Assembly (NCBI GenBank): GCA_902557215.1
Contig: CACDZM010000001.1
Location: forward strand, 62,001-126,000
DNA: 64,000 nucleotides
Direction: 5' to 3'
Source of the DNA: an uncultured Pelagibacteraceae bacterium
GTDB lineage: Bacteria; Pseudomonadota; Alphaproteobacteria; Pelagibacterales; Pelagibacteraceae
Position numbers and translations under genes: made by a program. Position 1 is the first letter of the stretch. Each line of letters opens with the position of its first letter. Below the pieces are notes generated by a model. It had not been told where the DNA came from and ran no database searches. It saw nothing but the letters and a program-made list of their open reading frames with translations. Of the stretch, positions 1 through 64,000 are shown piece by piece.

Positions 1-1844
1 AAACGTCTTTTAGCTGGGATATTTATTTTAAATTTATTTGAAAGATATTTACCTGTAATACTGTTTTTATTTTTACTTATATCTTGAAATGTCCCCTGAG
101 CAACAACCTCTCCTCCTTTATTTCCTGCTTCGGGACCAAGATCAATGATATGGTCTGCATTTTCCATTGTTTCAGTGTCATGCTCTACTACAATTACTGT
201 GTTTCCTAAATCTCTCAATCTTTTTAGAGCATTAATAAGTTTAACATTATCTTTTTGGTGCAAACCAATTGATGGTTCATCTAAAACATAAAGTACACCT
301 GTTAATCCAGATCCTATTTGTGAAGCTAATCTTATTCTTTGAGCCTCACCACCAGACAGTGTTCCGGATTCTCTTGAAAGAGTTAAATAATCTAAACCAA
401 CATTTAAAAGAAAATTTAGTCTTTCATTAATTTCTTTCAAGATATGTTCAGCTATTTTAAATTGTCTCTTATCAAGCTTATTTTTGAGATTCTCAAACCA
501 TTTTGCAGCATCTAATATAGATTTTTCTGTGACTTCACTTATATGCATTCCATCAATTTTTACACAAAGTGCCTCATCTTTTAGTCTATGGCCATTACAT
601 CTTTCGCATTTTGTGTCAGACTGATATTGAGCTATTTCTTCTCTTTTCCAATCACTATCAGTTTCAAGATATCTTCTCTCCAAATTATTGATAACGCCCT
701 CAAATGTCTTTTTATGGGAATATTTTTCGTAACCATCATCGTATGTAAATTTAATCTCCTCATCATCTGAACCATATAAGATAATATCTTTGATCTTTTT
801 TGAGAGTTTTGACCATTTATCATCCATTGAGAAACCATAATGTTTTGATAAAGATGTTAATGTTTGTGCATAATATAATGTAGTTGTTTTAGCCCAAGGT
901 TCTATTGCACCATCAGCGATACTTTTTTTTTCATTTGGAATTACTAAATTTGGATCAACATTAAGCTTTATGCCTATTCCCTCACATTCTTCACAAGCAC
1001 CAAAAGGACTATTAAAAGAGAAAAGTCTAGGCTCAATTTCTTCAATTGTAAAACCACTTTCAGGACAAGCAAATTTAGTAGAAAATATTAATTTTTCAGT
1101 TTTTCTAAATTTTTTTGGTAAGGTCTCATCTTCATATTCAACGAAAAGTAAACCATTAGCTAAATTTATGGCTGTTTCAATACCTTCAGCTAATCTATTT
1201 CCTAAAGACGAATTCAAAACAATTCTATCTACAAGAATAGATATATCATGTTTTACTTTCTTATTTAATTCAGGAACTTTCTCTATATCATAAAGAATTT
1301 CGTCAATCTTAATTTTTCTAAAGCCCCTTTTTTTATATCCTAAAATTTCTTTCTTATATTCACCCTTACGACCTCTTACAATTGGCGCATACAGATAGAT
1401 GGTTGATTTTTTTGGTAAGGTTTTAATTTTATCAACTATTTGTGTTACAGTTTGTGATTCTATTGGTTTACCTGTGAAAGGTGAATAAGGAATTCCTGCT
1501 CTTGCATATAAAACTCTCATGTAATCATAAATTTCTGTTACTGTTGCAACTGTAGATCTTGGATTTTTTGAGGTATTTTTTTGCTCAATGGATATAGCAG
1601 GGCTCAACCCTTCAATTAAATCCACATTAGGTTTTTTCATTTTATCTAAGAATTGTCTGGCATAGGCAGACAAACTTTCAACGTATCTTCTTTGGCCTTC
1701 TGCATAAACTGTGTCAAAGGCTAAAGAAGATTTTCCTGAGCCAGATAGACCTGTTATTACTACAAATTTGTCTTTAGGAATCTCTAAAGAAATATTCTTC
1801 AAATTATGTTCTTTAGCTCCCTTAATAACTATCTTTTTAATCAT
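1..1844 (-). CDS. uvrA: UvrA, excinuclease ABC subunit A (partial, C-terminal part beyond window start)
   Basis: ATPase subunit of the UvrABC nucleotide-excision repair complex; it recognises DNA lesions and loads UvrB. I translated the minus strand from the ATG at 1844: about 614 residues are present before the window edge cuts the gene. It begins [15 protein letters not shown], has the first Walker A ([15 protein letters not shown], about residue 31), the UvrA family stretch [10 protein letters not shown], the ABC signature [12 protein letters not shown] near residue 520 and the following [10 protein letters not shown] Walker B. The first zinc module reads CPES...CEEC, so one of the four usual cysteines is Ser; I recall the same in other alphaproteobacteria. 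It is divergent from ssb with 90 bp between them. No convincing alphaproteobacterial LexA box (GTTC-N7-GTTC) lies in that gap. Confidence 0.97.
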
Positions 1845-1934
1845 AATTTTTGTTGCTTTGACTTAATAAAATTATTATTCAGAGTAAATTGTGATATAAA
1901 TCCTATAAATTAAAATAACAAATATTAAAATATT

Positions 1935-2390
1935 ATGGCTGGAAGTTTAAATAAAGTACTTTTAATTGGTCGTTTGGGCGCAGATCCTGAGATTAAACAA
2001 ATGGTTAACGGAAAAAATGTAGCTAGATTGAGCTTAGCAACAAGTCAATCTTGGAAAGATAAAAATACAGGTGAAAAAAAAGAAAAAACAGAGTGGCACC
2101 GTATAGTTGTATTTAATGAAGGATTGGTGAATGTTGTGCAACAATATTTAAAAAAAGGTGCACAAATTTATGTTGAAGGTCAAATAGCAACTAGGAAATG
2201 GAAAGATGAACAATCTGGTCAAGATAAATTTTCCACAGAGATAGTTATTCAAGGTTATAATTCATCTCTTACAATGTTAGGAGGTGGCAATTCTGGAGGA
2301 GGAATTGCTAACGATAATACACAGTCTTCTAAAAATAATGAGGAAATGTCTCAAATATCAAATGATATGGATGACGATATTCCTTTTTAA
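1935..2390 (+). CDS. ssb: Single-stranded DNA-binding protein
   Basis: Coats single-stranded DNA during replication, recombination and repair and recruits partner proteins. The 151-residue product has the OB fold in about residues 1-110 (starting [19 protein letters not shown]), a flexible Gly/Asn/Ser-rich linker, and the acidic C-terminal tip MDDDIPF that binds partner enzymes. It is the first gene of a plus-strand run with gyrA, which starts 5 bp after its stop. The divergent uvrA neighbour is the usual alphaproteobacterial arrangement. Start and length fit the family well. Confidence 0.97.
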
Positions 2391-2395
2391 ACTTT

Positions 2396-4975
2396 ATGGA
2401 AAAATCAGAAACTTCTAAAGATCAAAATATAAAACTAATTTCCGTTCATGATGAGATGAGCTCATCTTATCTCTCTTATGCAATGAGCGTTATAGTAAGT
2501 AGAGCTTTGCCAGATATTAGAGATGGATTAAAGCCAGTTCATAGAAGAATATTATATGCAATGTATAAAGGCGGTTATGATTGGTCAAAACAATTTAGAA
2601 AATCTGCCAGAATAGTTGGAGACGTTATTGGTAAATATCATCCTCATGGTGATCAATCTGTATATGATGCATTAGTAAGGATGGTTCAAGACTTTTCAAT
2701 GAGTCTTCCATTAGTTGATGGACAAGGTAATTTTGGGTCTATAGATGGCGATCCAGCTGCGGCAATGAGATATACTGAAACACGATTGTCCAAAGTCTCT
2801 CAATTTTTGATTGATGATATAGAAAAAAATACAATTGATTTCAAAAGTAATTATGATGAAACAGAAAGAGAACCAACTGTTTTACCAGCACAATTTCCAA
2901 ATTTATTGGTCAATGGTGCGGGTGGTATCGCTGTTGGAATGGCAACAAGTATACCTCCGCATAATTTAGGAGAGGTTATTGATGGAACATTAGCTTTAAT
3001 TGAAAATAAAGATATTAAGATTAAAGATCTTATGAAACACATTCCTGGTCCAGATTTTCCTACAGGAGGGGTAATAATAGGCAAAGATATAATCAAGCAA
3101 GGCTATAATAAAGGCAGAGGATCTTTCAAAATAAGAGGTGAAATAACAATCGAAAGTTTAAAAAATAATAGAGAAAGATTGGTTATAACTTCTATACCAT
3201 ATCAAGTGAATAAATCAGTTTTAAATGAGAGAATAGCTCAGTTAGTTCGAGAAAAGAAAATAGAGGGCATTAGAGACATAAGAGATGAGTCAAATAGAGA
3301 AGGTATTAGAGTTTCAATAGATTTAAGAAGTGGAGTAGAGCCAGAAACAGTAAAAAGACAATTGTATAAAAATACACAGATAGAGAGTTCTTTTGGTTTT
3401 AATACTTTAGCCATAGTAGATGGAAAACCAGAAACATGTAATCTAAAAGATTTTCTTTCGAGTTTTTTAAATTTTAGAGAAGATGTAGTAATTAAAAAAA
3501 CAAAATTTGATTTAAGCAAGGCTGAGGATAGAGCTCATATTTTGATAGGTCTTTCAGTATCAGTTGAAAATTTAGATAAAGTTATAAAGATTATTAGAAA
3601 TTCAAAAAATCCTGAAGAAGCAAAAATATCTATTTCAAAAACTAAGTGGAAAATTAACAAATCTAAAAAATTAATTTCATTAGTGGAAGATAAAAGTAAA
3701 AAAGATATTTATAATTTATCTGAGGAACAAGTTAATGCTATTTTAGAACTAAGATTGCAAAAACTTACTGCTTTAGGAATTAACGAAATAGAAGTTGAGA
3801 TAAAAAAACTGGCTGAGCTAATTTCAAAATATAAAAAGATAATTTCGTCTAAAAAAGAATTATTAAAAGTAATTAGTGAGGAATTAAAATCAATTAAAGA
3901 TAAATATTCTACTCCTAGAAGAACAAAAATAATTGATGCAGTGCTTAACTATGACATAGAAGAAACTATTCAAAAACAGTCAGTTATTATAACTGTAACA
4001 TTACAAGGTTATATAAAAAGAGGATCTTTAAATAATCTGAAAACTCAAAAAAGAGGCGGTAAGGGGAAAACTGGTATAACAACAAGAAATGAAGACTCTG
4101 TGATTCAAACTTTGTCTGTAAATACTCATACATCTATGCTTTTCTTTTCTACAGAAGGTTTAGTATACAGATTAAAAGCTTGGAAAATCCCTGAAGGCTC
4201 AGCTTCATCTAAGGGAAAATCTTTATTTAACATTTTACCCTTAAAAAACCATCAATCTATAAGCTCTATAATGCCATTTCCTGATGATAATAATAGCTTA
4301 AAAGATTTTCAAATAGTCTTTGCAACCTCTAAAGGGAAAATTAGAAAAAATAGTTTGGAGGATTTTTCATCAATCAATGCTTCTGGAAAAATTGCTATGA
4401 AACTTGACAGTAACGATAGGATAGTAGGAGTTAAAATTTGCAAAGATGATCAAGATATTATTTTAAGCACAAAATTTGGTAAATGTATAAGATTTGAATC
4501 TAAAAAACTGAGAATATTTAAAGGTAGGTCCTCTAAAGGAATTAAAGGTCTTGAATTAGCACCAAATGATGAAATTGTATCATTATCAATTATTGATAAT
4601 GATAAAATTAAAAAAAGCACTAAAAATGGGAAAGATGAAAAATCTGAATTAAAGGCTACTGAAAAATTTATTTTATCAATTACAGAAAATGGTTTCGGTA
4701 AGAAAACATCTCATAAAGATTACAGGGTTACCAACAGAGGTGGAAAGGGGATAATTGGAATTGTAAATTCACCAAGAAATGGAAATATAGCCTCTTCATT
4801 TCCAGTCTTTGAGGGTGATGAAATTATGATATCGACAAACAAAGGGAGAGTAATAAGAGTTGCAGTTAAAGAAATTAGAACTGCAGGTAGAAACACTCAA
4901 GGGGTTAGAATAATTAAACTTTCGGGTGATGAAAAAGTTGTTTCATCAATAAAGATTGATGATAATTTGATATAA
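2396..4975 (+). CDS. gyrA: DNA gyrase subunit A
   Basis: Breakage-reunion subunit of DNA gyrase, which introduces negative supercoils with GyrB and ATP. The 859-residue protein has the winged-helix/tower core, the catalytic tyrosine at about Y126 in [10 protein letters not shown], and a C-terminal beta-pinwheel with the GyrA box QKRGGKG near residue 550, which identifies gyrase rather than ParC. In the quinolone-determining helix the sequence is [10 protein letters not shown]: the position of E. coli Ser83 is Gln (residue 87), while the Asp87 equivalent is kept. Its stop overlaps the coaD start (TAATG), suggesting translational coupling. Confidence 0.98.
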
Positions 4976-5469
4976 TGCCAAAAGTTGCTATTTATCCAGG
5001 TACCTTTGATCCAATAACCTTTGGACATATTGATGTTATAAAAAAATCTTTAAAATTATTTGATAAAATAGTTGTAGGTGTGTCAAACAGTGAAAACAAA
5101 AACTATCTTTTTAATCCTTTTGAGAGAATAGAAATTGTCAAAAAAGCTCTTTTTTCAGATCTCAAATTAGATAAAAAAAAAATAGTTGTAATTTCTTTTT
5201 CTTCTTTAACTACCGATTTATGTAAAAAATATAAATCCAATATTATTTTAAGAGGTTTGAGGGCAGTTTCAGATTTTGAGTATGAATTTCAATTGGCAGG
5301 CATGAATCGGAAGCTTAATAACAAGATTGAGACAATTTTTTTAATGTCCGATGTAGAAAATCAGATAATTTCATCGAAATTTGTTAAAGAAATTGTCAAA
5401 CTAAAAGGTGATATAAAAAAGTTTACTACAAAAAGTACAATTAAATCTTTAAAAGAAAAATATGAATAA
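4975..5469 (+). CDS. coaD: Phosphopantetheine adenylyltransferase
   Basis: Transfers AMP from ATP to 4'-phosphopantetheine to make dephospho-CoA, the penultimate step of CoA synthesis. The 164-residue product has the nucleotidyltransferase TxGH motif as TFGH (residues 15-18) after GTFDP, RGLRAVSDFEYE in the middle, and the C-terminal ISSKFVKE motif (about 132-139). Length and motifs match the bacterial CoaD family. Start overlaps the gyrA stop by one base and its end overlaps the cyclophilin start, so gyrA-coaD-ppi is translated as a tight unit. Confidence 0.97.
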   Translation: MPKVAIYPGTFDPITFGHIDVIKKSLKLFDKIVVGVSNSENKNYLFNPFERIEIVKKALFSDLKLDKKKIVVISFSSLTTDLCKKYKSNIILRGLRAVSDFEYEFQLAGMNRKLNNKIETIFLMSDVENQIISSKFVKEIVKLKGDIKKFTTKSTIKSLKEKYE

Positions 5470-6022
5470 GCTTTTTATAAAAATTTTATTTATTTTTTCT
5501 TTATTTATCAATCAAACAATCGCACAGGAGAATATTATGATTTTAAAATTAAAAGATGGAGATGTAAAAATTGAATTATTTCCAGATGTTGCACCAAATC
5601 ATGTAAATAGAATTAAAGAATTAGCCGACTCAGGAAAATATGACAATGTTGTTTTTCATAGAGTCATAGATGGTTTTATGGCTCAAACAGGTGATGTACA
5701 ATTTGGCAAATCAAATTCTGATAGTTTTGATTTAAATAGAGCTGGTATGGGTGGATCAGATTTACCCGATTTAAAACAAGAGTTTAGCAGTCTACCTCAT
5801 GATAGAGGCACTTTATCAATGGCTCGTTCGTCAGATCCTAATAGTGCGAATAGTCAATTTTTTATCTGTTTTAAACCCGCACCTTTTTTAGACAGACAAT
5901 ATACAGTTTTTGGAAAAGTCATTGAAGGCATGGAGTTTGTTGATAAAATTAAAAGAGGAGATGAAAATAATAATGGTGCTGTTTCTGATCCTGATAAAAT
6001 AATTAGTTTTAAATCTTTATAA
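5462..6022 (+). CDS. ppi: Periplasmic cyclophilin-type peptidyl-prolyl cis-trans isomerase
   Basis: Speeds proline cis-trans isomerisation during folding of exported proteins. The 186-residue product has a signal peptide of about 21 residues ending near TIAQE, then a cyclophilin domain with the catalytic arginine in FHRVIDGF (R67), the active-site glutamine in MAQTGD (Q75) and MARSSDPNSANSQFF. It overlaps coaD by 8 bp. Many alphaproteobacteria carry two tandem cyclophilin genes and queA at this place; here there is one and tgt follows directly. Confidence 0.93.
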   Translation: MNKLFIKILFIFSLFINQTIAQENIMILKLKDGDVKIELFPDVAPNHVNRIKELADSGKYDNVVFHRVIDGFMAQTGDVQFGKSNSDSFDLNRAGMGGSDLPDLKQEFSSLPHDRGTLSMARSSDPNSANSQFFICFKPAPFLDRQYTVFGKVIEGMEFVDKIKRGDENNNGAVSDPDKIISFKSL

Positions 6023-6034
6023 ACTTCAATTAAT

Positions 6035-7141
6035 TTGAAAAAATTTGCCTTTAAAGTTTTAGCTAAAGATAATTTTGCAAGATCAGGGTTAATCGAAACA
6101 CATAGAGGAAATATTAATACACCAGCTTTCATGCCAGTTGGCACCCAAGCTACTGTTAAGGCTTGTACAATTAGAGATATTAAAAAAACTGGATCAGAAA
6201 TAATTCTCTCTAATACTTATCATTTAATGATTAGACCAGGTGTAGACCGTGTTAAAAATGCTGGAGGATTACATAAATTTATGAATTGTGATCTTCCTAT
6301 TTTAACAGACTCTGGTGGTTTTCAAGTTATGTCTTTATCTAAATTAAATAAAATTGATAGAGAAAAGGGTGCAATTTTTAATTCACATGTTGATGGGAAA
6401 AAATTTAGTTTAAGTCCAGAAGAAAGTATCAAAATTCAATTGGGTTTAGATTCTGATATTGTAATGATTATGGATGAATGCCCAAAAAAAAGTAATGACT
6501 ATAATTTGATAAAAGACTCCATGAATTTATCATTATATTGGGCAAAAAGATCAAAAAAAGCTTTTGGTAAAAATCCTCACAAAGCTTTATTTGGAATAGT
6601 ACAAGGGGGTTTATTCAAAGATTTAAGACTCGAGTCGTTAAATTCACTAGTCGAAATTGGATTTGATGGATACGCGCTTGGTGGTTTAGCAGTTGGGGAA
6701 ACTCAAAAAGAGATGTTTCAAGTTTTAGATGATATTAAATCAAATCTACCCGAGCTAAAACCTAGATATTTGATGGGTGTTGGGACTCCTTCTGACATTT
6801 TAGGAGCAGTTAAAAGAGGTATTGATATGTTTGATTGTGTTTTACCGACAAGATCAGGAAGAACAGGTTTAGCCTTTACTTGGAATGGTAGAGTTAATGT
6901 TAAAAATAAAAAATATCAAAATGATAATTCTCCACTAGACAAAGATTGTGACAATTTAGAATTAAACAAATATTCTTTGAATTATTTAAACCATCTTTTC
7001 AACACTAATGAAATTCTTGCATCAATGATTCTAACATTACATAATATTAATTTTTACCAAGAATTGATGAGATCAATCAGATCAAATATACAAAAAGGTA
7101 CCTTTGACAAATTTCACGATAAATACATAGATAAGTTGTAG
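6035..7141 (+). CDS. tgt: tRNA-guanine transglycosylase with degenerate zinc site
   Basis: Exchanges guanine-34 of GUN-anticodon tRNAs for a queuine precursor. The 368-residue product has ILTDSGGFQVMSL with the general acid/base Asp (D92), GIVQGG, and FDCVLPTR with the nucleophile Asp (D267). The family's C-x-C-x2-C zinc cluster is largely lost: at residues 305-310 the sequence is CDNLEL, keeping only the first Cys, while the later zinc His (H336, LTLHN) remains. Start is TTG at 6035; no in-frame ATG lies near the conserved N-terminus KKFAFKVLAKD. queA is not next to it. The fold is clear; activity is less sure. Confidence 0.93.
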   Translation: MKKFAFKVLAKDNFARSGLIETHRGNINTPAFMPVGTQATVKACTIRDIKKTGSEIILSNTYHLMIRPGVDRVKNAGGLHKFMNCDLPILTDSGGFQVMSLSKLNKIDREKGAIFNSHVDGKKFSLSPEESIKIQLGLDSDIVMIMDECPKKSNDYNLIKDSMNLSLYWAKRSKKAFGKNPHKALFGIVQGGLFKDLRLESLNSLVEIGFDGYALGGLAVGETQKEMFQVLDDIKSNLPELKPRYLMGVGTPSDILGAVKRGIDMFDCVLPTRSGRTGLAFTWNGRVNVKNKKYQNDNSPLDKDCDNLELNKYSLNYLNHLFNTNEILASMILTLHNINFYQELMRSIRSNIQKGTFDKFHDKYIDKL

Positions 7142-7172
7142 ATTTAAGTAAAAAATTTGTCAAAAATGTCAT

Positions 7173-7200
7173 TTGAAATATATAAATTTATCTATATATA
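7173..7200 (+). promoter_or_regulatory. Candidate sigma-70 promoter for tRNA-Lys
   Basis: TTGAAA at 7173-7178 and TATATA at 7195-7200 are separated by 16 bp, and transcription would begin about 15 bp before the tRNA. The surroundings are AT-rich, so chance matches are possible; a second pair, TTGTCA at 7157 with TATATA, lies 16 bp upstream. Confidence 0.45.
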
Positions 7201-7221
7201 AGCTTCAATCCTTTAAATTTT

Positions 7222-7297
<76 letters not shown>

Positions 7298-7301
7298 ATT
7301 T

Positions 7302-8129
7302 TTAGGAAATTTTTATTGGTGGGTATTCTAAGATAATTTTGTTTGTCCACTCATTTATCTTTTTTATACGATTGTCAGCAGATGGATGGGTGCTTAAAAA
7401 TTCCGGTTGTGATTTTCCTTTGTTAAACTCTTTCATTCTTTCCCAAATCTTAGTAGTTTCTCTTATATCATAACCCGACAGAGAAGAAAAAATCATTCCT
7501 AAATAATCTGCTTCACTTTCTTGTTTTCTTGTGAAAGGGTTCATTATGCCAAGTTGTGAAAGTAAACCTATTGTATCCATTCCAGTAGCTCTATTTACTT
7601 GGGATAACTTTCCTCCTGTAAAAATATCTAATAATTGTGTTCCAGTATTTAGAATTGCTCCTCTACTAGCTCTTTCAACAGAATGTTTTGCAACTGCATG
7701 AGCTATTTCATGACCCATGACCGCTGCCAAACCATTTGTATTTTTAGTGACCTCAAGCATTCCAGTATAGACTGCAATTTTACCACCAGGCATACACCAG
7801 GCATTTCTTACTTTTTTATTTTCTATTAAAATGTATTCCCAATCGAAGTTTTGAGTTGGGTCGTTAAGTTTTGATACATAAAAATATTCACTAATAGAAT
7901 CTTCCATTTTTTTTCCAATATTTTTAATCAAATCAAGCGTCTTTGTATCTTTACTTAACTTTTCTTTTTCTTTCACTTTTTCAAAAATCTTAGCAGCTTG
8001 AGCATTTAGTTTAGCTTCGGGTATTATTTTTAGCTGTTTTCTCTCTGTGATAGGAGCAGTAGAACAAGAATTTAAAAGCAACCCTCCACAACTACAACCA
8101 ACATATGACAAAAATTTTCTTCTATTCAT
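7302..8129 (-). CDS. M48-family metalloprotease, probable Tat-exported lipoprotein
   Basis: Zinc metalloprotease of the peptidase M48 (Ste24/LoiP/BepA-like) family, expected in the periplasm on a lipid anchor and probably active in envelope protein quality control. The 275-residue product starts MNRRKFLSYVG, a twin-arginine-like signal, and has a lipobox LLNSC with the anchor Cys at 22. The zinc motif is HEIAH (residues 140-144), with the third ligand in ESEADYLG. It is short and lacks the TPR domain of BepA. It stands alone, convergent with tRNA-Lys. The exact substrate cannot be told from sequence. Confidence 0.9.
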   Translation of the reverse strand: MNRRKFLSYVGCSCGGLLLNSCSTAPITERKQLKIIPEAKLNAQAAKIFEKVKEKEKLSKDTKTLDLIKNIGKKMEDSISEYFYVSKLNDPTQNFDWEYILIENKKVRNAWCMPGGKIAVYTGMLEVTKNTNGLAAVMGHEIAHAVAKHSVERASRGAILNTGTQLLDIFTGGKLSQVNRATGMDTIGLLSQLGIMNPFTRKQESEADYLGMIFSSLSGYDIRETTKIWERMKEFNKGKSQPEFLSTHPSADNRIKKINEWTNKIILEYPPIKIS

Positions 8130-8159
8130 TTTATAAATACATTGATATTATATTAATTA

Positions 8160-8237
8160 ATGAATCTAAATAATAAAATATTATTAATACTTTTCATAGT
8201 AGCAATTTCATTCGTAATCTATTCAAGTTTTAGATAA
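8160..8237 (+). CDS. Possible 25-residue hydrophobic peptide
   Basis: An ATG-started frame of 25 codons encodes MNLNNKILLILFIVAISF followed by VIYSSFR, essentially one membrane segment with a positively charged end. It lies in the short gap after the divergent M48 gene and stops 4 bp before the DUF502 gene, so it could be a small membrane protein or an upstream peptide coupled to that gene. No family is recognised and the sequence could be chance in AT-rich DNA. Confidence 0.3.
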   Translation: MNLNNKILLILFIVAISFVIYSSFR

Positions 8238-8241
8238 AATT

Positions 8242-8859
8242 ATGACTAAAAATAAAAAAAAAAGATCATTAACACTTGTTTTAAGAAATTACTTTATTAC
8301 AGGAGTTGTTGTATTAATTCCCATTGGAATTACTTTATATCTCACAAAATTTTTCATTGGAATTTCATCTAAAATTATACCTGAGAACATAAATCCAAAT
8401 AACTATCTTCCTTATGCCGTCCCAGGACTTGAAATTTTAATATCTGTAATCATTATTACAATTGTTGGTGGATTATCATTATCCTTTTTAGGTAAGAAAA
8501 TTTTAAAATTAATTGATGATCTATTTAAACGAATACCTTTCTTAAGAACAATTTATTCTGCTATTTTACAAATGACTGAAACGTTCTCTAATGGCAAAAA
8601 TGACAAGAAAAGTGTTGTATTGATTCAATATCCAAGAAAAGGAGTTTGGGCAGTTGGTTTTGCAACAAAAGAAAATAAAGGTGAGATGGCTCAAAAAACT
8701 AATCAAAAACTAATAAGCGTCTTTGTTCCAACGACTCCTAATCCTACAAGTGGTTTTTTACTTATGTTTCCACTAGATGAAGTAATCTATTTAGATATGA
8801 CTTTTGAAGAGGCATCTAAATTTATTGTATCTGCTGGTACTTCTACTGGTAAGAATTAA
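8242..8859 (+). CDS. DUF502 family integral membrane protein
   Basis: The 205-residue protein matches the DUF502 family: a charged N-terminus (KNKKKRS), two membrane helices (about residues 17-38 and 56-82), the conserved stretch FKRIPFLRTIYSAILQM, and a soluble C-terminal half with FVPTTPNPTSGFLLM. The molecular function of DUF502 is unknown; members are widespread in alphaproteobacteria and in plants (COV proteins). Its stop overlaps the convergent recG stop by 4 bp. Confidence 0.9.
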   Translation: MTKNKKKRSLTLVLRNYFITGVVVLIPIGITLYLTKFFIGISSKIIPENINPNNYLPYAVPGLEILISVIIITIVGGLSLSFLGKKILKLIDDLFKRIPFLRTIYSAILQMTETFSNGKNDKKSVVLIQYPRKGVWAVGFATKENKGEMAQKTNQKLISVFVPTTPNPTSGFLLMFPLDEVIYLDMTFEEASKFIVSAGTSTGKN

Positions 8860-10907
8860 GCAATATCATTTATAATATCAGCTCTATCATAAAGTTTAAT
8901 AAGTGGTTTAAATCTTTTTATATCTTCGTTTGATTTTTCAATTCTTTTAATCTCTTTTTCAGCTAATAAAAAAAGATCTTTATTATGAATTGGATCAGCT
9001 AATTTAAAATTTTTAATACCACTTTGTTTAAAACCCAATAAATCTCCAAAACCTCTTATAGCCATATCTGCTTCTGAAATTATGAAACCATCATTAGATT
9101 CTTTCAAAATATTAATTCTTTTTTTTGCATTCTCACTTAAATTTGATTTAAACATCAAAATACATGAAGACGCTTTAGAACCTCTGCCCACACGTCCTCT
9201 TAGTTGGTGCAATTGAGACAACCCGAACTTATTTGCATTTTCTATGATTATTACATTAGCATTAGGAAAATCTATACCAACTTCTATGATTGTAGTAGAC
9301 ACTAATATTTTAAATTCGTTTTTTAAAAATCTATTTAAAATATTTTCTTTTTCATCGATAGTGGTCTTCCCATGTAGTAATAAAACTTGTTTTGGAAACA
9401 ATTTATTTAAGTATTCAAATTTTTTTATAGCTGAAGTATGATCAATTCTCTTAGACTCCTCTATTAGTGGGCAAACCCAAAATATTTGATTTCCAAGACT
9501 AATTTCTTTTTGTACAAACTTTATTACATCATCTATCTTATTTTCTAATTTACTATATGTTTTGATAGATTTTCTTGATTTAGGTTTTTCTTTTATTATA
9601 GAAATGTCCATATCACCAAAAATAGTCATTGTTAAGGTTCTAGGTATTGGCGTAGCAGTCATTAGTAATATATCACAATCTTTTCCCCCCTTATCAGATA
9701 AACGTTTTCTTTGGCTAACACCAAATTTGTGTTGTTCATCAATTATTATCAATCCAAGATTTTTAAAGATTACCTTTTTTTGAAATATTGCATGTGTACC
9801 AAATATGATATCAATTTTATTTTGTAAAAGTTTACTAAGTATATCTTTTTTTTCTTTATATTCAGTTTTTCCAGAAATCAGTGCAATATTTAATTCGTCA
9901 GCAAAAATTTTCTTTGCAAGATTAAAATGTTGTCTTGCTAAAATCTCAGTTGGAGCCATGACTGCAACTTGAAAACCTGAAATAACAGTGTTATAGGCCG
10001 CTAAAAGAGAAACAATTGTTTTTCCACTTCCAACATCGCCTTGTAAAAGTCTAAACATCTTGGTTGATGAACATAAATCTTGATTGATCTCTCCCAATGA
10101 TTTTAATTGATCTTTAGTTAATGAAAAATCAAGTTTATTTATAATTTTATTTTGTTTATTTAAATGTAAAATTTTATTTTTCTTCTTATTCTTCTTAATT
10201 TTTTTTCTTATTTCTGAATTAACTAAAAATGTTGAAAAAATTTCGTCATATGCAAGTCTTTGATAAAAGTTTTTTTTATACTTTCCAATATTTTCTGGTT
10301 TGTGTAACTCTCTTATTGATGTGTTCCAGCTTATATGATCAAATTTAGCTAATATGTCCTTAGAATGCCACTCATCTAATATTGGGAGCGACACAATTAT
10401 TTGATTTATTATTTTGTTGTAAACTTTCTCTGAAATACCATCTGATAGGGCATATTTGTTATGTTTTTGTTTTATTAACGAAGAATCCTCTGAGATATAT
10501 TTTGGGTTGGTTATTTGGTATTTATTTTTAAACATACCAATTTTTCCATTAATTGTAACCTCTTTACCTATTGGCAGGATCTTTTTTATATATCCTTCAT
10601 AACTGTTAAAAAAAACACAGTCCAATTCTCCAGTATCATCTGAGCAAACAACCCTGTTTGGTAGATTTCTTACTCTAGGAAATAAATACTTTTTTGGAAA
10701 AATTGTTATTGTTTGATTTTCGCCTATTTTCAAATCTTTAATTTTTGAAGATAGAGTTCTGTCTGTAAATGATTTAGGTAGTTTCCATAATATATCAAAA
10801 ATACTATTTATTTTTTTTTTTTTCAAAATTTGAGAAGTTTTAGCACCAACTCCTTTTAAAGTTGATAAATCTTTTAACAGATATTGATAATTGCTTTTAT
10901 TATACAT
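8856..10907 (-). CDS. recG: ATP-dependent DNA helicase RecG
   Basis: Branch-migrating helicase that regresses stalled replication forks and processes recombination intermediates. The 683-residue product has an N-terminal wedge/OB domain (about 60-150), helicase motif I GDVGSGKT, the Walker B IIDEQHKFG, motif III TATPIPRT, and the C-terminal helicase domain with QLRGRVGRG. The length is normal. It is divergent from sdhE, a pairing common in alphaproteobacteria; the 22-bp gap means that the two promoters must overlap each other's genes. Confidence 0.97.
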   Translation of the reverse strand: MYNKSNYQYLLKDLSTLKGVGAKTSQILKKKKINSIFDILWKLPKSFTDRTLSSKIKDLKIGENQTITIFPKKYLFPRVRNLPNRVVCSDDTGELDCVFFNSYEGYIKKILPIGKEVTINGKIGMFKNKYQITNPKYISEDSSLIKQKHNKYALSDGISEKVYNKIINQIIVSLPILDEWHSKDILAKFDHISWNTSIRELHKPENIGKYKKNFYQRLAYDEIFSTFLVNSEIRKKIKKNKKKNKILHLNKQNKIINKLDFSLTKDQLKSLGEINQDLCSSTKMFRLLQGDVGSGKTIVSLLAAYNTVISGFQVAVMAPTEILARQHFNLAKKIFADELNIALISGKTEYKEKKDILSKLLQNKIDIIFGTHAIFQKKVIFKNLGLIIIDEQHKFGVSQRKRLSDKGGKDCDILLMTATPIPRTLTMTIFGDMDISIIKEKPKSRKSIKTYSKLENKIDDVIKFVQKEISLGNQIFWVCPLIEESKRIDHTSAIKKFEYLNKLFPKQVLLLHGKTTIDEKENILNRFLKNEFKILVSTTIIEVGIDFPNANVIIIENANKFGLSQLHQLRGRVGRGSKASSCILMFKSNLSENAKKRINILKESNDGFIISEADMAIRGFGDLLGFKQSGIKNFKLADPIHNKDLFLLAEKEIKRIEKSNEDIKRFKPLIKLYDRADIINDIA

Positions 10908-10929
10908 TTACAACTTATATATTCTAATT

Positions 10930-11196
10930 ATGAATTCTGACATAGAACAATTAAAAAAAAAAATTATCTATAGATCAAATTATCGTGGTACAAAAGAAAT
11001 GGATAAATTACTAGGAGCATTTACGAATGCTTATATTAATCAATTAAATGAGAAGGATCTATTAGATTTACAAAAGCTACTAAGTTTTGAGGACGATGAT
11101 CTATTTAATTTTTATAAAGGATTGAATACAAATATAGAATTTGAGGAAAATAATGTTAATTCATTATTTAAAAAATTTAAATATGTGGTTGATTAA
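10930..11196 (+). CDS. sdhE: SdhE, FAD assembly factor for succinate dehydrogenase
   Basis: Small cytoplasmic protein (also called DUF339 or SDHAF2) that helps covalent flavinylation of SdhA. I chose the ATG at 10930, giving 88 residues starting MNSDIEQLKKK; an upstream start at 10891 would run into the recG leader and adds only a poor hydrophobic tail. The family RG motif appears in YRGTKEMDKLLGAF, followed by DLQKLLSFEDDDLFNFY. It stands divergent from recG, as in many relatives. Confidence 0.92.
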   Translation: MNSDIEQLKKKIIYRSNYRGTKEMDKLLGAFTNAYINQLNEKDLLDLQKLLSFEDDDLFNFYKGLNTNIEFEENNVNSLFKKFKYVVD

Positions 11197-11199
11197 GAA

Positions 11200-11289
11200 T
11201 GGCGGAGAGACTGGGATTCGAACCCAGGAAAGAGTTGCCCCTTTGCCGGTTTTCAAGACCGGTGCTTTCAACCACTCAGCCATCTCTCC
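11200..11289 (-). tRNA. tRNA-Ser (anticodon TGA)
   Basis: On the minus strand the acceptor GGAGAGA pairs with TCTCTCC, the anticodon stem CCGGT...ACCGG encloses TTGA with anticodon TGA, there is a long variable arm typical of tRNA-Ser, and the T arm is GGGTTCGAATCCC. CCA is encoded (TGG at 11200-11202 on the plus strand). It is convergent with sdhE, 3 bp away. Confidence 0.96.
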
Positions 11290-11376
11290 GTGAGCAAGGT
11301 TTTATTATTAAAAATATATAATTCAACCATAAAATAGTCTATTTACCTTATGTATTATTTAATTCTATAAAATTCT

Positions 11377-12255
11377 ATGAAAAAAGATTTTAACAAAGGT
11401 TTATTATTAACTTCATTAGGATCTTTTTGGTGGGGTTTTATTGGAGTAATTTACTTTGAGTATGTATCTTTTATTGGTCACATAGAATTAGTAGTTCATA
11501 GATGTTTATGGACAACTTTGATGTTAATTTTAACAACGACCTTTTTATCGAAATGGAAAATATTTTTTAAAATTTCAATTAACAAAAAAAATTTGATTTA
11601 TTTATTTATTTCAGGAGCTCTAATCTTTATTAATTGGGCTATTTGGATATACGCTGTCACAACTGAAAGAATAATAGATGCAAGTTTTGGATATTTTATA
11701 ATGCCAATTATTAGTGTTTTATTAGGTAAAATATTCTTTAAAGAGAAATTAAATAATAAAAGAATTTTTTCTGCAATTTTAGTCATTATTTCAATTTTAT
11801 TTATAATTTTTTTTAATATAAAAAGTCTGCCATGGGTTGGCTTGATAGTAGCTTTTAGTTGGGCTTTTTATAATCTTGTTAGAAAAAAAATTAATGTTGA
11901 TACTGATATTGGACTTTTAATTGAGAGTTTTTTTATATTTCCATTTGCTTTAATTACATTTTATTTAATATATAAAAATGGTTCAAATGATTTTAACTTA
12001 TCAGATCCTGGTCTAAGTTTATTTTTAATTTTAGCAGGACCAATGACTGTAATTCCTTTATTTCTTTATGTTAGAGGTGTTGAGTTAATAGGACTGGGGC
12101 CAACAGGCATGATATTCTACATAACGCCAACTCTTCAGTTTATTATGGGCTATTTCTATTACAATGAGAGCTTTTCTTTAGTGAAATTTATTAGTTTTAT
12201 TATTATATGGATAGCTGTAATTATATATTTGAAAGACTTATATGAAAATAATTAA
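11377..12255 (+). CDS. rarD: RarD-type EamA/DMT-family transporter
   Basis: Inner-membrane transporter of the drug/metabolite transporter superfamily with about ten membrane helices in 292 residues. The N-terminus KGLLLTSLGSFWWGFIGVIYFEY, the FINWAIWIYAV stretch and the C-terminal GPTGMIFYITPTLQFIMGYF are typical of the RarD subgroup. The substrate is not known for the family; the name comes from chloramphenicol sensitivity in early work. The stop overlaps the next gene by 14 bp. Confidence 0.88.
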   Translation: MKKDFNKGLLLTSLGSFWWGFIGVIYFEYVSFIGHIELVVHRCLWTTLMLILTTTFLSKWKIFFKISINKKNLIYLFISGALIFINWAIWIYAVTTERIIDASFGYFIMPIISVLLGKIFFKEKLNNKRIFSAILVIISILFIIFFNIKSLPWVGLIVAFSWAFYNLVRKKINVDTDIGLLIESFFIFPFALITFYLIYKNGSNDFNLSDPGLSLFLILAGPMTVIPLFLYVRGVELIGLGPTGMIFYITPTLQFIMGYFYYNESFSLVKFISFIIIWIAVIIYLKDLYENN

Positions 12256-13243
12256 AATATTATTATTCATAAGTATATTTTTTTGTAATTTAACTTATGC
12301 TGATATCAATATAGAATTTGAAAACTGGAAAAAAGATTTCAAAAAACTAGCATTATCTAAAGATATATCAGAAGAAACTTTTAATATAGCAATTGAAAAT
12401 ACCAGATATTTACCAAACGTAATTAAATACGATAGGTATCAACCTGAGTTTTATGAAGATACAAAAACATATATTAGCAAAAGAGCTTCATTAAAAAAAT
12501 TGAAACAAGGTCTAGAACTATATGAACAAAACCAGGAATTAATAAACAAAATAGAAAAAGAATTTAAAGTTGAAAAAGAATTAATGTTAGCTTTGATGGG
12601 TATCGAAACAAATTTTGGTAATTATGTTGGAAAAATGGATATTCTTTCGTCTCTTGCAACACTAAGTTTTGATAAAAGAAGATCTGAGTTTTTTACAAAT
12701 GAACTAATCACTCTTTTAAAGTTAATAGAAACTAAAAAAGTTGATCATAAAAGTTTATATGGATCCTGGGCAGGGGCTTTTGGATATTTTCAATTTATGC
12801 CAAGCACTATTGATAATTATGCTGTTGATTATAACAATAATAAGGAAATAAATTTGAAAAATAATATAGATGCATTTGCATCTGCAGCTAATTATTTATC
12901 AAAAATAGGCTGGAGATCAGAAAGGCCATGCTTTTATAAAGTAGTCCTTAAAGACAACGTTCCAAATAAATACTTAAATACATCTGCACAAAATATTAGA
13001 AATAAAAAGAGATTAAGTTTTTTTATGAAATATATTGATAAAGAAAACTTGCCTGACAACTTAAATTCTAATTATAAAGTTGCAATAGTAACACCAGATA
13101 AAGATATTGTTAAAAATGCTGAAAAACTTAAACCAGCTTATATCGTTTATGATAACTACGAAGTTATTCTTAAATGGAATAGATCTTTAAGGTTTAGTCT
13201 AGCTGTATGTACTTTAAAGGACAAATTTAAAGATGAACTTTAA
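12242..13243 (+). CDS. MltB-like lytic murein transglycosylase
   Basis: Periplasmic enzyme that cleaves peptidoglycan glycan strands with formation of anhydro-muramic ends. The 333-residue product has a signal peptide of about 20 residues (ending TYADI) and an SLT_2 domain with the catalytic Glu in MGIETNFGNY, then SWAGAFGYFQFMPSTI and AANYLSKIGW. No lipobox is visible, so it may be soluble rather than anchored. It overlaps rarD and the following SPOR-domain gene, and is followed by dacC, so three cell-wall genes are clustered. Confidence 0.92.
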   Translation: MKIIKILLFISIFFCNLTYADINIEFENWKKDFKKLALSKDISEETFNIAIENTRYLPNVIKYDRYQPEFYEDTKTYISKRASLKKLKQGLELYEQNQELINKIEKEFKVEKELMLALMGIETNFGNYVGKMDILSSLATLSFDKRRSEFFTNELITLLKLIETKKVDHKSLYGSWAGAFGYFQFMPSTIDNYAVDYNNNKEINLKNNIDAFASAANYLSKIGWRSERPCFYKVVLKDNVPNKYLNTSAQNIRNKKRLSFFMKYIDKENLPDNLNSNYKVAIVTPDKDIVKNAEKLKPAYIVYDNYEVILKWNRSLRFSLAVCTLKDKFKDEL

Positions 13244-13985
13244 ATATTATTTAATAATTCTTGTTGTATTATTTCTAAGTAATTGCTCAAATAATGTTAA
13301 TTTAAAAAAATTTTCAACGGTAGAGAGTTTTTCAAATAAAGGTTTTACTTTAGTTTTTGAGGATAAACATTATAAAGATAAAATTGTTGATAAAAAAATT
13401 GATAATCGTTCATATCTGATTTTTCAAAAAAATTTAAAAAAAAATTCAAGTGTTAAAATAACCAATATGTTAAATAATAAAGCAATTATTGCAAAAGTTG
13501 TTTCAAATAAGACAGATTATCCTTATTTTTATAATTCAGTCATATCTCAGAGAATTGCGAAGGATTTAAATCTTGATTTAGATGAACCTTACATATCAAT
13601 TTTATTAATATCAAATAATTCATCATTTATTGCAAAAAAAACTAAAACTTGGGAAGAAGAAAAAGAAGTAGCTGAAAAGGCTCCAGTTGATGGAATTGAA
13701 ATAAATGACCTAAATAAGATCAAAACAAAAAAGAAAATTATTAAGACTAAAAAATTTTCATATTCAATAAAAATTGCAGATTTTTATTATGAAAAATCAG
13801 CCCTAGAAATGATTAAAAGAATTAAAAATGAAACTTCTATTAAAAAATTTAAAGTACTACCTCTTTCGAAAACAAATTTTAGAGTTATTTTAGGTCCTTT
13901 TAACGATATTAATTCTTTAAAAAATTCTTATAATAAAGCATCTATACTAGATTTTGAAAACCTTGAAATTATTCGTCATGACTAA
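13233..13985 (+). CDS. RlpA-like lipoprotein with SPOR domain, degenerate barrel
   Basis: The 250-residue product has a lipoprotein signal with lipobox LSNC (Cys18), a middle region (about 60-130) with an RlpA-like double-psi barrel pattern (SSVKITNMLNNKAIIAKV, then SQRIAKDLNLD), and a C-terminal SPOR domain (about 175-248, ending FRVILGPFNDINSLKN...) that should bind denuded septal glycan. The residues that replace the usual DRGPF segment read NKTDYPYF, so lytic activity is doubtful. Its place between an MltB-like enzyme and dacC supports a peptidoglycan role. The assignment to RlpA is by pattern and is moderate; the SPOR call is firmer. Confidence 0.72.
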   Translation: MNFKYYLIILVVLFLSNCSNNVNLKKFSTVESFSNKGFTLVFEDKHYKDKIVDKKIDNRSYLIFQKNLKKNSSVKITNMLNNKAIIAKVVSNKTDYPYFYNSVISQRIAKDLNLDLDEPYISILLISNNSSFIAKKTKTWEEEKEVAEKAPVDGIEINDLNKIKTKKKIIKTKKFSYSIKIADFYYEKSALEMIKRIKNETSIKKFKVLPLSKTNFRVILGPFNDINSLKNSYNKASILDFENLEIIRHD

Positions 13986-15129
13986 AAAGTTTACACATAT
14001 TTTGTTTTTTTTATTTTTATTCACAACAAATGGACATTGTGAATTTCAAACAAAAGCTCGAACAGCAATTTTACAAGATTTTTATTCTGGTGAAATTTTA
14101 TATGAAAAAGAACCAGATATTTCAATATATCCTGCCTCGATGACTAAAATAATGACTGCTATAATTGCTTTTGATTTTATAAAATCTGGGGATATCAATT
14201 TAGATGATAAATTTATTGTTTCAGAAAAAGCATGGCGTTTATCAACCTCAGGATACTCATCTATGTTTATCATGGTAAATGATACAGTTTCAGTTGAAGA
14301 CTTGTTACGAGGAATTATTGTTGCCTCTGGTAATGATGCATGTGTTACATTAGCTGAAGGTATAGCAGGAACTGAAGAAGAGTTTGCTATTTTAATGACA
14401 TCTAAAGCAAAAGAAATAGGTATGGAAAATACTAATTTTGCAAATTCTTCAGGGATTAATGATCCAAACAATTATTCTACAGTCAGAGATATACTAATTA
14501 TGTCTAATTACCTAATAAAAACTCATCCAAATTTTTATGAATATTTTGCTGAATTGGAGTTTACTTGGGATAGGACTGGTGGTGATCCAATAACCCAGGG
14601 TAATAGAAATCCGCTTCTTTATAAAAATATTGGTGCTGATGGAATTAAAACAGGATATCTAGCTGTTGAAAAATATTCATTAGCTTCTTCTATAAATAGA
14701 AATGGAAGACGCTTAATTGCAGTTGGTAGTGGCTTTGATACAAAAAAACAAAGATCTAGAGAGAGTACAAAAATCTTAACCTACGGTTTAACAAATTTTG
14801 ATTTAGTAAAGATTACAGAGGCAAATCAAGTAATTTCTGAAGTGGAGGTATGGTTAGGTCAAAAAAATAATGTTCAAGTCTACTCAAATCAAAATATTTA
14901 CAAAACTATTAAAAAAGCCAGAAAAAACCGTCTTAAAATTTCAGTAAATTATAATGGACCAATCGAAGCTCCAATAAAAAAAGATCAAGTTATTGCTAAA
15001 CTTAAAATGGTTTATGATGATGAGCTTGTAGGAGAGTATGATCTTTACGCAAAAGAGGAAGTTAAAAGATTAAATATTTTTTCTAGATTAATCAGATCAT
15101 TGAATTATTTAATTTGGGGTGATGTCTAA
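13978..15129 (+). CDS. dacC: D-alanyl-D-alanine carboxypeptidase (penicillin-binding protein, DacC/DacF type)
   Basis: Trims the terminal D-Ala from peptidoglycan stem peptides. I chose the ATG at 13978, which overlaps the preceding stop and begins directly with a signal peptide (MTKKFTHILFFLFLF...HC); the longer frame from 13954 adds residues before it. Active-site motifs are SMTK (Ser54), SGND and KTG in DGIKTGYLA. A C-terminal beta domain and a basic amphipathic tail (RLNIFSRLIRSLNYL) that may dock on the membrane follow. The 383-residue length is normal for the family. Confidence 0.94.
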   Translation: MTKKFTHILFFLFLFTTNGHCEFQTKARTAILQDFYSGEILYEKEPDISIYPASMTKIMTAIIAFDFIKSGDINLDDKFIVSEKAWRLSTSGYSSMFIMVNDTVSVEDLLRGIIVASGNDACVTLAEGIAGTEEEFAILMTSKAKEIGMENTNFANSSGINDPNNYSTVRDILIMSNYLIKTHPNFYEYFAELEFTWDRTGGDPITQGNRNPLLYKNIGADGIKTGYLAVEKYSLASSINRNGRRLIAVGSGFDTKKQRSRESTKILTYGLTNFDLVKITEANQVISEVEVWLGQKNNVQVYSNQNIYKTIKKARKNRLKISVNYNGPIEAPIKKDQVIAKLKMVYDDELVGEYDLYAKEEVKRLNIFSRLIRSLNYLIWGDV

Positions 15130-15739
15130 AAAACCAATTATAGTTTTTGAAGGCATAGAGGGATCTGGTAAATCTCACCATATTAAAAAAATTGTAAACT
15201 TTTTAAAAAAAAAGAAAGTTGATTTTTTATTTTTAAGAGAGCCAGGTGGGAATCCCAATTCCGAAAAAATAAGAAAATTAATCTTAAGTAAAAAAACAAA
15301 ATTTCAAGCAAAAACAGATTTATTATTATATATAGCTGCAAGAAATGAAAATATTTCAATTCTTAAGAAAAATTATAAAAAAAAAATAATTTTGATCGAT
15401 AGATTTGTAGACTCAACAGTTGCATATCAACACTATGGAATGGGTCTAAATATTGATTTTATTAATAATACAAACAAATTTATTTTAGAAGGTCTAAAAG
15501 TTGATTTCACCTTCCTTAATGTAGTAAGCGAAAAAAATATGATAAAAAGATTAAAAAAAAGAAAAAGTTTAAATAGATATGATAAATTTAATAAGAATTT
15601 TTATAAAAAAGTTCAAAAAGGTTTCATAAAAATGACTAAAAAAAAACCCAAAAAATATTTCATTGTTAACTCTAATTTAGAAATTAAATCTAATGAAAAA
15701 TTAATTATAAATAAAGTTAAAGAATTGATTCAGATATGA
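15122..15739 (+). CDS. tmk: Thymidylate kinase
   Basis: Phosphorylates dTMP to dTDP for DNA synthesis. The 205-residue product has the P-loop GIEGSGKS near residue 11, the REPGG motif and DRFVDST. I chose ATG 15122, nested in the end of dacC, over the GTG one codon earlier. It is followed by holB with a 4-bp overlap; the tmk-holB-metG-tatD order is conserved in alphaproteobacteria. Confidence 0.94.
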   Translation: MSKKPIIVFEGIEGSGKSHHIKKIVNFLKKKKVDFLFLREPGGNPNSEKIRKLILSKKTKFQAKTDLLLYIAARNENISILKKNYKKKIILIDRFVDSTVAYQHYGMGLNIDFINNTNKFILEGLKVDFTFLNVVSEKNMIKRLKKRKSLNRYDKFNKNFYKKVQKGFIKMTKKKPKKYFIVNSNLEIKSNEKLIINKVKELIQI

Positions 15740-16656
15740 ATGATCCCATTAATCAAACTAAACTTTTTGGATTAAATAATTATTTCAATGAATTAAAGTA
15801 TTTATTTGATAATAATAGATTACCAAATAAGATATTATTATCAGGTCAAAAAGGGTCAGGCAAATTTACATTATCACTACATCTAATTAACTATATTTTA
15901 TCTAAAAACGAAGATTATAGCTACGATGTTCAAAATTTACAAATTAATGATAAAAATAGATCTTTTAAATTAGTTAAAAACAATACATCACCAAATTTTT
16001 ATTTAATTGATATAAAAAAAGAAAAAAAGAATATCGAAGTTGATCAAATAAGAGAATTAATAAGTTTTTGTAATAAATCATCTTTTAACGACAAGCCCAA
16101 ATTTGTTTTGATAGATAATCACGAATCAATGAATTTAAATTCGAATAATGCTTTACTTAAAACTTTAGAAGAACCTAATGATAATATATTTTTTATTATC
16201 ATTAATAATTCATCCAAAATTTTACAAACTATTAAATCAAGATGTTTGTATTTTAAAATTACATTATCACAACAAAAAAGTATTAATATTTTTAACAAAA
16301 TTATAGATAAAGATATCCATAATTTGATAAATGATGATTTAATTTCTCATTATTTTACTCCAGGTGATTTACTAAATTTATATAATTTTTCTTTTGAAAA
16401 AAAAATTGATTTAACAAAAATGAAACTTGAAGAATTATTGTTAGAAATAATTGATAATCATTATTATAAAAAAGATATTTTAAGCATTAATCTTATATTT
16501 GCTTTTTTACAAATGTATTTTATTAAAAAAATTAACAATCTAGATAATTATTCAGTTTATACTAAATTTCTGAAATCTATCGATGATATTAAAAGATTTA
16601 ATTTAGATATTGAAAGTTTATTTATCCAATTAAGATATCAAATAATTAATGACTAA
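15736..16656 (+). CDS. holB: DNA polymerase III delta-prime subunit
   Basis: Clamp-loader subunit that helps place the beta sliding clamp on DNA. The 306-residue AAA+ protein has a P-loop-like GQKGSGKFT (about residue 37), the Walker B region KFVLIDNHESMN, LLKTLEEPNDN and the SRC sensor motif in TIKSRCLYF. No zinc-binding cysteine cluster is evident between P-loop and Walker B, which I note as unusual for a clamp-loader subunit. It overlaps tmk by 4 bp and metG by 8 bp. Confidence 0.9.
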   Translation: MNDPINQTKLFGLNNYFNELKYLFDNNRLPNKILLSGQKGSGKFTLSLHLINYILSKNEDYSYDVQNLQINDKNRSFKLVKNNTSPNFYLIDIKKEKKNIEVDQIRELISFCNKSSFNDKPKFVLIDNHESMNLNSNNALLKTLEEPNDNIFFIIINNSSKILQTIKSRCLYFKITLSQQKSINIFNKIIDKDIHNLINDDLISHYFTPGDLLNLYNFSFEKKIDLTKMKLEELLLEIIDNHYYKKDILSINLIFAFLQMYFIKKINNLDNYSVYTKFLKSIDDIKRFNLDIESLFIQLRYQIIND

Positions 16657-18190
16657 ATATTTTTATATTACAACACCGATCTATTATCCATCTGCGAAAC
16701 CTCATATGGGCCACGCATACTCAAGTATTGTTGCAGATTTTTTTGCAAGATTTAAAAGAATTGATGGTTTTCAAGTACATTTTTTAACTGGCACTGATGA
16801 ACATGGATTAAAAATTCAAAGAGCTGCTGAAAAAGAGGGGATGGATACATTAAAATTTTGCGATACTATTAGTCAAACTTTTAAGGATCTTTCGAAAACT
16901 TTAAATTTAACCAATACTGATTTTATAAGAACAACTGAGAAAAGACATTTAAAATCTGTGCAATATTTATGGCATGAACTAGAAAAAAATGATGACATTT
17001 ATCTATCAAAATATTCTGGATGGTATTCTGTATCAGATGAGGCATTTTACAATGAGGATGAAATCGAGGAAAATAATGGAAAAAAAATAGCAATTTCTTC
17101 AAAATCTTCAGTCGAGTGGGTTGATGAAGAATCTTATTTTTTTAGATTATCAAAATGGGAAAAGCCATTACTAAATTTTTATGAAGAAAATCCACAATTT
17201 ATTTCACCAGAATCTAGAAAAAATGAGGTTATAAGTTTTGTAAAAAGTGGCTTGAAGGATTTATCTGTAAGTCGGAAAAGTTTCTCCTGGGGTATTAAAG
17301 TACCCAGCAACAAAGATCATGTTATATATGTATGGCTTGATGCGTTAACTAATTATTTAAGTGCTTTAAATTATCCTGATAAAAATGATCAATTACTTAA
17401 TAATTTTTGGCCTGCCTCATTACATATTATTGGTAAAGACATATTAAGATTTCATGCGATTTATTGGCCAGCTTTTTTGTTAGCAGCTAAAATTAAACCT
17501 CCATTAAAAGTTTACGGTCATGGCTGGATTCTTTCAGGAGATGAAAAAATGTCAAAGTCAAAAGGTAACATATTAGATCCAATTGATATTATAAAAAATT
17601 ATGGCATTGATGCCTTAAGATACTATCTTATTAAAGAGGTTTCTTTTGGAAATGACGGAAATATTTCACAAGAGAGACTCGAAGATTGTATCAATAGTGA
17701 TTTAGCAAATAATTTTGGAAACTTGTGTCAACGAGTAGTTGCTTTTTCTTTAAAAAATTGTGCGGGGAAAATTCCAAATAAAATAGAATTTCACTCAGAT
17801 GATCTTAAAATATTAGATAAATTCAAAAATAATTTAAACACTATTAGGGAAAAAATTGATAACCAAGATATTAATTTTTATATAGACTTTATCGTAAATT
17901 CTTTATTTGAGGCAAACAAGTATTTTAATGATCAAGAGCCTTGGAAAAAGAAAGATAATCTAATCAGATTGAATACAATAGTCTATACAACGTTAGAAAT
18001 AGTGAGAAAAGTAAGCTATTTATTATATCCTATCATCCCAGAATCCTCCATTAAAGCACTAAAAATTTTTGATATAAAGGAAAAAGATATTGATTTTTCC
18101 TCAATTGAAAATAATGAGTTTCTGGTTAAAGACAAAAAAATAAATAATATAGATATATTATTTAAAAAAATAGAAAAAAATAATGATTGA
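16649..18190 (+). CDS. metG: Methionyl-tRNA synthetase
   Basis: Charges tRNA-Met with methionine. The 513-residue class I enzyme shows the HIGH motif as HMGH (PHMGHAYSS), the KMSKS loop in [10 protein letters not shown], and an anticodon-binding helical domain with SDLANNFGNLCQR and PWKKK. It is the short form, without the C-terminal dimerisation domain of E. coli MetG. Translationally coupled to holB and tatD by 8-bp overlaps. Confidence 0.97.
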   Translation: MTKYFYITTPIYYPSAKPHMGHAYSSIVADFFARFKRIDGFQVHFLTGTDEHGLKIQRAAEKEGMDTLKFCDTISQTFKDLSKTLNLTNTDFIRTTEKRHLKSVQYLWHELEKNDDIYLSKYSGWYSVSDEAFYNEDEIEENNGKKIAISSKSSVEWVDEESYFFRLSKWEKPLLNFYEENPQFISPESRKNEVISFVKSGLKDLSVSRKSFSWGIKVPSNKDHVIYVWLDALTNYLSALNYPDKNDQLLNNFWPASLHIIGKDILRFHAIYWPAFLLAAKIKPPLKVYGHGWILSGDEKMSKSKGNILDPIDIIKNYGIDALRYYLIKEVSFGNDGNISQERLEDCINSDLANNFGNLCQRVVAFSLKNCAGKIPNKIEFHSDDLKILDKFKNNLNTIREKIDNQDINFYIDFIVNSLFEANKYFNDQEPWKKKDNLIRLNTIVYTTLEIVRKVSYLLYPIIPESSIKALKIFDIKEKDIDFSSIENNEFLVKDKKINNIDILFKKIEKNND

Positions 18191-18941
18191 TTCACATTGC
18201 CATTTAGACCATGAACCGCTAAAAAGTGATTTATCAAATATAATTAAACGTTCAAAAGATGTGGGAATAGAAAAATTATTAACAATTTCTACATCTGTCG
18301 AAAGTTTTCAAAAAATCAAAAAAATTATAAATGAGGACGAAATTATTTTTGGTACAATTGGGATACATCCACATGAAACTGATAATAATGAAATTTCAAT
18401 TGATTATATTGTAAATAATTTTAAGGAAAATTCTAAGATAATCGGTATTGGTGAAACTGGACTGGATTTTTATTACAATAACAGTGATAAAGAAAAACAA
18501 ATTAAAAGTTTTAAAAAACATATAGAAGCCTCTATAAAAACGAACTCACCATTGATAGTTCATTCAAGAAACGCAGAGAACGAAACATTTGAAATTTTGA
18601 ATAAATATCAAGGTGAAAAATTAAAAATTTTGATGCATTGTTTTACAGGTTCAAAAAATTTTGCTGAAAAATTATTGAAATTAAATGCTTTTTTTTCTGC
18701 AAGTGGAATTATAACTTTTAAAAATTCCATAGATCTACAGGAAACATTTAAAATTTTACCATTAGAAAAAATTTTGATTGAAACAGATAGCCCTTATTTA
18801 GCACCTGTCCCTAATCGTGGTAAAAAAAATGAACCATCTTTTTTGAGTTACACAGCTCAAAAATTAGCCGAAATTAAAGATCTATCGAAACAAGAAATAA
18901 CTAAAATTACAACTAAAAACTTTAACAATCTTTTTTTTTAA
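18183..18941 (+). CDS. tatD: TatD-family metal-dependent hydrolase (DNase)
   Basis: TIM-barrel metal enzyme; family members act as 3'-5' exonucleases on DNA or RNA. The 252-residue product carries the metal-binding motifs HCHLD at residues 4-8, IGETGLDFYY, IVHSRNA, LMHCFTGS and ETDSPYLAP. Length and gene order after metG match the YcfH/TatD group. It is followed by the metallo-beta-lactamase-fold gene with a 9-bp gap. Confidence 0.94.
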   Translation: MIDSHCHLDHEPLKSDLSNIIKRSKDVGIEKLLTISTSVESFQKIKKIINEDEIIFGTIGIHPHETDNNEISIDYIVNNFKENSKIIGIGETGLDFYYNNSDKEKQIKSFKKHIEASIKTNSPLIVHSRNAENETFEILNKYQGEKLKILMHCFTGSKNFAEKLLKLNAFFSASGIITFKNSIDLQETFKILPLEKILIETDSPYLAPVPNRGKKNEPSFLSYTAQKLAEIKDLSKQEITKITTKNFNNLFF

Positions 18942-18950
18942 TTAAGATCC

Positions 18951-19721
18951 ATGGAATTTATTATACTTGGTTGTGGAAGCTCAATGGGTGTACCAAGACC
19001 AGATGGATTTTTTGGTAATTGTGATCCCAAAAACATAAAAAACTATAGAACAAGATGTTCAGCCATTATCAAAACATCAAATCAAAATATATTAATAGAC
19101 ACATCACCTGATTTGAGACAACAATTATTAAGGCACAAGATAAAAAGAATAGATAAAGTACTTTATTCTCATATGCATGGAGATCAAACCCATGGAATTA
19201 ATGATTTAAGATCTTTTTTCATAAATAGCAAAAATCAAATTAATGTATATGCTGATAAACCAACCTCAAAGTATCTAAAAAAAAGTTTTTCGTATATTTT
19301 TAAAAGTTATTCGAAAGAATATCCGGCTACCTTAAAATTAAACAATTTACCAAGAAGTATTTTTACAACTAACAATAAAAAAAAGATAAAGATCAAATCA
19401 GTTCAAGTTGAACATGGTAATGTAAAATCTAATTGTTTTATAATTGACAAAAAATTAGCCTACATAAGTGATGTGAGTAAAATTTATAATAGCGATTATA
19501 GATATTTCAAAAATTTGAAATATCTAATCATTGATTGTTTGTGGTATAATCCTCATCCATCGCATTTTAATCTTGAAACTTCGCTGTCAATGATTTCAAA
19601 ATTTAATCCAAAAAATGCAATTTTAACTAATTTATCACCTGTATTAGATTATAAGGTTGTCAAGAAACTATTACCTAAAAATATAGTCCCTGCACATGAT
19701 GGGTTATCAATCAAACTATAA
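18951..19721 (+). CDS. Metallo-beta-lactamase-fold hydrolase, PhnP-like
   Basis: The 256-residue protein begins with GCGSSMGVPRPDG, typical of the PhnP/phosphoribosyl-cyclic-phosphodiesterase branch of the metallo-beta-lactamase fold. Metal ligands are visible in HMHGDQTHGI (HxHxDxxH) and further in AYISDVS and PAHDGLSI. It follows tatD directly, as in many alphaproteobacteria where the substrate is undefined. No other phosphonate genes are in the window, so I do not call it phnP. It converges with the glutathione peroxidase gene, overlapping by 6 bp. Confidence 0.88.
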   Translation: MEFIILGCGSSMGVPRPDGFFGNCDPKNIKNYRTRCSAIIKTSNQNILIDTSPDLRQQLLRHKIKRIDKVLYSHMHGDQTHGINDLRSFFINSKNQINVYADKPTSKYLKKSFSYIFKSYSKEYPATLKLNNLPRSIFTTNNKKKIKIKSVQVEHGNVKSNCFIIDKKLAYISDVSKIYNSDYRYFKNLKYLIIDCLWYNPHPSHFNLETSLSMISKFNPKNAILTNLSPVLDYKVVKKLLPKNIVPAHDGLSIKL

Positions 19722-20261
19722 GATACTTTCAATTTTATTAATTATTTTTTTTGACATTGGCTTTGTGAAGGAAGAAAACGTATCTGCTACTTTGCCCTCT
19801 TTATTGATTAAAATTTTATGAAAATTCCATTTTGGAACCGCTGAATTACCATAATTAGTCTTAGCCCATTTAAAAACTTCATGAGCATTAATTCCTTTCA
19901 CTTCAGTAATTGCTGAAAGAGGAAAAGTAATATTAAAATTTACTTCACAAAATTCTTTTACTTCAGAATTATTTTTTTTTTCTTGATTAAATGAATCTGA
20001 TGGCACACCAAGAACAATTAAACCTTTTTTATTATATTCGTCCCAAAGAGCTTGAAGTTCATTATATTGGTTTGTAAATCCACAATAACTTGCTGTGTTG
20101 ACAACTAAAACTACCTTATTTTTAAAATCACTAAAATTAATTACCCCACCTGAAATATTTTCAATTTTTAAATCAAAAAAATTTTTTTCATAATTCGCTA
20201 AAACAGGGCTTTTAAAAAAAAACATAATTACCGTTAAACCTAAAATTAATTTTTTTTTCAT
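19716..20261 (-). CDS. Exported glutathione peroxidase-family protein
   Basis: Thiol peroxidase of the GPx family with Cys in the selenocysteine position: NTASYCGFTNQYNEL. Supporting residues are the Gln in SFNQE and the Trp-Asn in KWNFHKIL. An N-terminal hydrophobic segment (about 1-22) suggests export to the periplasm. At 181 residues the length is normal. It overlaps nhaA by 4 bp on the same strand, so the two are probably co-transcribed. Confidence 0.93.
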   Translation of the reverse strand: MKKKLILGLTVIMFFFKSPVLANYEKNFFDLKIENISGGVINFSDFKNKVVLVVNTASYCGFTNQYNELQALWDEYNKKGLIVLGVPSDSFNQEKKNNSEVKEFCEVNFNITFPLSAITEVKGINAHEVFKWAKTNYGNSAVPKWNFHKILINKEGKVADTFSSFTKPMSKKIINKIESIL

Positions 20262-21430
20262 TTATTAGGCGTTAATAGTATTAAAAAGTATCCAAATAAA
20301 GTGGACAAAAGCGACCCAGTCAATACACCAATTTTTACACCATCCATATATTGCATGTTTTCTACAAAGGCTAAATTACCAACGAAAAGGCTCATCGTAA
20401 AACCAATTCCTGTAAGAACTCCAACCCCATAAAAATTAAACCAATTTGAATTATTAGGCATTTGAGCTATTTTTGTTTTAATCGCTACATATGAAAATAC
20501 AAAGACACCTAATTGTTTTCCAACAAATAGTCCTAAAACAATACCTAAAGGTACCTTATCGAGAAGTGAGTCAAGTGATAAACCTTCCAATGAAACACCA
20601 GCATTCGCAAAAGCGAAAAGGGGCATTATACCAAATGCAACATATGGACTAATAGCATGCTCAACTTTTATTAATAGTGAAAAATCTTTTTCTTTTTTTC
20701 TGTGAGGTATTGTCATAGCTAATAAAACACCAGCTATTGTTGCATGTATGCCTGAATTGTGTGTGAAATCCCAAAGAAATATACCAACTATAAGATAAGG
20801 TAAAAACTTTTTAATATTAAATTTGTTTATAATTAATAAAATTATAAAAGCTAATAACATTAAACTTAAATATTTTATACTCAAATCGCCTGAATAAAAT
20901 ATAGCAATAATTACAATAGCACCTAAATCATCAATAATTGCAAGAGCTGTTAAAAAAACTTTTAAGGATAATGGAACTCTTTTACCCAACAAAGAAAGTA
21001 CACCAAGAGAAAAAGCGATATCAGTAGCTGAAGGAATTGCCCATCCATTTAAAGTTTCAGGATCACCAAAATTTATGAAAATGTAGAATAGAGCAGGAAT
21101 CAACATTCCACCAACAGCAGCAATTATTGGAAGTAAAGCTTGTTTAATATTAGAAAGTTCTCCTTGTAAAAACTCTCTTTTTATTTCTAATGTAACAAAG
21201 AAAAAGAATATTGCCATTAAAGCATCATTAATCCAGTGAATAACAGATAATTTTAATCCATAATTATTAATACCTATGAATAAATATTTATTTAATGTTG
21301 AGAAATATAATTCGGATAAATCTGAATTACTTATTACTAGAGCAATAATAGCTGCAAATAATAATACTAAACCGCTTGCTGCTTCAAGTTTAAAAAACCA
21401 TCTAAACGGCTTTGATAGATAATTAATCAT
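20258..21430 (-). CDS. nhaA: Na+/H+ antiporter NhaA
   Basis: Inner-membrane antiporter exchanging sodium for protons in pH and salt homeostasis. The 390-residue product has twelve expected helices, the N-terminal MINYLSKPFRWFFKLEAASG, ATDIAFSLGVLSLLG containing the first catalytic-site Asp, ALAIIDDLGAIVIIA containing the paired essential aspartates, and a C-terminal GVLTGIGFTMSLF. It starts 2 bp after the stop of a zinc-ribbon membrane protein and overlaps the peroxidase gene. Confidence 0.96.
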   Translation of the reverse strand: MINYLSKPFRWFFKLEAASGLVLLFAAIIALVISNSDLSELYFSTLNKYLFIGINNYGLKLSVIHWINDALMAIFFFFVTLEIKREFLQGELSNIKQALLPIIAAVGGMLIPALFYIFINFGDPETLNGWAIPSATDIAFSLGVLSLLGKRVPLSLKVFLTALAIIDDLGAIVIIAIFYSGDLSIKYLSLMLLAFIILLIINKFNIKKFLPYLIVGIFLWDFTHNSGIHATIAGVLLAMTIPHRKKEKDFSLLIKVEHAISPYVAFGIMPLFAFANAGVSLEGLSLDSLLDKVPLGIVLGLFVGKQLGVFVFSYVAIKTKIAQMPNNSNWFNFYGVGVLTGIGFTMSLFVGNLAFVENMQYMDGVKIGVLTGSLLSTLFGYFLILLTPNK

Positions 21431-21432
21431 TT

Positions 21433-21888
21433 TTATTTAAATAGATCATTAAAAAATAATTGTAGATCTTTAATTGTTTCAAATAAGTTATACAAAAACA
21501 ACTCTAAATTTGGGAAAATTTCACTTAGATTATTTTTAAAAGTATCTAAAAATATTATCAAAGCTATAAAAGAAATAATCAATACAATTAGGTAATTAAA
21601 AAAATTTAAAATACTTAAATTTTTTGATTTATGTTTTCTCGTTTCATCGATTTTATCATTAGTTTGATTTTTAAGAATATTTGACTGGTTGCCTGTATTA
21701 GTTTCATTATTATCAATTTTTTCATTTTCATTGGATTCTAATAGTTTTTCAAAAACTTTAATTTCATCTTTTTTTTTAAAGAACCATTTGTAATTACATG
21801 ATCCACACTGAAGAGTTCTTCCATCTTCTGGTAATAGATTATCGTCTAATTCAAATTTTTTTTGGCATGACGGGCAGGTAATAATCAT
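21433..21888 (-). CDS. MJ0042-type zinc-ribbon membrane protein
   Basis: The 151-residue product starts with a zinc ribbon MIITCPSCQKKFELDDNLLP...CGSCNYKW (two CxxC pairs, MJ0042 type), followed by a low-complexity Asn/Lys-rich linker and one membrane helix near residues 93-115. Proteins of this build are common in alphaproteobacteria and their function is unknown. It is the first gene of the minus-strand unit with nhaA and the peroxidase. No more specific call is justified. Confidence 0.82.
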   Translation of the reverse strand: MIITCPSCQKKFELDDNLLPEDGRTLQCGSCNYKWFFKKKDEIKVFEKLLESNENEKIDNNETNTGNQSNILKNQTNDKIDETRKHKSKNLSILNFFNYLIVLIISFIALIIFLDTFKNNLSEIFPNLELFLYNLFETIKDLQLFFNDLFK

Positions 21889-21945
21889 AAGCCTTATATA
21901 ACAGATTTTTCTTAAAATTCTTTTAAATTTGTCTACCTTTATGCA

Positions 21946-21973
21946 TTGAAATAATTAATAAGTGCTGTATTAG
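21946..21973 (+). promoter_or_regulatory. Candidate sigma-70 promoter for tRNA-Pro
   Basis: TTGAAA at 21946-21951 and TATTAG at 21968-21973 are 16 bp apart, and the tRNA begins 9 bp after the -10 box, which fits a transcript starting at or just before the mature 5' end. Confidence 0.5.
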
Positions 21974-21982
21974 TACATCACT

Positions 21983-22059
<77 letters not shown>

Positions 22060-22062
22060 TTT

Positions 22063-22344
22063 ATGAAAAAAGCTAAAATTTATATACCTAATAAAAGTGC
22101 AATGCAGTCCGGTAGGGGAAAATCTTATAAATGGATCTTGGAATTTGAGACTAGGGATCCCACAAGAAATCCTTTAATGGGTTGGGAAAGTTCGAATGAC
22201 ACTCTATCAGAATTGAATTTAGAATTTTCTACAAAAGAATTAGCAATAGAATATGCAAAAAAAAATAAGATTGAAGTTGAAATTATAGAACCTAAAAAAA
22301 GAAAAATTGTAAAAAAGTCTTATGCAGATAATTTCTTAAAATAG
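22063..22344 (+). CDS. Complex I accessory subunit, NDUFS4-like (ETC complex I conserved region)
   Basis: The 93-residue product matches the alphaproteobacterial and mitochondrial NDUFS4/18-kDa accessory subunit of NADH:ubiquinone oxidoreductase: KAKIYIPNKSAMQSGRGKSYKWILEFE, then NPLMGWESSNDTLSELNLEFSTKELAIEYA. It would sit on the peripheral arm of complex I. The start codon lies 3 bp after the CCA of tRNA-Pro with no room for its own promoter or a Shine-Dalgarno site, and its stop abuts the next gene. Confidence 0.92.
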   Translation: MKKAKIYIPNKSAMQSGRGKSYKWILEFETRDPTRNPLMGWESSNDTLSELNLEFSTKELAIEYAKKNKIEVEIIEPKKRKIVKKSYADNFLK

Positions 22345-23337
22345 ATGTTTAAATTTTTTACACAAAAAAAGTGGCACCTTTGGAGTATTGGCGGTACTAT
22401 TATAATTTTAATTGCCACATGGTATCAAGTTCAATTAGATGTTAGAATAAATGAATGGTTTGGAGAATTTTACGACACTCTTCAAAAAGCCTTAACAGAA
22501 CCTAATTCAGTAACAGAGAAAGATTTTATTGCTTACTTATTTACTTTTGCAAAAATAGCTGCTGTTTATATTTTAGTTGTCATCTTTAGTGATTATTTTA
22601 CAAGTCATTGGACTTTTAGATGGAGAACAGCTATGGCTGATTTTTATCATGATAAGTGGGATTATGCTTCTTCTATAGAGGGAGCATCACAAAGAGTTCA
22701 AGAAGATACTTTAAAATTTGCAAGAATTATGGAGGGCTTAGGGGCCGAACTTTTAAGAAGCTTAATGACCTTGGTGGCATTTACACCTATATTATGGGGG
22801 TTATCAAAAAGTATTACTGTTCTTCCATGGATTGGGCCAGTTGACCACGCATTAGTTTGGGTTGCAATTGTTTCAGCATTAGGAGGAACTATAATCTTAG
22901 CTAGTGTGGGAATTAAATTACCTGGAATTGAGTATGATATTCAAAAAGAAGAGGCAGCATATAGAAAAGAGTTAGTTTTAGGGGAAGATTTTAAGGAAAG
23001 TGCAAAGCCTGAAAAAATAACTGATCTTTATGGCGGAGTTCGTAAAATTCATTACAAAATGTATTTCCATTATCTATATTTTAATGCTGTTAAGTGGAGT
23101 TATCTTCAAGGGATGGTTATTGTTCCTTATTTAGCTTTAGCACCTACAATAGTTACAGGGGCAATAACTCTAGGTTTTGTTCAGCAAATTATAAGGGCTT
23201 TTGGTAGAGTTGAAACCTCTCTACAATATTTAGTACGAAGTTGGCCAATAATTGTTGAATTAATATCTGTGTGGAAAAGATTAAGGGAATTTGAAAATAG
23301 ATTAGAGAAAAACACATCTTTGGAAACTATCGCTTGA
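22345..23337 (+). CDS. SbmA/BacA-like inner-membrane transporter
   Basis: The 330-residue membrane protein belongs to the SbmA/BacA family, proton-driven importers of peptides and modified peptides related to ABC transporter membrane domains. Features are the WHLWSIGGTIIILIATWYQV first helix, WTFRWRTAMADFYHDKW, ASQRVQEDTLKF and LFQQ-like FVQQIIRAFGRVETSLQYLVRSWP. There is no ATPase domain. At 330 residues it is shorter than E. coli SbmA as I recall it. It starts at the base after the NDUFS4-like stop and overlaps glpX by one base. Confidence 0.88.
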   Translation: MFKFFTQKKWHLWSIGGTIIILIATWYQVQLDVRINEWFGEFYDTLQKALTEPNSVTEKDFIAYLFTFAKIAAVYILVVIFSDYFTSHWTFRWRTAMADFYHDKWDYASSIEGASQRVQEDTLKFARIMEGLGAELLRSLMTLVAFTPILWGLSKSITVLPWIGPVDHALVWVAIVSALGGTIILASVGIKLPGIEYDIQKEEAAYRKELVLGEDFKESAKPEKITDLYGGVRKIHYKMYFHYLYFNAVKWSYLQGMVIVPYLALAPTIVTGAITLGFVQQIIRAFGRVETSLQYLVRSWPIIVELISVWKRLREFENRLEKNTSLETIA

Positions 23338-24278
23338 TGGGAATAGATAAAAAATTTGAGGATTTATTTATTAACGTTTCGTCTAGAGCTGCATTAGCCA
23401 GTTATTACTTAATAGGGAGGAAAGATAAAATAGCTGCTGATAAAGCAGCAGTCGACACAATGAGAACTGAATTAAATAAAATTGATATGAAAGGAAATAT
23501 AGTTATTGGAGAAGGTGAGCTTGATGAGGCTCCTATGCTTTATATTGGAGAAAATTTGGGTAATAAGAATGGTCCAGAATTCGATATAGCTGTAGATCCG
23601 TTAGAAGGTACAAATTTTGTAGCAAATAACTTACCTGGAGCTTTGTCAGTGATAGCTGTTGCAGAAAAATCAAATTTATTTAATGCTCCTGAAACTTATA
23701 TGAATAAAATTTCAGCAAATGTAAATGAAAAAAATGTTGTAGATTTAGATTTTACATTAAAAAAAAATATTTTTAATTTAGCTGAGTACAAAAATAAAAA
23801 TCCTAAAGATATAACAGTTTGTCTTTTAGATCGTCCTCGACACAAACAAATTATTGATGAATTGAGCAACATAGGAGTTAAATTAAAATTAATTACAGAT
23901 GGTGACGTTTCAGGAGCTCTGTTAGTTACAGATGATAAATATGAGGTTGATTTATTTTTAGGTGAGGGTGGAGGTCCAGAAGGTGTTCTTGCTGCATCAG
24001 CACTTGATGCATTTAATTGTTTTTTTCAAGGTAAATTTTTATTTAGAACCGATCGAGATAAAAAGAGGGCTAAATCGATGGGTATTAACGATTTTTATAA
24101 AAAATACTATTTAGAAGAGATTGTATCTGGTGACTCTATTTTTTGTGCGACAGGAATAACATCTGGAGATTTAGTTTCAGGTATTAAGGTTGATAATAAT
24201 ACTTTCTTTTCGGAAACTTTAATAACACATAAATCATCTGGTTTAAAAAAGATTATCAAAAAACATGAAAAAATTTGA
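23337..24278 (+). CDS. glpX: Class II fructose-1,6-bisphosphatase (GlpX)
   Basis: Hydrolyses fructose-1,6-bisphosphate to fructose-6-phosphate in gluconeogenesis, possibly also sedoheptulose bisphosphate. The 313-residue product has NIVIGEGELDEAPMLYIGE, the lithium-sensitive phosphatase motif DPLEGTN, ITDGDVSGA and FLGEGGGPEGVLAA. I chose ATG 23337, which overlaps the SbmA-like stop (TGATG); a TTG one codon earlier is also in frame. Followed by tRNA-Glu after 80 bp. Confidence 0.95.
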   Translation: MGIDKKFEDLFINVSSRAALASYYLIGRKDKIAADKAAVDTMRTELNKIDMKGNIVIGEGELDEAPMLYIGENLGNKNGPEFDIAVDPLEGTNFVANNLPGALSVIAVAEKSNLFNAPETYMNKISANVNEKNVVDLDFTLKKNIFNLAEYKNKNPKDITVCLLDRPRHKQIIDELSNIGVKLKLITDGDVSGALLVTDDKYEVDLFLGEGGGPEGVLAASALDAFNCFFQGKFLFRTDRDKKRAKSMGINDFYKKYYLEEIVSGDSIFCATGITSGDLVSGIKVDNNTFFSETLITHKSSGLKKIIKKHEKI

Positions 24279-24358
24279 ATGATTATTTGTATCAGACAAA
24301 ATTATTTATTTAATTAAGCTTGATTAATAATAATTTATACAATAAAAAAAAGCATTTT

Positions 24359-24433
24359 GGTCCCTTCGTCTATCGGTTAGGACACGTGGTTTTCATCCTC
24401 GAAAGAGGGGTTCGATTCCCCTAGGGACCGCCA
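24359..24433 (+). tRNA. tRNA-Glu (anticodon TTC)
   Basis: Acceptor GGTCCCT pairs with AGGGACC, the D arm is TCGTCTATCGGTTAGGA, the anticodon loop TTTTCAT gives TTC, and the T arm is GGGGTTCGATTCCCC. CCA is encoded (24431-24433). A GIY-YIG gene starts 7 bp later on the same strand. Confidence 0.96.
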
Positions 24434-24440
24434 TTTCTTT

Positions 24441-24725
24441 ATGAAGTACTATGTATATCTTCTTGTTTCATATAAAAACAAAAAATTAATTTCCTATGTT
24501 GGCTACACTAACGATCTAAAAAGGAGACTTCTTTTACATAATTCTTCAAAAGGAGCAAAATTTACCAGGGGAAAGAAATGGAAAATTGCATATTTTCAAG
24601 AATATTCGACCAAAAAAAAGGCATTGAGGGAAGAATATCTTCTTAAAAAAAACACAAAAAAAAGAAATATGATAAAAAGAAATATTTTGATTAATTATGA
24701 AAATATCAATTCTGCTACCTTATAA
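24441..24725 (+). CDS. GIY-YIG domain protein
   Basis: Small single-domain protein of the GIY-YIG nuclease superfamily: MKYYVYLLVSY carries the first motif, YVGYTNDLKRRLLLHNSSKGAKFTRG the second with the family arginine, and ALREEYLLKK holds the catalytic-type Glu. Ninety-four residues is the usual length of the bacterial YhbQ/UPF0213-like group, of unsettled function. Its end overlaps the next gene by 29 bp in another frame, and its start is 7 bp behind tRNA-Glu, so it may be expressed from the tRNA transcript. Confidence 0.88.
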   Translation: MKYYVYLLVSYKNKKLISYVGYTNDLKRRLLLHNSSKGAKFTRGKKWKIAYFQEYSTKKKALREEYLLKKNTKKRNMIKRNILINYENINSATL

Positions 24726-26814
24726 AGAAAATTTTTCATCAAAATATGCAGGAGCTGTATCTTTGTTTGTGAAAGATACATCTTTAAACAGTAAATATAA
24801 AAAATCAATTTATGTATATGGAAACATGAATTTTTCAAAACCATTTTTAAAAAATTATGTGAATATAAAATTAGATAAAAAAATTTTACAAAGTAACAGT
24901 AAAAATTACGTATCTAAATTTTTAGAACAAGAAAAAGAAAATAATTCAGATATAATTGAAATACATAATAGACCAAATTATATTCGGTATCTTGAAAATA
25001 TCAAAAATAAAAAAATAATATTGTATTTTCATAATGATCCACTAACTATGAATGGATCTAGAAAAATTGCAGACAGACTATATTTATTAAATAATATTGA
25101 TAAGATTTTATTTAATAGCAAATGGTCACAAAAAAGATTTTTTATAGGTATAGGTAATGAGAAATTGTTAAAACAAAAAACATCAGTTTGTTATCAATCA
25201 ACTTCAAAAGTTAAGATAAATTTTAAAAAAAAAAAGAAAATAATTTCTTTTGTAGGAAAACTAAATAGAGCAAAAGGATATGATTTATTTGGTGATGCAA
25301 TAATTAAAATATTAAATAAATATCCAAAATGGAAATCAATTGTTATTGGAGATGAGCCTAGAGAAAAAATAAATTTTCAGCATAAGAATTTAAAGATATT
25401 GGGTTTTGCATCTCACGAAAATGTACTTAGAAGATTGAAAGATGTAAGCATTTCGGTTGTTTGTTCCAGGTGGGAGGAGCCCTTTGGAAGAACAAGTCTT
25501 GAGGCAGCTAGCAGAGGCTCGGCAGTTATAATCAGTAAAAAAGGCGGTTTGCCTGAAACAACTAAGTCAGCAATTTTACTTGATGAGCTAAGTTCAAAAA
25601 ATATTTTCAATATAATCGAAAATTTAATTTTAAATCAAAAAAAATTAAAGCATTATCAAAAGTTGAATTATAAAAATTTTAGATTTGATCATAAATACAT
25701 TTCAAAAATAATTGATGACATCAGAGATCAATTTCATAACATAAATCTTTTTAACATTAAAAAAGATAGAAAATTAAAAATTATGCATATTACAAATTTT
25801 AACGAGAGATTTAATGGAAGATTACATTATAACACTGGAAGAAGAATTAATAATGGATTTATAAGATTAGGTCATAATGTTTTATCAATAAGCGATCGAG
25901 ATATAATACATAATAATAAATCTTTAACTGACTTGAATGGTTTAAATAATTTGCAGAAAAAAATATTGGATACATACGACAACTTTAAACCTGATTTAAT
26001 CATGTTAGGTCATGCTGACAGAGTATCATCACTAACTTTGGAAAAGATGAAAAATTTAGATAAGAATTTAAAGATTTCACAATGGTTTTTGGATCCACTT
26101 TCAAAGTATGGTCCTGATCATGCCAATAATTCTAAAAGGATTTTAGATAAAATTGAATTTTTAGATAAAACCTTTTTAACTACAGATCCTCATTCTTTAT
26201 CTTTAAAGATTCCCAATTCACATTTTATTCCTAATCCGTGTGATAAATCTTTTGAAGTTTTAGAAAATTACAAAAACAAATGTGATTTCGATGTTTTTTT
26301 TGCAATGAGTCATGGTGTACATAGAGGTGAACTTAAAAAAGGTAAATTTGATAATAGAGAAATTTTCATTAATAAACTTATAAAAAAGAATATAAAAATT
26401 AAATTTGATGTCTATGGTATGAATAATGTCCAACCTATATGGGGTGAGCAATTTTTAAAAAGAATATCTAATTGTTATATGGGTATAAACTTAAGTAGAG
26501 GTAAACCTATAAAATATTATAGTAGTGATAGAATCGCACAACTTGTTGGAAATGGACTACTTACGTTTATTGATGAAAAAACTTACTTAAATGATTTTTT
26601 TTCAAACAATGAAATGATATTTTATAAAGATCTAGATGATTTAAGTTATAAGATAAATAAGTTTAAAAAAGACATTAAAATTGGAAAAAAAATAGCTAAA
26701 TTAGGAAAAAAAAAGTATTTTAAATATTTTAATTCATCAATAGTTTCAGATTATATGATTAGCAAAACCTTTAACCTTAAAGCAGAAAAAAAAATTATAT
26801 GGGACAATAAATGA
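24697..26814 (+). CDS. Two-domain glycosyltransferase (GT4-like plus CgeB/DUF3880-like)
   Basis: A 705-residue protein with two glycosyltransferase units. Residues 1-350 resemble family 4: a start KISILLPY, then SFVGKLNRAKGYDLF and the donor-binding segment SRWEEPFGRTSLEAASRGSA with the EX7E pattern. Residues 360-700 resemble CgeB/Glyco_trans_1_2 proteins: KIMHITNFNERFNGRLHY at its start and SRGKPIKYYSSDRIAQLVGNG near its end. It probably adds sugars to a surface glycan. It overlaps the GIY-YIG gene by 29 bp and the ihfA start by 4 bp. Acceptor and donor cannot be told. Confidence 0.85.
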   Translation: MKISILLPYKENFSSKYAGAVSLFVKDTSLNSKYKKSIYVYGNMNFSKPFLKNYVNIKLDKKILQSNSKNYVSKFLEQEKENNSDIIEIHNRPNYIRYLENIKNKKIILYFHNDPLTMNGSRKIADRLYLLNNIDKILFNSKWSQKRFFIGIGNEKLLKQKTSVCYQSTSKVKINFKKKKKIISFVGKLNRAKGYDLFGDAIIKILNKYPKWKSIVIGDEPREKINFQHKNLKILGFASHENVLRRLKDVSISVVCSRWEEPFGRTSLEAASRGSAVIISKKGGLPETTKSAILLDELSSKNIFNIIENLILNQKKLKHYQKLNYKNFRFDHKYISKIIDDIRDQFHNINLFNIKKDRKLKIMHITNFNERFNGRLHYNTGRRINNGFIRLGHNVLSISDRDIIHNNKSLTDLNGLNNLQKKILDTYDNFKPDLIMLGHADRVSSLTLEKMKNLDKNLKISQWFLDPLSKYGPDHANNSKRILDKIEFLDKTFLTTDPHSLSLKIPNSHFIPNPCDKSFEVLENYKNKCDFDVFFAMSHGVHRGELKKGKFDNREIFINKLIKKNIKIKFDVYGMNNVQPIWGEQFLKRISNCYMGINLSRGKPIKYYSSDRIAQLVGNGLLTFIDEKTYLNDFFSNNEMIFYKDLDDLSYKINKFKKDIKIGKKIAKLGKKKYFKYFNSSIVSDYMISKTFNLKAEKKIIWDNK

Positions 26815-27113
26815 CAAGAGTAAATTTAACTAAAAAAGATTTAATAAACTCTATATATATGCAAATAGGTTTTTCTAAACATGTTGCTGAAATCTTAATT
26901 GATGAATTTTTTTCTCTAATTTTACTTAACTTAAAAGATGAAAAAATTGTAAAGCTGTCTAACTTTGGCACATTTTTATTAAGAGTTAAAAACGCAAGAA
27001 TTGGGCGAAATCCAAAAACTAGAGAAAAAAAAGAAATTTCAAAAAGAAATGTAGTCTTATTCAAACCATCAAAAGAGTTTAAGATTTTTATAAATTTAAA
27101 AAATAATGAGTAA
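26811..27113 (+). CDS. ihfA: Integration host factor alpha subunit (HU/IHF family)
   Basis: DNA-bending protein that acts with IhfB in transcription, replication and recombination. The 100-residue product has the helical dimerisation part (KKDLINSIYMQIGFSKHVAEILIDEFF) and the DNA-clasping arm GRNPKTREKKEISKRNVVLF, where Pro intercalates. Its neighbour merR supports IhfA, since plsX-fabH-ihfA-merR is a common alphaproteobacterial order, although here a glycosyltransferase gene takes the place of plsX-fabH upstream. Confidence 0.9.
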   Translation: MTRVNLTKKDLINSIYMQIGFSKHVAEILIDEFFSLILLNLKDEKIVKLSNFGTFLLRVKNARIGRNPKTREKKEISKRNVVLFKPSKEFKIFINLKNNE

Positions 27114-27471
27114 ATCTACAAATGCCTATAAAACAATTAGTGAAGTTGTTAAAATAGTTGGTCTTAGATCCAAAAAAGGTCAATCTTTACCAACTCACAC
27201 CATTCGTTTCTGGGAAACAAAATTTAAGCAGATACGGCCTAAAATATTTAATGGTAATAGAAGATATTATGATGAAAAAAATATTGAAATTATTAAAAAA
27301 ATTCATTTTCTCCTAAAAAGCAAAGGAATGACTATCAATGGTGTGAAAAAATTCTTAGACGAGGAAAATTCTTTAAATCTTGACGAAACTTTAAATCACT
27401 CTATAAAAGCATTAAAAATTAAAAATAGATTAACTAAAATTTCTGGAATTATAAAAAGTTTAAAAAAATAA
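27106..27471 (+). CDS. MerR-family transcriptional regulator
   Basis: The 121-residue product has a MerR winged helix-turn-helix: KTISEVVKIVGL, HTIRFWETKFKQIRPKIFNGNRRYY and MTINGVKKFL. A short coiled tail follows. This gene sits after ihfA in many alphaproteobacteria, where its target is unknown. No cysteine metal-binding site is present, so a metal-sensing role is unlikely. It overlaps ihfA by 8 bp. Confidence 0.9.
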   Translation: MSKSTNAYKTISEVVKIVGLRSKKGQSLPTHTIRFWETKFKQIRPKIFNGNRRYYDEKNIEIIKKIHFLLKSKGMTINGVKKFLDEENSLNLDETLNHSIKALKIKNRLTKISGIIKSLKK

Positions 27472-27476
27472 TACTT

Positions 27477-27668
27477 ATGGCAAAAAAAACACATATAAAA
27501 GTAAGACTTGTTCCCGAGACTAAACCAGATAGTCCTTTTTTTTACTATGTTAAAAAGCCTGCTGGTGGTGAAAAAGCTAAAATAAAATTAAAAGCTAATA
27601 AATATAATCCATCATCTCGCAAACATGAAGTTTTTGTAGAGAAAAAACTTCCTCCTCATAGTAAATAA
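27477..27668 (+). CDS. rpmG: 50S ribosomal protein L33
   Basis: Small component of the large ribosomal subunit. The 63-residue product matches the L33 pattern of alphaproteobacteria: MAKKTHIKVRLVPE, then FFYYVKKP, KLKANKYNPSSRKHEVFVEKK. The zinc-binding cysteines of some L33 proteins are absent, as in the zinc-free form. It lies 5 bp after merR and ends at the base before the convergent chorismate mutase stop. Confidence 0.9.
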   Translation: MAKKTHIKVRLVPETKPDSPFFYYVKKPAGGEKAKIKLKANKYNPSSRKHEVFVEKKLPPHSK

Positions 27669-27959
27669 CTATTTTCTTTTAAAATTTCTTCTTTCGAAGT
27701 CTATGTAAGCTGATATCATATTTTTCCAAATCCGATTTGTTATTTTGGGATCAATTTCATTTTTTATAGACTTATTTTTAATATTTTTAAGAATAACAGA
27801 TATCCTCTTTTTATCTACAATTTCATATTTATAAGTTTTGAGTTTAAGAACATCACTGACTATATTTGTTCTCTTTTTAATCAATTTAATAAGTTTGTTG
27901 TCAAGACTATCCAGTTTTTTTCTTAATATATTTAATCTTTTTTTTTTATCAGGCGACAT
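27669..27959 (-). CDS. Chorismate mutase, AroQ type
   Basis: Converts chorismate to prephenate for phenylalanine and tyrosine synthesis. The 96-residue all-helical product has LRKKLDSLDNKLIKLIKKRTNIVSDV, with the first active-site Arg, a Lys in LKLKTY, and RIWKNMISAYIDFERR at the end of the third helix. Size and pattern fit the monofunctional AroQ-alpha/PheA N-domain group. It is divergent from heme A synthase with 43 bp between starts. Confidence 0.88.
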   Translation of the reverse strand: MSPDKKKRLNILRKKLDSLDNKLIKLIKKRTNIVSDVLKLKTYKYEIVDKKRISVILKNIKNKSIKNEIDPKITNRIWKNMISAYIDFERRNFKRK

Positions 27960-28002
27960 TTGTTCAATTGGAATTATTAATAAATATTATATTTAAACGA
28001 GT

Positions 28003-29022
28003 ATGTATACTGAAATTAATAATAAATACAGATTGTATATATCTAATTGGTTATTATTGATGTTTTTTTTAGTTTCATCAATGATTGTTGTTGGTGGATT
28101 AACAAGGTTAACAGACTCTGGGTTATCAATCACAGAATGGGAATTTTTTAGGGGGTTTTTACCACCATTAAATAATGAAACATGGAATGATTATTTTAAC
28201 TCATACAAAAAAATTCCAGAGTTTGAATTACAAAACTTCTCAATGAATTTGAACGAATTTAAAATTATTTTTTGGTGGGAATGGGCACATAGATTTTTTG
28301 GTCGATTAATTGGATTGTGCTTTTTAATACCTTTAATTTTTTTTAGCATAAAAATTGGATTCAAAAAACTTACTAACCTGCATTTGATTTTCCTATTAAT
28401 ATGTTTTCAAGGGTTTTTGGGCTGGTATATGGTTAAAAGTGGCTTAGTAAATAATGTTGATGTTAGTCATTTTAGATTATCAATCCATCTTTTATTTGCT
28501 TTCATAATCTTATCTTTAATTTACTGGAACTTTTTGGATTTAATGTATCCTAGAGAAAATGACAAAAAAATGAAAAATTTCTTACCTGAGATTTTTATAA
28601 TTACGATCTTTTTACAAATTATATTTGGTGCTTTTGTTTCCGGAATGGATGCAGGAAAAATTTATAACACATGGCCATTAATGGGTAATTCATATTTTCC
28701 AGACGATAATAAAATAATCAATTTGTTTAAGCTTTCTGCATTCAGTGATCCATCATTAGTTCAGTACTTACATCGGAATATGGCTTATTTAATATTGACT
28801 TTGTACATGATTATTACCTTTATAATTTATAAAAAAAAAATTGTTTTTTTATTTAAACCTATAGTAATTTTAGGTTTTACTATCTTACTACAAATTTTGT
28901 TGGGTATATTCACTTTACTAAGTGGAGCGGGTATCTTTATTTCTTCGTTACACCAGTTTAGTTCAATTTTACTAATAACTGCTTCATTATATTTTTTATA
29001 TAAAAACAGGTATAATTTTTAA
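28003..29022 (+). CDS. ctaA: Heme A synthase (COX15/CtaA)
   Basis: Oxidises heme O to heme A for cytochrome c oxidase. The 339-residue membrane protein has about eight helices and the paired heme-binding histidines: WEWAHRFFGRLIGL, VDVSHFRLSIHLL, LVQYLHRNMAYLI and SSLHQFSSILL. The N-terminal VVGGLTRLTDSGLSITEW is the family signature. Its stop directly abuts the stop of a convergent gene. Confidence 0.95.
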   Translation: MYTEINNKYRLYISNWLLLMFFLVSSMIVVGGLTRLTDSGLSITEWEFFRGFLPPLNNETWNDYFNSYKKIPEFELQNFSMNLNEFKIIFWWEWAHRFFGRLIGLCFLIPLIFFSIKIGFKKLTNLHLIFLLICFQGFLGWYMVKSGLVNNVDVSHFRLSIHLLFAFIILSLIYWNFLDLMYPRENDKKMKNFLPEIFIITIFLQIIFGAFVSGMDAGKIYNTWPLMGNSYFPDDNKIINLFKLSAFSDPSLVQYLHRNMAYLILTLYMIITFIIYKKKIVFLFKPIVILGFTILLQILLGIFTLLSGAGIFISSLHQFSSILLITASLYFLYKNRYNF

Positions 29023-30132
29023 TTATTTTCTCTCAATAACAAATAGTTCGTTATTAAAATATAATCCTTTATTTTTATTAACAATTTGTTGGACAATTTT
29101 TTGATAATTTTTTTTTTTTTCTGCACTCAGTATTTGTTTGTCAGATATTTGATTTACATAAATTGCAGCGTTCCATGCAGAAAATATAAGTGATGTAGCG
29201 ATACCTCCACTTATTTCATTAGGCAAAGCTCTTAATACATATCTTATATTTGTTTTTTTGTTAAATTTAAGATCTTTTAATAAATTTTTGTCAGTATTTT
29301 TTTTAATATATTTCAAAATTGATTTATATAATGAGGGAAATGGTTTTTCTTTTGGCCAAATTTTCTTAATTATTTGGTTACCAGGGTCATTTCCACAGGC
29401 ATGAATAACTGCTAATTTACCTTTTTTATTTAATGACTTAATCATTGGATCAATCACATATCTTACTTTTTTTTCAACAGATATTCTTGATCTATAAGGT
29501 TGTGAAGCTATAATCAAATCAAAATTATTCTTACCATTATTTTTTTTTGGAATAATATTTTTTAAAGAAAATTCCTGATCTTTTCTATAAATTATAATTA
29601 CTGAGGGCTCTTTATAAGTCGGATTACCATTTATTGGGTTTCTTTCAATTTGCCATTTTTTACTTAAAAACCCTTGGTTAAGTTTTCTTAGTTGATCAGA
29701 AAAATCAAGGGATGAATTTCCTTTTAGTTTTACAATTTTCCAATTCATTTTTTTTTGTTTCTTCTTATTATTTGACCTTAATGAAGTAGACTCAACATAG
29801 TTTAGATTTGAAATGACAAATACTGTATTTTGATGTTCTATAAATCTGTCAGGGAGTTTTTCAAGACCAAGCCTAACATCTTCTAAACTTATTTCTTTAG
29901 TACTTATTAACATAGGAATATGTGGCATTTTTTGGTGACATTGTCTCATAACACTCATTAATAAAGATCCATCTCCCATCCCTGCATCAAAGACTTTTAA
30001 TGCAGGATATTTAGGTTTTAGCTTTCGAATTATTGGTTTTAAAGCATCAGCAATTTTATTTTTTTCATTTGTAGTAGTTACAAAAAGTAAATATTTTTGC
30101 CTGTTATCAAAAAATCTAAAATTCTTCTTCAT
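29023..30132 (-). CDS. Putative SAM-dependent methyltransferase-like protein, function unknown
   Basis: I do not recognise a named family. The 369-residue product has a probable S-adenosylmethionine-binding motif I, FDAGMGDGSLLMS (about residues 48-60), a later DLIIASQPYRSRIS stretch in the position of a methyltransferase motif IV, and a GKLAVIHACGNDPGNQ strand. The C-terminal half (GGIATSLIFSAWNAAIYVNQ) is unlike common methyltransferases. It lies 14 bp after an alpha/beta hydrolase in an operon with metY, so it may act on a sulfur-containing or amino-acid-derived metabolite; that is inference. Confidence 0.65.
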   Translation of the reverse strand: MKKNFRFFDNRQKYLLFVTTTNEKNKIADALKPIIRKLKPKYPALKVFDAGMGDGSLLMSVMRQCHQKMPHIPMLISTKEISLEDVRLGLEKLPDRFIEHQNTVFVISNLNYVESTSLRSNNKKKQKKMNWKIVKLKGNSSLDFSDQLRKLNQGFLSKKWQIERNPINGNPTYKEPSVIIIYRKDQEFSLKNIIPKKNNGKNNFDLIIASQPYRSRISVEKKVRYVIDPMIKSLNKKGKLAVIHACGNDPGNQIIKKIWPKEKPFPSLYKSILKYIKKNTDKNLLKDLKFNKKTNIRYVLRALPNEISGGIATSLIFSAWNAAIYVNQISDKQILSAEKKKNYQKIVQQIVNKNKGLYFNNELFVIERK

Positions 30133-30146
30133 AAGTATGTAAGTGC

Positions 30147-30962
30147 TTATTTTTTTGGTGGATAATTTGTTGTTATAAATTTTTTTAGAACTTTAAGAAC
30201 TCTATCAGCTTCTTCCAATAACATCATATGTCCGCAGTTATCAATAATATCCACTTGACTACCTTCAATCAAATCCGCAAGTTTTTTTCCCTCTTTAACT
30301 GGGCACATTTTATCATCGGTTGCTAGTATTGATAGGGTGGGGATTTTTATTTTTTTTGCAGCTTCGAAACCATTTTTGTAGTTATCGCAAGCTCTAAAAT
30401 CAACCCCCAGAGTATTCTTAATTGTTCTGGTTTTTGCTAACATAGAACCAGTATTTATATGATAAAGACCTGGTACGGGGTGTCCTCCAAAATGACCAGC
30501 TGGTCCATGCGCCCAATCCATCATCAATTCTACTGCTTTTGGGTCATCGTTCTCCGCTAAAGATAATAGCTCAGGGTTCATTGGAATTGCACCTGCACCT
30601 CCCATAAGACTCAAAGTTTTTATTTTATTAGGATATCTTGCGGTACATTCAACTGTAACTAAACACCCTTGTGAGTGACCAACTAATGATGCCTCTTTGT
30701 ATCCTACAGCATCTATAACATCATTAATCCAATCAGCCATTGCCTCAATAGATTTTAAACTTTCCCCTCCAGATAAACCATGCCCAGGCATATCTAGTGC
30801 CAAAACACTATAACCATGAAAAGCAAAATATCTTGTTTGCAACACCCAGGTCATATGAGTAAGTCCACTACCGTGAACAAATATTATTAAAGGTTTACCC
30901 TTGTCGAATGGTCTACCGCCAGTTGATGCGTAGACTTCATGATTATTTACTTTAAATTTCAT
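30147..30962 (-). CDS. Alpha/beta-fold hydrolase
   Basis: The 271-residue product has the alpha/beta-hydrolase catalytic triad: Ser in GHSQGC, Asp in ATDDKMCPV and His in NCGHMMLLEE. The oxyanion region IIFVHGSGLTHMTW is typical. It resembles broad lactonase/esterase groups more than homoserine acetyltransferase MetX. Its start overlaps the metY stop by 4 bp, so it is co-translated with a homocysteine synthase; the substrate is not evident. Confidence 0.88.
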   Translation of the reverse strand: MKFKVNNHEVYASTGGRPFDKGKPLIIFVHGSGLTHMTWVLQTRYFAFHGYSVLALDMPGHGLSGGESLKSIEAMADWINDVIDAVGYKEASLVGHSQGCLVTVECTARYPNKIKTLSLMGGAGAIPMNPELLSLAENDDPKAVELMMDWAHGPAGHFGGHPVPGLYHINTGSMLAKTRTIKNTLGVDFRACDNYKNGFEAAKKIKIPTLSILATDDKMCPVKEGKKLADLIEGSQVDIIDNCGHMMLLEEADRVLKVLKKFITTNYPPKK

Positions 30963-32293
30963 TGATTGGATACGAGCCTAGGTTTTCTAGCAGCTCTAAA
31001 TCCATTCTCAAAATCATTCTTAATATCATCAATGTCTTCAATCCCAACAGAAAGTCTAATCATGTCATGAGATAATCCTGCAAATTTCAATGTAGCCTCA
31101 TCCATTTGAGAGTGAGTTGCTGAAGCGGGGTGAATAACAAGCGTTCTAGTATCTCCAACATTAGCCAAATGAGAAGCTAATTTAACATTGTTAATAAAAG
31201 CTTCACCAGCTTCCTTACCACCTTTAATACCAAAGGCTATCATCGAACCTTTGCCATTTGGTAGTAATTTATTTGCTAATTCATGATCAGGATGATCAGG
31301 GACACTCGGATGTGAGACCCAAGCAACACTTTCATGTCCTAGTAGATATTTAACCATTTTTTCAGCATTAGCACAATGTTTTTGCATCCTTACTGATAAA
31401 GTTTCAATACCCTGTAAAACATTCCAAGCATTTTGTGGACTTAAACAAGGTCCGAAATCTCTCATACCTTCGGCTCTTGCTTTCATAGTAAATGCTGTTG
31501 GTCCAAACTCTTCAGCAAAAGATAAACCATGATAACCTTCGTAAGGTTGTGTCATTGTAGGAAATTTATCATTTTGCATCCAATCAAATTTTCCTCCTTC
31601 AACAATTATTCCTGCCATTGAGGATCCATGACCAGCCATCCATTTGGTTAATGAGTGAACTACAATATCAGCGCCGTGTTCAATTGGCCGACATAGATAG
31701 GGTGTTTGGTATGTTGCATCAATCATCAAAGGTATACCTGCTTCATGAGCAATATTTGCTATTGCTGGCATATCCATCAACTCATTCCCAGGATTACCAA
31801 CAAGTTCCCCAAAAATTCCTTTAGTATTTTTTTGTATTGCTTTCTTAAATCCTTCTGTATCTCTAGGTTTTACAAAAGTAGTTTTTATTCCAAATTTTGG
31901 CAAGGTCAGTCTAAAAAGATTTACTGTACCTCCATATAATTGCGATGAAACAACTAAATGATCTCCAGCCTCACACAATGTCATTACAGCTAGGAATATT
32001 GCACTCATTCCTGAGGAAGTTGCTAAAGCTGCTGTACCACCTTCAAGTGACGCAACTCTTTCTTCAAGAACCGCAACTGTTGGGTTTGATATTCGACTAT
32101 ATATGTGACCACCTCTTTCAAGATTAAATAGTGCAGCAGCGTGATCTACGTCATCAAATAAATATGAAGTTGTTTGGTAAATTGGAACTTGTCTAGAGCC
32201 AGCATTTTTATGTGGTTGATATCCGGCATGAAGACTTAATGTATCAAATTTGTATGTTTTAGCGTCTGCGCTTTTATTTTTTTTATCTTTCAT
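30959..32293 (-). CDS. metY: O-acetylhomoserine (thiol)-lyase / homocysteine synthase
   Basis: PLP enzyme that makes homocysteine from O-acetylhomoserine and sulfide or methanethiol. The 444-residue product has LSLHAGYQPHKNAGSRQVPIYQTTSY at the start, SGMSAIFLAVMTL, and the PLP-lysine in VVHSLTKWMAGHG. The length marks the MetY group rather than MetB/MetC. It leads an operon with a hydrolase and a methyltransferase-like gene and is divergent from rplM, 91 bp away. I searched that gap by eye for SAM-II and SAM-V riboswitch patterns and found none. Confidence 0.94.
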   Translation of the reverse strand: MKDKKNKSADAKTYKFDTLSLHAGYQPHKNAGSRQVPIYQTTSYLFDDVDHAAALFNLERGGHIYSRISNPTVAVLEERVASLEGGTAALATSSGMSAIFLAVMTLCEAGDHLVVSSQLYGGTVNLFRLTLPKFGIKTTFVKPRDTEGFKKAIQKNTKGIFGELVGNPGNELMDMPAIANIAHEAGIPLMIDATYQTPYLCRPIEHGADIVVHSLTKWMAGHGSSMAGIIVEGGKFDWMQNDKFPTMTQPYEGYHGLSFAEEFGPTAFTMKARAEGMRDFGPCLSPQNAWNVLQGIETLSVRMQKHCANAEKMVKYLLGHESVAWVSHPSVPDHPDHELANKLLPNGKGSMIAFGIKGGKEAGEAFINNVKLASHLANVGDTRTLVIHPASATHSQMDEATLKFAGLSHDMIRLSVGIEDIDDIKNDFENGFRAARKPRLVSNQ

Positions 32294-32345
32294 AAATAAT
32301 CCTTATTTTTAAATGTTAATAGTTAAGTATCAACATTAATATAAA

Positions 32346-32373
32346 TTGACAATATGACATTTATCAGTATTAA
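32346..32373 (+). promoter_or_regulatory. Candidate sigma-70 promoter for rplM-rpsI
   Basis: Consensus -35 TTGACA at 32346-32351, a 16-bp spacer, and -10 TATTAA at 32368-32373. Transcription would begin about 32380, only a few bases before the rplM ATG at 32385, implying a very short or absent leader. A full TTGACA is rare in this AT-rich DNA, which raises confidence. Confidence 0.55.
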
Positions 32374-32384
32374 TCGCGCCAATC

Positions 32385-32843
32385 ATGACTAAATTTGTTA
32401 ACAAAAATCAAATTAATAATAATTGGTATGAAATTGATGCTAAAAATGCTGTAATTGGCCGATTAGCAACTATAATTACAAAAATTATAAGAGGAAAAAA
32501 CAAGACTACATTTACACCTCATATGGATAATGGCGATTTTGTAGTTGTGAAAAATATAGAATATGCAAAATTTACTGGAAAAAAATTTCAGGATAAAAAA
32601 TATTATCGACACACTGGACATCCTGGGGGAATTAAAGTGACTACACCTGAAAAACTTCATGAAAAAAAACCTGATGAGGCTCTGAAACTGGCTGTTAAAA
32701 GAATGCTTCCAGGAGGTGTATTAGGAAGAAAACAACTTTCAAAATTAAAAATTTATTCTGGAAATAATCACCCACATACTGCACAAAATCCAAAAATTAT
32801 AGAATTAGAAAAATTAAATAATAAAAATTTGGTGCGAAACTAA
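32385..32843 (+). CDS. rplM: 50S ribosomal protein L13
   Basis: Large-subunit ribosomal protein. The 152-residue product has WYEIDAKNAVIGRLAT, then YYRHTGHPGGIK and AVKRMLPGGVLGRKQLSKLKIY, the family signature. It starts the rplM-rpsI pair, with S9 beginning one base after its stop, followed by argC as in many alphaproteobacteria. Confidence 0.97.
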   Translation: MTKFVNKNQINNNWYEIDAKNAVIGRLATIITKIIRGKNKTTFTPHMDNGDFVVVKNIEYAKFTGKKFQDKKYYRHTGHPGGIKVTTPEKLHEKKPDEALKLAVKRMLPGGVLGRKQLSKLKIYSGNNHPHTAQNPKIIELEKLNNKNLVRN

Positions 32844-32844
32844 C

Positions 32845-33282
32845 ATGGAAAACGCTCAGTTAAACAATAACAAATCAAAATTAAAATTAGATTTTAAAGA
32901 TAGTAAGTATGCCACGGGCAGACGAAAAACCTCCATTGCTAAGGTTTGGTTAAAAAAAGGCTCAGGTAAAATTTATGTTAATGGTAAACTCTTTAGTGAT
33001 TATTTCGTAAGTGAAAATCACAAAATGCAAATAACAAGACCTTTTGATATTATTAATCAACCAACTGCTTATGATGTAAAATGCAGTGTGAGCGGAGGCG
33101 GCCACACAGGCCAAGCAGGTGCTATGGTTCATGGTATTTCCAAAGCCTTAGTTTTATTTGATGAAAACCTAAAATCCACCTTAAAAACTCAGAACCTTAC
33201 TACTAGGGATCCAAGAGCAGTTGAAAGAAAAAAACCTGGTAGAAGAAAAGCAAGAAGAAGCTTTCAATTTTCTAAAAGATAA
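32845..33282 (+). CDS. rpsI: 30S ribosomal protein S9
   Basis: Small-subunit protein whose C-terminal tail reaches the P-site tRNA. The 145-residue product has YATGRRKTSIAKVWLKKG, GGGHTGQAGAMVHGISKAL and the basic end KKPGRRKARRSFQFSKR. About 20 residues precede the conserved core (MENAQLNNNKSKLKLDF), a lysine/asparagine-rich extension also seen in shorter form in other alphaproteobacteria. Start codon is one base after the rplM stop. Confidence 0.97.
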   Translation: MENAQLNNNKSKLKLDFKDSKYATGRRKTSIAKVWLKKGSGKIYVNGKLFSDYFVSENHKMQITRPFDIINQPTAYDVKCSVSGGGHTGQAGAMVHGISKALVLFDENLKSTLKTQNLTTRDPRAVERKKPGRRKARRSFQFSKR

Positions 33283-33315
33283 TTTTTTTTTTAATTTAAA
33301 CTGTTATTATATTCA

Positions 33316-34338
33316 ATGTCTAAGATAAATGTACTAATTGCTGGATCAACGGGTTATATAGGTGTTCAACTTATAAATTTATTAATTAAGCATAAAAAAA
33401 TTAATATAAAATATTTATGCGGTAATAGTTCTGCGGGTAAAGATATTTCTTCGTATGAAAAATCATTGAGAAACAAAAAACTACCGAAAATTATTAAATT
33501 TAATAAACATTTATTGAAAGATGTGGAAATTATATTTACTGCTCTTCCAAATGGTGAAGCACAATTAATTTCAAAAAAACTTTTAAAAAAAAATATCTTA
33601 ATAGATTTAGCTGCTGACTTTAGACTCGATAAAGCATCCTCATATCTAAAATGGTATAAGAAAATACATAAAGCACCAAATTTAATTAAAAAATCAATCT
33701 ATTCATTGCCAGAATTAACAGGTGACAAGATAAAAAAATTTCAAATAATTGCATGTCCTGGATGTTATCCAACATCTATTTTATTACCAATTATTCCACT
33801 AATTAAAAAAAATTTAATTAGAAAGAATAGTATTATCATAGACTCAAAATCTGGTTATTCAGGAGCTGGAAGGAGTGTGTATAAAAAACATAAAAATAAA
33901 AACCTATACGAGTCAATAAGTGCTTATGGAGTAGGATTTCATAGACATAATTCTGAAATTGAACAAATGATTAAAAATTATACAAAAAATAAATTTAAAT
34001 TTACTTTTACACCTCATTTATCCCCAATGTTTAGAGGAATTCTAACAACAATTTATGTAGATTTAGCAAAAGAAAAAACGATTAGTAACTTATTTAATGA
34101 ACTAAAAAAATTTTACAAAAAAGAAAAATTTGTAAAAATTGCCAAATTGAATTCATTTGTAAGTACTAATGATGTAATTAATACAAATAATTGCAAAATA
34201 TCTATTTGCAAATCAAAATATAAAGATAAAGCGATAATATTATCTTCTATTGATAATTTAATCAAAGGAGGGGCTGGACAAGCAATTCAGAATATGAATA
34301 TTTTAAAAAACTTTGATATAAATGAGGGTTTAAGATGA
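33316..34338 (+). CDS. argC: N-acetyl-gamma-glutamyl-phosphate reductase
   Basis: NADPH-dependent third step of arginine synthesis. The 340-residue product has the Rossmann start INVLIAGSTGYIGVQLINLL and the catalytic cysteine in IACPGCYPTSILLP, with SGYSGAGR and FTPHLSPMFRGILTT. The length marks the group without an N-terminal kinase. It follows rpsI by 33 bp and overlaps a small lipoprotein gene by 4 bp. Confidence 0.96.
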   Translation: MSKINVLIAGSTGYIGVQLINLLIKHKKINIKYLCGNSSAGKDISSYEKSLRNKKLPKIIKFNKHLLKDVEIIFTALPNGEAQLISKKLLKKNILIDLAADFRLDKASSYLKWYKKIHKAPNLIKKSIYSLPELTGDKIKKFQIIACPGCYPTSILLPIIPLIKKNLIRKNSIIIDSKSGYSGAGRSVYKKHKNKNLYESISAYGVGFHRHNSEIEQMIKNYTKNKFKFTFTPHLSPMFRGILTTIYVDLAKEKTISNLFNELKKFYKKEKFVKIAKLNSFVSTNDVINTNNCKISICKSKYKDKAIILSSIDNLIKGGAGQAIQNMNILKNFDINEGLR

Positions 34339-34508
34339 ATAAATATTTATTAATTTTTTTGTTTTTAATAAGCTGTTCTTCAAACAGTGACATAACTCAA
34401 AAAAATTTTCAAAATTTAGATTTTTCAAACGATCTAACTTTCGAGGAATTTAAAGAAAAATTAGAGGAATATGCGAAAAGCCAACCTTATCCTAATATAG
34501 ATAACTAG
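34335..34508 (+). CDS. Small lipoprotein, 57 residues, function unknown
   Basis: An ATG overlapping the argC stop (ATGA) opens a 57-codon frame, MNKYLLIFLFLISCSSNS..., with a clear signal peptide and lipobox LISC (Cys14) followed by a short acidic helix (LTFEEFKEKLEEYAK) and a Pro-rich end. The frame stops one base before the hom ATG, so argC, this gene and hom are probably one operon. Similar tiny lipoproteins occur at lipoprotein-rich alphaproteobacterial loci, but I recognise no family. Confidence 0.65.
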   Translation: MNKYLLIFLFLISCSSNSDITQKNFQNLDFSNDLTFEEFKEKLEEYAKSQPYPNIDN

Positions 34509-34509
34509 A

Positions 34510-35802
34510 ATGAAAAAAAATATTAATATTGCTATAGTCGGTTTAGGTCAAATAGGAATTTATCTTTATAACGAATTAAATCTTAAAAAAAATGAAATTG
34601 AAAAAAAAACAGGTAAAAAAATTAAGATTGTAGCTATTTCTGCAAAAAGAAGGAATAAAAAAAGACGTTTTTCTATTTCAAAAAAAATTTTTTACAAAAA
34701 TCCATTGAAAATTTTTGAAAAAGAAAAAATAGATATTTTATTTGAATGTATAGGGTTTTCCGATGGGATATCTAAAAAATTAGTTGAAAAAGCATTAAAT
34801 AGTAAAGTTCATGTAATTACTCCAAATAAAGCACTAATTTCAAAACATGGAGATAATCTTGCTATATTAGCAGAGAAAAACAAAGTCAATTTGGAGTTTG
34901 AGGCTTCAGTGGCTGGCGGTATTCCTATCTTAAGAACTATTAAAGAGGGCTTATCAACCAATAAAATTAATAAAGTTTACGGTATTTTAAATGGCACTAC
35001 AAATTACATTTTATCTGAAATGGAAAGTTCAAATCAGACATTTGATAAAGTGTTACAGAAAGCACAAAAACTAGGTTTTGCAGAACCAGGTAACCCAAAA
35101 CTTGATCTAAATGGGTTTGATGCATTTGCTAAAATAAGAATATTATCCGCGCTTTCATTTAATGGAAAAATTTCTAAAAGCAAATGTATCATGGAAGGTA
35201 TAGAGAATATTAAGCTAGAAGATATAAAAATTGCAAATCAATTAGGTTTAAGAATTAAGTTACTTGGTATTTCTGAAATAATTAATGGAAAATTATTTGA
35301 GACAGTACACCCGTGTCTTGTAAGCAAAAAAACCTATATTGGCAATGTCAATGGGGTGATGAATGCAGTTATTACAGAAGGCAAACCTGTAGGACAAAGT
35401 GTTTTACAAGGGGAGGGTGCTGGACCCGGCCCCACATCATCCTCTTTATTATCAGATTTGATGTCAATACTAAGAGGAAATATCAAATTTCCTTTCGGTA
35501 TATCGTCTAAAAAAAGAAAAACTATCAAAACATTTGATATAGATAATTATACAAATTCTCTTTATATTCGATTTGAGGTTAAGGATAAACAGGGTGTTTT
35601 ATCAAACATTACAAACAGGCTTGCAAAATTTAAAATTTCAGTTGACCGAATAATTCAAACACCTGATAAAAAGCATAAAAAAGCTAGAATTATTATAATT
35701 ACTCATAAAACTAAGGAGATAAATGCAAAAAAATGTCTTTCTATTTTTAAAATTAATAAAAATATCTTAAAACCTCCTACACTAATCAGATTATATGATT
35801 AA
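34510..35802 (+). CDS. hom: Homoserine dehydrogenase
   Basis: Reduces aspartate semialdehyde to homoserine, the branch point to methionine and threonine. The 430-residue product has the NAD(P)-binding start INIAIVGLGQIGIYLY, HVITPNKALIS, GGIPILRTIKEGL, NGTTNYIL and GFAEPGNPKLDLNGFDAFAK, and ends with an ACT domain (about 350-425, RFEVKDKQGVLSNIT) for amino-acid feedback. The product feeds the nearby metY pathway. It converges with a glycosyltransferase gene 5 bp away. Confidence 0.96.
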   Translation: MKKNINIAIVGLGQIGIYLYNELNLKKNEIEKKTGKKIKIVAISAKRRNKKRRFSISKKIFYKNPLKIFEKEKIDILFECIGFSDGISKKLVEKALNSKVHVITPNKALISKHGDNLAILAEKNKVNLEFEASVAGGIPILRTIKEGLSTNKINKVYGILNGTTNYILSEMESSNQTFDKVLQKAQKLGFAEPGNPKLDLNGFDAFAKIRILSALSFNGKISKSKCIMEGIENIKLEDIKIANQLGLRIKLLGISEIINGKLFETVHPCLVSKKTYIGNVNGVMNAVITEGKPVGQSVLQGEGAGPGPTSSSLLSDLMSILRGNIKFPFGISSKKRKTIKTFDIDNYTNSLYIRFEVKDKQGVLSNITNRLAKFKISVDRIIQTPDKKHKKARIIIITHKTKEINAKKCLSIFKINKNILKPPTLIRLYD

Positions 35803-35807
35803 GCCAA

Positions 35808-36635
35808 TTAAGGTCTTAAATCTGATTTTTGACCTTTAATTGATTTTAATAAACCATCAAACCTTATTTTGTACTTTGTTGTTAATATTTCGTTTTTAGT
35901 AATTGTATATAAGATTATTCTAAATAATATTCTTACTAATAAAGGTAAAAAAATTATTAATGATAATAATTTTCCATATTTTTTTTTGTGAAAATAAAAT
36001 TTTGACCAAATAAAATGCCATATAAGAATATTAGAAAAACTTTCACTTTCTAAATCGACAGATCTACCTTTAGTTGTAACTTTTATGTCATTAATTTGAT
36101 ATGAAAGATAACCTTTTTTTTTTGCTCTATAGCAATATTCGGTTTCTTCAAAATATAAAAAGAAATTTTCATCAAATTTTCCAATTTTAAGAAAAATATC
36201 TTTATCTATAAACATACAAGATCCATGAATAGAGTCAATTTTACCCAATTCTAAGTTCTCATTAATTTGTTTATGACTTTTTTGTTTCACATCTAAAAAT
36301 CTTGGCCCTAAGGCAGCAAAATTATTTTTTTTTGTCTTAGCAAAATCAAGAAAAATATTCAAATCTTCAAAATTAAATTCAAGATCGGGACTTATTTGTA
36401 AAAAATATTTAGTTTTAATTTTTTCTACTGCATAATTTAATGCTGAACTTACGCCGTTATTTTTTTTTAAATATACTGATATATGCTTATATTTTTCTTC
36501 AATATCTTTTTTGAGTTCATAATCTTGTGAATTATCTATTACTATTGTTTTTATAGTTGAAGGGATTTTCTTAATAAAATCATATATTATCTTTCCACTT
36601 TTATAAGTAATAATTACAATTGTTATTTCGTTCAT
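35808..36635 (-). CDS. Family 2 glycosyltransferase, rhamnosyltransferase-like
   Basis: GT-A fold enzyme: ITIVIITYKSG at the start, VIDNSQD, the donor-binding region QISPDLEF (where a DxD would lie), GSCMFIDKDIFLKIGKFDENFFLYFEETEYCYRAKKKGY, typical of rhamnosyl/galactosyl transferases. A hydrophobic segment near residues 220-245 may attach it to the membrane. It overlaps the recombinase gene upstream by 4 bp, an unusual operon. Acceptor unknown. Confidence 0.87.
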   Translation of the reverse strand: MNEITIVIITYKSGKIIYDFIKKIPSTIKTIVIDNSQDYELKKDIEEKYKHISVYLKKNNGVSSALNYAVEKIKTKYFLQISPDLEFNFEDLNIFLDFAKTKKNNFAALGPRFLDVKQKSHKQINENLELGKIDSIHGSCMFIDKDIFLKIGKFDENFFLYFEETEYCYRAKKKGYLSYQINDIKVTTKGRSVDLESESFSNILIWHFIWSKFYFHKKKYGKLLSLIIFLPLLVRILFRIILYTITKNEILTTKYKIRFDGLLKSIKGQKSDLRP

Positions 36636-37546
36636 ATTTTAATTTTATTTAAAGCATTATTTTTAAATAAATTTGCTTCTTGTATATATCTTCTTACCAT
36701 TTGAGTTGTTTTATGACCTGTCATTGCCATAATGCTTCTTTCATCTGCACCAATTTCAGCTGTTGATGTTGCAAATCCAGATCTTAAACTATGACCTGCG
36801 TATTTTGTTTTATCCAAACCGGCTAATAGAGCATATTTTTGAATTGTTAAAGCTACTGTTTTATCAGATATATTGAATATTTTACCGTTGTTAATTTTGG
36901 CATGTGTTATCCATTCTTTTAAAGATATAACGGGACAATAGATTTTATTTTCGAAGTAGGGGATTGCTTTAATCATTCCTATACCAGTCTGGTCTGTCTT
37001 TGACCTTCTTACCAAAATCTTTACTCCTTCATTCACGAAATCAATATCTTTATACTCAATTGACACTAATTCTGATCTTCTAAAGCCGCCTGCAAACCCA
37101 ATTAATAATAATGCTCGATTTTGATACTTTTTATACTCATTTTTACTTTGATCTATAACATTAATAATTAATTTTAAATCATTGATTAATAATGGTTTTT
37201 TAGATATTTGTTTAACTCCCATCTTTCTTTTTATTCCCATTAAATTTTCAGCAATAATTGGATGTTTTGTATCGATATAATGCCCTTTTAATCTATGAAT
37301 TATTTTTATTGAGGCTAATCTTCTTTTTAAAGTGCTAAATTTACTAAATACACTTAAGTGTGTAAGATATAATGCTATTATTTTTGGATCAGTTGGTAAT
37401 GAATTAAAACCATTCTTTTTACAAAACTCTGTAAAATCTTTAAAATCTGCTTGATAAGCTCTCAAAGTGTTGTGAGCTTTTGAATTTTTTAAATTTTTTA
37501 AAGTTTCTAATTCTAGGTTTTTTAGATCTGTAATTAAATCATTCAT
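36632..37546 (-). CDS. Tyrosine-type site-specific recombinase/integrase
   Basis: The 304-residue protein has an N-terminal core-binding helical domain (about 20-100, AHNTLRAYQADFKDF...) and a catalytic domain (about 115-300). The catalytic residues are in place: Arg156 in GGFRRSEL, Lys183 in RRSKTDQ, His252 and Arg255 in GHSLRSGF, His278 in TGHKT and the nucleophile Tyr287 in RRYIQ. It is not XerC/D by its N-terminus. A perfect 10-bp inverted repeat with a 7-bp spacer sits 5 bp upstream of its ATG. It overlaps a glycosyltransferase gene downstream by 4 bp. Its site and partner are unknown. Confidence 0.92.
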   Translation of the reverse strand: MNDLITDLKNLELETLKNLKNSKAHNTLRAYQADFKDFTEFCKKNGFNSLPTDPKIIALYLTHLSVFSKFSTLKRRLASIKIIHRLKGHYIDTKHPIIAENLMGIKRKMGVKQISKKPLLINDLKLIINVIDQSKNEYKKYQNRALLLIGFAGGFRRSELVSIEYKDIDFVNEGVKILVRRSKTDQTGIGMIKAIPYFENKIYCPVISLKEWITHAKINNGKIFNISDKTVALTIQKYALLAGLDKTKYAGHSLRSGFATSTAEIGADERSIMAMTGHKTTQMVRRYIQEANLFKNNALNKIKI

Positions 37547-37551
37547 ACAAT

Positions 37552-37578
37552 TTTCCGATAACCATTAATTATCGGAAA
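37552..37578. repeat. Perfect inverted repeat 10-7-10, candidate recombination site or operator
   Basis: Arms TTTCCGATAA (37552-37561) and TTATCGGAAA (37569-37578) are exact reverse complements separated by CCATTAA. Geometry resembles the core sites of tyrosine recombinases (dif 11-6-11, loxP 13-8-13 from general knowledge) and it lies between the recombinase start and a divergent small ORF. An operator for autoregulation is the main alternative; there is no T-run, so a terminator is unlikely. Confidence 0.7.
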
Positions 37579-37625
37579 TAATATATTAAGTGATTTTTAA
37601 TGTCAATAGTTTAAATTGTAAAATT

Positions 37626-37799
37626 ATGGGTTCGATTGATGGAGAAATTCCTGCAATTTGGTTTTTAATAAGCTCAATAGGATTTATTTTTTTGAGTATT
37701 ATTCAATATCGAAATACTGGTAAAAGCTTCAACACAATATTCTTATCTATTATGGCAATTATATTTTTAGCTAGTTACCTAATTTTGCTTAACAAATAG
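37626..37799 (+). CDS. Small membrane protein, function unknown
   Basis: From the ATG at 37626 the frame encodes 57 residues beginning MGSIDGEIPAIWFLISS, with two predicted membrane helices (about 9-27 and 37-55) joined by a short polar turn QYRNTGKSF. An upstream start at 37590 would add 12 residues but puts it very near the inverted repeat. No family recognised. It is divergent from the recombinase and precedes the structured RNA candidate. Confidence 0.55.
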   Translation: MGSIDGEIPAIWFLISSIGFIFLSIIQYRNTGKSFNTIFLSIMAIIFLASYLILLNK

Positions 37800-37865
37800 A
37801 AAGTTATCACCGTAATTCACAGATAAATATCAGAATTTAGAAAAATCAACTATTTAGTGATACCC

Positions 37866-38080
37866 TATTTAATTCTACTTTGTTAAAGTACTTGTGAATT
37901 AAGAGGCAACTCTTAACTGGCCAATTGGAGAAAAGCCGAGAGGTACAATTCCAGGGGGCAGAAAGCTTCACAAAGCATCGCTGAACATGTGGAGCGGGAG
38001 GCATGGCGGTAGCGCATCAACGACGTGCCAAAACAACTGTTCTTTGCACCTTTAAAAGTGCAAGGAAACAGGGGTTTTTT
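37866..38080 (+). ncRNA. Unidentified structured RNA candidate
   Basis: A gene-free stretch that is about half G+C over 37921-38040 (64 of 120 bases) inside DNA that is otherwise strikingly AT-rich, with consecutive hairpins: 37871-37900 (AATTC/GAATT around TACTTT-gtt-AAAGTA), 37901-37914 (AAGAG-GCAA-CTCTT, a GNRA tetraloop), 37917-37954 (CTGG+AATTG with CAATTCCAG), 38000-38029 (GGCATG/CGTGCC around GCG-GTAG-CGC), and 38037-38071 (CTGTT and TTGCAC with GTGCAA and AACAG) followed by GGGTTTTTT. I compared by memory with tmRNA, RNase P RNA, SRP RNA, 6S RNA and common riboswitches and matched none. It could be a stand-alone RNA or a leader of the MGMT gene. Strand is chosen from the trailing T-run. 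Confidence 0.6.
38037..38080 (+). terminator. Possible intrinsic terminator at the end of the RNA candidate
   Basis: Long hairpin with arms 38037-38049 and 38058-38071 (one bulged A), loop about 8 nt, then GGG and six T at 38075-38080. The T-run begins 3 bases after the stem, so termination could be partial; the MGMT ATG is 6 bases further. Confidence 0.4.
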
Positions 38081-38085
38081 AAAAA

Positions 38086-38361
38086 ATGATACTCAAAGGC
38101 ACCAAATTTCAAATAAAAGTCTGGAAATTTCTCAAAACAATACCAAAAGGTAAGGTTAAAACCTACAAACAAGTGGCTATTAGTATTAAAAACCCTAGAT
38201 CAGCTCGTGCTGTGGCTAATGCATGTGCTAAAAACCCATATGCTCCAAAAATACCTTGTCATAGAGTGATTAGATCAGATGGTACTCTTGGAGGCTATTC
38301 AGGCAAGGGTGGAATAAAACAAAAACTCAAATTACTTAAATCTGAAAAAGTTGCGATTTAG
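38086..38361 (+). CDS. MGMT-family methylated-DNA--protein-cysteine methyltransferase, single-domain form
   Basis: The 91-residue protein is only the C-terminal active-site domain of the O6-alkylguanine-DNA alkyltransferase family: GTKFQIKVWKFLKTIPKGKVKTYKQVA, the DNA-binding NPRSARAVANACAKNP, and the acceptor Cys in KIPCHRVIRSDGTLGGYSG. Because the motif is PCHR and not PWHR, alkyl acceptance is possible, unlike ATL proteins. The N-terminal domain of Ada/Ogt is missing and there is no sign of it upstream, where the RNA candidate lies. Confidence 0.9.
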   Translation: MILKGTKFQIKVWKFLKTIPKGKVKTYKQVAISIKNPRSARAVANACAKNPYAPKIPCHRVIRSDGTLGGYSGKGGIKQKLKLLKSEKVAI

Positions 38362-38374
38362 CCCTATTTGAAAG

Positions 38375-38393
38375 CTTTTTTACGTTAAAAAAG
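38375..38393. terminator. AT-rich hairpin after the MGMT gene
   Basis: Perfect 8-bp arms CTTTTTTA and TAAAAAAG around CGT, 13 bp after the MGMT stop. A weak bidirectional terminator is possible; the stem has only one G-C pair per arm. TTTTTACGT recurs at about 38414. Confidence 0.35.
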
Positions 38394-38822
38394 TGAGTAA
38401 AATCAACGTTTTTTGATATTTTTACGTAATTTCTCCCTAAATAATCCAATTCACCCTTCAGTTGTACCATATATAAACCTATAGTTAAATTTGACCCCTC
38501 TACAGCGGTTTAAATGGTATATTCAATTAGTGCATCGCTCTATTATTAAACCTTATCAACGGTTTTACACTAACCTATTTTTATGAAATTTTCATAACCA
38601 CAATCTGTAAAAAGCCCCTATTTTAAAGGATTATTTGATGTTTTTTATAATTTGCCAAAAATTGTATCTCTTCCACAGGATATATATGTAATGTGATATT
38701 AAATAATTCAAAAATTTATAATAATTAATTTAATTATATAATATATAAAATTCAATAAATACAATTATTTAATATAAATACTTAATGTAACACTTTAAAT
38801 ATTAGTAAACAAATGATACATA
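38394..38822. other. Gene-free stretch between convergent genes
   Basis: Most of a 461-bp interval between the stops of MGMT and the EamA transporter holds no open frame that I can support. I see a short palindrome TTATGAAA-T-TTTCATAA (38581-38597), 7-bp arms GGTTTAA and TTAAACC near 38509-38561, a relatively GC-rich patch at about 38491-38575, and a very AT-rich end after 38690. Neither flanking gene starts here, so no promoter for them is needed. It could hold an undetected RNA or the remains of lost genes. Confidence 0.5.
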
Positions 38823-39674
38823 TTATTTAATCTTTGTAATTAAGTTCTCTCTTCTTGAAATGTAGATACCACTGAATACAATAATGAATAAACCAAAGAA
38901 AGTCCAGCTATCTGGAAAATCATTAAAAAAATAATACCCAATAATTATATTTGTAATTATCTCAAAGTAACTAAATGGGGCCAATTTGGAGGCGTCAGCG
39001 TATTTAAGAGATAATATTAGGAATAGATGCCCTATACAGGCAAATATGCCTATCGCAGCCATCATAGACCACTGGTTTAGGCTAGGCTTAACCCACACAA
39101 ATGGCATTACAATGGATATAATTATGGCCCCTACTACACCAGTTAACAATAAAGTTAATAAAGGATTGTCTGAAGTACTTAGTTTACGAGTGATAATTAA
39201 ATAGAACCCATACATTACTCCTGTTCCAAATGCAGCTATACTTGCTAAATTGATCTCAACAAAGCCTGGTCTTATAACTACCAAAGAACCAATAAAACCT
39301 ATAATTACGGCTGACCATCTTTTAAAACCAACCTTTTCTCCTAAAAAAATTGGAGAAAAGGCTGTAACAATTAAAGGTGCAACAAAAGCTAAAGTTAATG
39401 CTTTTGCTAAAGAGATTACTGAAATTGCATAAAAAAAACAGATATTAGCTATTAAAAGAATTAGACCTCTTAAAAATTGTAATTTTGGTTTATCTGTCCA
39501 AACAAGATTTACTCTAAAAAAGAAAAACATAATTGGTAGAGTAAATACTACTGTAAAAAAATACCTTGCCCATGTAATTTGTAAAACAGGAAGATCTGCA
39601 CTCAAATATTTCGCAAATCCATCCATAATTGGAAGCATTACCCATGCTAAAAGATTGAAAGTTATAGCCTTCAT
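38823..39674 (-). CDS. EamA-domain (DMT superfamily) transporter
   Basis: The 283-residue membrane protein has ten expected helices arranged as two EamA repeats: ITFNLLAWVMLPIMDGFAKYLS and ITWARYFFTVVF in the first, and AFGTGVMYGFYLIITRKLS and SYFEIITNIIIGYYFFNDFP in the second. This matches the S-adenosylmethionine/riboflavin-type or general drug-metabolite exporters; the substrate cannot be assigned. It is the last gene of a minus-strand run with the AEC transporter, 18 bp away. Confidence 0.9.
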   Translation of the reverse strand: MKAITFNLLAWVMLPIMDGFAKYLSADLPVLQITWARYFFTVVFTLPIMFFFFRVNLVWTDKPKLQFLRGLILLIANICFFYAISVISLAKALTLAFVAPLIVTAFSPIFLGEKVGFKRWSAVIIGFIGSLVVIRPGFVEINLASIAAFGTGVMYGFYLIITRKLSTSDNPLLTLLLTGVVGAIIISIVMPFVWVKPSLNQWSMMAAIGIFACIGHLFLILSLKYADASKLAPFSYFEIITNIIIGYYFFNDFPDSWTFFGLFIIVFSGIYISRRENLITKIK

Positions 39675-39692
39675 GAACTTAAAGGATATAGA

Positions 39693-40589
39693 TTAATTAA
39701 AGTATTTTAAAGCAAAGAATACAACAATTGGAATTGTTAAGAAGGAAATTAAAGTTGAGGTTACAATAGTGCTGGCAATACTATCGACTACTTTTTTCGG
39801 CGAATACATGCTTCCAACTAAATAATTGAGTATAGCACTTGGCATAGCACTTTGTATCAGTAACACGCCAGCTGCTAGCCCCGATAAATTAAAATTATAT
39901 ATGATAATATAAGCAATAACAGGTCCTAATAGAACTCGCCAAATAGACATTATTATTGAGTTTTTAAATGAAAATTTAAATCGTGTTAGTGCTATGCCTA
40001 ATGACATTAAAACTAAAAAAATTGTAGCATAGGTTAATAAAAAAGTTGTATTTTCTAAAAATATTGGAGTTTCGATTTCAAAATATAAGAAAATAATAGA
40101 TACGATTATCGCATAAACTGGTGGACTTTTTAACAATATATCTAATGAAAATTTTTTTTTTGCTAGAAATACACCTAAGGTAAAATGGAATAAAATAATT
40201 ACTGATGCCACCGCAGATGCAACACCTAGACCTTGAGTACCGTATGCAAAAAGACAGATTGGAACACCCATATTACCGGTATTGGGTAATATTAACGGAG
40301 GTAGTTCCATAGAAAGGTCTTTTCTAAGTAAGAAAAGTAATATTAAACCGATAACAGCAAAACCAGCTATCATAATAATTGCATAAATAAAATAACTTAT
40401 GAAAATATCTAAAGTAATTCCTGTTGTAGTAACTGTATAAAAAATCATGGCAGGTGTACCTATATTGCCTGCGAAATTTGTAATGAAATTAGTATCAAAT
40501 TTTGGGTTTTTTTTACCTAAATAATAGCCAATACCAATTACAAAAAAAACTGGAAATATTACTTCAAATATTTTGATATAAATTTCCAT
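39693..40589 (-). CDS. AEC-family (auxin efflux carrier) transporter
   Basis: The 298-residue membrane protein matches the AEC/malate permease family: IFPVFFVIGIGYYLGKKNP at the start, PLILPNTGNMGVPICLFAYG with the conserved Asn-Gly-Met core, and SAMPSAILNYLVGSMY in the second repeat. About ten helices are expected. Bacterial members carry dicarboxylates or other organic acids; the substrate is unknown. One base separates it from the glycosyltransferase-like gene upstream. Confidence 0.9.
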   Translation of the reverse strand: MEIYIKIFEVIFPVFFVIGIGYYLGKKNPKFDTNFITNFAGNIGTPAMIFYTVTTTGITLDIFISYFIYAIIMIAGFAVIGLILLFLLRKDLSMELPPLILPNTGNMGVPICLFAYGTQGLGVASAVASVIILFHFTLGVFLAKKKFSLDILLKSPPVYAIIVSIIFLYFEIETPIFLENTTFLLTYATIFLVLMSLGIALTRFKFSFKNSIIMSIWRVLLGPVIAYIIIYNFNLSGLAAGVLLIQSAMPSAILNYLVGSMYSPKKVVDSIASTIVTSTLISFLTIPIVVFFALKYFN

Positions 40590-40590
40590 A

Positions 40591-41388
40591 TCACCAAACT
40601 TTTCTTCTTGATATTAATTTATCATTTTCGTTCAGCTCATCGTATTTTCTTGTGTGTTTATCGGAAATAATCAATTTTGATTTTTTATAATAATTATATG
40701 TTTCACTTAATTTCCAGTCTTTTTCCTCAAATTTATTACCATCAGAATTTACAACATATATATCATAGTTTTTATCCTTAAAATAATTAGTAAGACTCCC
40801 TACTCCACTTTCAAGTTTCCATACATCTAATTTGGTATTAATTTTTTTACCGTCCATATAATCTAGAAAAATTCGACTATTAATTAAAAAACTTGAGGTT
40901 CTAATATGTGGGTTTGGAAATCCTTTAAAAAACTTTTTATAAATTATTTTTTTTAACCAATATGAGATTATTTTATAATTTTTTTTCAGAACAATAGAAG
41001 CAACTAAACTTTCATTTGATGCTGAAGTCCCAATTAATGTAATATCGTCTTTAAACTTCATCAGTTTATTTAACCAATCATCACAAATTGGAAAAGAATG
41101 ACTGTTCAAAAATAAAATATCTCTCTCATTGTACTTTTCTGCTATCCTTTTATAACTACCAAAATCATAATCATTTTTGGTTTCATAATCTACAAATGAA
41201 ATAAAATTTAAATCACTTAAATTTTTTTTGATTTCTTCAATTCTAACATTGTTGAATAGTTTAAAACAGATTAATAGGTCATGGTCATATCCTGATTTAA
41301 ATTTGAAATAATTTTTTTTAAAATTATTTAGAGTTTCCAGTTCATCAAATTTAGTAAATAGATATGAAACCAATAATTTTTTTTTCAT
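40591..41388 (-). CDS. Glycosyltransferase-like protein, function uncertain
   Basis: The 265-residue product has the outline of a GT-A fold: an N-terminal strand LLVSYLFTKF, YDHDLLICFKLF, YDFGSYKRIAEKY and ILFLNSHSFPICDDWLNKLMKF, where an expected DxD is replaced by NSHS. GSYKR and the following GTSASNE resemble rhamnan-synthesis (RgpF) proteins. No membrane helix is clear. It is next to a classical GT2 gene (2 bp apart) and probably acts in the same glycan. The catalytic role is unproven. Confidence 0.6.
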   Translation of the reverse strand: MKKKLLVSYLFTKFDELETLNNFKKNYFKFKSGYDHDLLICFKLFNNVRIEEIKKNLSDLNFISFVDYETKNDYDFGSYKRIAEKYNERDILFLNSHSFPICDDWLNKLMKFKDDITLIGTSASNESLVASIVLKKNYKIISYWLKKIIYKKFFKGFPNPHIRTSSFLINSRIFLDYMDGKKINTKLDVWKLESGVGSLTNYFKDKNYDIYVVNSDGNKFEEKDWKLSETYNYYKKSKLIISDKHTRKYDELNENDKLISRRKVW

Positions 41389-41390
41389 TC

Positions 41391-42263
41391 TTATTTAATC
41401 TTATATTTATAAAAATATTTTACGTAGATAAAATTTAACTTAGTAATAATTAAATTAAGGCAATAATTTAAATCTTTAATTGGATCTTTAAGCTCACCTT
41501 TAAATTTTGTGTCTGATTTCATTATAAATCTTTTGAAAAACTTAATTGTCATTCCCCATTTTAACAAAAATATCTTTCCGCCTTTACTTCCTGACTCAGT
41601 TATGATCTTTGTGTTCCCTTTATATTTTCGCGTTACAATAGATCCAAAGTGATAAACTTTAAAATTATTAATACCTTTAAAAATACGCACACCTAATTTC
41701 CATAATTTCATATTTAAATCTGGATCTGATCCAGTTCCAGGATAAAATTCCTCACTAAAACCTTTTACTTTATTCCAAATATCTCTGTGAATTAAGTGTG
41801 GTGCCCATGTTGATCCTTGAAAATCATAATAATTATATTCTTTATAATTTGATAAAAATTTTTTCTCATCAAAATCTTCAAAAGTATTTCCACAATCAAA
41901 ATCAATTTGACCTCTGTGCATCATTGTTCCAGATAAATAGAATAGATTATGACCTATTTTATCAATTTCGTTTTTTAGAATTAAGTCCCAATCAGGACAA
42001 AAATAAAAATCATCATGAGCGTACAAAATGTATTCTTTTTTTGACTCTTTCGCTGCAAGATTCATACCTTTACAGATACCTGAATTATCTTTTGTGTAAG
42101 TGAATTTTATATTATTTTTTTTTAAATATTCCAATGTTCCATCTGTTCCAACATTAACATGAGGTATAATTTCGTGATTATATTTTGAATTTTTCTGAAT
42201 ACTTTCTATACATAGTTTAAGATAAGATAGATTATTCAAAGTTGGAATGATTATTGAAAACAT
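41391..42263 (-). CDS. Family 2 glycosyltransferase
   Basis: GT-A enzyme of 290 residues: MFSIIIPTLNNLSYLKLCIESIQ, HVNVGTDGTLEYLKKNNIKF, ILYAHDDFYFCPDWD with the DD of the metal site, and a later FYPGTGSDPDLNMKLWKLGV acceptor-side motif. It lies 6 bp after the plsX stop on the same strand, where alphaproteobacteria usually have fabH. The sugar is unknown; surface polysaccharide synthesis is likely. Confidence 0.9.
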   Translation of the reverse strand: MFSIIIPTLNNLSYLKLCIESIQKNSKYNHEIIPHVNVGTDGTLEYLKKNNIKFTYTKDNSGICKGMNLAAKESKKEYILYAHDDFYFCPDWDLILKNEIDKIGHNLFYLSGTMMHRGQIDFDCGNTFEDFDEKKFLSNYKEYNYYDFQGSTWAPHLIHRDIWNKVKGFSEEFYPGTGSDPDLNMKLWKLGVRIFKGINNFKVYHFGSIVTRKYKGNTKIITESGSKGGKIFLLKWGMTIKFFKRFIMKSDTKFKGELKDPIKDLNYCLNLIITKLNFIYVKYFYKYKIK

Positions 42264-42269
42264 TATTAT

Positions 42270-43274
42270 TTATTCAATATTCTCATTTATCTTTTTAATT
42301 AGATTTCCTTTTACAATCTTGTTACATACATCAATTGAATTTGAGAAACCAAAGTAATCGGTTCCTCCGTGACTTTTAACAACTGGGGCATCAAGACCTA
42401 TAAAAATTGCACCATTATATAATCTTGGGTCTAATCTTTTCTTAAATTTTCTTAAATTTGATATATTTAAAAGCGATGAAAGTTTACCTATAATAGATCC
42501 TGAAAGAGCTTGTTTGAGCTCACTGGTTATGAAATTTGCTGTACCTTCAGCGGTTTTCAAAGCCACATTTCCGGTAAAACCATCAGAAACTATCACATTA
42601 ACATCTCCATTCATAAGCTCATTACCTTCAATATAGCCAGCAAAATTATAAGTGTCAGATTTTTTGTTATTCATAATTTGAAAGGTTTCTTTTATTGTCT
42701 CATTCCCCTTTAATTCTTCAGATCCAATATTTAAAAGGGCTACATTTGGATTTTCTTGAGGATATAGAGATTTATAAAGCGAAGCTCCCATGATTGAAAA
42801 ATCAACTAAATTTTTTGCGCTGCATTCTATGTTTGCTCCGAGATCAAGAACAACGCTCATGCCTTTTTTGTTTGGCCATAATGCCGATAGGGCTGGTTTG
42901 TCGATGTTTTCAATCATCTTTAGATTTAATTTTGAGATAACTAAAAGCGCACCCGTATTTCCAGCAGATATAACAATATCAGACTCTTTTTTTTTTACAC
43001 TTTCTATGGCTAGCCACATACTCGTATCTTTACCTCTTTTTGCTGCCTCAAGAGGACTGTCAGTACTTTTAACTGCATTTTCTGTATCTATAACTTCATA
43101 AAAATTTTTATCAATTTTAGAATTGAGGTCATTCTCAATTATATTTTTTTTACCAAAAATTCTAAAAAAATTTTCTTTATTTTGTTTATGGTTATGAATT
43201 ATTCCATCTATAATTTTTTTAGGTGATCCATCTCCCCCCATTGCATCAACTGCAATTTTAATTAAATTATGCAT
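42270..43274 (-). CDS. plsX: Phosphate acyltransferase PlsX
   Basis: Makes acyl-phosphate from acyl-ACP, the first step of membrane phospholipid synthesis with PlsY. The 334-residue product has IAVDAMGGDGSPK at the start, SAGNTGALLVISKL, DLGANIECSAKNLVDFSIMG and VSDGFTGNVALKTAEGTA. It follows rpmF (18 bp) as in most alphaproteobacteria, but fabH and ihfA do not follow. Confidence 0.96.
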   Translation of the reverse strand: MHNLIKIAVDAMGGDGSPKKIIDGIIHNHKQNKENFFRIFGKKNIIENDLNSKIDKNFYEVIDTENAVKSTDSPLEAAKRGKDTSMWLAIESVKKKESDIVISAGNTGALLVISKLNLKMIENIDKPALSALWPNKKGMSVVLDLGANIECSAKNLVDFSIMGASLYKSLYPQENPNVALLNIGSEELKGNETIKETFQIMNNKKSDTYNFAGYIEGNELMNGDVNVIVSDGFTGNVALKTAEGTANFITSELKQALSGSIIGKLSSLLNISNLRKFKKRLDPRLYNGAIFIGLDAPVVKSHGGTDYFGFSNSIDVCNKIVKGNLIKKINENIE

Positions 43275-43292
43275 TTTAAAAAATATTTATAA

Positions 43293-43475
43293 TTACTCTT
43301 TTGGATCTAAGACTTGTCTGCCTTTATACATACCTGTTTTTAAATCAAGATGATGAGAAAGTCTGTACTCTCCTGATTTTTTGTCCTCAACAACATTTTT
43401 TGATGAAAATCTCATGTTTTGAGCTCTTCTCATCCCCGTTCTTGAAGGTGTCTGTTTTCGTTTTGGAACCGCCAT
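43293..43475 (-). CDS. rpmF: 50S ribosomal protein L32
   Basis: Small large-subunit protein of 60 residues with [20 protein letters not shown] and the basic H-H-x-D stretch [16 protein letters not shown]. The zinc cysteines of some L32 proteins are absent. It sits between the cytochrome bc1 chaperone gene, 2 bp upstream, and plsX; the DUF177 (YceD) gene usually found before rpmF is missing here. Confidence 0.95.
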
Positions 43476-43477
43476 AG

Positions 43478-43945
43478 TTAGCTTTTAATTACACTTTTTA
43501 TATAAGAATTTAAAGTGTTTTTTTTGAGAGAATTTAAAAAATTTTCAAAATAATCCAAATAGAATGGATTATTTTCAGAATTTAAAGTGTAATTTTTGAT
43601 TATTTCTTGTTTTTGCTCTTTTTTTAAATCTTCCCAGAAATGGAACTTATCAATCATATCATGAAATAAATTTATATAATCTTTCATTTTTTTATTTATC
43701 GATTGGTCACCATACCCGATTTCTCTAATACTTAATTCTAATTGTCTAAAAATAAAATCATATATTTCTTGAAGTATCTTTTTGTTATCTTTATTTTTAA
43801 AAACTTTAAAAAATATAGCAAAATGTAATAAAAAAAAAGTCAATCGATCTGAAAATACATCTTGTTTTTTAAAATTTTTGTATAGGTCTTTATTTCTAGC
43901 TAATTCAATTAATTTATTATAAAGATGTATGTAAGATTTTTCCAT
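43478..43945 (-). CDS. Ubiquinol-cytochrome c chaperone family protein (CBP3-like)
   Basis: The 155-residue product matches the alphaproteobacterial/mitochondrial CBP3 (UPF0174) family that assists cytochrome b and bc1 complex assembly: [53 protein letters not shown]. The motif REIGYGD..I.KKMK is the strongest evidence. It is head-to-head with bamE; the two ATG codons overlap by 2 bp. This order beside rpmF-plsX is common in the class. Confidence 0.88.
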
Positions 43946-44408
43946 GAAAAAAATATTATTGATAATTTCTATATTTGTATTTTTGACAAATTGTACTTTT
44001 AAAAAAAGGGTAGACCATCATGGTGTACATCTATTAAAGAAAAAAAGTGATATGGTAATTGTAGCAGAAACTAATAAAAATGACATTATAAAATTACTCG
44101 GACCTCCTTCAGTAAAAAGTACATTTAATAATGATTTATACTTCTATATTGAAAGAAAAACAACTACCGGAAAATTGGTTAAGTTAGGTAAAAAAAAATT
44201 TTTAGAAAATAATGTTTTGGTTTTGGAAATTGATAATAGGGGAATTTTATCAAAAAAAGAATTTTATGATTTAAATAAAATGAAAAAGATTAAAATTGTA
44301 TCAAGTGAAACATCTGTAGATTATAAAAAACAAAGTTTTATTTATCAGTTTTTATCTAGTATGAGACAGAAAATTAACGATCCTTTAGGTAAGCGAAAAA
44401 GAGATTAA
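43944..44408 (+). CDS. bamE: Outer-membrane assembly lipoprotein BamE (SmpA/OmlA)
   Basis: Lipoprotein subunit of the BAM complex that inserts beta-barrel proteins into the outer membrane. The 154-residue product has a signal with lipobox LTNC (Cys17), then a BamE fold with [25 protein letters not shown], which carries the family LG.PS pattern. The C-terminal tail is basic. Its stop overlaps the hppA stop by 4 bp in convergent orientation, and its start overlaps that of the bc1 chaperone gene. Confidence 0.88.
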
Positions 44409-46510
44409 CCTGCTATTACTGCCAACAACATAAGAGCAACAATATTTGTAATCTTAATCATTGGATTAACAGCTGGGCCTGCAGTGTCTTTATAGGGATC
44501 ACCAACAGTATCACCTGTTACTGCTGCTTTATGGGCTTCAGAGCCTTTTCCACCATGGTTTCCGTCTTCGATATACTTTTTAGCATTATCCCAAGCTCCA
44601 CCTCCGGCTGTCATTGAGACAGCAACAAATAGACCTGTTATAATTACACCAAGTAGCATTGCACCAACAGAAGCTAAAGCAGCTACTTGGCCACCAATTG
44701 CAAAAATTATAAAATATAAAACTATTGGAGACAAAACAGGTAATAAAGATGGAATGATCATTTCTTTGATTGCTGCTACAGTTAATAAATCAACCAATTT
44801 AGCATAATCAGGTTTTTGTTTCTTTTTCATTATTCCTGGATATTTTTTGAATTGTCTCCTAACTTCTATAACAACAGCACCACCTGCTCTACCTACAGCC
44901 TGCATTCCCATAGATCCAAATAAATATGGTAACATACCACCAATTAATAAACCTACAACAACATATGGATTTGATAAATCAAAAGTTACAACTATACCCT
45001 CAAGCTTAGAGCCAGCTACTTTTGAAAAATGTTTAATATCCTCAGTGTAAGCAGCGAAAAGAACAAGTGCACCTAATCCAGCTGAACCGATAGCATATCC
45101 TTTAGTTACTGCTTTAGTAGTGTTACCCACAGCATCCAAAGCATCAGTTGTTTTTCTTACATTGTTAGGTAGTTTTGACATTTCTGCTATACCACCTGCG
45201 TTATCAGTGACAGGACCGTATGCATCTAAAGCAACTACCATTCCAGCTAAGGCAAGCATTGTTGTTACTGCAATAGCTATACCATATAGACCTGCAATAT
45301 GATTAGTAAGTAATATACCAGCTACAATAATAAGAGCTGGAATTGCTGTAGCTTCTAATGAAATTGCTAATCCTTGTATTACGTTTGTTCCATGGCCAGT
45401 AGTTGAAGAGCTTGCAACGCTTCTAACAGGTCTATAACCAGTTCCAGTATAATATTCTGTAACCCAAATTAATAATCCTGTAATAAGCAAACCAATTACC
45501 CCACAATAATACAAGCTCATGCCTGAGAAAGATTTGTTATTTAAATTGTAGGAATTTTCTAAACCAAGAACATAATCTGTAACAGGGTAAAGAATTATAA
45601 GGGATGAAATAGCAGAAACAACAAATCCTTTATACAAAGCATTCATAACATTTTTACTTTTGCCTAATTTTACAAAAAAAGTTCCAATTATAGATGTTAA
45701 TATACAAGCCCCACCAATAGTTAAGGGATAAATCATCATGGTCATATCATTCGGAAAAAATATTGACGATAAAACCATGGTTGCAACTATTGTTACAGCA
45801 TAAGTCTCAAATAAATCAGCAGCCATTCCCGCGCAATCACCTACATTATCTCCTACGTTGTCAGCAATTACTGCAGGATTTCTTGGATCATCTTCTGGAA
45901 TTCCTGCTTCAACTTTACCAACTAAATCTGCACCTACATCTGCACCCTTTGTAAAAATTCCACCTCCAAGTCTAGCAAAAATTGAGATTAAAGAAGCACC
46001 AAAACCTAAAGCAACAAGTGCATTTACAATTTCTCTTTCATCAACATTAAATTTTAATAATAAATAATAATAAACTGCAATGGCTAACAGAGCTAATCCA
46101 GCAACCAACATGCCAGTTACGGCACCAGATTTAAAAGCTACTGATAGTCCCTCTGATAAACCTTTCCTAGAGGCTTCAGCAGTTCTAACATTTGCTTCAA
46201 CTGAAACTAGCATCCCAACGTAACCTGCTATACCAGACAAGGCAGCTCCCAATAAATATCCCAAGCCAACTAAAGGACTAAAAGCAATGCTCACAATAAC
46301 TAAAACTACTACACCTACTATTGCAATCGTTTTATACTGTCTGGCTAAATAAGCTTTTGCACCAATTTGAATTGCGGATGCAATTTCTTGCATTTTAGAA
46401 TTACCTGCACTTGAATTTAAAATATTTTTTCCAGTAAAAAAACCGTAGATAATTGATAAAAAACCAGCAAAGATTGTATACAATAATATTGTTTCGACAG
46501 ATGAATTCAT
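44405..46510 (-). CDS. hppA: Membrane-bound proton-translocating pyrophosphatase, K+-independent type
   Basis: Couples pyrophosphate hydrolysis to proton pumping across the inner membrane, recovering energy in a cell that lives on little. The 701-residue protein has about 16 helices and the signature [20 protein letters not shown] followed by [18 protein letters not shown]. The stretch [19 protein letters not shown] has Lys where K+-dependent enzymes have Ala, which from published work marks the K+-independent proton-pumping group. It is monocistronic, convergent with bamE. Confidence 0.97.
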
Positions 46511-46554
46511 AAAAACTTTAATTAAGTAGTTGGTTATTAATTATTAAAATCCGC

Positions 46555-46582
46555 ACAATACAAAAAAGAAGATAAAAGGCAA
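46555..46582 (-). promoter_or_regulatory. Candidate promoter for hppA
   Basis: On the minus strand, TTGCCT (46582-46577), a 16-bp spacer and TATTGT (46560-46555) lie about 45 bp before the hppA ATG at 46510. Both boxes match four of six consensus bases, so the call is tentative. Confidence 0.35.
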
Positions 46583-46591
46583 TGATTTCTT

Positions 46592-47551
46592 TTAAAATTT
46601 ATGAATATAACCTTTAGTTTTTAGCTTAATTTTCATCCCTTTTTGATCTAAAATTTCAGGTTTAGTTAATGGAGAACAAATTTTTCCAATTTTTGAAATT
46701 TTAACACCTAAAGATTTAGCAATATTCGAAATGATTCTGTCTTTTGAAGGTTTTGCAGTAAATAAGATTTGATAATCGTCTCCATTCGATACACAAAACT
46801 CCTTCTTAATCTTTTTTAAAGAAATTAATTTCTTAAGTTTACTAGAAATCGGAACTCTTTCAATAAGTATTCTAAATGATAGTTTCTGTTTATTGATTAA
46901 TTTTTCTAAATCCGAAATAAGTCCATCAGATATATCAATAGAAGTATTAGCAAAAATATTTAATTTTCTTGAAAATTTCAAATGTAACGACGGTTGATAA
47001 AACTTATTTTCAAAATATTTTTTTAATTCATTGTTTACTTTAATTTTTTTTTTTAAAATATTTAGACCAATAAAACTATCTCCTAGATTACCAGTCACAT
47101 ATATATCATCATTTAATTTTGCATTGTTTCTTGTAATTATTTTTTTTGAATAACCAATTGTAGTTATAGTAAAACTAAGTTTTTTTGAAAAAACAGTATC
47201 ACCCCCACCTAAAAAAATATTATATTTTTTCTGTTCTTGACGAAGTGATATTAAAATTTTTTTTAGATTAGATTTATTAAAAGACTTTCTATTACCAGCA
47301 CCAGCAATAAAATAATATTTTGGGGTTACTCCTTTACAAATTAGATCTGATATAGAAGATCTAATAATTTTTTTCATAACTAATTCCGGTTTTCTAAAAC
47401 CGATAAAGTGTGATCCTTCGATATAAGTATCGACTGATATCACGGCTTTTTTTGACTTATCAAAAAAAACATCATCATTTAGATCTAGTGAACTATTATT
47501 GTGAATTGCTAGTTTTTTAAGATAATTATTGATAATTTTTGTCTCATTCAT
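46592..47551 (-). CDS. thiL: Thiamine-monophosphate kinase
   Basis: Phosphorylates thiamine monophosphate to thiamine diphosphate. The 319-residue product has an N-terminal LDLNDDVFFDKSKKAVISVDTYIEGSHF (the Asp-rich metal site), FLGGGDTVFSKKLSFTI, and DISDGLISDLEKL. It closes the gene run valS-ilvD-ribH-nusB-thiL, ending 82 bp from hppA. SAR11 cells need thiamine precursors from outside, so this last step is kept. Confidence 0.94.
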   Translation of the reverse strand: MNETKIINNYLKKLAIHNNSSLDLNDDVFFDKSKKAVISVDTYIEGSHFIGFRKPELVMKKIIRSSISDLICKGVTPKYYFIAGAGNRKSFNKSNLKKILISLRQEQKKYNIFLGGGDTVFSKKLSFTITTIGYSKKIITRNNAKLNDDIYVTGNLGDSFIGLNILKKKIKVNNELKKYFENKFYQPSLHLKFSRKLNIFANTSIDISDGLISDLEKLINKQKLSFRILIERVPISSKLKKLISLKKIKKEFCVSNGDDYQILFTAKPSKDRIISNIAKSLGVKISKIGKICSPLTKPEILDQKGMKIKLKTKGYIHKF

Positions 47552-47552
47552 T

Positions 47553-47948
47553 TTAGGATCTCAATTTCTTGCCTAATTTATCTATCAGTGCATTTAAATA
47601 CCTGGTTTGTGAAAATTCTATAAAAAAATTTGATGCATCAAGATACTCTTTTATTATTATATTAATAGAAATATTAGGCTTATATAAAATTTCATACGTA
47701 AACGATTTTAAAATTACTTGAAATACTTTATCCATTTTTTCAAAATTTAGTTCATTCCCAAAAGTTTTTTTAATTTCTTCAATTAGAACCTCTTCCCTTT
47801 CTATAGTTCCTAAAACTATATCTTTAATAAACTTTTTAAACCTATGCTTAGGAAATAATAATTGAGCTTCATTATTGAAGAAATTTCCATATAATTTTTG
47901 AATAATAATAACTCTAGGATTATTTTTAGGGCTAAATGTGGTTCTCAT
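47553..47948 (-). CDS. nusB: Transcription antitermination factor NusB
   Basis: Binds boxA RNA with NusE (S10) in rRNA antitermination. The 131-residue all-helical product begins MRTTFSPKNNPRVIIIQKLYGNFFNNE and has the family helix IIIKEYLDASNFFIEFSQTRYLNALIDKLGKKL. The ribH-nusB-thiL order is strongly conserved in alphaproteobacteria. It overlaps ribH by 1 bp. Confidence 0.9.
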   Translation of the reverse strand: MRTTFSPKNNPRVIIIQKLYGNFFNNEAQLLFPKHRFKKFIKDIVLGTIEREEVLIEEIKKTFGNELNFEKMDKVFQVILKSFTYEILYKPNISINIIIKEYLDASNFFIEFSQTRYLNALIDKLGKKLRS

Positions 47949-48334
47949 TATTGGGTTAGAACCGATAAAACAGCTTTTGTTGCTTCAGCACCTTTTTTTT
48001 TTCTCACTTTAGCTTGTTTGAAATTTAAACAAGTAATTATACCATTTCCAATTGGTTTTTTATTGTCTACAGATAAATTCATAATTGCATTAATTGAGGA
48101 CTGACTAATAAAATCAAAATGAGGAGTTTGTCCTTTTATTACACATCCTAAAGCGATGAAAGCATCATACTTTTTAATATTTTTTTTAATTGTGAGAGGA
48201 ATTTCAAAAACACCTGGTACTTCTATTATATTCACATTTGAGCTTTTTGGTATAAGTCTTTTTGAACTTGATAATAATCCCTTGGATATATCTTTATAAT
48301 AATTAGCTACTACAATTAAAAATTTTTTTTTCAT
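47948..48334 (-). CDS. ribH: 6,7-dimethyl-8-ribityllumazine synthase
   Basis: Penultimate step of riboflavin synthesis. The 128-residue product has VANYYKDISKGLL, VPGVFEIPLTIKK, ALGCVIKGQTPHFDFI with the active-site His, and NGIITCLNFKQAKVR. Length is on the short side for the family. It overlaps nusB and ilvD by one base each, indicating one translated unit. Confidence 0.95.
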   Translation of the reverse strand: MKKKFLIVVANYYKDISKGLLSSSKRLIPKSSNVNIIEVPGVFEIPLTIKKNIKKYDAFIALGCVIKGQTPHFDFISQSSINAIMNLSVDNKKPIGNGIITCLNFKQAKVRKKKGAEATKAVLSVLTQ

Positions 48335-50052
48335 TAAATTTTTGAATAGTCTTTAACCTCTTTTTTTTTGCCAGGATGAGTTGGGGCACCTAGAAATGCA
48401 GGACCAACTGTTTGCGCATATTTCCAAAGTGTACCTGATCCAAAATCAGATTTTCTAGCCTTCCATTTTCTTCTTCTTGAAGCTAATTGTGTTTTAGTTA
48501 ATCTAACATTGATTGTTCCCCTCTTAGCATCAATATCAATTACATCACCATTACGTAAAAGAGCAATCGGTCCTCCCAAAGCAGCTTCAGGCCCTACATG
48601 TCCAACACAGAAACCTCTTGTTGCACCTGAAAATCTTCCATCAGTTATCAAAGCAACTTTTTCTCCTTTACCTTGACCATAAATTGCACCCGTTGTTGAA
48701 AGCATTTCTCTCATACCTGGTCCCCCTACTGGTCCTTCATATCTAATAATAATTACATCACCATCTTTATATTTTCTGCTTTGAACTGCTTTCATCGCAC
48801 TTTCTTCATTATCAAAACATCTTGCTCTTCCAGTAAATTGTAATTTTTTTAGACCTGCAATTTTTACAATACCACCCTCGGGAGCTAAATTTCCTTTTAA
48901 TCCTACAACACCTCCATCAGGTGACAACGGTCTGTTATAAGCTCTCAATACTTTTTGTTTTGGGTTAAACTTAATTCCTTTAAGATTTTCTTTCATTGTC
49001 TTACCCGTGACTGTCATGCAGTTTCCATGAATATAACCACCGTCATAAAGAGTTTTTAACAGCATAGGTACACCACCAGCTAACCACATATCCTTAGCTA
49101 CATATTTTCCACCTGGTTTTAAATCTGCAAGATAAGGTGTTTTTTTAAAAATTTTTGCAACATCCATTAAATCAAACTTAATTCCTGCTTCATTTGCAAT
49201 TGCTGGCAAATGTAACGCTGCATTAGTTGAACCGCCTGTTGCAGCAACTATAGTTGCGGCATTTTCTAATGCTTTTCTTGTAACTATATCTCTTGGTTTA
49301 ATTTTTTTTGCTAATAATTCCATTACCATTCTGCCACTTGCTTTTGCATATTTATCCCTTTCTTCATATGGAGCAGGTGTCCCTGCTGAATAAGGTAAAG
49401 CTAAACCAATTGCCTCTGATACACAGGCCATTGTATTAGCAGTAAATTGACCACCACAAGCTCCAGCTGTAGGACATGCGACTAACTCCAATTTTTTTAA
49501 CTCTTTTGCAGACATTTGACCTGACGAATGTTTTCCAACTGCCTCAAAGACATCAACAACAGTTACATCTTTGCCTTTATATTTGCCTGGGAGTATTGAT
49601 CCACCATAAATAAAAACACTAGGAACGTTTAATCTGACCATTGACATCATTAATCCTGGTAAAGATTTGTCGCATCCTGCAATACCAACTAATGCATCGT
49701 AACAATGACCTCTTACAGTTAATTCAGCACTATCTGCTATAACTTCTCTTGAAATGAGAGAAGATTTCATTCCCTCATGACCCATTGCAATACCATCAGT
49801 AACTGTAATTGTACAAAATTCCCTAGGAGTTCCTCCTGAAGTTCTTACACCTTTTTTAACTGATTGAGCTTGTCTCATTAAAGCAATATTGCAAGGAGCA
49901 GCTTCGTTCCATGTAGAAACAACTCCTACGAAAGGTTTTGATACATCTTTCTCAGTTTCACCCATTGCATAATAAAAAGATCTATGAGGAGCTCTATCTG
50001 GTCCTAACGATGTGTGTCTACTTGGTAAATTCCTCTTATTAAATTTCCGCAT
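48334..50052 (-). CDS. ilvD: Dihydroxy-acid dehydratase
   Basis: Iron-sulfur enzyme in isoleucine and valine synthesis. The 572-residue product has [15 protein letters not shown] with the first cluster cysteine, [13 protein letters not shown] with the second, and [17 protein letters not shown] with the third, then [19 protein letters not shown]. It overlaps ribH and valS by one base each. It is a normal full-length gene. Confidence 0.97.
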
Positions 50053-52679
50053 TATAAACTTTCAATTGTTAAAGATATTTTTTTGATATCATTTTTTAGG
50101 TTACTATAGTTAGTTTTTTCTTGTTCAACAATATTTTTTGGTGCCCTATCGACAAATCCTTTATTAGATAATCGTTGTGAAATCTTATCTAATTCATCTT
50201 GGTATTTAGTTTGTCTTTTTTGTAAATTTTCTTTTATTAAACTTAAATCAACATTTTCATCAAAATAAATCTTGAATATATCACCTGAAATTACAAGAGT
50301 TGCAGAGGGACGATCTTGGTCTTTTTCAAAAAAATTATTGATACGACCAAGTTTTTTTAAGATTATTTCATTATTATCCAACAAAGATCGATTTTTTTTA
50401 GCTATCTTGTTCATAGAAAGATCTATAAATGAACCTGGGCTAACATTTAACTCATTTTTAAACGATCTAAGTTCTGAGATAATATTGATGATTTTCTCAA
50501 CATCTTTTTGAGATTTATCTTTTTTAATTTTACCTGAAGGCCAGTTTTTATACATGAGGAAGTTCTTATTCGATTTATCAAACTTGTTTTTTAACCATAT
50601 TTCCTCTGTAACAAATGGGATAAATGGATGAAGCACGATAAGTATTTGTTTAAAAACATAAGCTGATACTTCTTTTACCTCATTTTTTGACTTTTCATCA
50701 TCTGAATAAAGGATTGTTTTTGATAATTCTATATACCAATCACAATATGAATGCCAAGCAAATTGATATGCATTTTTTGCTGCCTCATCAAATCTGTAGT
50801 CTTTAATATTTTTTTGAATTTTATCTTTAATTTCTATTAATTCAGAATAAATCCATTTATTAATATTTAAATTTATTTTTGGGGTTTTGTCAGTCTTTTT
50901 AAAATCACACTTATTTGAAATTAAAAAATTATTAGCATTCCATAATTTATTTAAAAAATTTCTATACCCTTTCACTCTATCCTCAGAGAGTTTAACATCA
51001 GTTCCAGGAGAGGCCATTGAAAGTAATGTAAATCGTAAAGCATCTGCGCTATATTTTTCAATTAAATCTAAAGGATCAATAACATTACCTTTGGATTTAG
51101 ACATTTTTTGTCCTTTTTCATCTCTTACTAAAGCGTGAACATAGATGTCTTTAAAAGGTTCTTTATTAAGAAATTCCATTCCAAACATAATCATTCTTGC
51201 AACCCAGAAAAAGATTATGTCAAAACCAGTAACTAAAACTGTCGTTGGATAAAACTTATTTATAAAATCTTTTTTATCTGGCCATCCTAAAGTTGCAAAT
51301 GGCCATAAACCAGAAGAAAACCAAGTATCTAACACGTCAGGATCTCTAACTAATTTTACTTCTTTTTTATAATATTTCTTAGCTTGTTTGCTTGCATCTC
51401 TTTCATTTAATGCAACGAATATTCTATTATCAGGTCCATACCACGCTGGAATTTGATGGCCCCACCACAATTGTCTCGACACACACCAAGGCTCAATGTT
51501 ATTCATCCATTGAAAATAAGTTTTAGACCAGTTATTTGGAAAAAAGTTTGTTTTTTTTGATTTAACAATTTTTTTTGCTTTAACTGCCAACTTTTTTGCA
51601 TCAACAAACCATTGCTCAGTTAAAAAAGGCTCAATAACAGAATTAGATCTATCTCCATATGGAACTTTATTTTTTATATTTTCCTCTTTAACAAAATAAT
51701 CTTTTTCTTTAAGTTCATTTAATATTTTTTTACGTGCATCAAATCTATCTAATCCTACATAATCTTTTGGTGCATTATCGTTTATTTTACCTTCTTCTGT
51801 GAAAACATTTATAATCGAGAGTTTGTTTCTTTGCCCTACATCATAATCATTAAAATCATGTGCAGGGGTAATTTTTAAAGCTCCCGTTCCTTGTTCTGGA
51901 TCTGCATAATTGTCTTTTATAATTTTAATTTTTCTACCTACAATAGGTACAGTGACTGTTTTACCAACAAAATTTTTATATCTTTTATCTTTTGGATTAA
52001 CTGCAATAGCTGTGTCTCCAAGCATAGTTTCAGGCCTTGTTGTGGCTATAGTGATAAATTCAGATGATTTATCTATTGGATACTTAATGTAGTATATCTT
52101 AGAGTTCATTTCTCTTTGATCTACCTCTAAGTCTGAAATTGCAGTTTTTAATACTGTATCCCAATTTACTAACTTTTCTGCTTTATAAATTAATTTCTTT
52201 TTATGTAATCCAACAAATACTTTGATTACAGATTTTGATAAGTTTTCATCCATCGTAAACGCATTCCTTGACCAATCACATGAACATCCAAGTTTCTTTA
52301 ATTGATTAATTATAATATCACCATATTCGTTTTTCCATTCCCAAACTTTATTTATAAATTTTTCCCTTCCTAATGAAACTTTGTCTAAATTTTCTTTTTC
52401 AAGTTTTCTTTCCACAAGGGCTTGGGTAGCTATACCAGCGTGATCGGTTCCTGGTTGCCACAGTGTTTCATAATTATTCATTCTATAATATCGGACTAAA
52501 AGATCTTGAATAGAATTATTCAAAGCATGGCCCATATGTAAACTGCCAGTAACATTTGGTGGGGGAATGACTATTGAGAATTTTTTTTTATTTTTTTTTG
52601 GTTTAAATAATTTGTGTTTTTCCCAATAAGAATAAATTTTACTCTCTACACTTAAATGTATATACTTTCCATTATTCAT
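50052..52679 (-). CDS. valS: Valyl-tRNA synthetase
   Basis: Charges tRNA-Val with valine. The 875-residue class I enzyme has the HIGH motif in [17 protein letters not shown], the editing domain with [12 protein letters not shown], the KMSKS motif in [14 protein letters not shown], and a C-terminal coiled coil (about 805-875). It is the first gene of the valS-ilvD-ribH-nusB-thiL unit. The 155 bp upstream is AT-rich with no clear promoter boxes. Confidence 0.97.
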
Positions 52680-52834
52680 AAAAATTTTATAATTTTATAA
52701 TCTAATTTTTTGATAAATTGATACATTTATTAAAACATCATAGTTTTATTAAGGGTTGTTAAAATTAAACAATATATCAAAAAAAGAAATATTCAAAATT
52801 ATATTTATATTTTATTAAAATTTAAAATTGTGAC

Positions 52835-53602
52835 TTAATTAAATTTTTTTGATTTAAGAATTTTTTTGTCAATTAAGAAAAAAATTATTGAATTAAAAAA
52901 AAATCTTATTGCGTAAATTATGTGTAATTGCGATCTTTCATCTCCATATTTAGTTCTTATAAAAATTTCTTTAATTTTCATTTTATTATGCATACATAAG
53001 AATCTAAAATCTTGATCAAAATTAAAATTATTGGCTAAAAATTTAAATTTCCTATCTTTAAGAAAACTTAAATTATAAGCCCATAGACCAGTATGAGCAT
53101 CTGTAAAATTTGAATTAAATAAAAAATTAAATATTTTAGTAAGTATAATATTTCCTAACATTTTATAGATTGGCATTCCCCCTTTTTTGACGCTACTTAA
53201 TCCTTTTAAAAGACGAGAGCCTGTGACTGCACCAGTAAATTTTGAGTCTTTTTTAGTAAAAAATTTCAATAATTCTGGAATATAATTTGGATTATATTGT
53301 CCGTCACCGTGTATCATGACTGCATAATCACATTTTTTTTTTATCGCAAAATTTAAACATTTTTTAATATGAGATCCATAACCCAAATTATATTTGTTAA
53401 AATTTACATAAATCTTATTACTTTTTATCTTTTTTATATAGTTTACTGTGTCATCATTCGAATAATCGTCACTAATAAGTATTTTAACCTCAAAATTTTT
53501 TAATTTTTTAATCGGGATCTGATTATAAACATCTATAATTCTGTGTGAGGCTTTGTAAGAAATGATAAAAATTAGTAATTTTTTTTTTTTTATTTTTTTC
53601 AT
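52835..53602 (-). CDS. Family 2 glycosyltransferase, dolichyl-phosphate-mannose-synthase-like
   Basis: The 255-residue GT-A enzyme has KLLIFIISYKASHRIIDVYNQIP, ILISDDYSNDDTVNYI, VMIHGDGQYNPNYIPELLKF with the catalytic Asp-Gly-Asp metal site, and the DAHTGLWAYN acceptor motif of DPM1-like enzymes. A basic/hydrophobic C-terminal segment (about 228-250) may sit on the membrane. It stands alone between valS and tRNA-Cys, and probably loads a lipid carrier with sugar. Confidence 0.9.
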   Translation of the reverse strand: MKKIKKKKLLIFIISYKASHRIIDVYNQIPIKKLKNFEVKILISDDYSNDDTVNYIKKIKSNKIYVNFNKYNLGYGSHIKKCLNFAIKKKCDYAVMIHGDGQYNPNYIPELLKFFTKKDSKFTGAVTGSRLLKGLSSVKKGGMPIYKMLGNIILTKIFNFLFNSNFTDAHTGLWAYNLSFLKDRKFKFLANNFNFDQDFRFLCMHNKMKIKEIFIRTKYGDERSQLHIIYAIRFFFNSIIFFLIDKKILKSKKFN

Positions 53603-53780
53603 TTAGATTTTTAACATCGATCTTAAGGAACTCATATCTAATAATCAATGAACTATCTGTCAAATATTCCAAGTTTAGTAAGATAATTTGAGTACATTTA
53701 AATAATGTCCAGCAAATTATTGAGTAATTTAAATTTTGTTTAAAGATTCATTTTTTTTATTTTTTTAAATATTTTTTAGA

Positions 53781-53806
53781 TATCATTAAATTATGATTTA
53801 ATGGTA
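53781..53806. repeat. AT-rich inverted repeat
   Basis: Arms CATTAAAT (53784-53791) and ATTTAATG (53796-53803) around TATG extend to 11 pairs counting one G-T pair. It lies in a 275-bp gap between a glycosyltransferase start and tRNA-Cys. It could be an operator or just AT-rich chance. No other feature in that gap is clear. Confidence 0.3.
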
Positions 53807-53877
53807 TTATAGATTATTAATCTTGTAATAAAAAAAAACGTTGATAATACTATTTTAGAATATTATTGATCATTTGT

Positions 53878-53951
53878 GGCAACGTGGCGGAATGGTTACG
53901 CAGAGGATTGCAAATCCTTGTATCCCGGTTCGATTCCGGGCGTTGCCTCCA
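53878..53951 (+). tRNA. tRNA-Cys (anticodon GCA)
   Basis: Acceptor GGCAACG pairs with CGTTGCC, the anticodon stem AGGAT/ATCCT encloses TGCA with anticodon GCA, and the T arm is CCCGGTTCGATTCCGGG. CCA is encoded (53949-53951). tRNA-Asn follows 51 bp downstream. Confidence 0.96.
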
Positions 53952-54002
53952 TAAAAATTGTCTTGTTTTAGTTTTAAAAAAAAGTAAGTTGGATTTTTAT
54001 AT

Positions 54003-54078
54003 TCCTCGGTAGCTCAGTTGGTAGAGCAGTTGACTGTTAATCAATTGGTCGCAGGTTCGAGTCCTGCCCGAGGAGCCA
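54003..54078 (+). tRNA. tRNA-Asn (anticodon GTT)
   Basis: Acceptor TCCTCGG pairs with CCGAGGA, the anticodon loop CTGTTAA gives GTT, and the T arm is CAGGTTCGAGTCCTG. CCA is encoded (54076-54078). GUU is a substrate anticodon for queuosine, relevant to the altered tgt gene in this window. Confidence 0.97.
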
Positions 54079-54081
54079 AAT

Positions 54082-54453
54082 TTAACCGACCTTAGTCGCT
54101 GTTTGATTATTTGCTTGAAGAGATTTATTAAACTTAATTTTTTGATCTGCTGTTAATTCTGAATAAACTTTAGTCAAAAAATTATAGTTTACATTAAGAT
54201 GCCCTTCCTGAGACTTCTCTAAATTAAGTAAATATTCTGAAAAATCCTCAAAGAAATAATTGATCGGTACTTTTAAATAGTTTGAAAGCTGTAATAATCT
54301 TATTGAACTTACTCCGTTGGTGCCTTTCTCATACTTTTGAATCTGCTGAAAGGTGACATTTATTGCTTTCGCGACTTTTGTTTGTGTTAAACCTAATGCT
54401 AGTCTTCTAAGCTTTAGTTTGTTACCTAAATGCTTATTAAAATTATCTTCCAT
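54082..54453 (-). CDS. XRE-family helix-turn-helix regulator
   Basis: I chose the ATG at 54453 because a strong Shine-Dalgarno AGAGGGG lies 5 bp upstream on the minus strand; a start at 54492 would add 13 residues ahead of it. The 123-residue product has an N-terminal Cro/C1-type HTH (GNKLKLRRLALGLTQTKVAKAINVTFQQIQKYEKG) and a short C-terminal part. Similar regulators are common in alphaproteobacteria. It is convergent with tRNA-Asn, 3 bp away, and its target is unknown. Confidence 0.88.
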   Translation of the reverse strand: MEDNFNKHLGNKLKLRRLALGLTQTKVAKAINVTFQQIQKYEKGTNGVSSIRLLQLSNYLKVPINYFFEDFSEYLLNLEKSQEGHLNVNYNFLTKVYSELTADQKIKFNKSLQANNQTATKVG

Positions 54454-54615
54454 TAAGACCCCTCTTAATTTTATTAAAATAAGATTGAACAAGTTTTTAA
54501 ACTTACCTGCAACTAAATTATTTTTTATTTTTATAAGAAAAACCTATTATCTAGAATTTATGTCAAGCAATTCTTGAGATATTATTAGACAAATTAAGCT
54601 TGAATTTACTGATAT

Positions 54616-55350
54616 CTATAGTATCTGGCTTAAAAAAAGTTTTGTCCTATCACTCTTTGGATTAGCAAAAAACTCTTTAGTATCAGCCTTCTCAACTATC
54701 ATTCCTTCATCCATAAATATCATTTGATCTGCAACCTCTTTTGCAAAACCCATTTCATGGGTGACAACTATCATAGTCATTCCCTGTTTTGCTAAATTAA
54801 CCATAACATCGAGAACTTCCTTGATCATTTCTGGATCTAATGCTGAAGTTGGTTCATCAAAAAGCATAATTTTTGGCTCCATGCATAAAGCTCGAGCAAT
54901 AGCACATCTTTGTTGTTGTCCTCCTGATAATTGACCTGGATATTTTTGTGCTTGATCAAGTATTTGAACTCTTTCTAAATGTTTGAGAGCTAATTCCTCA
55001 GCTTCTTTCTTTGGCATTTTTTTAACCCATATAGGAGCTAGTGTGCAATTGTCCAAAATAGACAAATGAGGAAATAAATTAAATTGTTGAAAAACCATAC
55101 CCACTTCCGCTCTAATTTGTTCTATGTTTTTTGTATCTTCAGTTAATTCCGTTCCGTCGACTATTATATTACCCTCTTGATGTTCCTCTAATCTGTTAAT
55201 ACATCGGATTAATGTAGACTTACCTGATCCAGATGGGCCACAAACAACAATTTTTTCTTTTGGTTTAACTTCTAAATTAATACCTTTTAAAACTTGAAAA
55301 TCTCCAAACCATTTGTTCACGTTGTTAATTCGAATTATACTTTCAGACAT
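54616..55350 (-). CDS. aapP: General amino-acid ABC transporter, ATP-binding protein
   Basis: ATPase of a polar amino-acid uptake system. The 244-residue product has the Walker [10 protein letters not shown], the Q-loop, the signature [15 protein letters not shown], the Walker [15 protein letters not shown] and the H-loop TH. It is the last gene of aapJ-aapQ-aapM-aapP, with 3 bp to aapM. Such transporters are highly expressed in SAR11 cells, which feed on dissolved amino acids. Confidence 0.96.
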
Positions 55351-55353
55351 TTT

Positions 55354-56796
55354 TTATCTATCAGTTTTATATTTCTGTTCTAAATTATAACTATATTTAC
55401 TCATTGCATAACAAATAATCCAGAAGATTATTGCTGCAAAAACATAACCTTCCATTGCAAATCCTAACCATTTTGGATTAGTCTTCGCTAAATTAAGCAT
55501 TCCTACAATTTCCAAAAGACCTACTACAAAAATTAATGGAGTATCTTTTACTAATGCAAGAAAAGTATTAGCAATCCCAGGAATAACTAATTTTAATGCT
55601 TGTGGTAAAATTACAAATATATGCATTCTCCAATAACCCATTCCTAATGATTTTGCAGCTTCATATTGACCTCTAGGAAGAGCTTGAAGTCCTCCTCTGA
55701 TAACCTCAGCAACATATGCTGCTTCAAACAATGAAATGGCTATAATGCATCTTACTAATTTATCTATAAAAAAATCTGCTGGTAAAAACATTGGAAACAT
55801 TACTGCCGACATAAATAAAACTGTAATTAAAGGTACTCCTCTCCAAAATTCAATGAAACCAATAGATATATATCTTATTAATGGAAAGCCGGATCTTCTT
55901 CCAAGAGCAAATGCCATTCCAATAGGAAAGCAGAAAATTAGACAGAAAAATGAAATTATGAATGTTAATGACAAACCTCCCCAAGCACCTGTTTCAACCC
56001 AATTTAAACCATCCAACTTTCCTAATTCAATATATTCCTCAAAAAAAAGAAAATATTTTAAGATTATATAAAGGGCTAAAGGAACAATCAAAAAATAATA
56101 AAATTTAAATTTACTAGGAATAAAAAAACCAATAATGATTGATAATATTGCAGCAATTATTCCATAAGAAAAATCAAAGAAAACAGGGCCACCCGAAATA
56201 AAGAAAAAAATAAATAAAAACGCAATTAAAGGATAAATTACAACATAATAGAGAGTTAAGTATTTTTTAAATTTATCTGTAGCGAAATATCCAACAGACC
56301 CAAGTAACATCAAAGCTATAAATGATAAATTAATTCTCCACTGTTCTGCATTTGGATACATTCCATACATAAATCTCCTAATCCAAACCTTTATATAAGT
56401 CCAACAAGCCCCTGAGCCAGAGCAAACATCTTTTGAGTCACCTGCAAAACTAGCATCTATTATAAACCAACTAAGCAAGGGAGGTATAGATTTAATTATT
56501 ACAAATATTATTAGTAAAGAAAGAATAGCGTTAAAATTATTCGTATTTATATGTTTATTTAATAAATCTAATTTGTTAATACCGCTGTATTCTATTCTTA
56601 TAAAATGTAATCCTATAAAACCTAAAATTAATGGTAACAAAAAACTTAAGAAATTTGGTAAAAATCCAGTTAAATTTAGATTAAAAAAAGAATTAAGAAA
56701 TACATCTAGAATACTTATAAAAAATAAAAAGGAACCTAAATACAGATAAGTAGATAAATTAGATTTATCTGGTTTTAAAAAATTTATTTTAGACAT
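55354..56796 (-). CDS. aapM: General amino-acid ABC transporter, permease (AapM-like)
   Basis: Membrane subunit, 480 residues. The conserved permease core with the EAA-type loop is at the C-terminal end: EAAYVAEVIRGGLQALPRGQYEAAKSLGMGYWRMH followed by LPQALKLVIPGIANTFLALVKDTPL. About eight additional hydrophobic helices precede it. The gene overlaps aapQ by one base. It pairs with AapQ to form the channel. Confidence 0.94.
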   Translation of the reverse strand: MSKINFLKPDKSNLSTYLYLGSFLFFISILDVFLNSFFNLNLTGFLPNFLSFLLPLILGFIGLHFIRIEYSGINKLDLLNKHINTNNFNAILSLLIIFVIIKSIPPLLSWFIIDASFAGDSKDVCSGSGACWTYIKVWIRRFMYGMYPNAEQWRINLSFIALMLLGSVGYFATDKFKKYLTLYYVVIYPLIAFLFIFFFISGGPVFFDFSYGIIAAILSIIIGFFIPSKFKFYYFLIVPLALYIILKYFLFFEEYIELGKLDGLNWVETGAWGGLSLTFIISFFCLIFCFPIGMAFALGRRSGFPLIRYISIGFIEFWRGVPLITVLFMSAVMFPMFLPADFFIDKLVRCIIAISLFEAAYVAEVIRGGLQALPRGQYEAAKSLGMGYWRMHIFVILPQALKLVIPGIANTFLALVKDTPLIFVVGLLEIVGMLNLAKTNPKWLGFAMEGYVFAAIIFWIICYAMSKYSYNLEQKYKTDR

Positions 56797-57947
56797 TATT
56801 TTTCCTGAATTGCTATTCTTTTATTGTACCAATTCATTAATATTGAAATTGATATACTTAAAGTAAGATAAGTGAACATAGTGATTGATACTATTTCAAT
56901 AGCTTTACCAGTTTGCATTAATGCTGTACCCGCAAATACTAAAACTAAATCTGGATAAGCTATAGCTGCCGCTAAAGAAGAATTTTTTGTTAAATTTAGA
57001 TACTGATTAGTTGTGGGTGGAATTATTATTCTTAGAGCTTGAGGCATAATCACTAATTTTAATACCTGGTTAGGTGTTAATCCAATTGATGCTGCAGCTT
57101 CTTTTTGACCTTTGCCCACTCCTTGAATTCCAGCTCTAACACATTCAGCTATGAAAGTTGCAGTGTAAAGAGATAAAGATAATGTTAATGCAATTAACTC
57201 AGGTGGTAAACTCACTCCACCCTCATAGATAAAAGATGTAGTTGCTAGTTGTTTTAGTGCAGGAACCTCAAATGAAAGACTAACTCCACCTATAAAAAAA
57301 CTTAACAAGGGAAGAATGAATAATAGTCCCAATGAAATATAAAAAACTGGAATTTGTTTTCCTTGTTTTTCTTGAACTTTTTTAGCTTGAACTTTTATAA
57401 CAATAATTGCTAATACCGCAGCGATAAGTGAATATAAAAAAATACTTAAGTTTTGCCAAATGAAAGCTGGGACATATAACCCCTTAATTGTAAGAAAAAA
57501 AACACCAAAAATCGCTTCAGCGTCTTGTGGTAAAGGTAAGGCTCTAAGGGCAGCAAAATACCAAAAAAATATTTGTAAAAGTAATGGAATATTTCTAAAA
57601 AATTCTACATAAAATGCAGCAAATTTATTTATTAAATAATTTGGTGATAATCTTGCGACACCAACAATTACTCCAAGAATAGTTGCGATAATAATTCCGA
57701 TTATTGAAACTAAAATAGTATTAAGTAAACCTACTAAATATGCTCTAAAATAAGAGTGTGATCCATCATATTCGATTAATGAAAACTGCACATCAAATGA
57801 TGATTCTTGAGATAAAAATCCATAGCCAAAATCAATACCCCTGTTTTCCATATTAATTTGAGCATTGTAAGTAAAAAAACCAAATATAAAAATTACAGCT
57901 AAAACTGTGATTAGTTGGGGAATGATGTCTTTAAGTTTAAAATTCAC
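56796..57947 (-). CDS. aapQ: General amino-acid ABC transporter, permease (AapQ-like)
   Basis: Partner membrane subunit, 383 residues. It has GLLNTILVSIIGIIIATILGVIVGVARLS, the EFFRNIPLLLQIFFWY helix and the EAA-loop TFIAECVRAGIQGVGKGQKEAAASIGLTPNQ, then IMPQALRIIIPPTTNQYLNLTKNSS. It is separated from aapJ by a hairpin that resembles a partial terminator, consistent with less permease than binding protein. Confidence 0.94.
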   Translation of the reverse strand: MNFKLKDIIPQLITVLAVIFIFGFFTYNAQINMENRGIDFGYGFLSQESSFDVQFSLIEYDGSHSYFRAYLVGLLNTILVSIIGIIIATILGVIVGVARLSPNYLINKFAAFYVEFFRNIPLLLQIFFWYFAALRALPLPQDAEAIFGVFFLTIKGLYVPAFIWQNLSIFLYSLIAAVLAIIVIKVQAKKVQEKQGKQIPVFYISLGLLFILPLLSFFIGGVSLSFEVPALKQLATTSFIYEGGVSLPPELIALTLSLSLYTATFIAECVRAGIQGVGKGQKEAAASIGLTPNQVLKLVIMPQALRIIIPPTTNQYLNLTKNSSLAAAIAYPDLVLVFAGTALMQTGKAIEIVSITMFTYLTLSISISILMNWYNKRIAIQEK

Positions 57948-57973
57948 AATGGAATAATATAAAAGTTTATAAA

Positions 57974-58003
57974 AAAAAGGGCTAGAAAAATCTAGCCCTT
58001 TTT
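57974..58003 (-). terminator. Intrinsic terminator/attenuator between aapJ and aapQ
   Basis: Perfect GGGCTAG / CTAGCCC arms with a 6-nt loop and a T-rich run of seven or more bases after the stem on the minus strand, with A's pairing on the other side, so it can work in both directions. It lies 18 bp after the aapJ stop, inside the operon. Confidence 0.9.
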
Positions 58004-58021
58004 AATCATTTAAATATGCAA

Positions 58022-59062
58022 TTATCTTGCAGGTGGTACATAAAGAATTCCACCTTTAGTCCATAATTCATTTGGACCTCTATCAGGTAAAATTCCAGTG
58101 TCAGCTATATTTCTTTTGTAGCTTTCACCATAGTTACCAACTTGCTTAATAATTCTTAAGCTCCAGTCATTATCAAGACCAAAAGCAGCACCTAATTCAC
58201 CCTCAGCACCAACTAATCTTTTAATTGCTGGATTGTCTGAAGTTTTCATCATATCTGCATTCGCTGAAGTGATGCCATATTCCTCTGCCTCAATCATAGT
58301 ATTTAATGACCATCTTACGATATCTTCCCAAACAGAATCACCTTGTCTCACAACAGGACCTAATGGCTCCTTTGAAACAGTTTCAGGTAAAACTATGTGT
58401 TCATCTGGATTAGACATTTTTGTTCTTTGTGCAGCAAGACCAGATTTATCAGTAGTGTACGTATCACATCTACCTGCATCATAAGCAGCTACAACCTCGT
58501 CAGCTTTTTCAAAAGCAACTGGCTCATATTTGATTCCCTTAGAATTAAAGAAATCTCTCATATTTAACTCAGTTGTAGTACCAATATTTGTACAAGCTGA
58601 GATACCATCTTTGAATTGGCTTGTTGAGGTAATACCAGAACTTTTTCTAACCATGAAACCTTGACCATCATAGAAGTTTACTCCTACAAATGTAAGTCCG
58701 ATATCAGCATCTCTAGAAAGAGTCCAAGTTGTGTTTCTTGATAAAATATCAATTTCACCAGAAGTTAAAGCTGTAAATCTTTCTTTAGCACTTAATGGTG
58801 TAAACTTAACTTTGTTTGCATCACCTAGTACTGCAGCAGCTACCGCTCTACATACATCAACATCTATACCAGTCCAATTTCCTGCAGCATCAGCATTAGA
58901 AAATCCTGGAAGACCTTGAGATACTCCACATCTTACAAAACCTTTCTTTTGAGTGTTTTTAAGTGTTTTAGATTTTTTAGCAGCCATAGACTCTGTTGTA
59001 AAAGTGAACAACACAGCTACCATAGCAACTAAAGAAGTTAATTGTTTTAAGTATTTAAACAT
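58022..59062 (-). CDS. aapJ: General amino-acid ABC transporter, periplasmic binding protein
   Basis: Captures amino acids in the periplasm for the AapQMP complex. The 346-residue product has a signal peptide (MFKYLKQLTSLVAMVAVLF...ESMAA), then the family 3 binding-protein fold: VRCGVSQGLPGFSNADAAGNWTGIDVDVCRAVAAAVLGD, LTSGEIDILSRNTTWTLSRD and PLGPVVRQGDSVWEDIVRW. A terminator lies between it and aapQ, and its leader contains three dyads. Confidence 0.96.
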   Translation of the reverse strand: MFKYLKQLTSLVAMVAVLFTFTTESMAAKKSKTLKNTQKKGFVRCGVSQGLPGFSNADAAGNWTGIDVDVCRAVAAAVLGDANKVKFTPLSAKERFTALTSGEIDILSRNTTWTLSRDADIGLTFVGVNFYDGQGFMVRKSSGITSTSQFKDGISACTNIGTTTELNMRDFFNSKGIKYEPVAFEKADEVVAAYDAGRCDTYTTDKSGLAAQRTKMSNPDEHIVLPETVSKEPLGPVVRQGDSVWEDIVRWSLNTMIEAEEYGITSANADMMKTSDNPAIKRLVGAEGELGAAFGLDNDWSLRIIKQVGNYGESYKRNIADTGILPDRGPNELWTKGGILYVPPAR

Positions 59063-59081
59063 ATTTCTTCCTATTGTTTAT

Positions 59082-59099
59082 TTATTTGTTAACAAATAA
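59082..59099. promoter_or_regulatory. Perfect 18-bp palindrome in the aapJ leader, candidate operator
   Basis: TTATTTGTTAACAAATAA is self-complementary over all 18 bases and lies 20 bp upstream of the aapJ ATG. A second dyad, ATTCAAAA-TTAC-TTTTGAAT (59099-59118), follows it, so regulator binding or a leader hairpin is possible. Whether either is regulatory is inference. Confidence 0.5.
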
Positions 59100-59237
59100 T
59101 TCAAAATTACTTTTGAATATTCTCAATTTAAGCACGTTAAAAAAAACTCTTCAAGAGAAAATTAATAGGATTCTTTAATAAAGGGAATTCTAGTCAAGTT
59201 AATAATAATATCTAATAACCTCAATAATACAGATTTA

Positions 59238-59314
59238 TGGCGCGCCCTGAAGGATTCGAACCTACGACCCTCGGTTTAGAAAACCGATGCTCTATCCAGC
59301 TGAGCTAAGGGCGC
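59238..59314 (-). tRNA. tRNA-Arg (anticodon TCT)
   Basis: On the minus strand the acceptor GCGCCCT pairs with AGGGCGC, the D arm is GCTCAGCTGGATAGAGC, the anticodon stem CGGTT/AACCG encloses TTCTA with anticodon TCT, and the T arm is GTAGGTTCGAATCCTTC. CCA is encoded (TGG at 59238-59240 on plus). Confidence 0.96.
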
Positions 59315-59344
59315 GTTTAAATTACTTAATTTTATATTATAAAT

Positions 59345-60751
59345 TTAATTTTTAAAAAGGTATTTTTTAAAAATTAATAATATTGTTAATAACTCAATCC
59401 TGCCAATAATCATAAATAAAATTATACTATATTTAGTAAAAAAATGTATATTTTGAAAATCAAAGTCATGTATTCCATATGCAGAAGAGTTTACTGTATT
59501 CATTAACGTTAGTATTGATATCTTTAGACATTTTTCAAAGTCGATACTCGAAAAGGATATTAATGATGTAAGTATAATTAATGATATTATAAAAATTATA
59601 ATTGAGAGAAAATATTTATTAATTTCATTTAACTCAAAATTTGTTTTTGAAAAAAGTAACCGATTCATAAATATATTCCTAGGTCTGCTAAATGAAAGTA
59701 TTTGATTAATAGAAAATTTAATCAATGAGTAAATCCTTATAAATCTTAGACCAGAACTAGTTGAAAAAAAAGACCCACCTATAATTACAAGTAATAAAAA
59801 AATAAAGTGTAGATTGTTAAATTCATTATTCAGTGAAATTCCTATATTTGAGATGCTGCTAAAAATTGAAAATAAAATATTAATAAATTCATTATTATAA
59901 CCAAAAAAAAGTAGGAATACTAAAACTAATACTATTAGATATAATAGAAGATTATAATCTTCATAAAAAAAATTTTTATCTCTGTTTTTAAATAAAATGA
60001 GATTGTAAATAAAAAATATACTAAAAAAAGATATCAACATTAAAGTTGATAACACTATCTTTTTGAAATCTGTATTAAGTACAAGAGATATGTCATTAAA
60101 AGGTAAAAAACCACCAGAAGATATCAAAGTTAATGATAAATTAAAAGAGTTAAAAGTTCTTAGACCTATAATTTCTAGAATTGAAAAAATTAAGAAAGTT
60201 AATAAAGAATATAAAATAAAAATTTTCACAGATTGTTTGATAATTTCTGAATTATTAAGAGAAATGAAATTAGTTAAAGATCTTTTCAAACTTTCATCAT
60301 AAATATCAATCAAAAAAATAATTGAAAATAAAAAATACAATCCACCTATCCATTGAGTAGTTGATCTCCACATTATCAAACTTTGATCTATTTGTTTAAT
60401 ATCATTAAAAATTGAGAAACCAGTAGATGTAAAGCCAGAAACACTTTCAAATAATGCATTTATGAATGTTAGATTATAAATACTAAAGTAAAATGGTATT
60501 GTTAAGATTAGAGGTATAATAATATAACCAAATAATATTGTTAAAATTTTTTCAAATAAAGAGGGCTTCTTTTCACTAGATTTTAATTTGAAAAAAATTA
60601 AAGAAAAAAAACCAGAGGTCAATAATGTGTAGAAATATGTGTTAAGGTTTAAATAAAGATTAAAATAATATGAGTATAGTATATTAAGAAATGATAATAA
60701 AGAAATAAGGGCTAAAAAGACACTTAAATACTTTAATCTAATTTTTAGCAT
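59345..60751 (-). CDS. trkH: TrkH-family potassium uptake protein
   Basis: Membrane pore subunit of the Trk potassium uptake system. The 468-residue product has about ten helices and filter-like loops with ESVSGFTSTGFSIF and SSGGFLPFND. The Gly residues of the four filter loops are visible in the first two and weaker in the last two. It lies downstream of trkA, 3 bp apart, supporting the call. Confidence 0.92.
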   Translation of the reverse strand: MLKIRLKYLSVFLALISLLSFLNILYSYYFNLYLNLNTYFYTLLTSGFFSLIFFKLKSSEKKPSLFEKILTILFGYIIIPLILTIPFYFSIYNLTFINALFESVSGFTSTGFSIFNDIKQIDQSLIMWRSTTQWIGGLYFLFSIIFLIDIYDESLKRSLTNFISLNNSEIIKQSVKIFILYSLLTFLIFSILEIIGLRTFNSFNLSLTLISSGGFLPFNDISLVLNTDFKKIVLSTLMLISFFSIFFIYNLILFKNRDKNFFYEDYNLLLYLIVLVLVFLLFFGYNNEFINILFSIFSSISNIGISLNNEFNNLHFIFLLLVIIGGSFFSTSSGLRFIRIYSLIKFSINQILSFSRPRNIFMNRLLFSKTNFELNEINKYFLSIIIFIISLIILTSLISFSSIDFEKCLKISILTLMNTVNSSAYGIHDFDFQNIHFFTKYSIILFMIIGRIELLTILLIFKKYLFKN

Positions 60752-60754
60752 TGA

Positions 60755-62146
60755 TTATATCGAACTAATTCTAAATAAGTTTTCTACAACCGGGATAACA
60801 TCTTTTTTTGCTAAGAAAACAACTGTATCTTTTTTTTTAAATGTAAAATCTGATCTTGGAATTATTACTTTACTATTTCTTAAAACTGCACCAATTCTTA
60901 TTTCCTCAGGTAAATTAGAATCTTTTAAACTTTGATTTATAAGTTCAGATGTTTCGATTATATCAGCCTCGATCACCTCATATTCCCCATCTAATATTGT
61001 GTAAGCAGTTTCAATTGTTCCTTTATGAATATGTTTTAAAATACTTGAGACGGTACTCATTCTAGGATCTATAAAATCATCAATTTTTAAAGAACTTTGT
61101 AAAAGTGAATAATTTGGTTTATTTATTAAAGCCATAGTTCTTTTGTCTTCGATTGATGAATTATCTTTAGTAAATTTCTCAACTAAAACACTAACCATTA
61201 AATTATCTTCGTCGTCGTTTGTTAATGCTAATACGGTCTCAGCCTCCTCTAAATTTGCCTCAGTAAGAATTTCCTCATCTAACCCATTGCCATTAATCAC
61301 AATAGTATTATTTAATACATTTGCTAAAAATTCAGATCTGGATTTGTCTTTTTCTATTATTTTAACTCTAGGTGAGTCCAAACTTTCCTCAAGATTTTTA
61401 GCTAAATTAAAACCAATGTTTCCTCCACCTATAATCAATATCTTTTTCGTCATTTTTTCATTATGACCAAAAGCGCTTAGGGTTTCAGCCATTTGAGATG
61501 AATTTATAATTATGTAAATTTTATCTTGATGATTTATTGTGTCATTTTTTTTTGGAATAATAAATTTATTATCTCTAATTATTCCTATTATATTTGCATC
61601 CAACTTTGGAAATTTTTTTGTTATTTCATTGAGCTTAACATTAATTAGTGAACAATTATCTTTAATCAAAATTTCCAATAATCTAATCTTATTTTCAGCA
61701 AATGGAACGCTATCTAATGCACCTGGTGCCTCTAATTTTTGTTGAATTGATTTAGCTATTTCTATTTCAGGAGAAATAATCACATCAATTGGTAAGTTCT
61801 CTTTATTGTAGACGTTTGTATATTTGGGATTTAAATAATCTTGAGATCTAATTCTCGCAATTTTTTTAGGTATGTTAAATATTGAGAATGCTATTTGACA
61901 AATTAGCATGTTAATTTCATCATTTCGAGTTACTGCAATAATCATATCCGCCTCTGAAGCATTTGCTTTCTCCAAAATTGAGGGATATGTGGCTTTTCCT
62001 AGAATTACTTTTACGTCTAATGACTCAGAAATTTTTTGAATATCTTCACTAGAAAGATCAATTACTGTAATAGAGTGACCTTGTTCACTTAATAATTTAG
62101 CTATGGTGAAGCCAACCCTACCAGCGCCACAAATTATGATGTTCAT
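60755..62146 (-). CDS. trkA: Trk potassium transport regulatory protein TrkA
   Basis: Cytoplasmic NAD-binding regulator of TrkH. The 463-residue product has two RCK repeats, each starting with a Rossmann motif: IIICGAGRVGFTIAKLL at residue 3 and ILIIGGGNIGFNLAKNL near residue 237. Each is followed by a TrkA-C domain. It follows ntrX at 1 bp, as in most alphaproteobacteria, and is joined to trkH. Confidence 0.95.
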   Translation of the reverse strand: MNIIICGAGRVGFTIAKLLSEQGHSITVIDLSSEDIQKISESLDVKVILGKATYPSILEKANASEADMIIAVTRNDEINMLICQIAFSIFNIPKKIARIRSQDYLNPKYTNVYNKENLPIDVIISPEIEIAKSIQQKLEAPGALDSVPFAENKIRLLEILIKDNCSLINVKLNEITKKFPKLDANIIGIIRDNKFIIPKKNDTINHQDKIYIIINSSQMAETLSAFGHNEKMTKKILIIGGGNIGFNLAKNLEESLDSPRVKIIEKDKSRSEFLANVLNNTIVINGNGLDEEILTEANLEEAETVLALTNDDEDNLMVSVLVEKFTKDNSSIEDKRTMALINKPNYSLLQSSLKIDDFIDPRMSTVSSILKHIHKGTIETAYTILDGEYEVIEADIIETSELINQSLKDSNLPEEIRIGAVLRNSKVIIPRSDFTFKKKDTVVFLAKKDVIPVVENLFRISSI

Positions 62147-62147
62147 T

Positions 62148-63503
62148 TTAATTAAATTCTTTAATCCCTAAAACTTTTAATTTTCTATGTAAGGCACTTC
62201 TTTCCATTCCAACAAAATTTGCAGTTTTGGATATATTTCCATTAAATTTTTTAAGTTGTATAGTTAAATACTCTTTTTCAAACTTTTCTCTAGCCTCTTT
62301 TAATGGCACAGAAAGACTATTTTCTCTAATTTTTTCACTTAAATTATCTGTTTTTATTGATTCTTTAATTATATTTGAAACCTTATCTTTTGTATCAGGT
62401 TGAAGTATCGCAATTCTTTCAATCATATTTCTTAATTCTCTAACATTTCCAGGCCAAAGATGATTAAGAAGATAACTATTATTCTGATCAATTTCTAATT
62501 CTCTAATATTATAATTTTCAGAAATCTTTTTTGAAAAATATTTAATTAACAAAGGAATGTCTGAAATTCTTTGATTTAAAGGATCAATATTTATCTCAAA
62601 AACATTTAACCTGTGGTACAGATCTTCTCTAAAATTTCCAAGATTAATCTCGTTTTTAAGACTCTCACTTGACGAACAAATTAATCTTACATCAACATTA
62701 ATATCTGTGTTACCATTAATTCTTTTAAACTTTTGGTCAATTAAAACTCTTAAGATTTTTGATTGTATATCTAAAGGAATTTCAGATACTTGTTCAATAA
62801 GTAATGTTCCTTTATTTGCTTTTTCTAAAGCTCCGTATGAAATGACACCATTAGATTTTTCCTCTCCAAACAATTCTTGTTCATACTTTGTAGTATCTAA
62901 AAGAGCTCCATTTAATATAATAAAAGGTTTTTTATTTCTTTTAGATTTTTTGTGAATTTTTCTTGCAATAAGTTCTTTACCTGAACCAGAAGGTCCATTA
63001 ATAAAAATTCGGCTTTCAGTTTGAGAAATTTTTTCAATTTTATCTCGTATAGAACTGATATTTTTACTATCTCCAATTAAATCATATGAAGAAAACAATT
63101 TTGTTTCATATTCTTTATTTTGTTTTTTTAAATTAAAATTTTCAACAGCCCTGTTAACAAAATTCATTAATCTTTCTTGATCAAAAGGTTTTTCTATAAA
63201 TTCAAATGCTCCGGATTTTAAAGATTTTACTGCCATTTCAATATTTGCATGACCAGAGATTATTATCACAGGAACATCTTTATTTTTTTTTTTAATATGA
63301 GATAATAATTCTATTCCATCATTATCACCTTTATCTAACTTTACATCTATGATTGCAACATCTGGCAATTTTTTATCGATTTCGTTCAAAGCTTGACTAA
63401 AATTAGCAGCTACTCTTGTTTTAAAACCATGATCTGAAATAAGATCATTTAAGATATTTCTTATATCAGCATTATCATCAACAATTAAAATTTCTGCGTT
63501 CAT
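62148..63503 (-). CDS. ntrX: NtrX-type response regulator with degenerate AAA+ domain
   Basis: Partner of the NtrY kinase. The 451-residue product has a receiver domain (phospho-Asp at about D53 in IIDVKLD), an AAA+ domain with an intact Walker A GPSGSGKE (about 170), and a Fis-type C-terminal HTH (GNISKTANFVGMERSALHRKLKVLG). The sigma-54 contact loop GAFTGA is replaced (ELFGEEKSNGVISYGAL) and the Walker B acidic pair reads EQ in GTLLIEQ instead of DE. This points to direct DNA-binding regulation rather than sigma-54 activation. It overlaps ntrY by 4 bp. Confidence 0.9.
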   Translation of the reverse strand: MNAEILIVDDNADIRNILNDLISDHGFKTRVAANFSQALNEIDKKLPDVAIIDVKLDKGDNDGIELLSHIKKKNKDVPVIIISGHANIEMAVKSLKSGAFEFIEKPFDQERLMNFVNRAVENFNLKKQNKEYETKLFSSYDLIGDSKNISSIRDKIEKISQTESRIFINGPSGSGKELIARKIHKKSKRNKKPFIILNGALLDTTKYEQELFGEEKSNGVISYGALEKANKGTLLIEQVSEIPLDIQSKILRVLIDQKFKRINGNTDINVDVRLICSSSESLKNEINLGNFREDLYHRLNVFEINIDPLNQRISDIPLLIKYFSKKISENYNIRELEIDQNNSYLLNHLWPGNVRELRNMIERIAILQPDTKDKVSNIIKESIKTDNLSEKIRENSLSVPLKEAREKFEKEYLTIQLKKFNGNISKTANFVGMERSALHRKLKVLGIKEFN

Positions 63504-64000
63504 TTTTTTGAAAAAATAATTTCTATTCTGGCTCCATCATCAATGTTTAAAAATTTAATATTTCCGTTGTGATCATTAACAATTTTATTTACTATTGATA
63601 AACCTAATCCTGTTCCATTTTTTTTGGTCGTAAAGTACGGATTGAGTATATCCTTTATGTTGTTATCTAAAACTCCAAATCCAATTCCGTTGTCATTTAT
63701 GCTTAGATGTATATGATCATCTAAGTCATTTAATTCAATAGAGATTTTTTTATCAAAATCAGTCTTTTTTTCAACTTTTTGATGAATACTTTCAATTGAA
63801 TTTTTTATTAAATTAAAAAAGACCCTACTTAATTGTTCAGGATCACAATTTAATTCTACATGATTTTTATTATTATTGAATTTGATTACAATTGATTTAT
63901 CTAATTCTTTTAAAAGATTAATCGTGTCATTTAATAAAACTACCAGATTATTTTTTTTCATAATAGGTTTTGGCATCCTTGCAAAATCGGAAAATTCATT
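63500..64000 (-). CDS. ntrY: NtrY-type sensor histidine kinase (partial, C-terminal part)
   Basis: The frame runs through the right edge of the window: it continues upstream of an internal Met at 63976 with NEFSDFARMP, which is the end of the family's H-box helix region. Present are the ATPase domain N box (LNCDPEQLSRVFFNLIKNSIESI), G1 box DNGIGFG and G2 box KKNGTGLGLSIV. The phospho-accepting His and the sensing domains are outside. It overlaps ntrX by 4 bp, so both are co-translated. Confidence 0.93.
   Translation of the reverse strand, partial: NEFSDFARMPKPIMKKNNLVVLLNDTINLLKELDKSIVIKFNNNKNHVELNCDPEQLSRVFFNLIKNSIESIHQKVEKKTDFDKKISIELNDLDDHIHLSINDNGIGFGVLDNNIKDILNPYFTTKKNGTGLGLSIVNKIVNDHNGNIKFLNIDDGARIEIIFSKK

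Follow-up and report, generated by a model that had tools for sequence, protein, structure and literature searches.

The strongest GC peak in the 64,000-nucleotide stretch of uncultured Pelagibacteraceae DNA analysed here (the window) is near certain to belong to the catalogued RNA family IMES-2, and comparison with relatives indicates that it forms a stand-alone noncoding RNA gene. The predicted transcript of approximately 186 nt occupies positions 37895-38080 of the + strand, as delimited by a match to Rfam RF02035 and comparison of 213 loci. Our preferred reading, with a probability of roughly 0.55, is that IMES-2 is a free-standing, activator-driven noncoding RNA gene whose compactly folded product acts in trans via a protein. 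An extended -10 promoter would be switched on by a homodimeric activator bound at a dyad near -43; the product would fold into a compact unit via kissing loops, possibly also through GNRA contacts, and would act in trans, either as part of a ribonucleoprotein or through protein titration. SAR11 bacteria rank with the ocean's most abundant cells and have few regulators, making a conserved, separately controlled RNA in many of them worth understanding. The analysis provides an anatomy for a known orphan RNA, comprising a predicted start, a predicted activator site, a kissing contact and pairs of genomes that differ in having or lacking the gene at one and the same site.

Family membership and RNA structure

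When compared with all 4227 Rfam families, the locus matched RF02035 (IMES-2) at 37892-38031; the score of 142.8 bits far exceeds the cut-off of 54.7, and the match covers model positions 1-141 (full length); none of the other families gave a significant match at this RNA. The initial annotation had described an unidentified RNA and named a significant Rfam hit as the outcome that would make it a known one; the RNA itself is an already known family rather than a new RNA. Neither ARAGORN nor Rfam detected a tmRNA at this locus (tRNA-like domain, tag open reading frame). The name IMES abbreviates 'identified in marine environmental sequences'. The IMES-2 family was reportedly described in 2009 with no function given, and the original IMES work is said to have found IMES-2 RNA at high abundance. 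No discussion of IMES-2 in bacteria was found in a literature search whose scope lay outside the original IMES papers. This RNA and RF02035 share the P1-P4 arrangement over the full length of the model, and the match ends before the terminator found at this locus. What is added here to RF02035 is the promoter, the terminator, the P3/P4 kissing loops (which may already be in the original description), the gene contexts and the distribution. The known SAR11 riboswitches and leaders (glycine, SAM-II/V, rpsB, ffh and pntA motifs) were found by the same logic, as GC-rich stretches in an AT-rich SAR11 genome, but they stand before a constant gene, which IMES-2 does not; IMES-2 is not named in the consulted part of that work (PMC2704228).

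The compositional contrast is pronounced. At 37921-38040, 64 of 120 bases are G or C, exactly as first counted, compared with a window mean of 33.5 per 120 bases; this level is reached by 0.04% of 120-base windows, and a tRNA at 11179-11306 is the sole other stretch in the window with at least 60 G or C per 120. The + strand of 37866-38080 has a folding energy of -68.5 kcal/mol, against -51.7 +/- 4.1 kcal/mol for shuffled versions (z -4.1; 0 of 200 shuffles as low), whereas the - strand does not stand out (z -1.6). An open reading frame scan found none of at least 60 aa within the RNA, in agreement with the initial annotation, and the sequences of relatives vary by single-base insertions and deletions; together these observations indicate that the RNA is noncoding.

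The gene comparison covered 213 loci (136 distinct cores); 44 distinct sequences chosen to differ were used for covariation analysis of 45 proposed pairs against 500 shuffles. Substitutions on both sides occur in 26 of the 45 base pairs, a number that 0 of 500 shuffles attained; standard pairing is kept in 92.4% of cells (83.2% when shuffled), and cells with two-sided change number 213 compared with 57 in shuffles. None of the 500 shuffles reaches any of five covariation measures, and sliding the partners against each other leaves a much lower signal. This comparison of relatives, proposed with the first description of the patch, supports the fold and upholds the view that the patch is a genuine structured RNA, contradicting a chance composition peak. 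The row of hairpins originally listed likewise stands as a structured RNA, except that the 5'-most hairpin (~37876-37890) lies in the -10 region of the promoter and outside the conserved RNA, which sets the extent of the RNA at ~37895-38080.

Four hairpins make up the conserved core. P1 (37899-37916, + strand) carries an invariant GCAA tetraloop, with covariation in three of seven pairs and 98.7% of cells paired; its inner part (37901-37914) is the GNRA hairpin AAGAG-GCAA-CTCTT noted at the outset. P2 (37917-37961, + strand) contains an internal loop and a GNRA tetraloop, with two-sided change in 9 of 15 pairs; the tetraloop is nearly always GAGA, and the single cases of GCAA and GCGA both fit GNRA. 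P3 (37965-37995, + strand) covaries in all eight pairs, and its loop (37978-37983) pairs with the loop (38010-38015) of P4 (38000-38029, + strand). The resulting kissing-loop pseudoknot (37978-38015, + strand), a contact absent from the nested model, consists of six pairs that read GCGCUA/UAGCGC in most sequences and UCGCUG/UAGCGC here. Pairing-preserving variants comprise GUACUA/UAGUAC, GCACUA/UAGUGC and UCGCUG/UAGCGA. Two strongly diverged copies from genus g2 (L032 and L033; 62-69 bits) retain a shifted form of the contact, GCACU with AGUGC, as well as the promoter dyad, and would be useful for widening the Rfam model. Both the fold and the P3/P4 kissing loops are shown by this comparison to be supported.

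The structure bears directly on how the RNA might act. Action through a protein partner is ranked first because nearly all conserved bases belong to helices, to tetraloops or to the contact between the loops, with no open seed in view. IMES-2 could instead be a small RNA of the antisense type, perhaps dependent on Hfq, that pairs with mRNAs through the single-stranded segments between P2 and P3 or flanking P4. Its own promoter and U-tailed terminator would suit Hfq-type small RNAs; the reading is possible but doubtful. Most of the RNA, however, is engaged in covarying helices and mutually paired loops, and the bases that are conserved yet unpaired belong to tetraloops and A-rich internal loops. 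The fold is rigid and mostly paired, with invariant loops and no open seed, all of which speaks against simple antisense pairing. The presence of two tetraloops, conserved internal loops and a pseudoknot also recalls compact aptamers or ribozymes, but a free-acting metabolite-binding or catalytic RNA is quite unlikely given that there is no expression platform, no conserved downstream gene and no apparent conserved cleavage site.

6S RNA (RF00013) is close to IMES-2 in length and is likewise a small, structured RNA that stands alone. That IMES-2 is a diverged 6S RNA controlling RNA polymerase in SAR11 would fit the lack of any RF00013 match, at E up to 1, in its own genome or 12 other SAR11 genomes (13 searched in all: G000, G001, G003, G005, G007, G011, G013, G015, G020, G026, G038, G048 and G090), a search that does detect 6S in Caulobacter and E. 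coli. This identity is nevertheless highly improbable. 6S RNA is a rod with a central bubble, whereas IMES-2, by folds and covariation, comprises a series of hairpins with kissing loops and has no closing stem between its 5' and 3' ends; furthermore, half of the SAR11 genomes have no IMES-2, and those tested have no 6S either.

Transcription signals and gene context

Alignment of 186 distinct upstream regions into a logo delineates a promoter belonging to the RNA. An extended -10 element, TG-T-TAAAGT (37881-37889, + strand; consensus TGnTAWWNT), places the probable transcript start near 37896. Upstream lies a dyad, ATCAA-N7-GTGAT followed by AC (37845-37863, + strand), with the consensus ATCAM-N7-GTGATAC, in which the C, G, T, G, A and T are each conserved in 98% of regions; its centre falls near -43, the position of class II activators, and it is a predicted activator site. 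The conserved dyad is 17 bp long and keeps a spacing of 35-40 bases to the RNA across the 186 regions, while the neighbouring genes change. A regulon search of 21 genomes matched the dyad to no other promoter, leaving no regulon that would point to the regulator; a shared regulon was rejected, as the other dyad matches come without the -10 element and the RNA and fall mostly inside apparent coding regions.

Further upstream, a tandem DnaA-box-like element, TTATCACCG-TAATTCACA, occupies 37804-37821 (+ strand), and relatives have TTATCCACA or TTATCCCCA followed by TATTCACA. With at most one mismatch, TTATCCACA occurs in 72% of 173 upstream windows and 3% of control windows, and none of 300 permuted 9-mers does as well; in genera g5 and g6 it runs into the final codons of mnmA, where coding constraint may explain some of the conservation. 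Transcription of IMES-2 might be tied to DNA replication, with DnaA at the tandem boxes, ~75-115 bases upstream of the start, acting alongside the dedicated activator at the -43 dyad. This link is unlikely; if true, the RNA would signal replication status in a bacterium that has very few regulators. The boxes also raised the possibility of a replication origin, which was rejected: the locus lies near the GC-skew maximum of the window, a terminus mark, exact DnaA boxes are not clustered there, and relatives occur without the module. An RNA specific to the terminus was rejected too, the g2 RNA being hundreds of kilobases from the recombinase. Across ten complete or near-complete SAR11 genomes, exact TTATCCACA boxes are rarer in total than a reversed control and form no large cluster.

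The 3' end is a predicted intrinsic terminator (38037-38080, + strand), formed by a bulged hairpin (38037-38071) and a T-run (38075-38080), as had been recognized from the single sequence. Over 212 loci, the 3' 62 nt fold at a mean of -19.6 kcal/mol compared with -8.5 kcal/mol when shuffled, and at least four T follow the hairpin in 79% of loci. A generic scan for terminators and standard promoters reported neither the IMES-2 promoter nor the 3' hairpin, the latter probably missed on account of its bulged stem; both assignments accordingly derive from comparison.

The genes around the RNA differ between genera. In g1, IMES-2 precedes an MGMT/Ogt gene (38086-38361, + strand; PF01035, TIGR00589 ogt) that begins 5 bases past the T-run and is considered a neighbour only; this same-strand order is kept in most g1 loci, and the upstream genes vary. 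In g5 and g6, IMES-2 follows mnmA and faces an opposite-strand membrane-protein gene, while in g2 its upstream neighbour is a nuclease gene and the gene that it faces is again on the opposite strand. MGMT does not adjoin the RNA in these other genera and is far away where its position is comparable. What remains constant across genera is the unit of promoter, RNA and terminator, which identifies a stand-alone gene; from this comparative evidence, the IMES-2 gene is autonomous, with its own conserved promoter and terminator. A small membrane-protein-like open reading frame (37590-37799, + strand), conserved in many relatives and without a Pfam match, lies between the recombinase and MGMT.

The initial annotation had left open whether the RNA stands alone or serves as a leader of MGMT; the conserved promoter and terminator bear out the former, and the latter fails as a general role, given that the next gene in g2, g5 and g6 is convergent and unrelated. 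A cis-acting leader or attenuator, in which the terminator at 38037-38080 sets the transcription reaching MGMT, draws some support from the retained gene order in g1 and from the 5-base gap, which would place any promoter of MGMT itself inside the RNA. It is nonetheless very unlikely, in light of the opposite-strand neighbours, the distance of MGMT where compared, and close relatives without IMES-2, which have the same two genes but nothing of the module between them, the small open reading frame directly abutting MGMT. In g1, some read-through from the autonomous IMES-2 gene probably also feeds MGMT.

Distribution

IMES-2 is present in 139 of 297 Pelagibacterales genomes, representing 4 of 11 genera, all within the family Pelagibacteraceae, and occurs as a single copy in each positive genome. 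No copy was found outside this family in a class-wide alphaproteobacterial sample of 385 genomes. Among the titles seen in a scan of named genomes, all RNA-profile matches were Pelagibacteraceae or Pelagibacterales records; true matches came from Pelagibacteraceae only, in keeping with the marine (SAR11) origin of RF02035. Phage records, plasmid records and viral contigs yielded no IMES-2, and carriage as phage or plasmid cargo was rejected, five viral contigs fitting a short pattern but failing the RNA model. Diverged copies in the negative genomes were likewise rejected: a custom model returned only short, weak, chance-like matches, and an Rfam search of three negative-genome loci found no IMES-2.

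On a tree of the recombinase, the presence of IMES-2 requires approximately 10 changes, of which at least four are forced by supported branches. Comparison of genomes shows an accessory distribution with gain and loss, in which gene recombination in SAR11 precludes an exact count of events. Absence from approximately half of the genomes implies that the role of IMES-2 is dispensable.

The adjacent recombinase and palindrome

The XerD-like tyrosine recombinase at 36632-37546 (- strand) is closest to XerD by sequence and scores below the curated XerC and XerD cut-offs. No second tyrosine recombinase occurs in this genome or in most of the complete relatives that were tested. Directly upstream of the recombinase gene, beside its start codon, lies a palindrome, TTTCCGATAA-CCATTAA-TTATCGGAAA (37552-37578). 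The palindrome is present in 172 of 173 loci, and in one group its two arms have changed in concert. Recombinase and palindrome look like a single-recombinase Xer/dif system; Pelagibacter ubique has been stated to have no dif/Xer system (PMC2731167, 2009). This side finding may outweigh the IMES-2 result and merits a study of its own. The cumulative GC skew of the window peaks near the recombinase locus, and two complete genomes, examined as 20 kb pieces, show a switch in the sign of GC skew at this locus.
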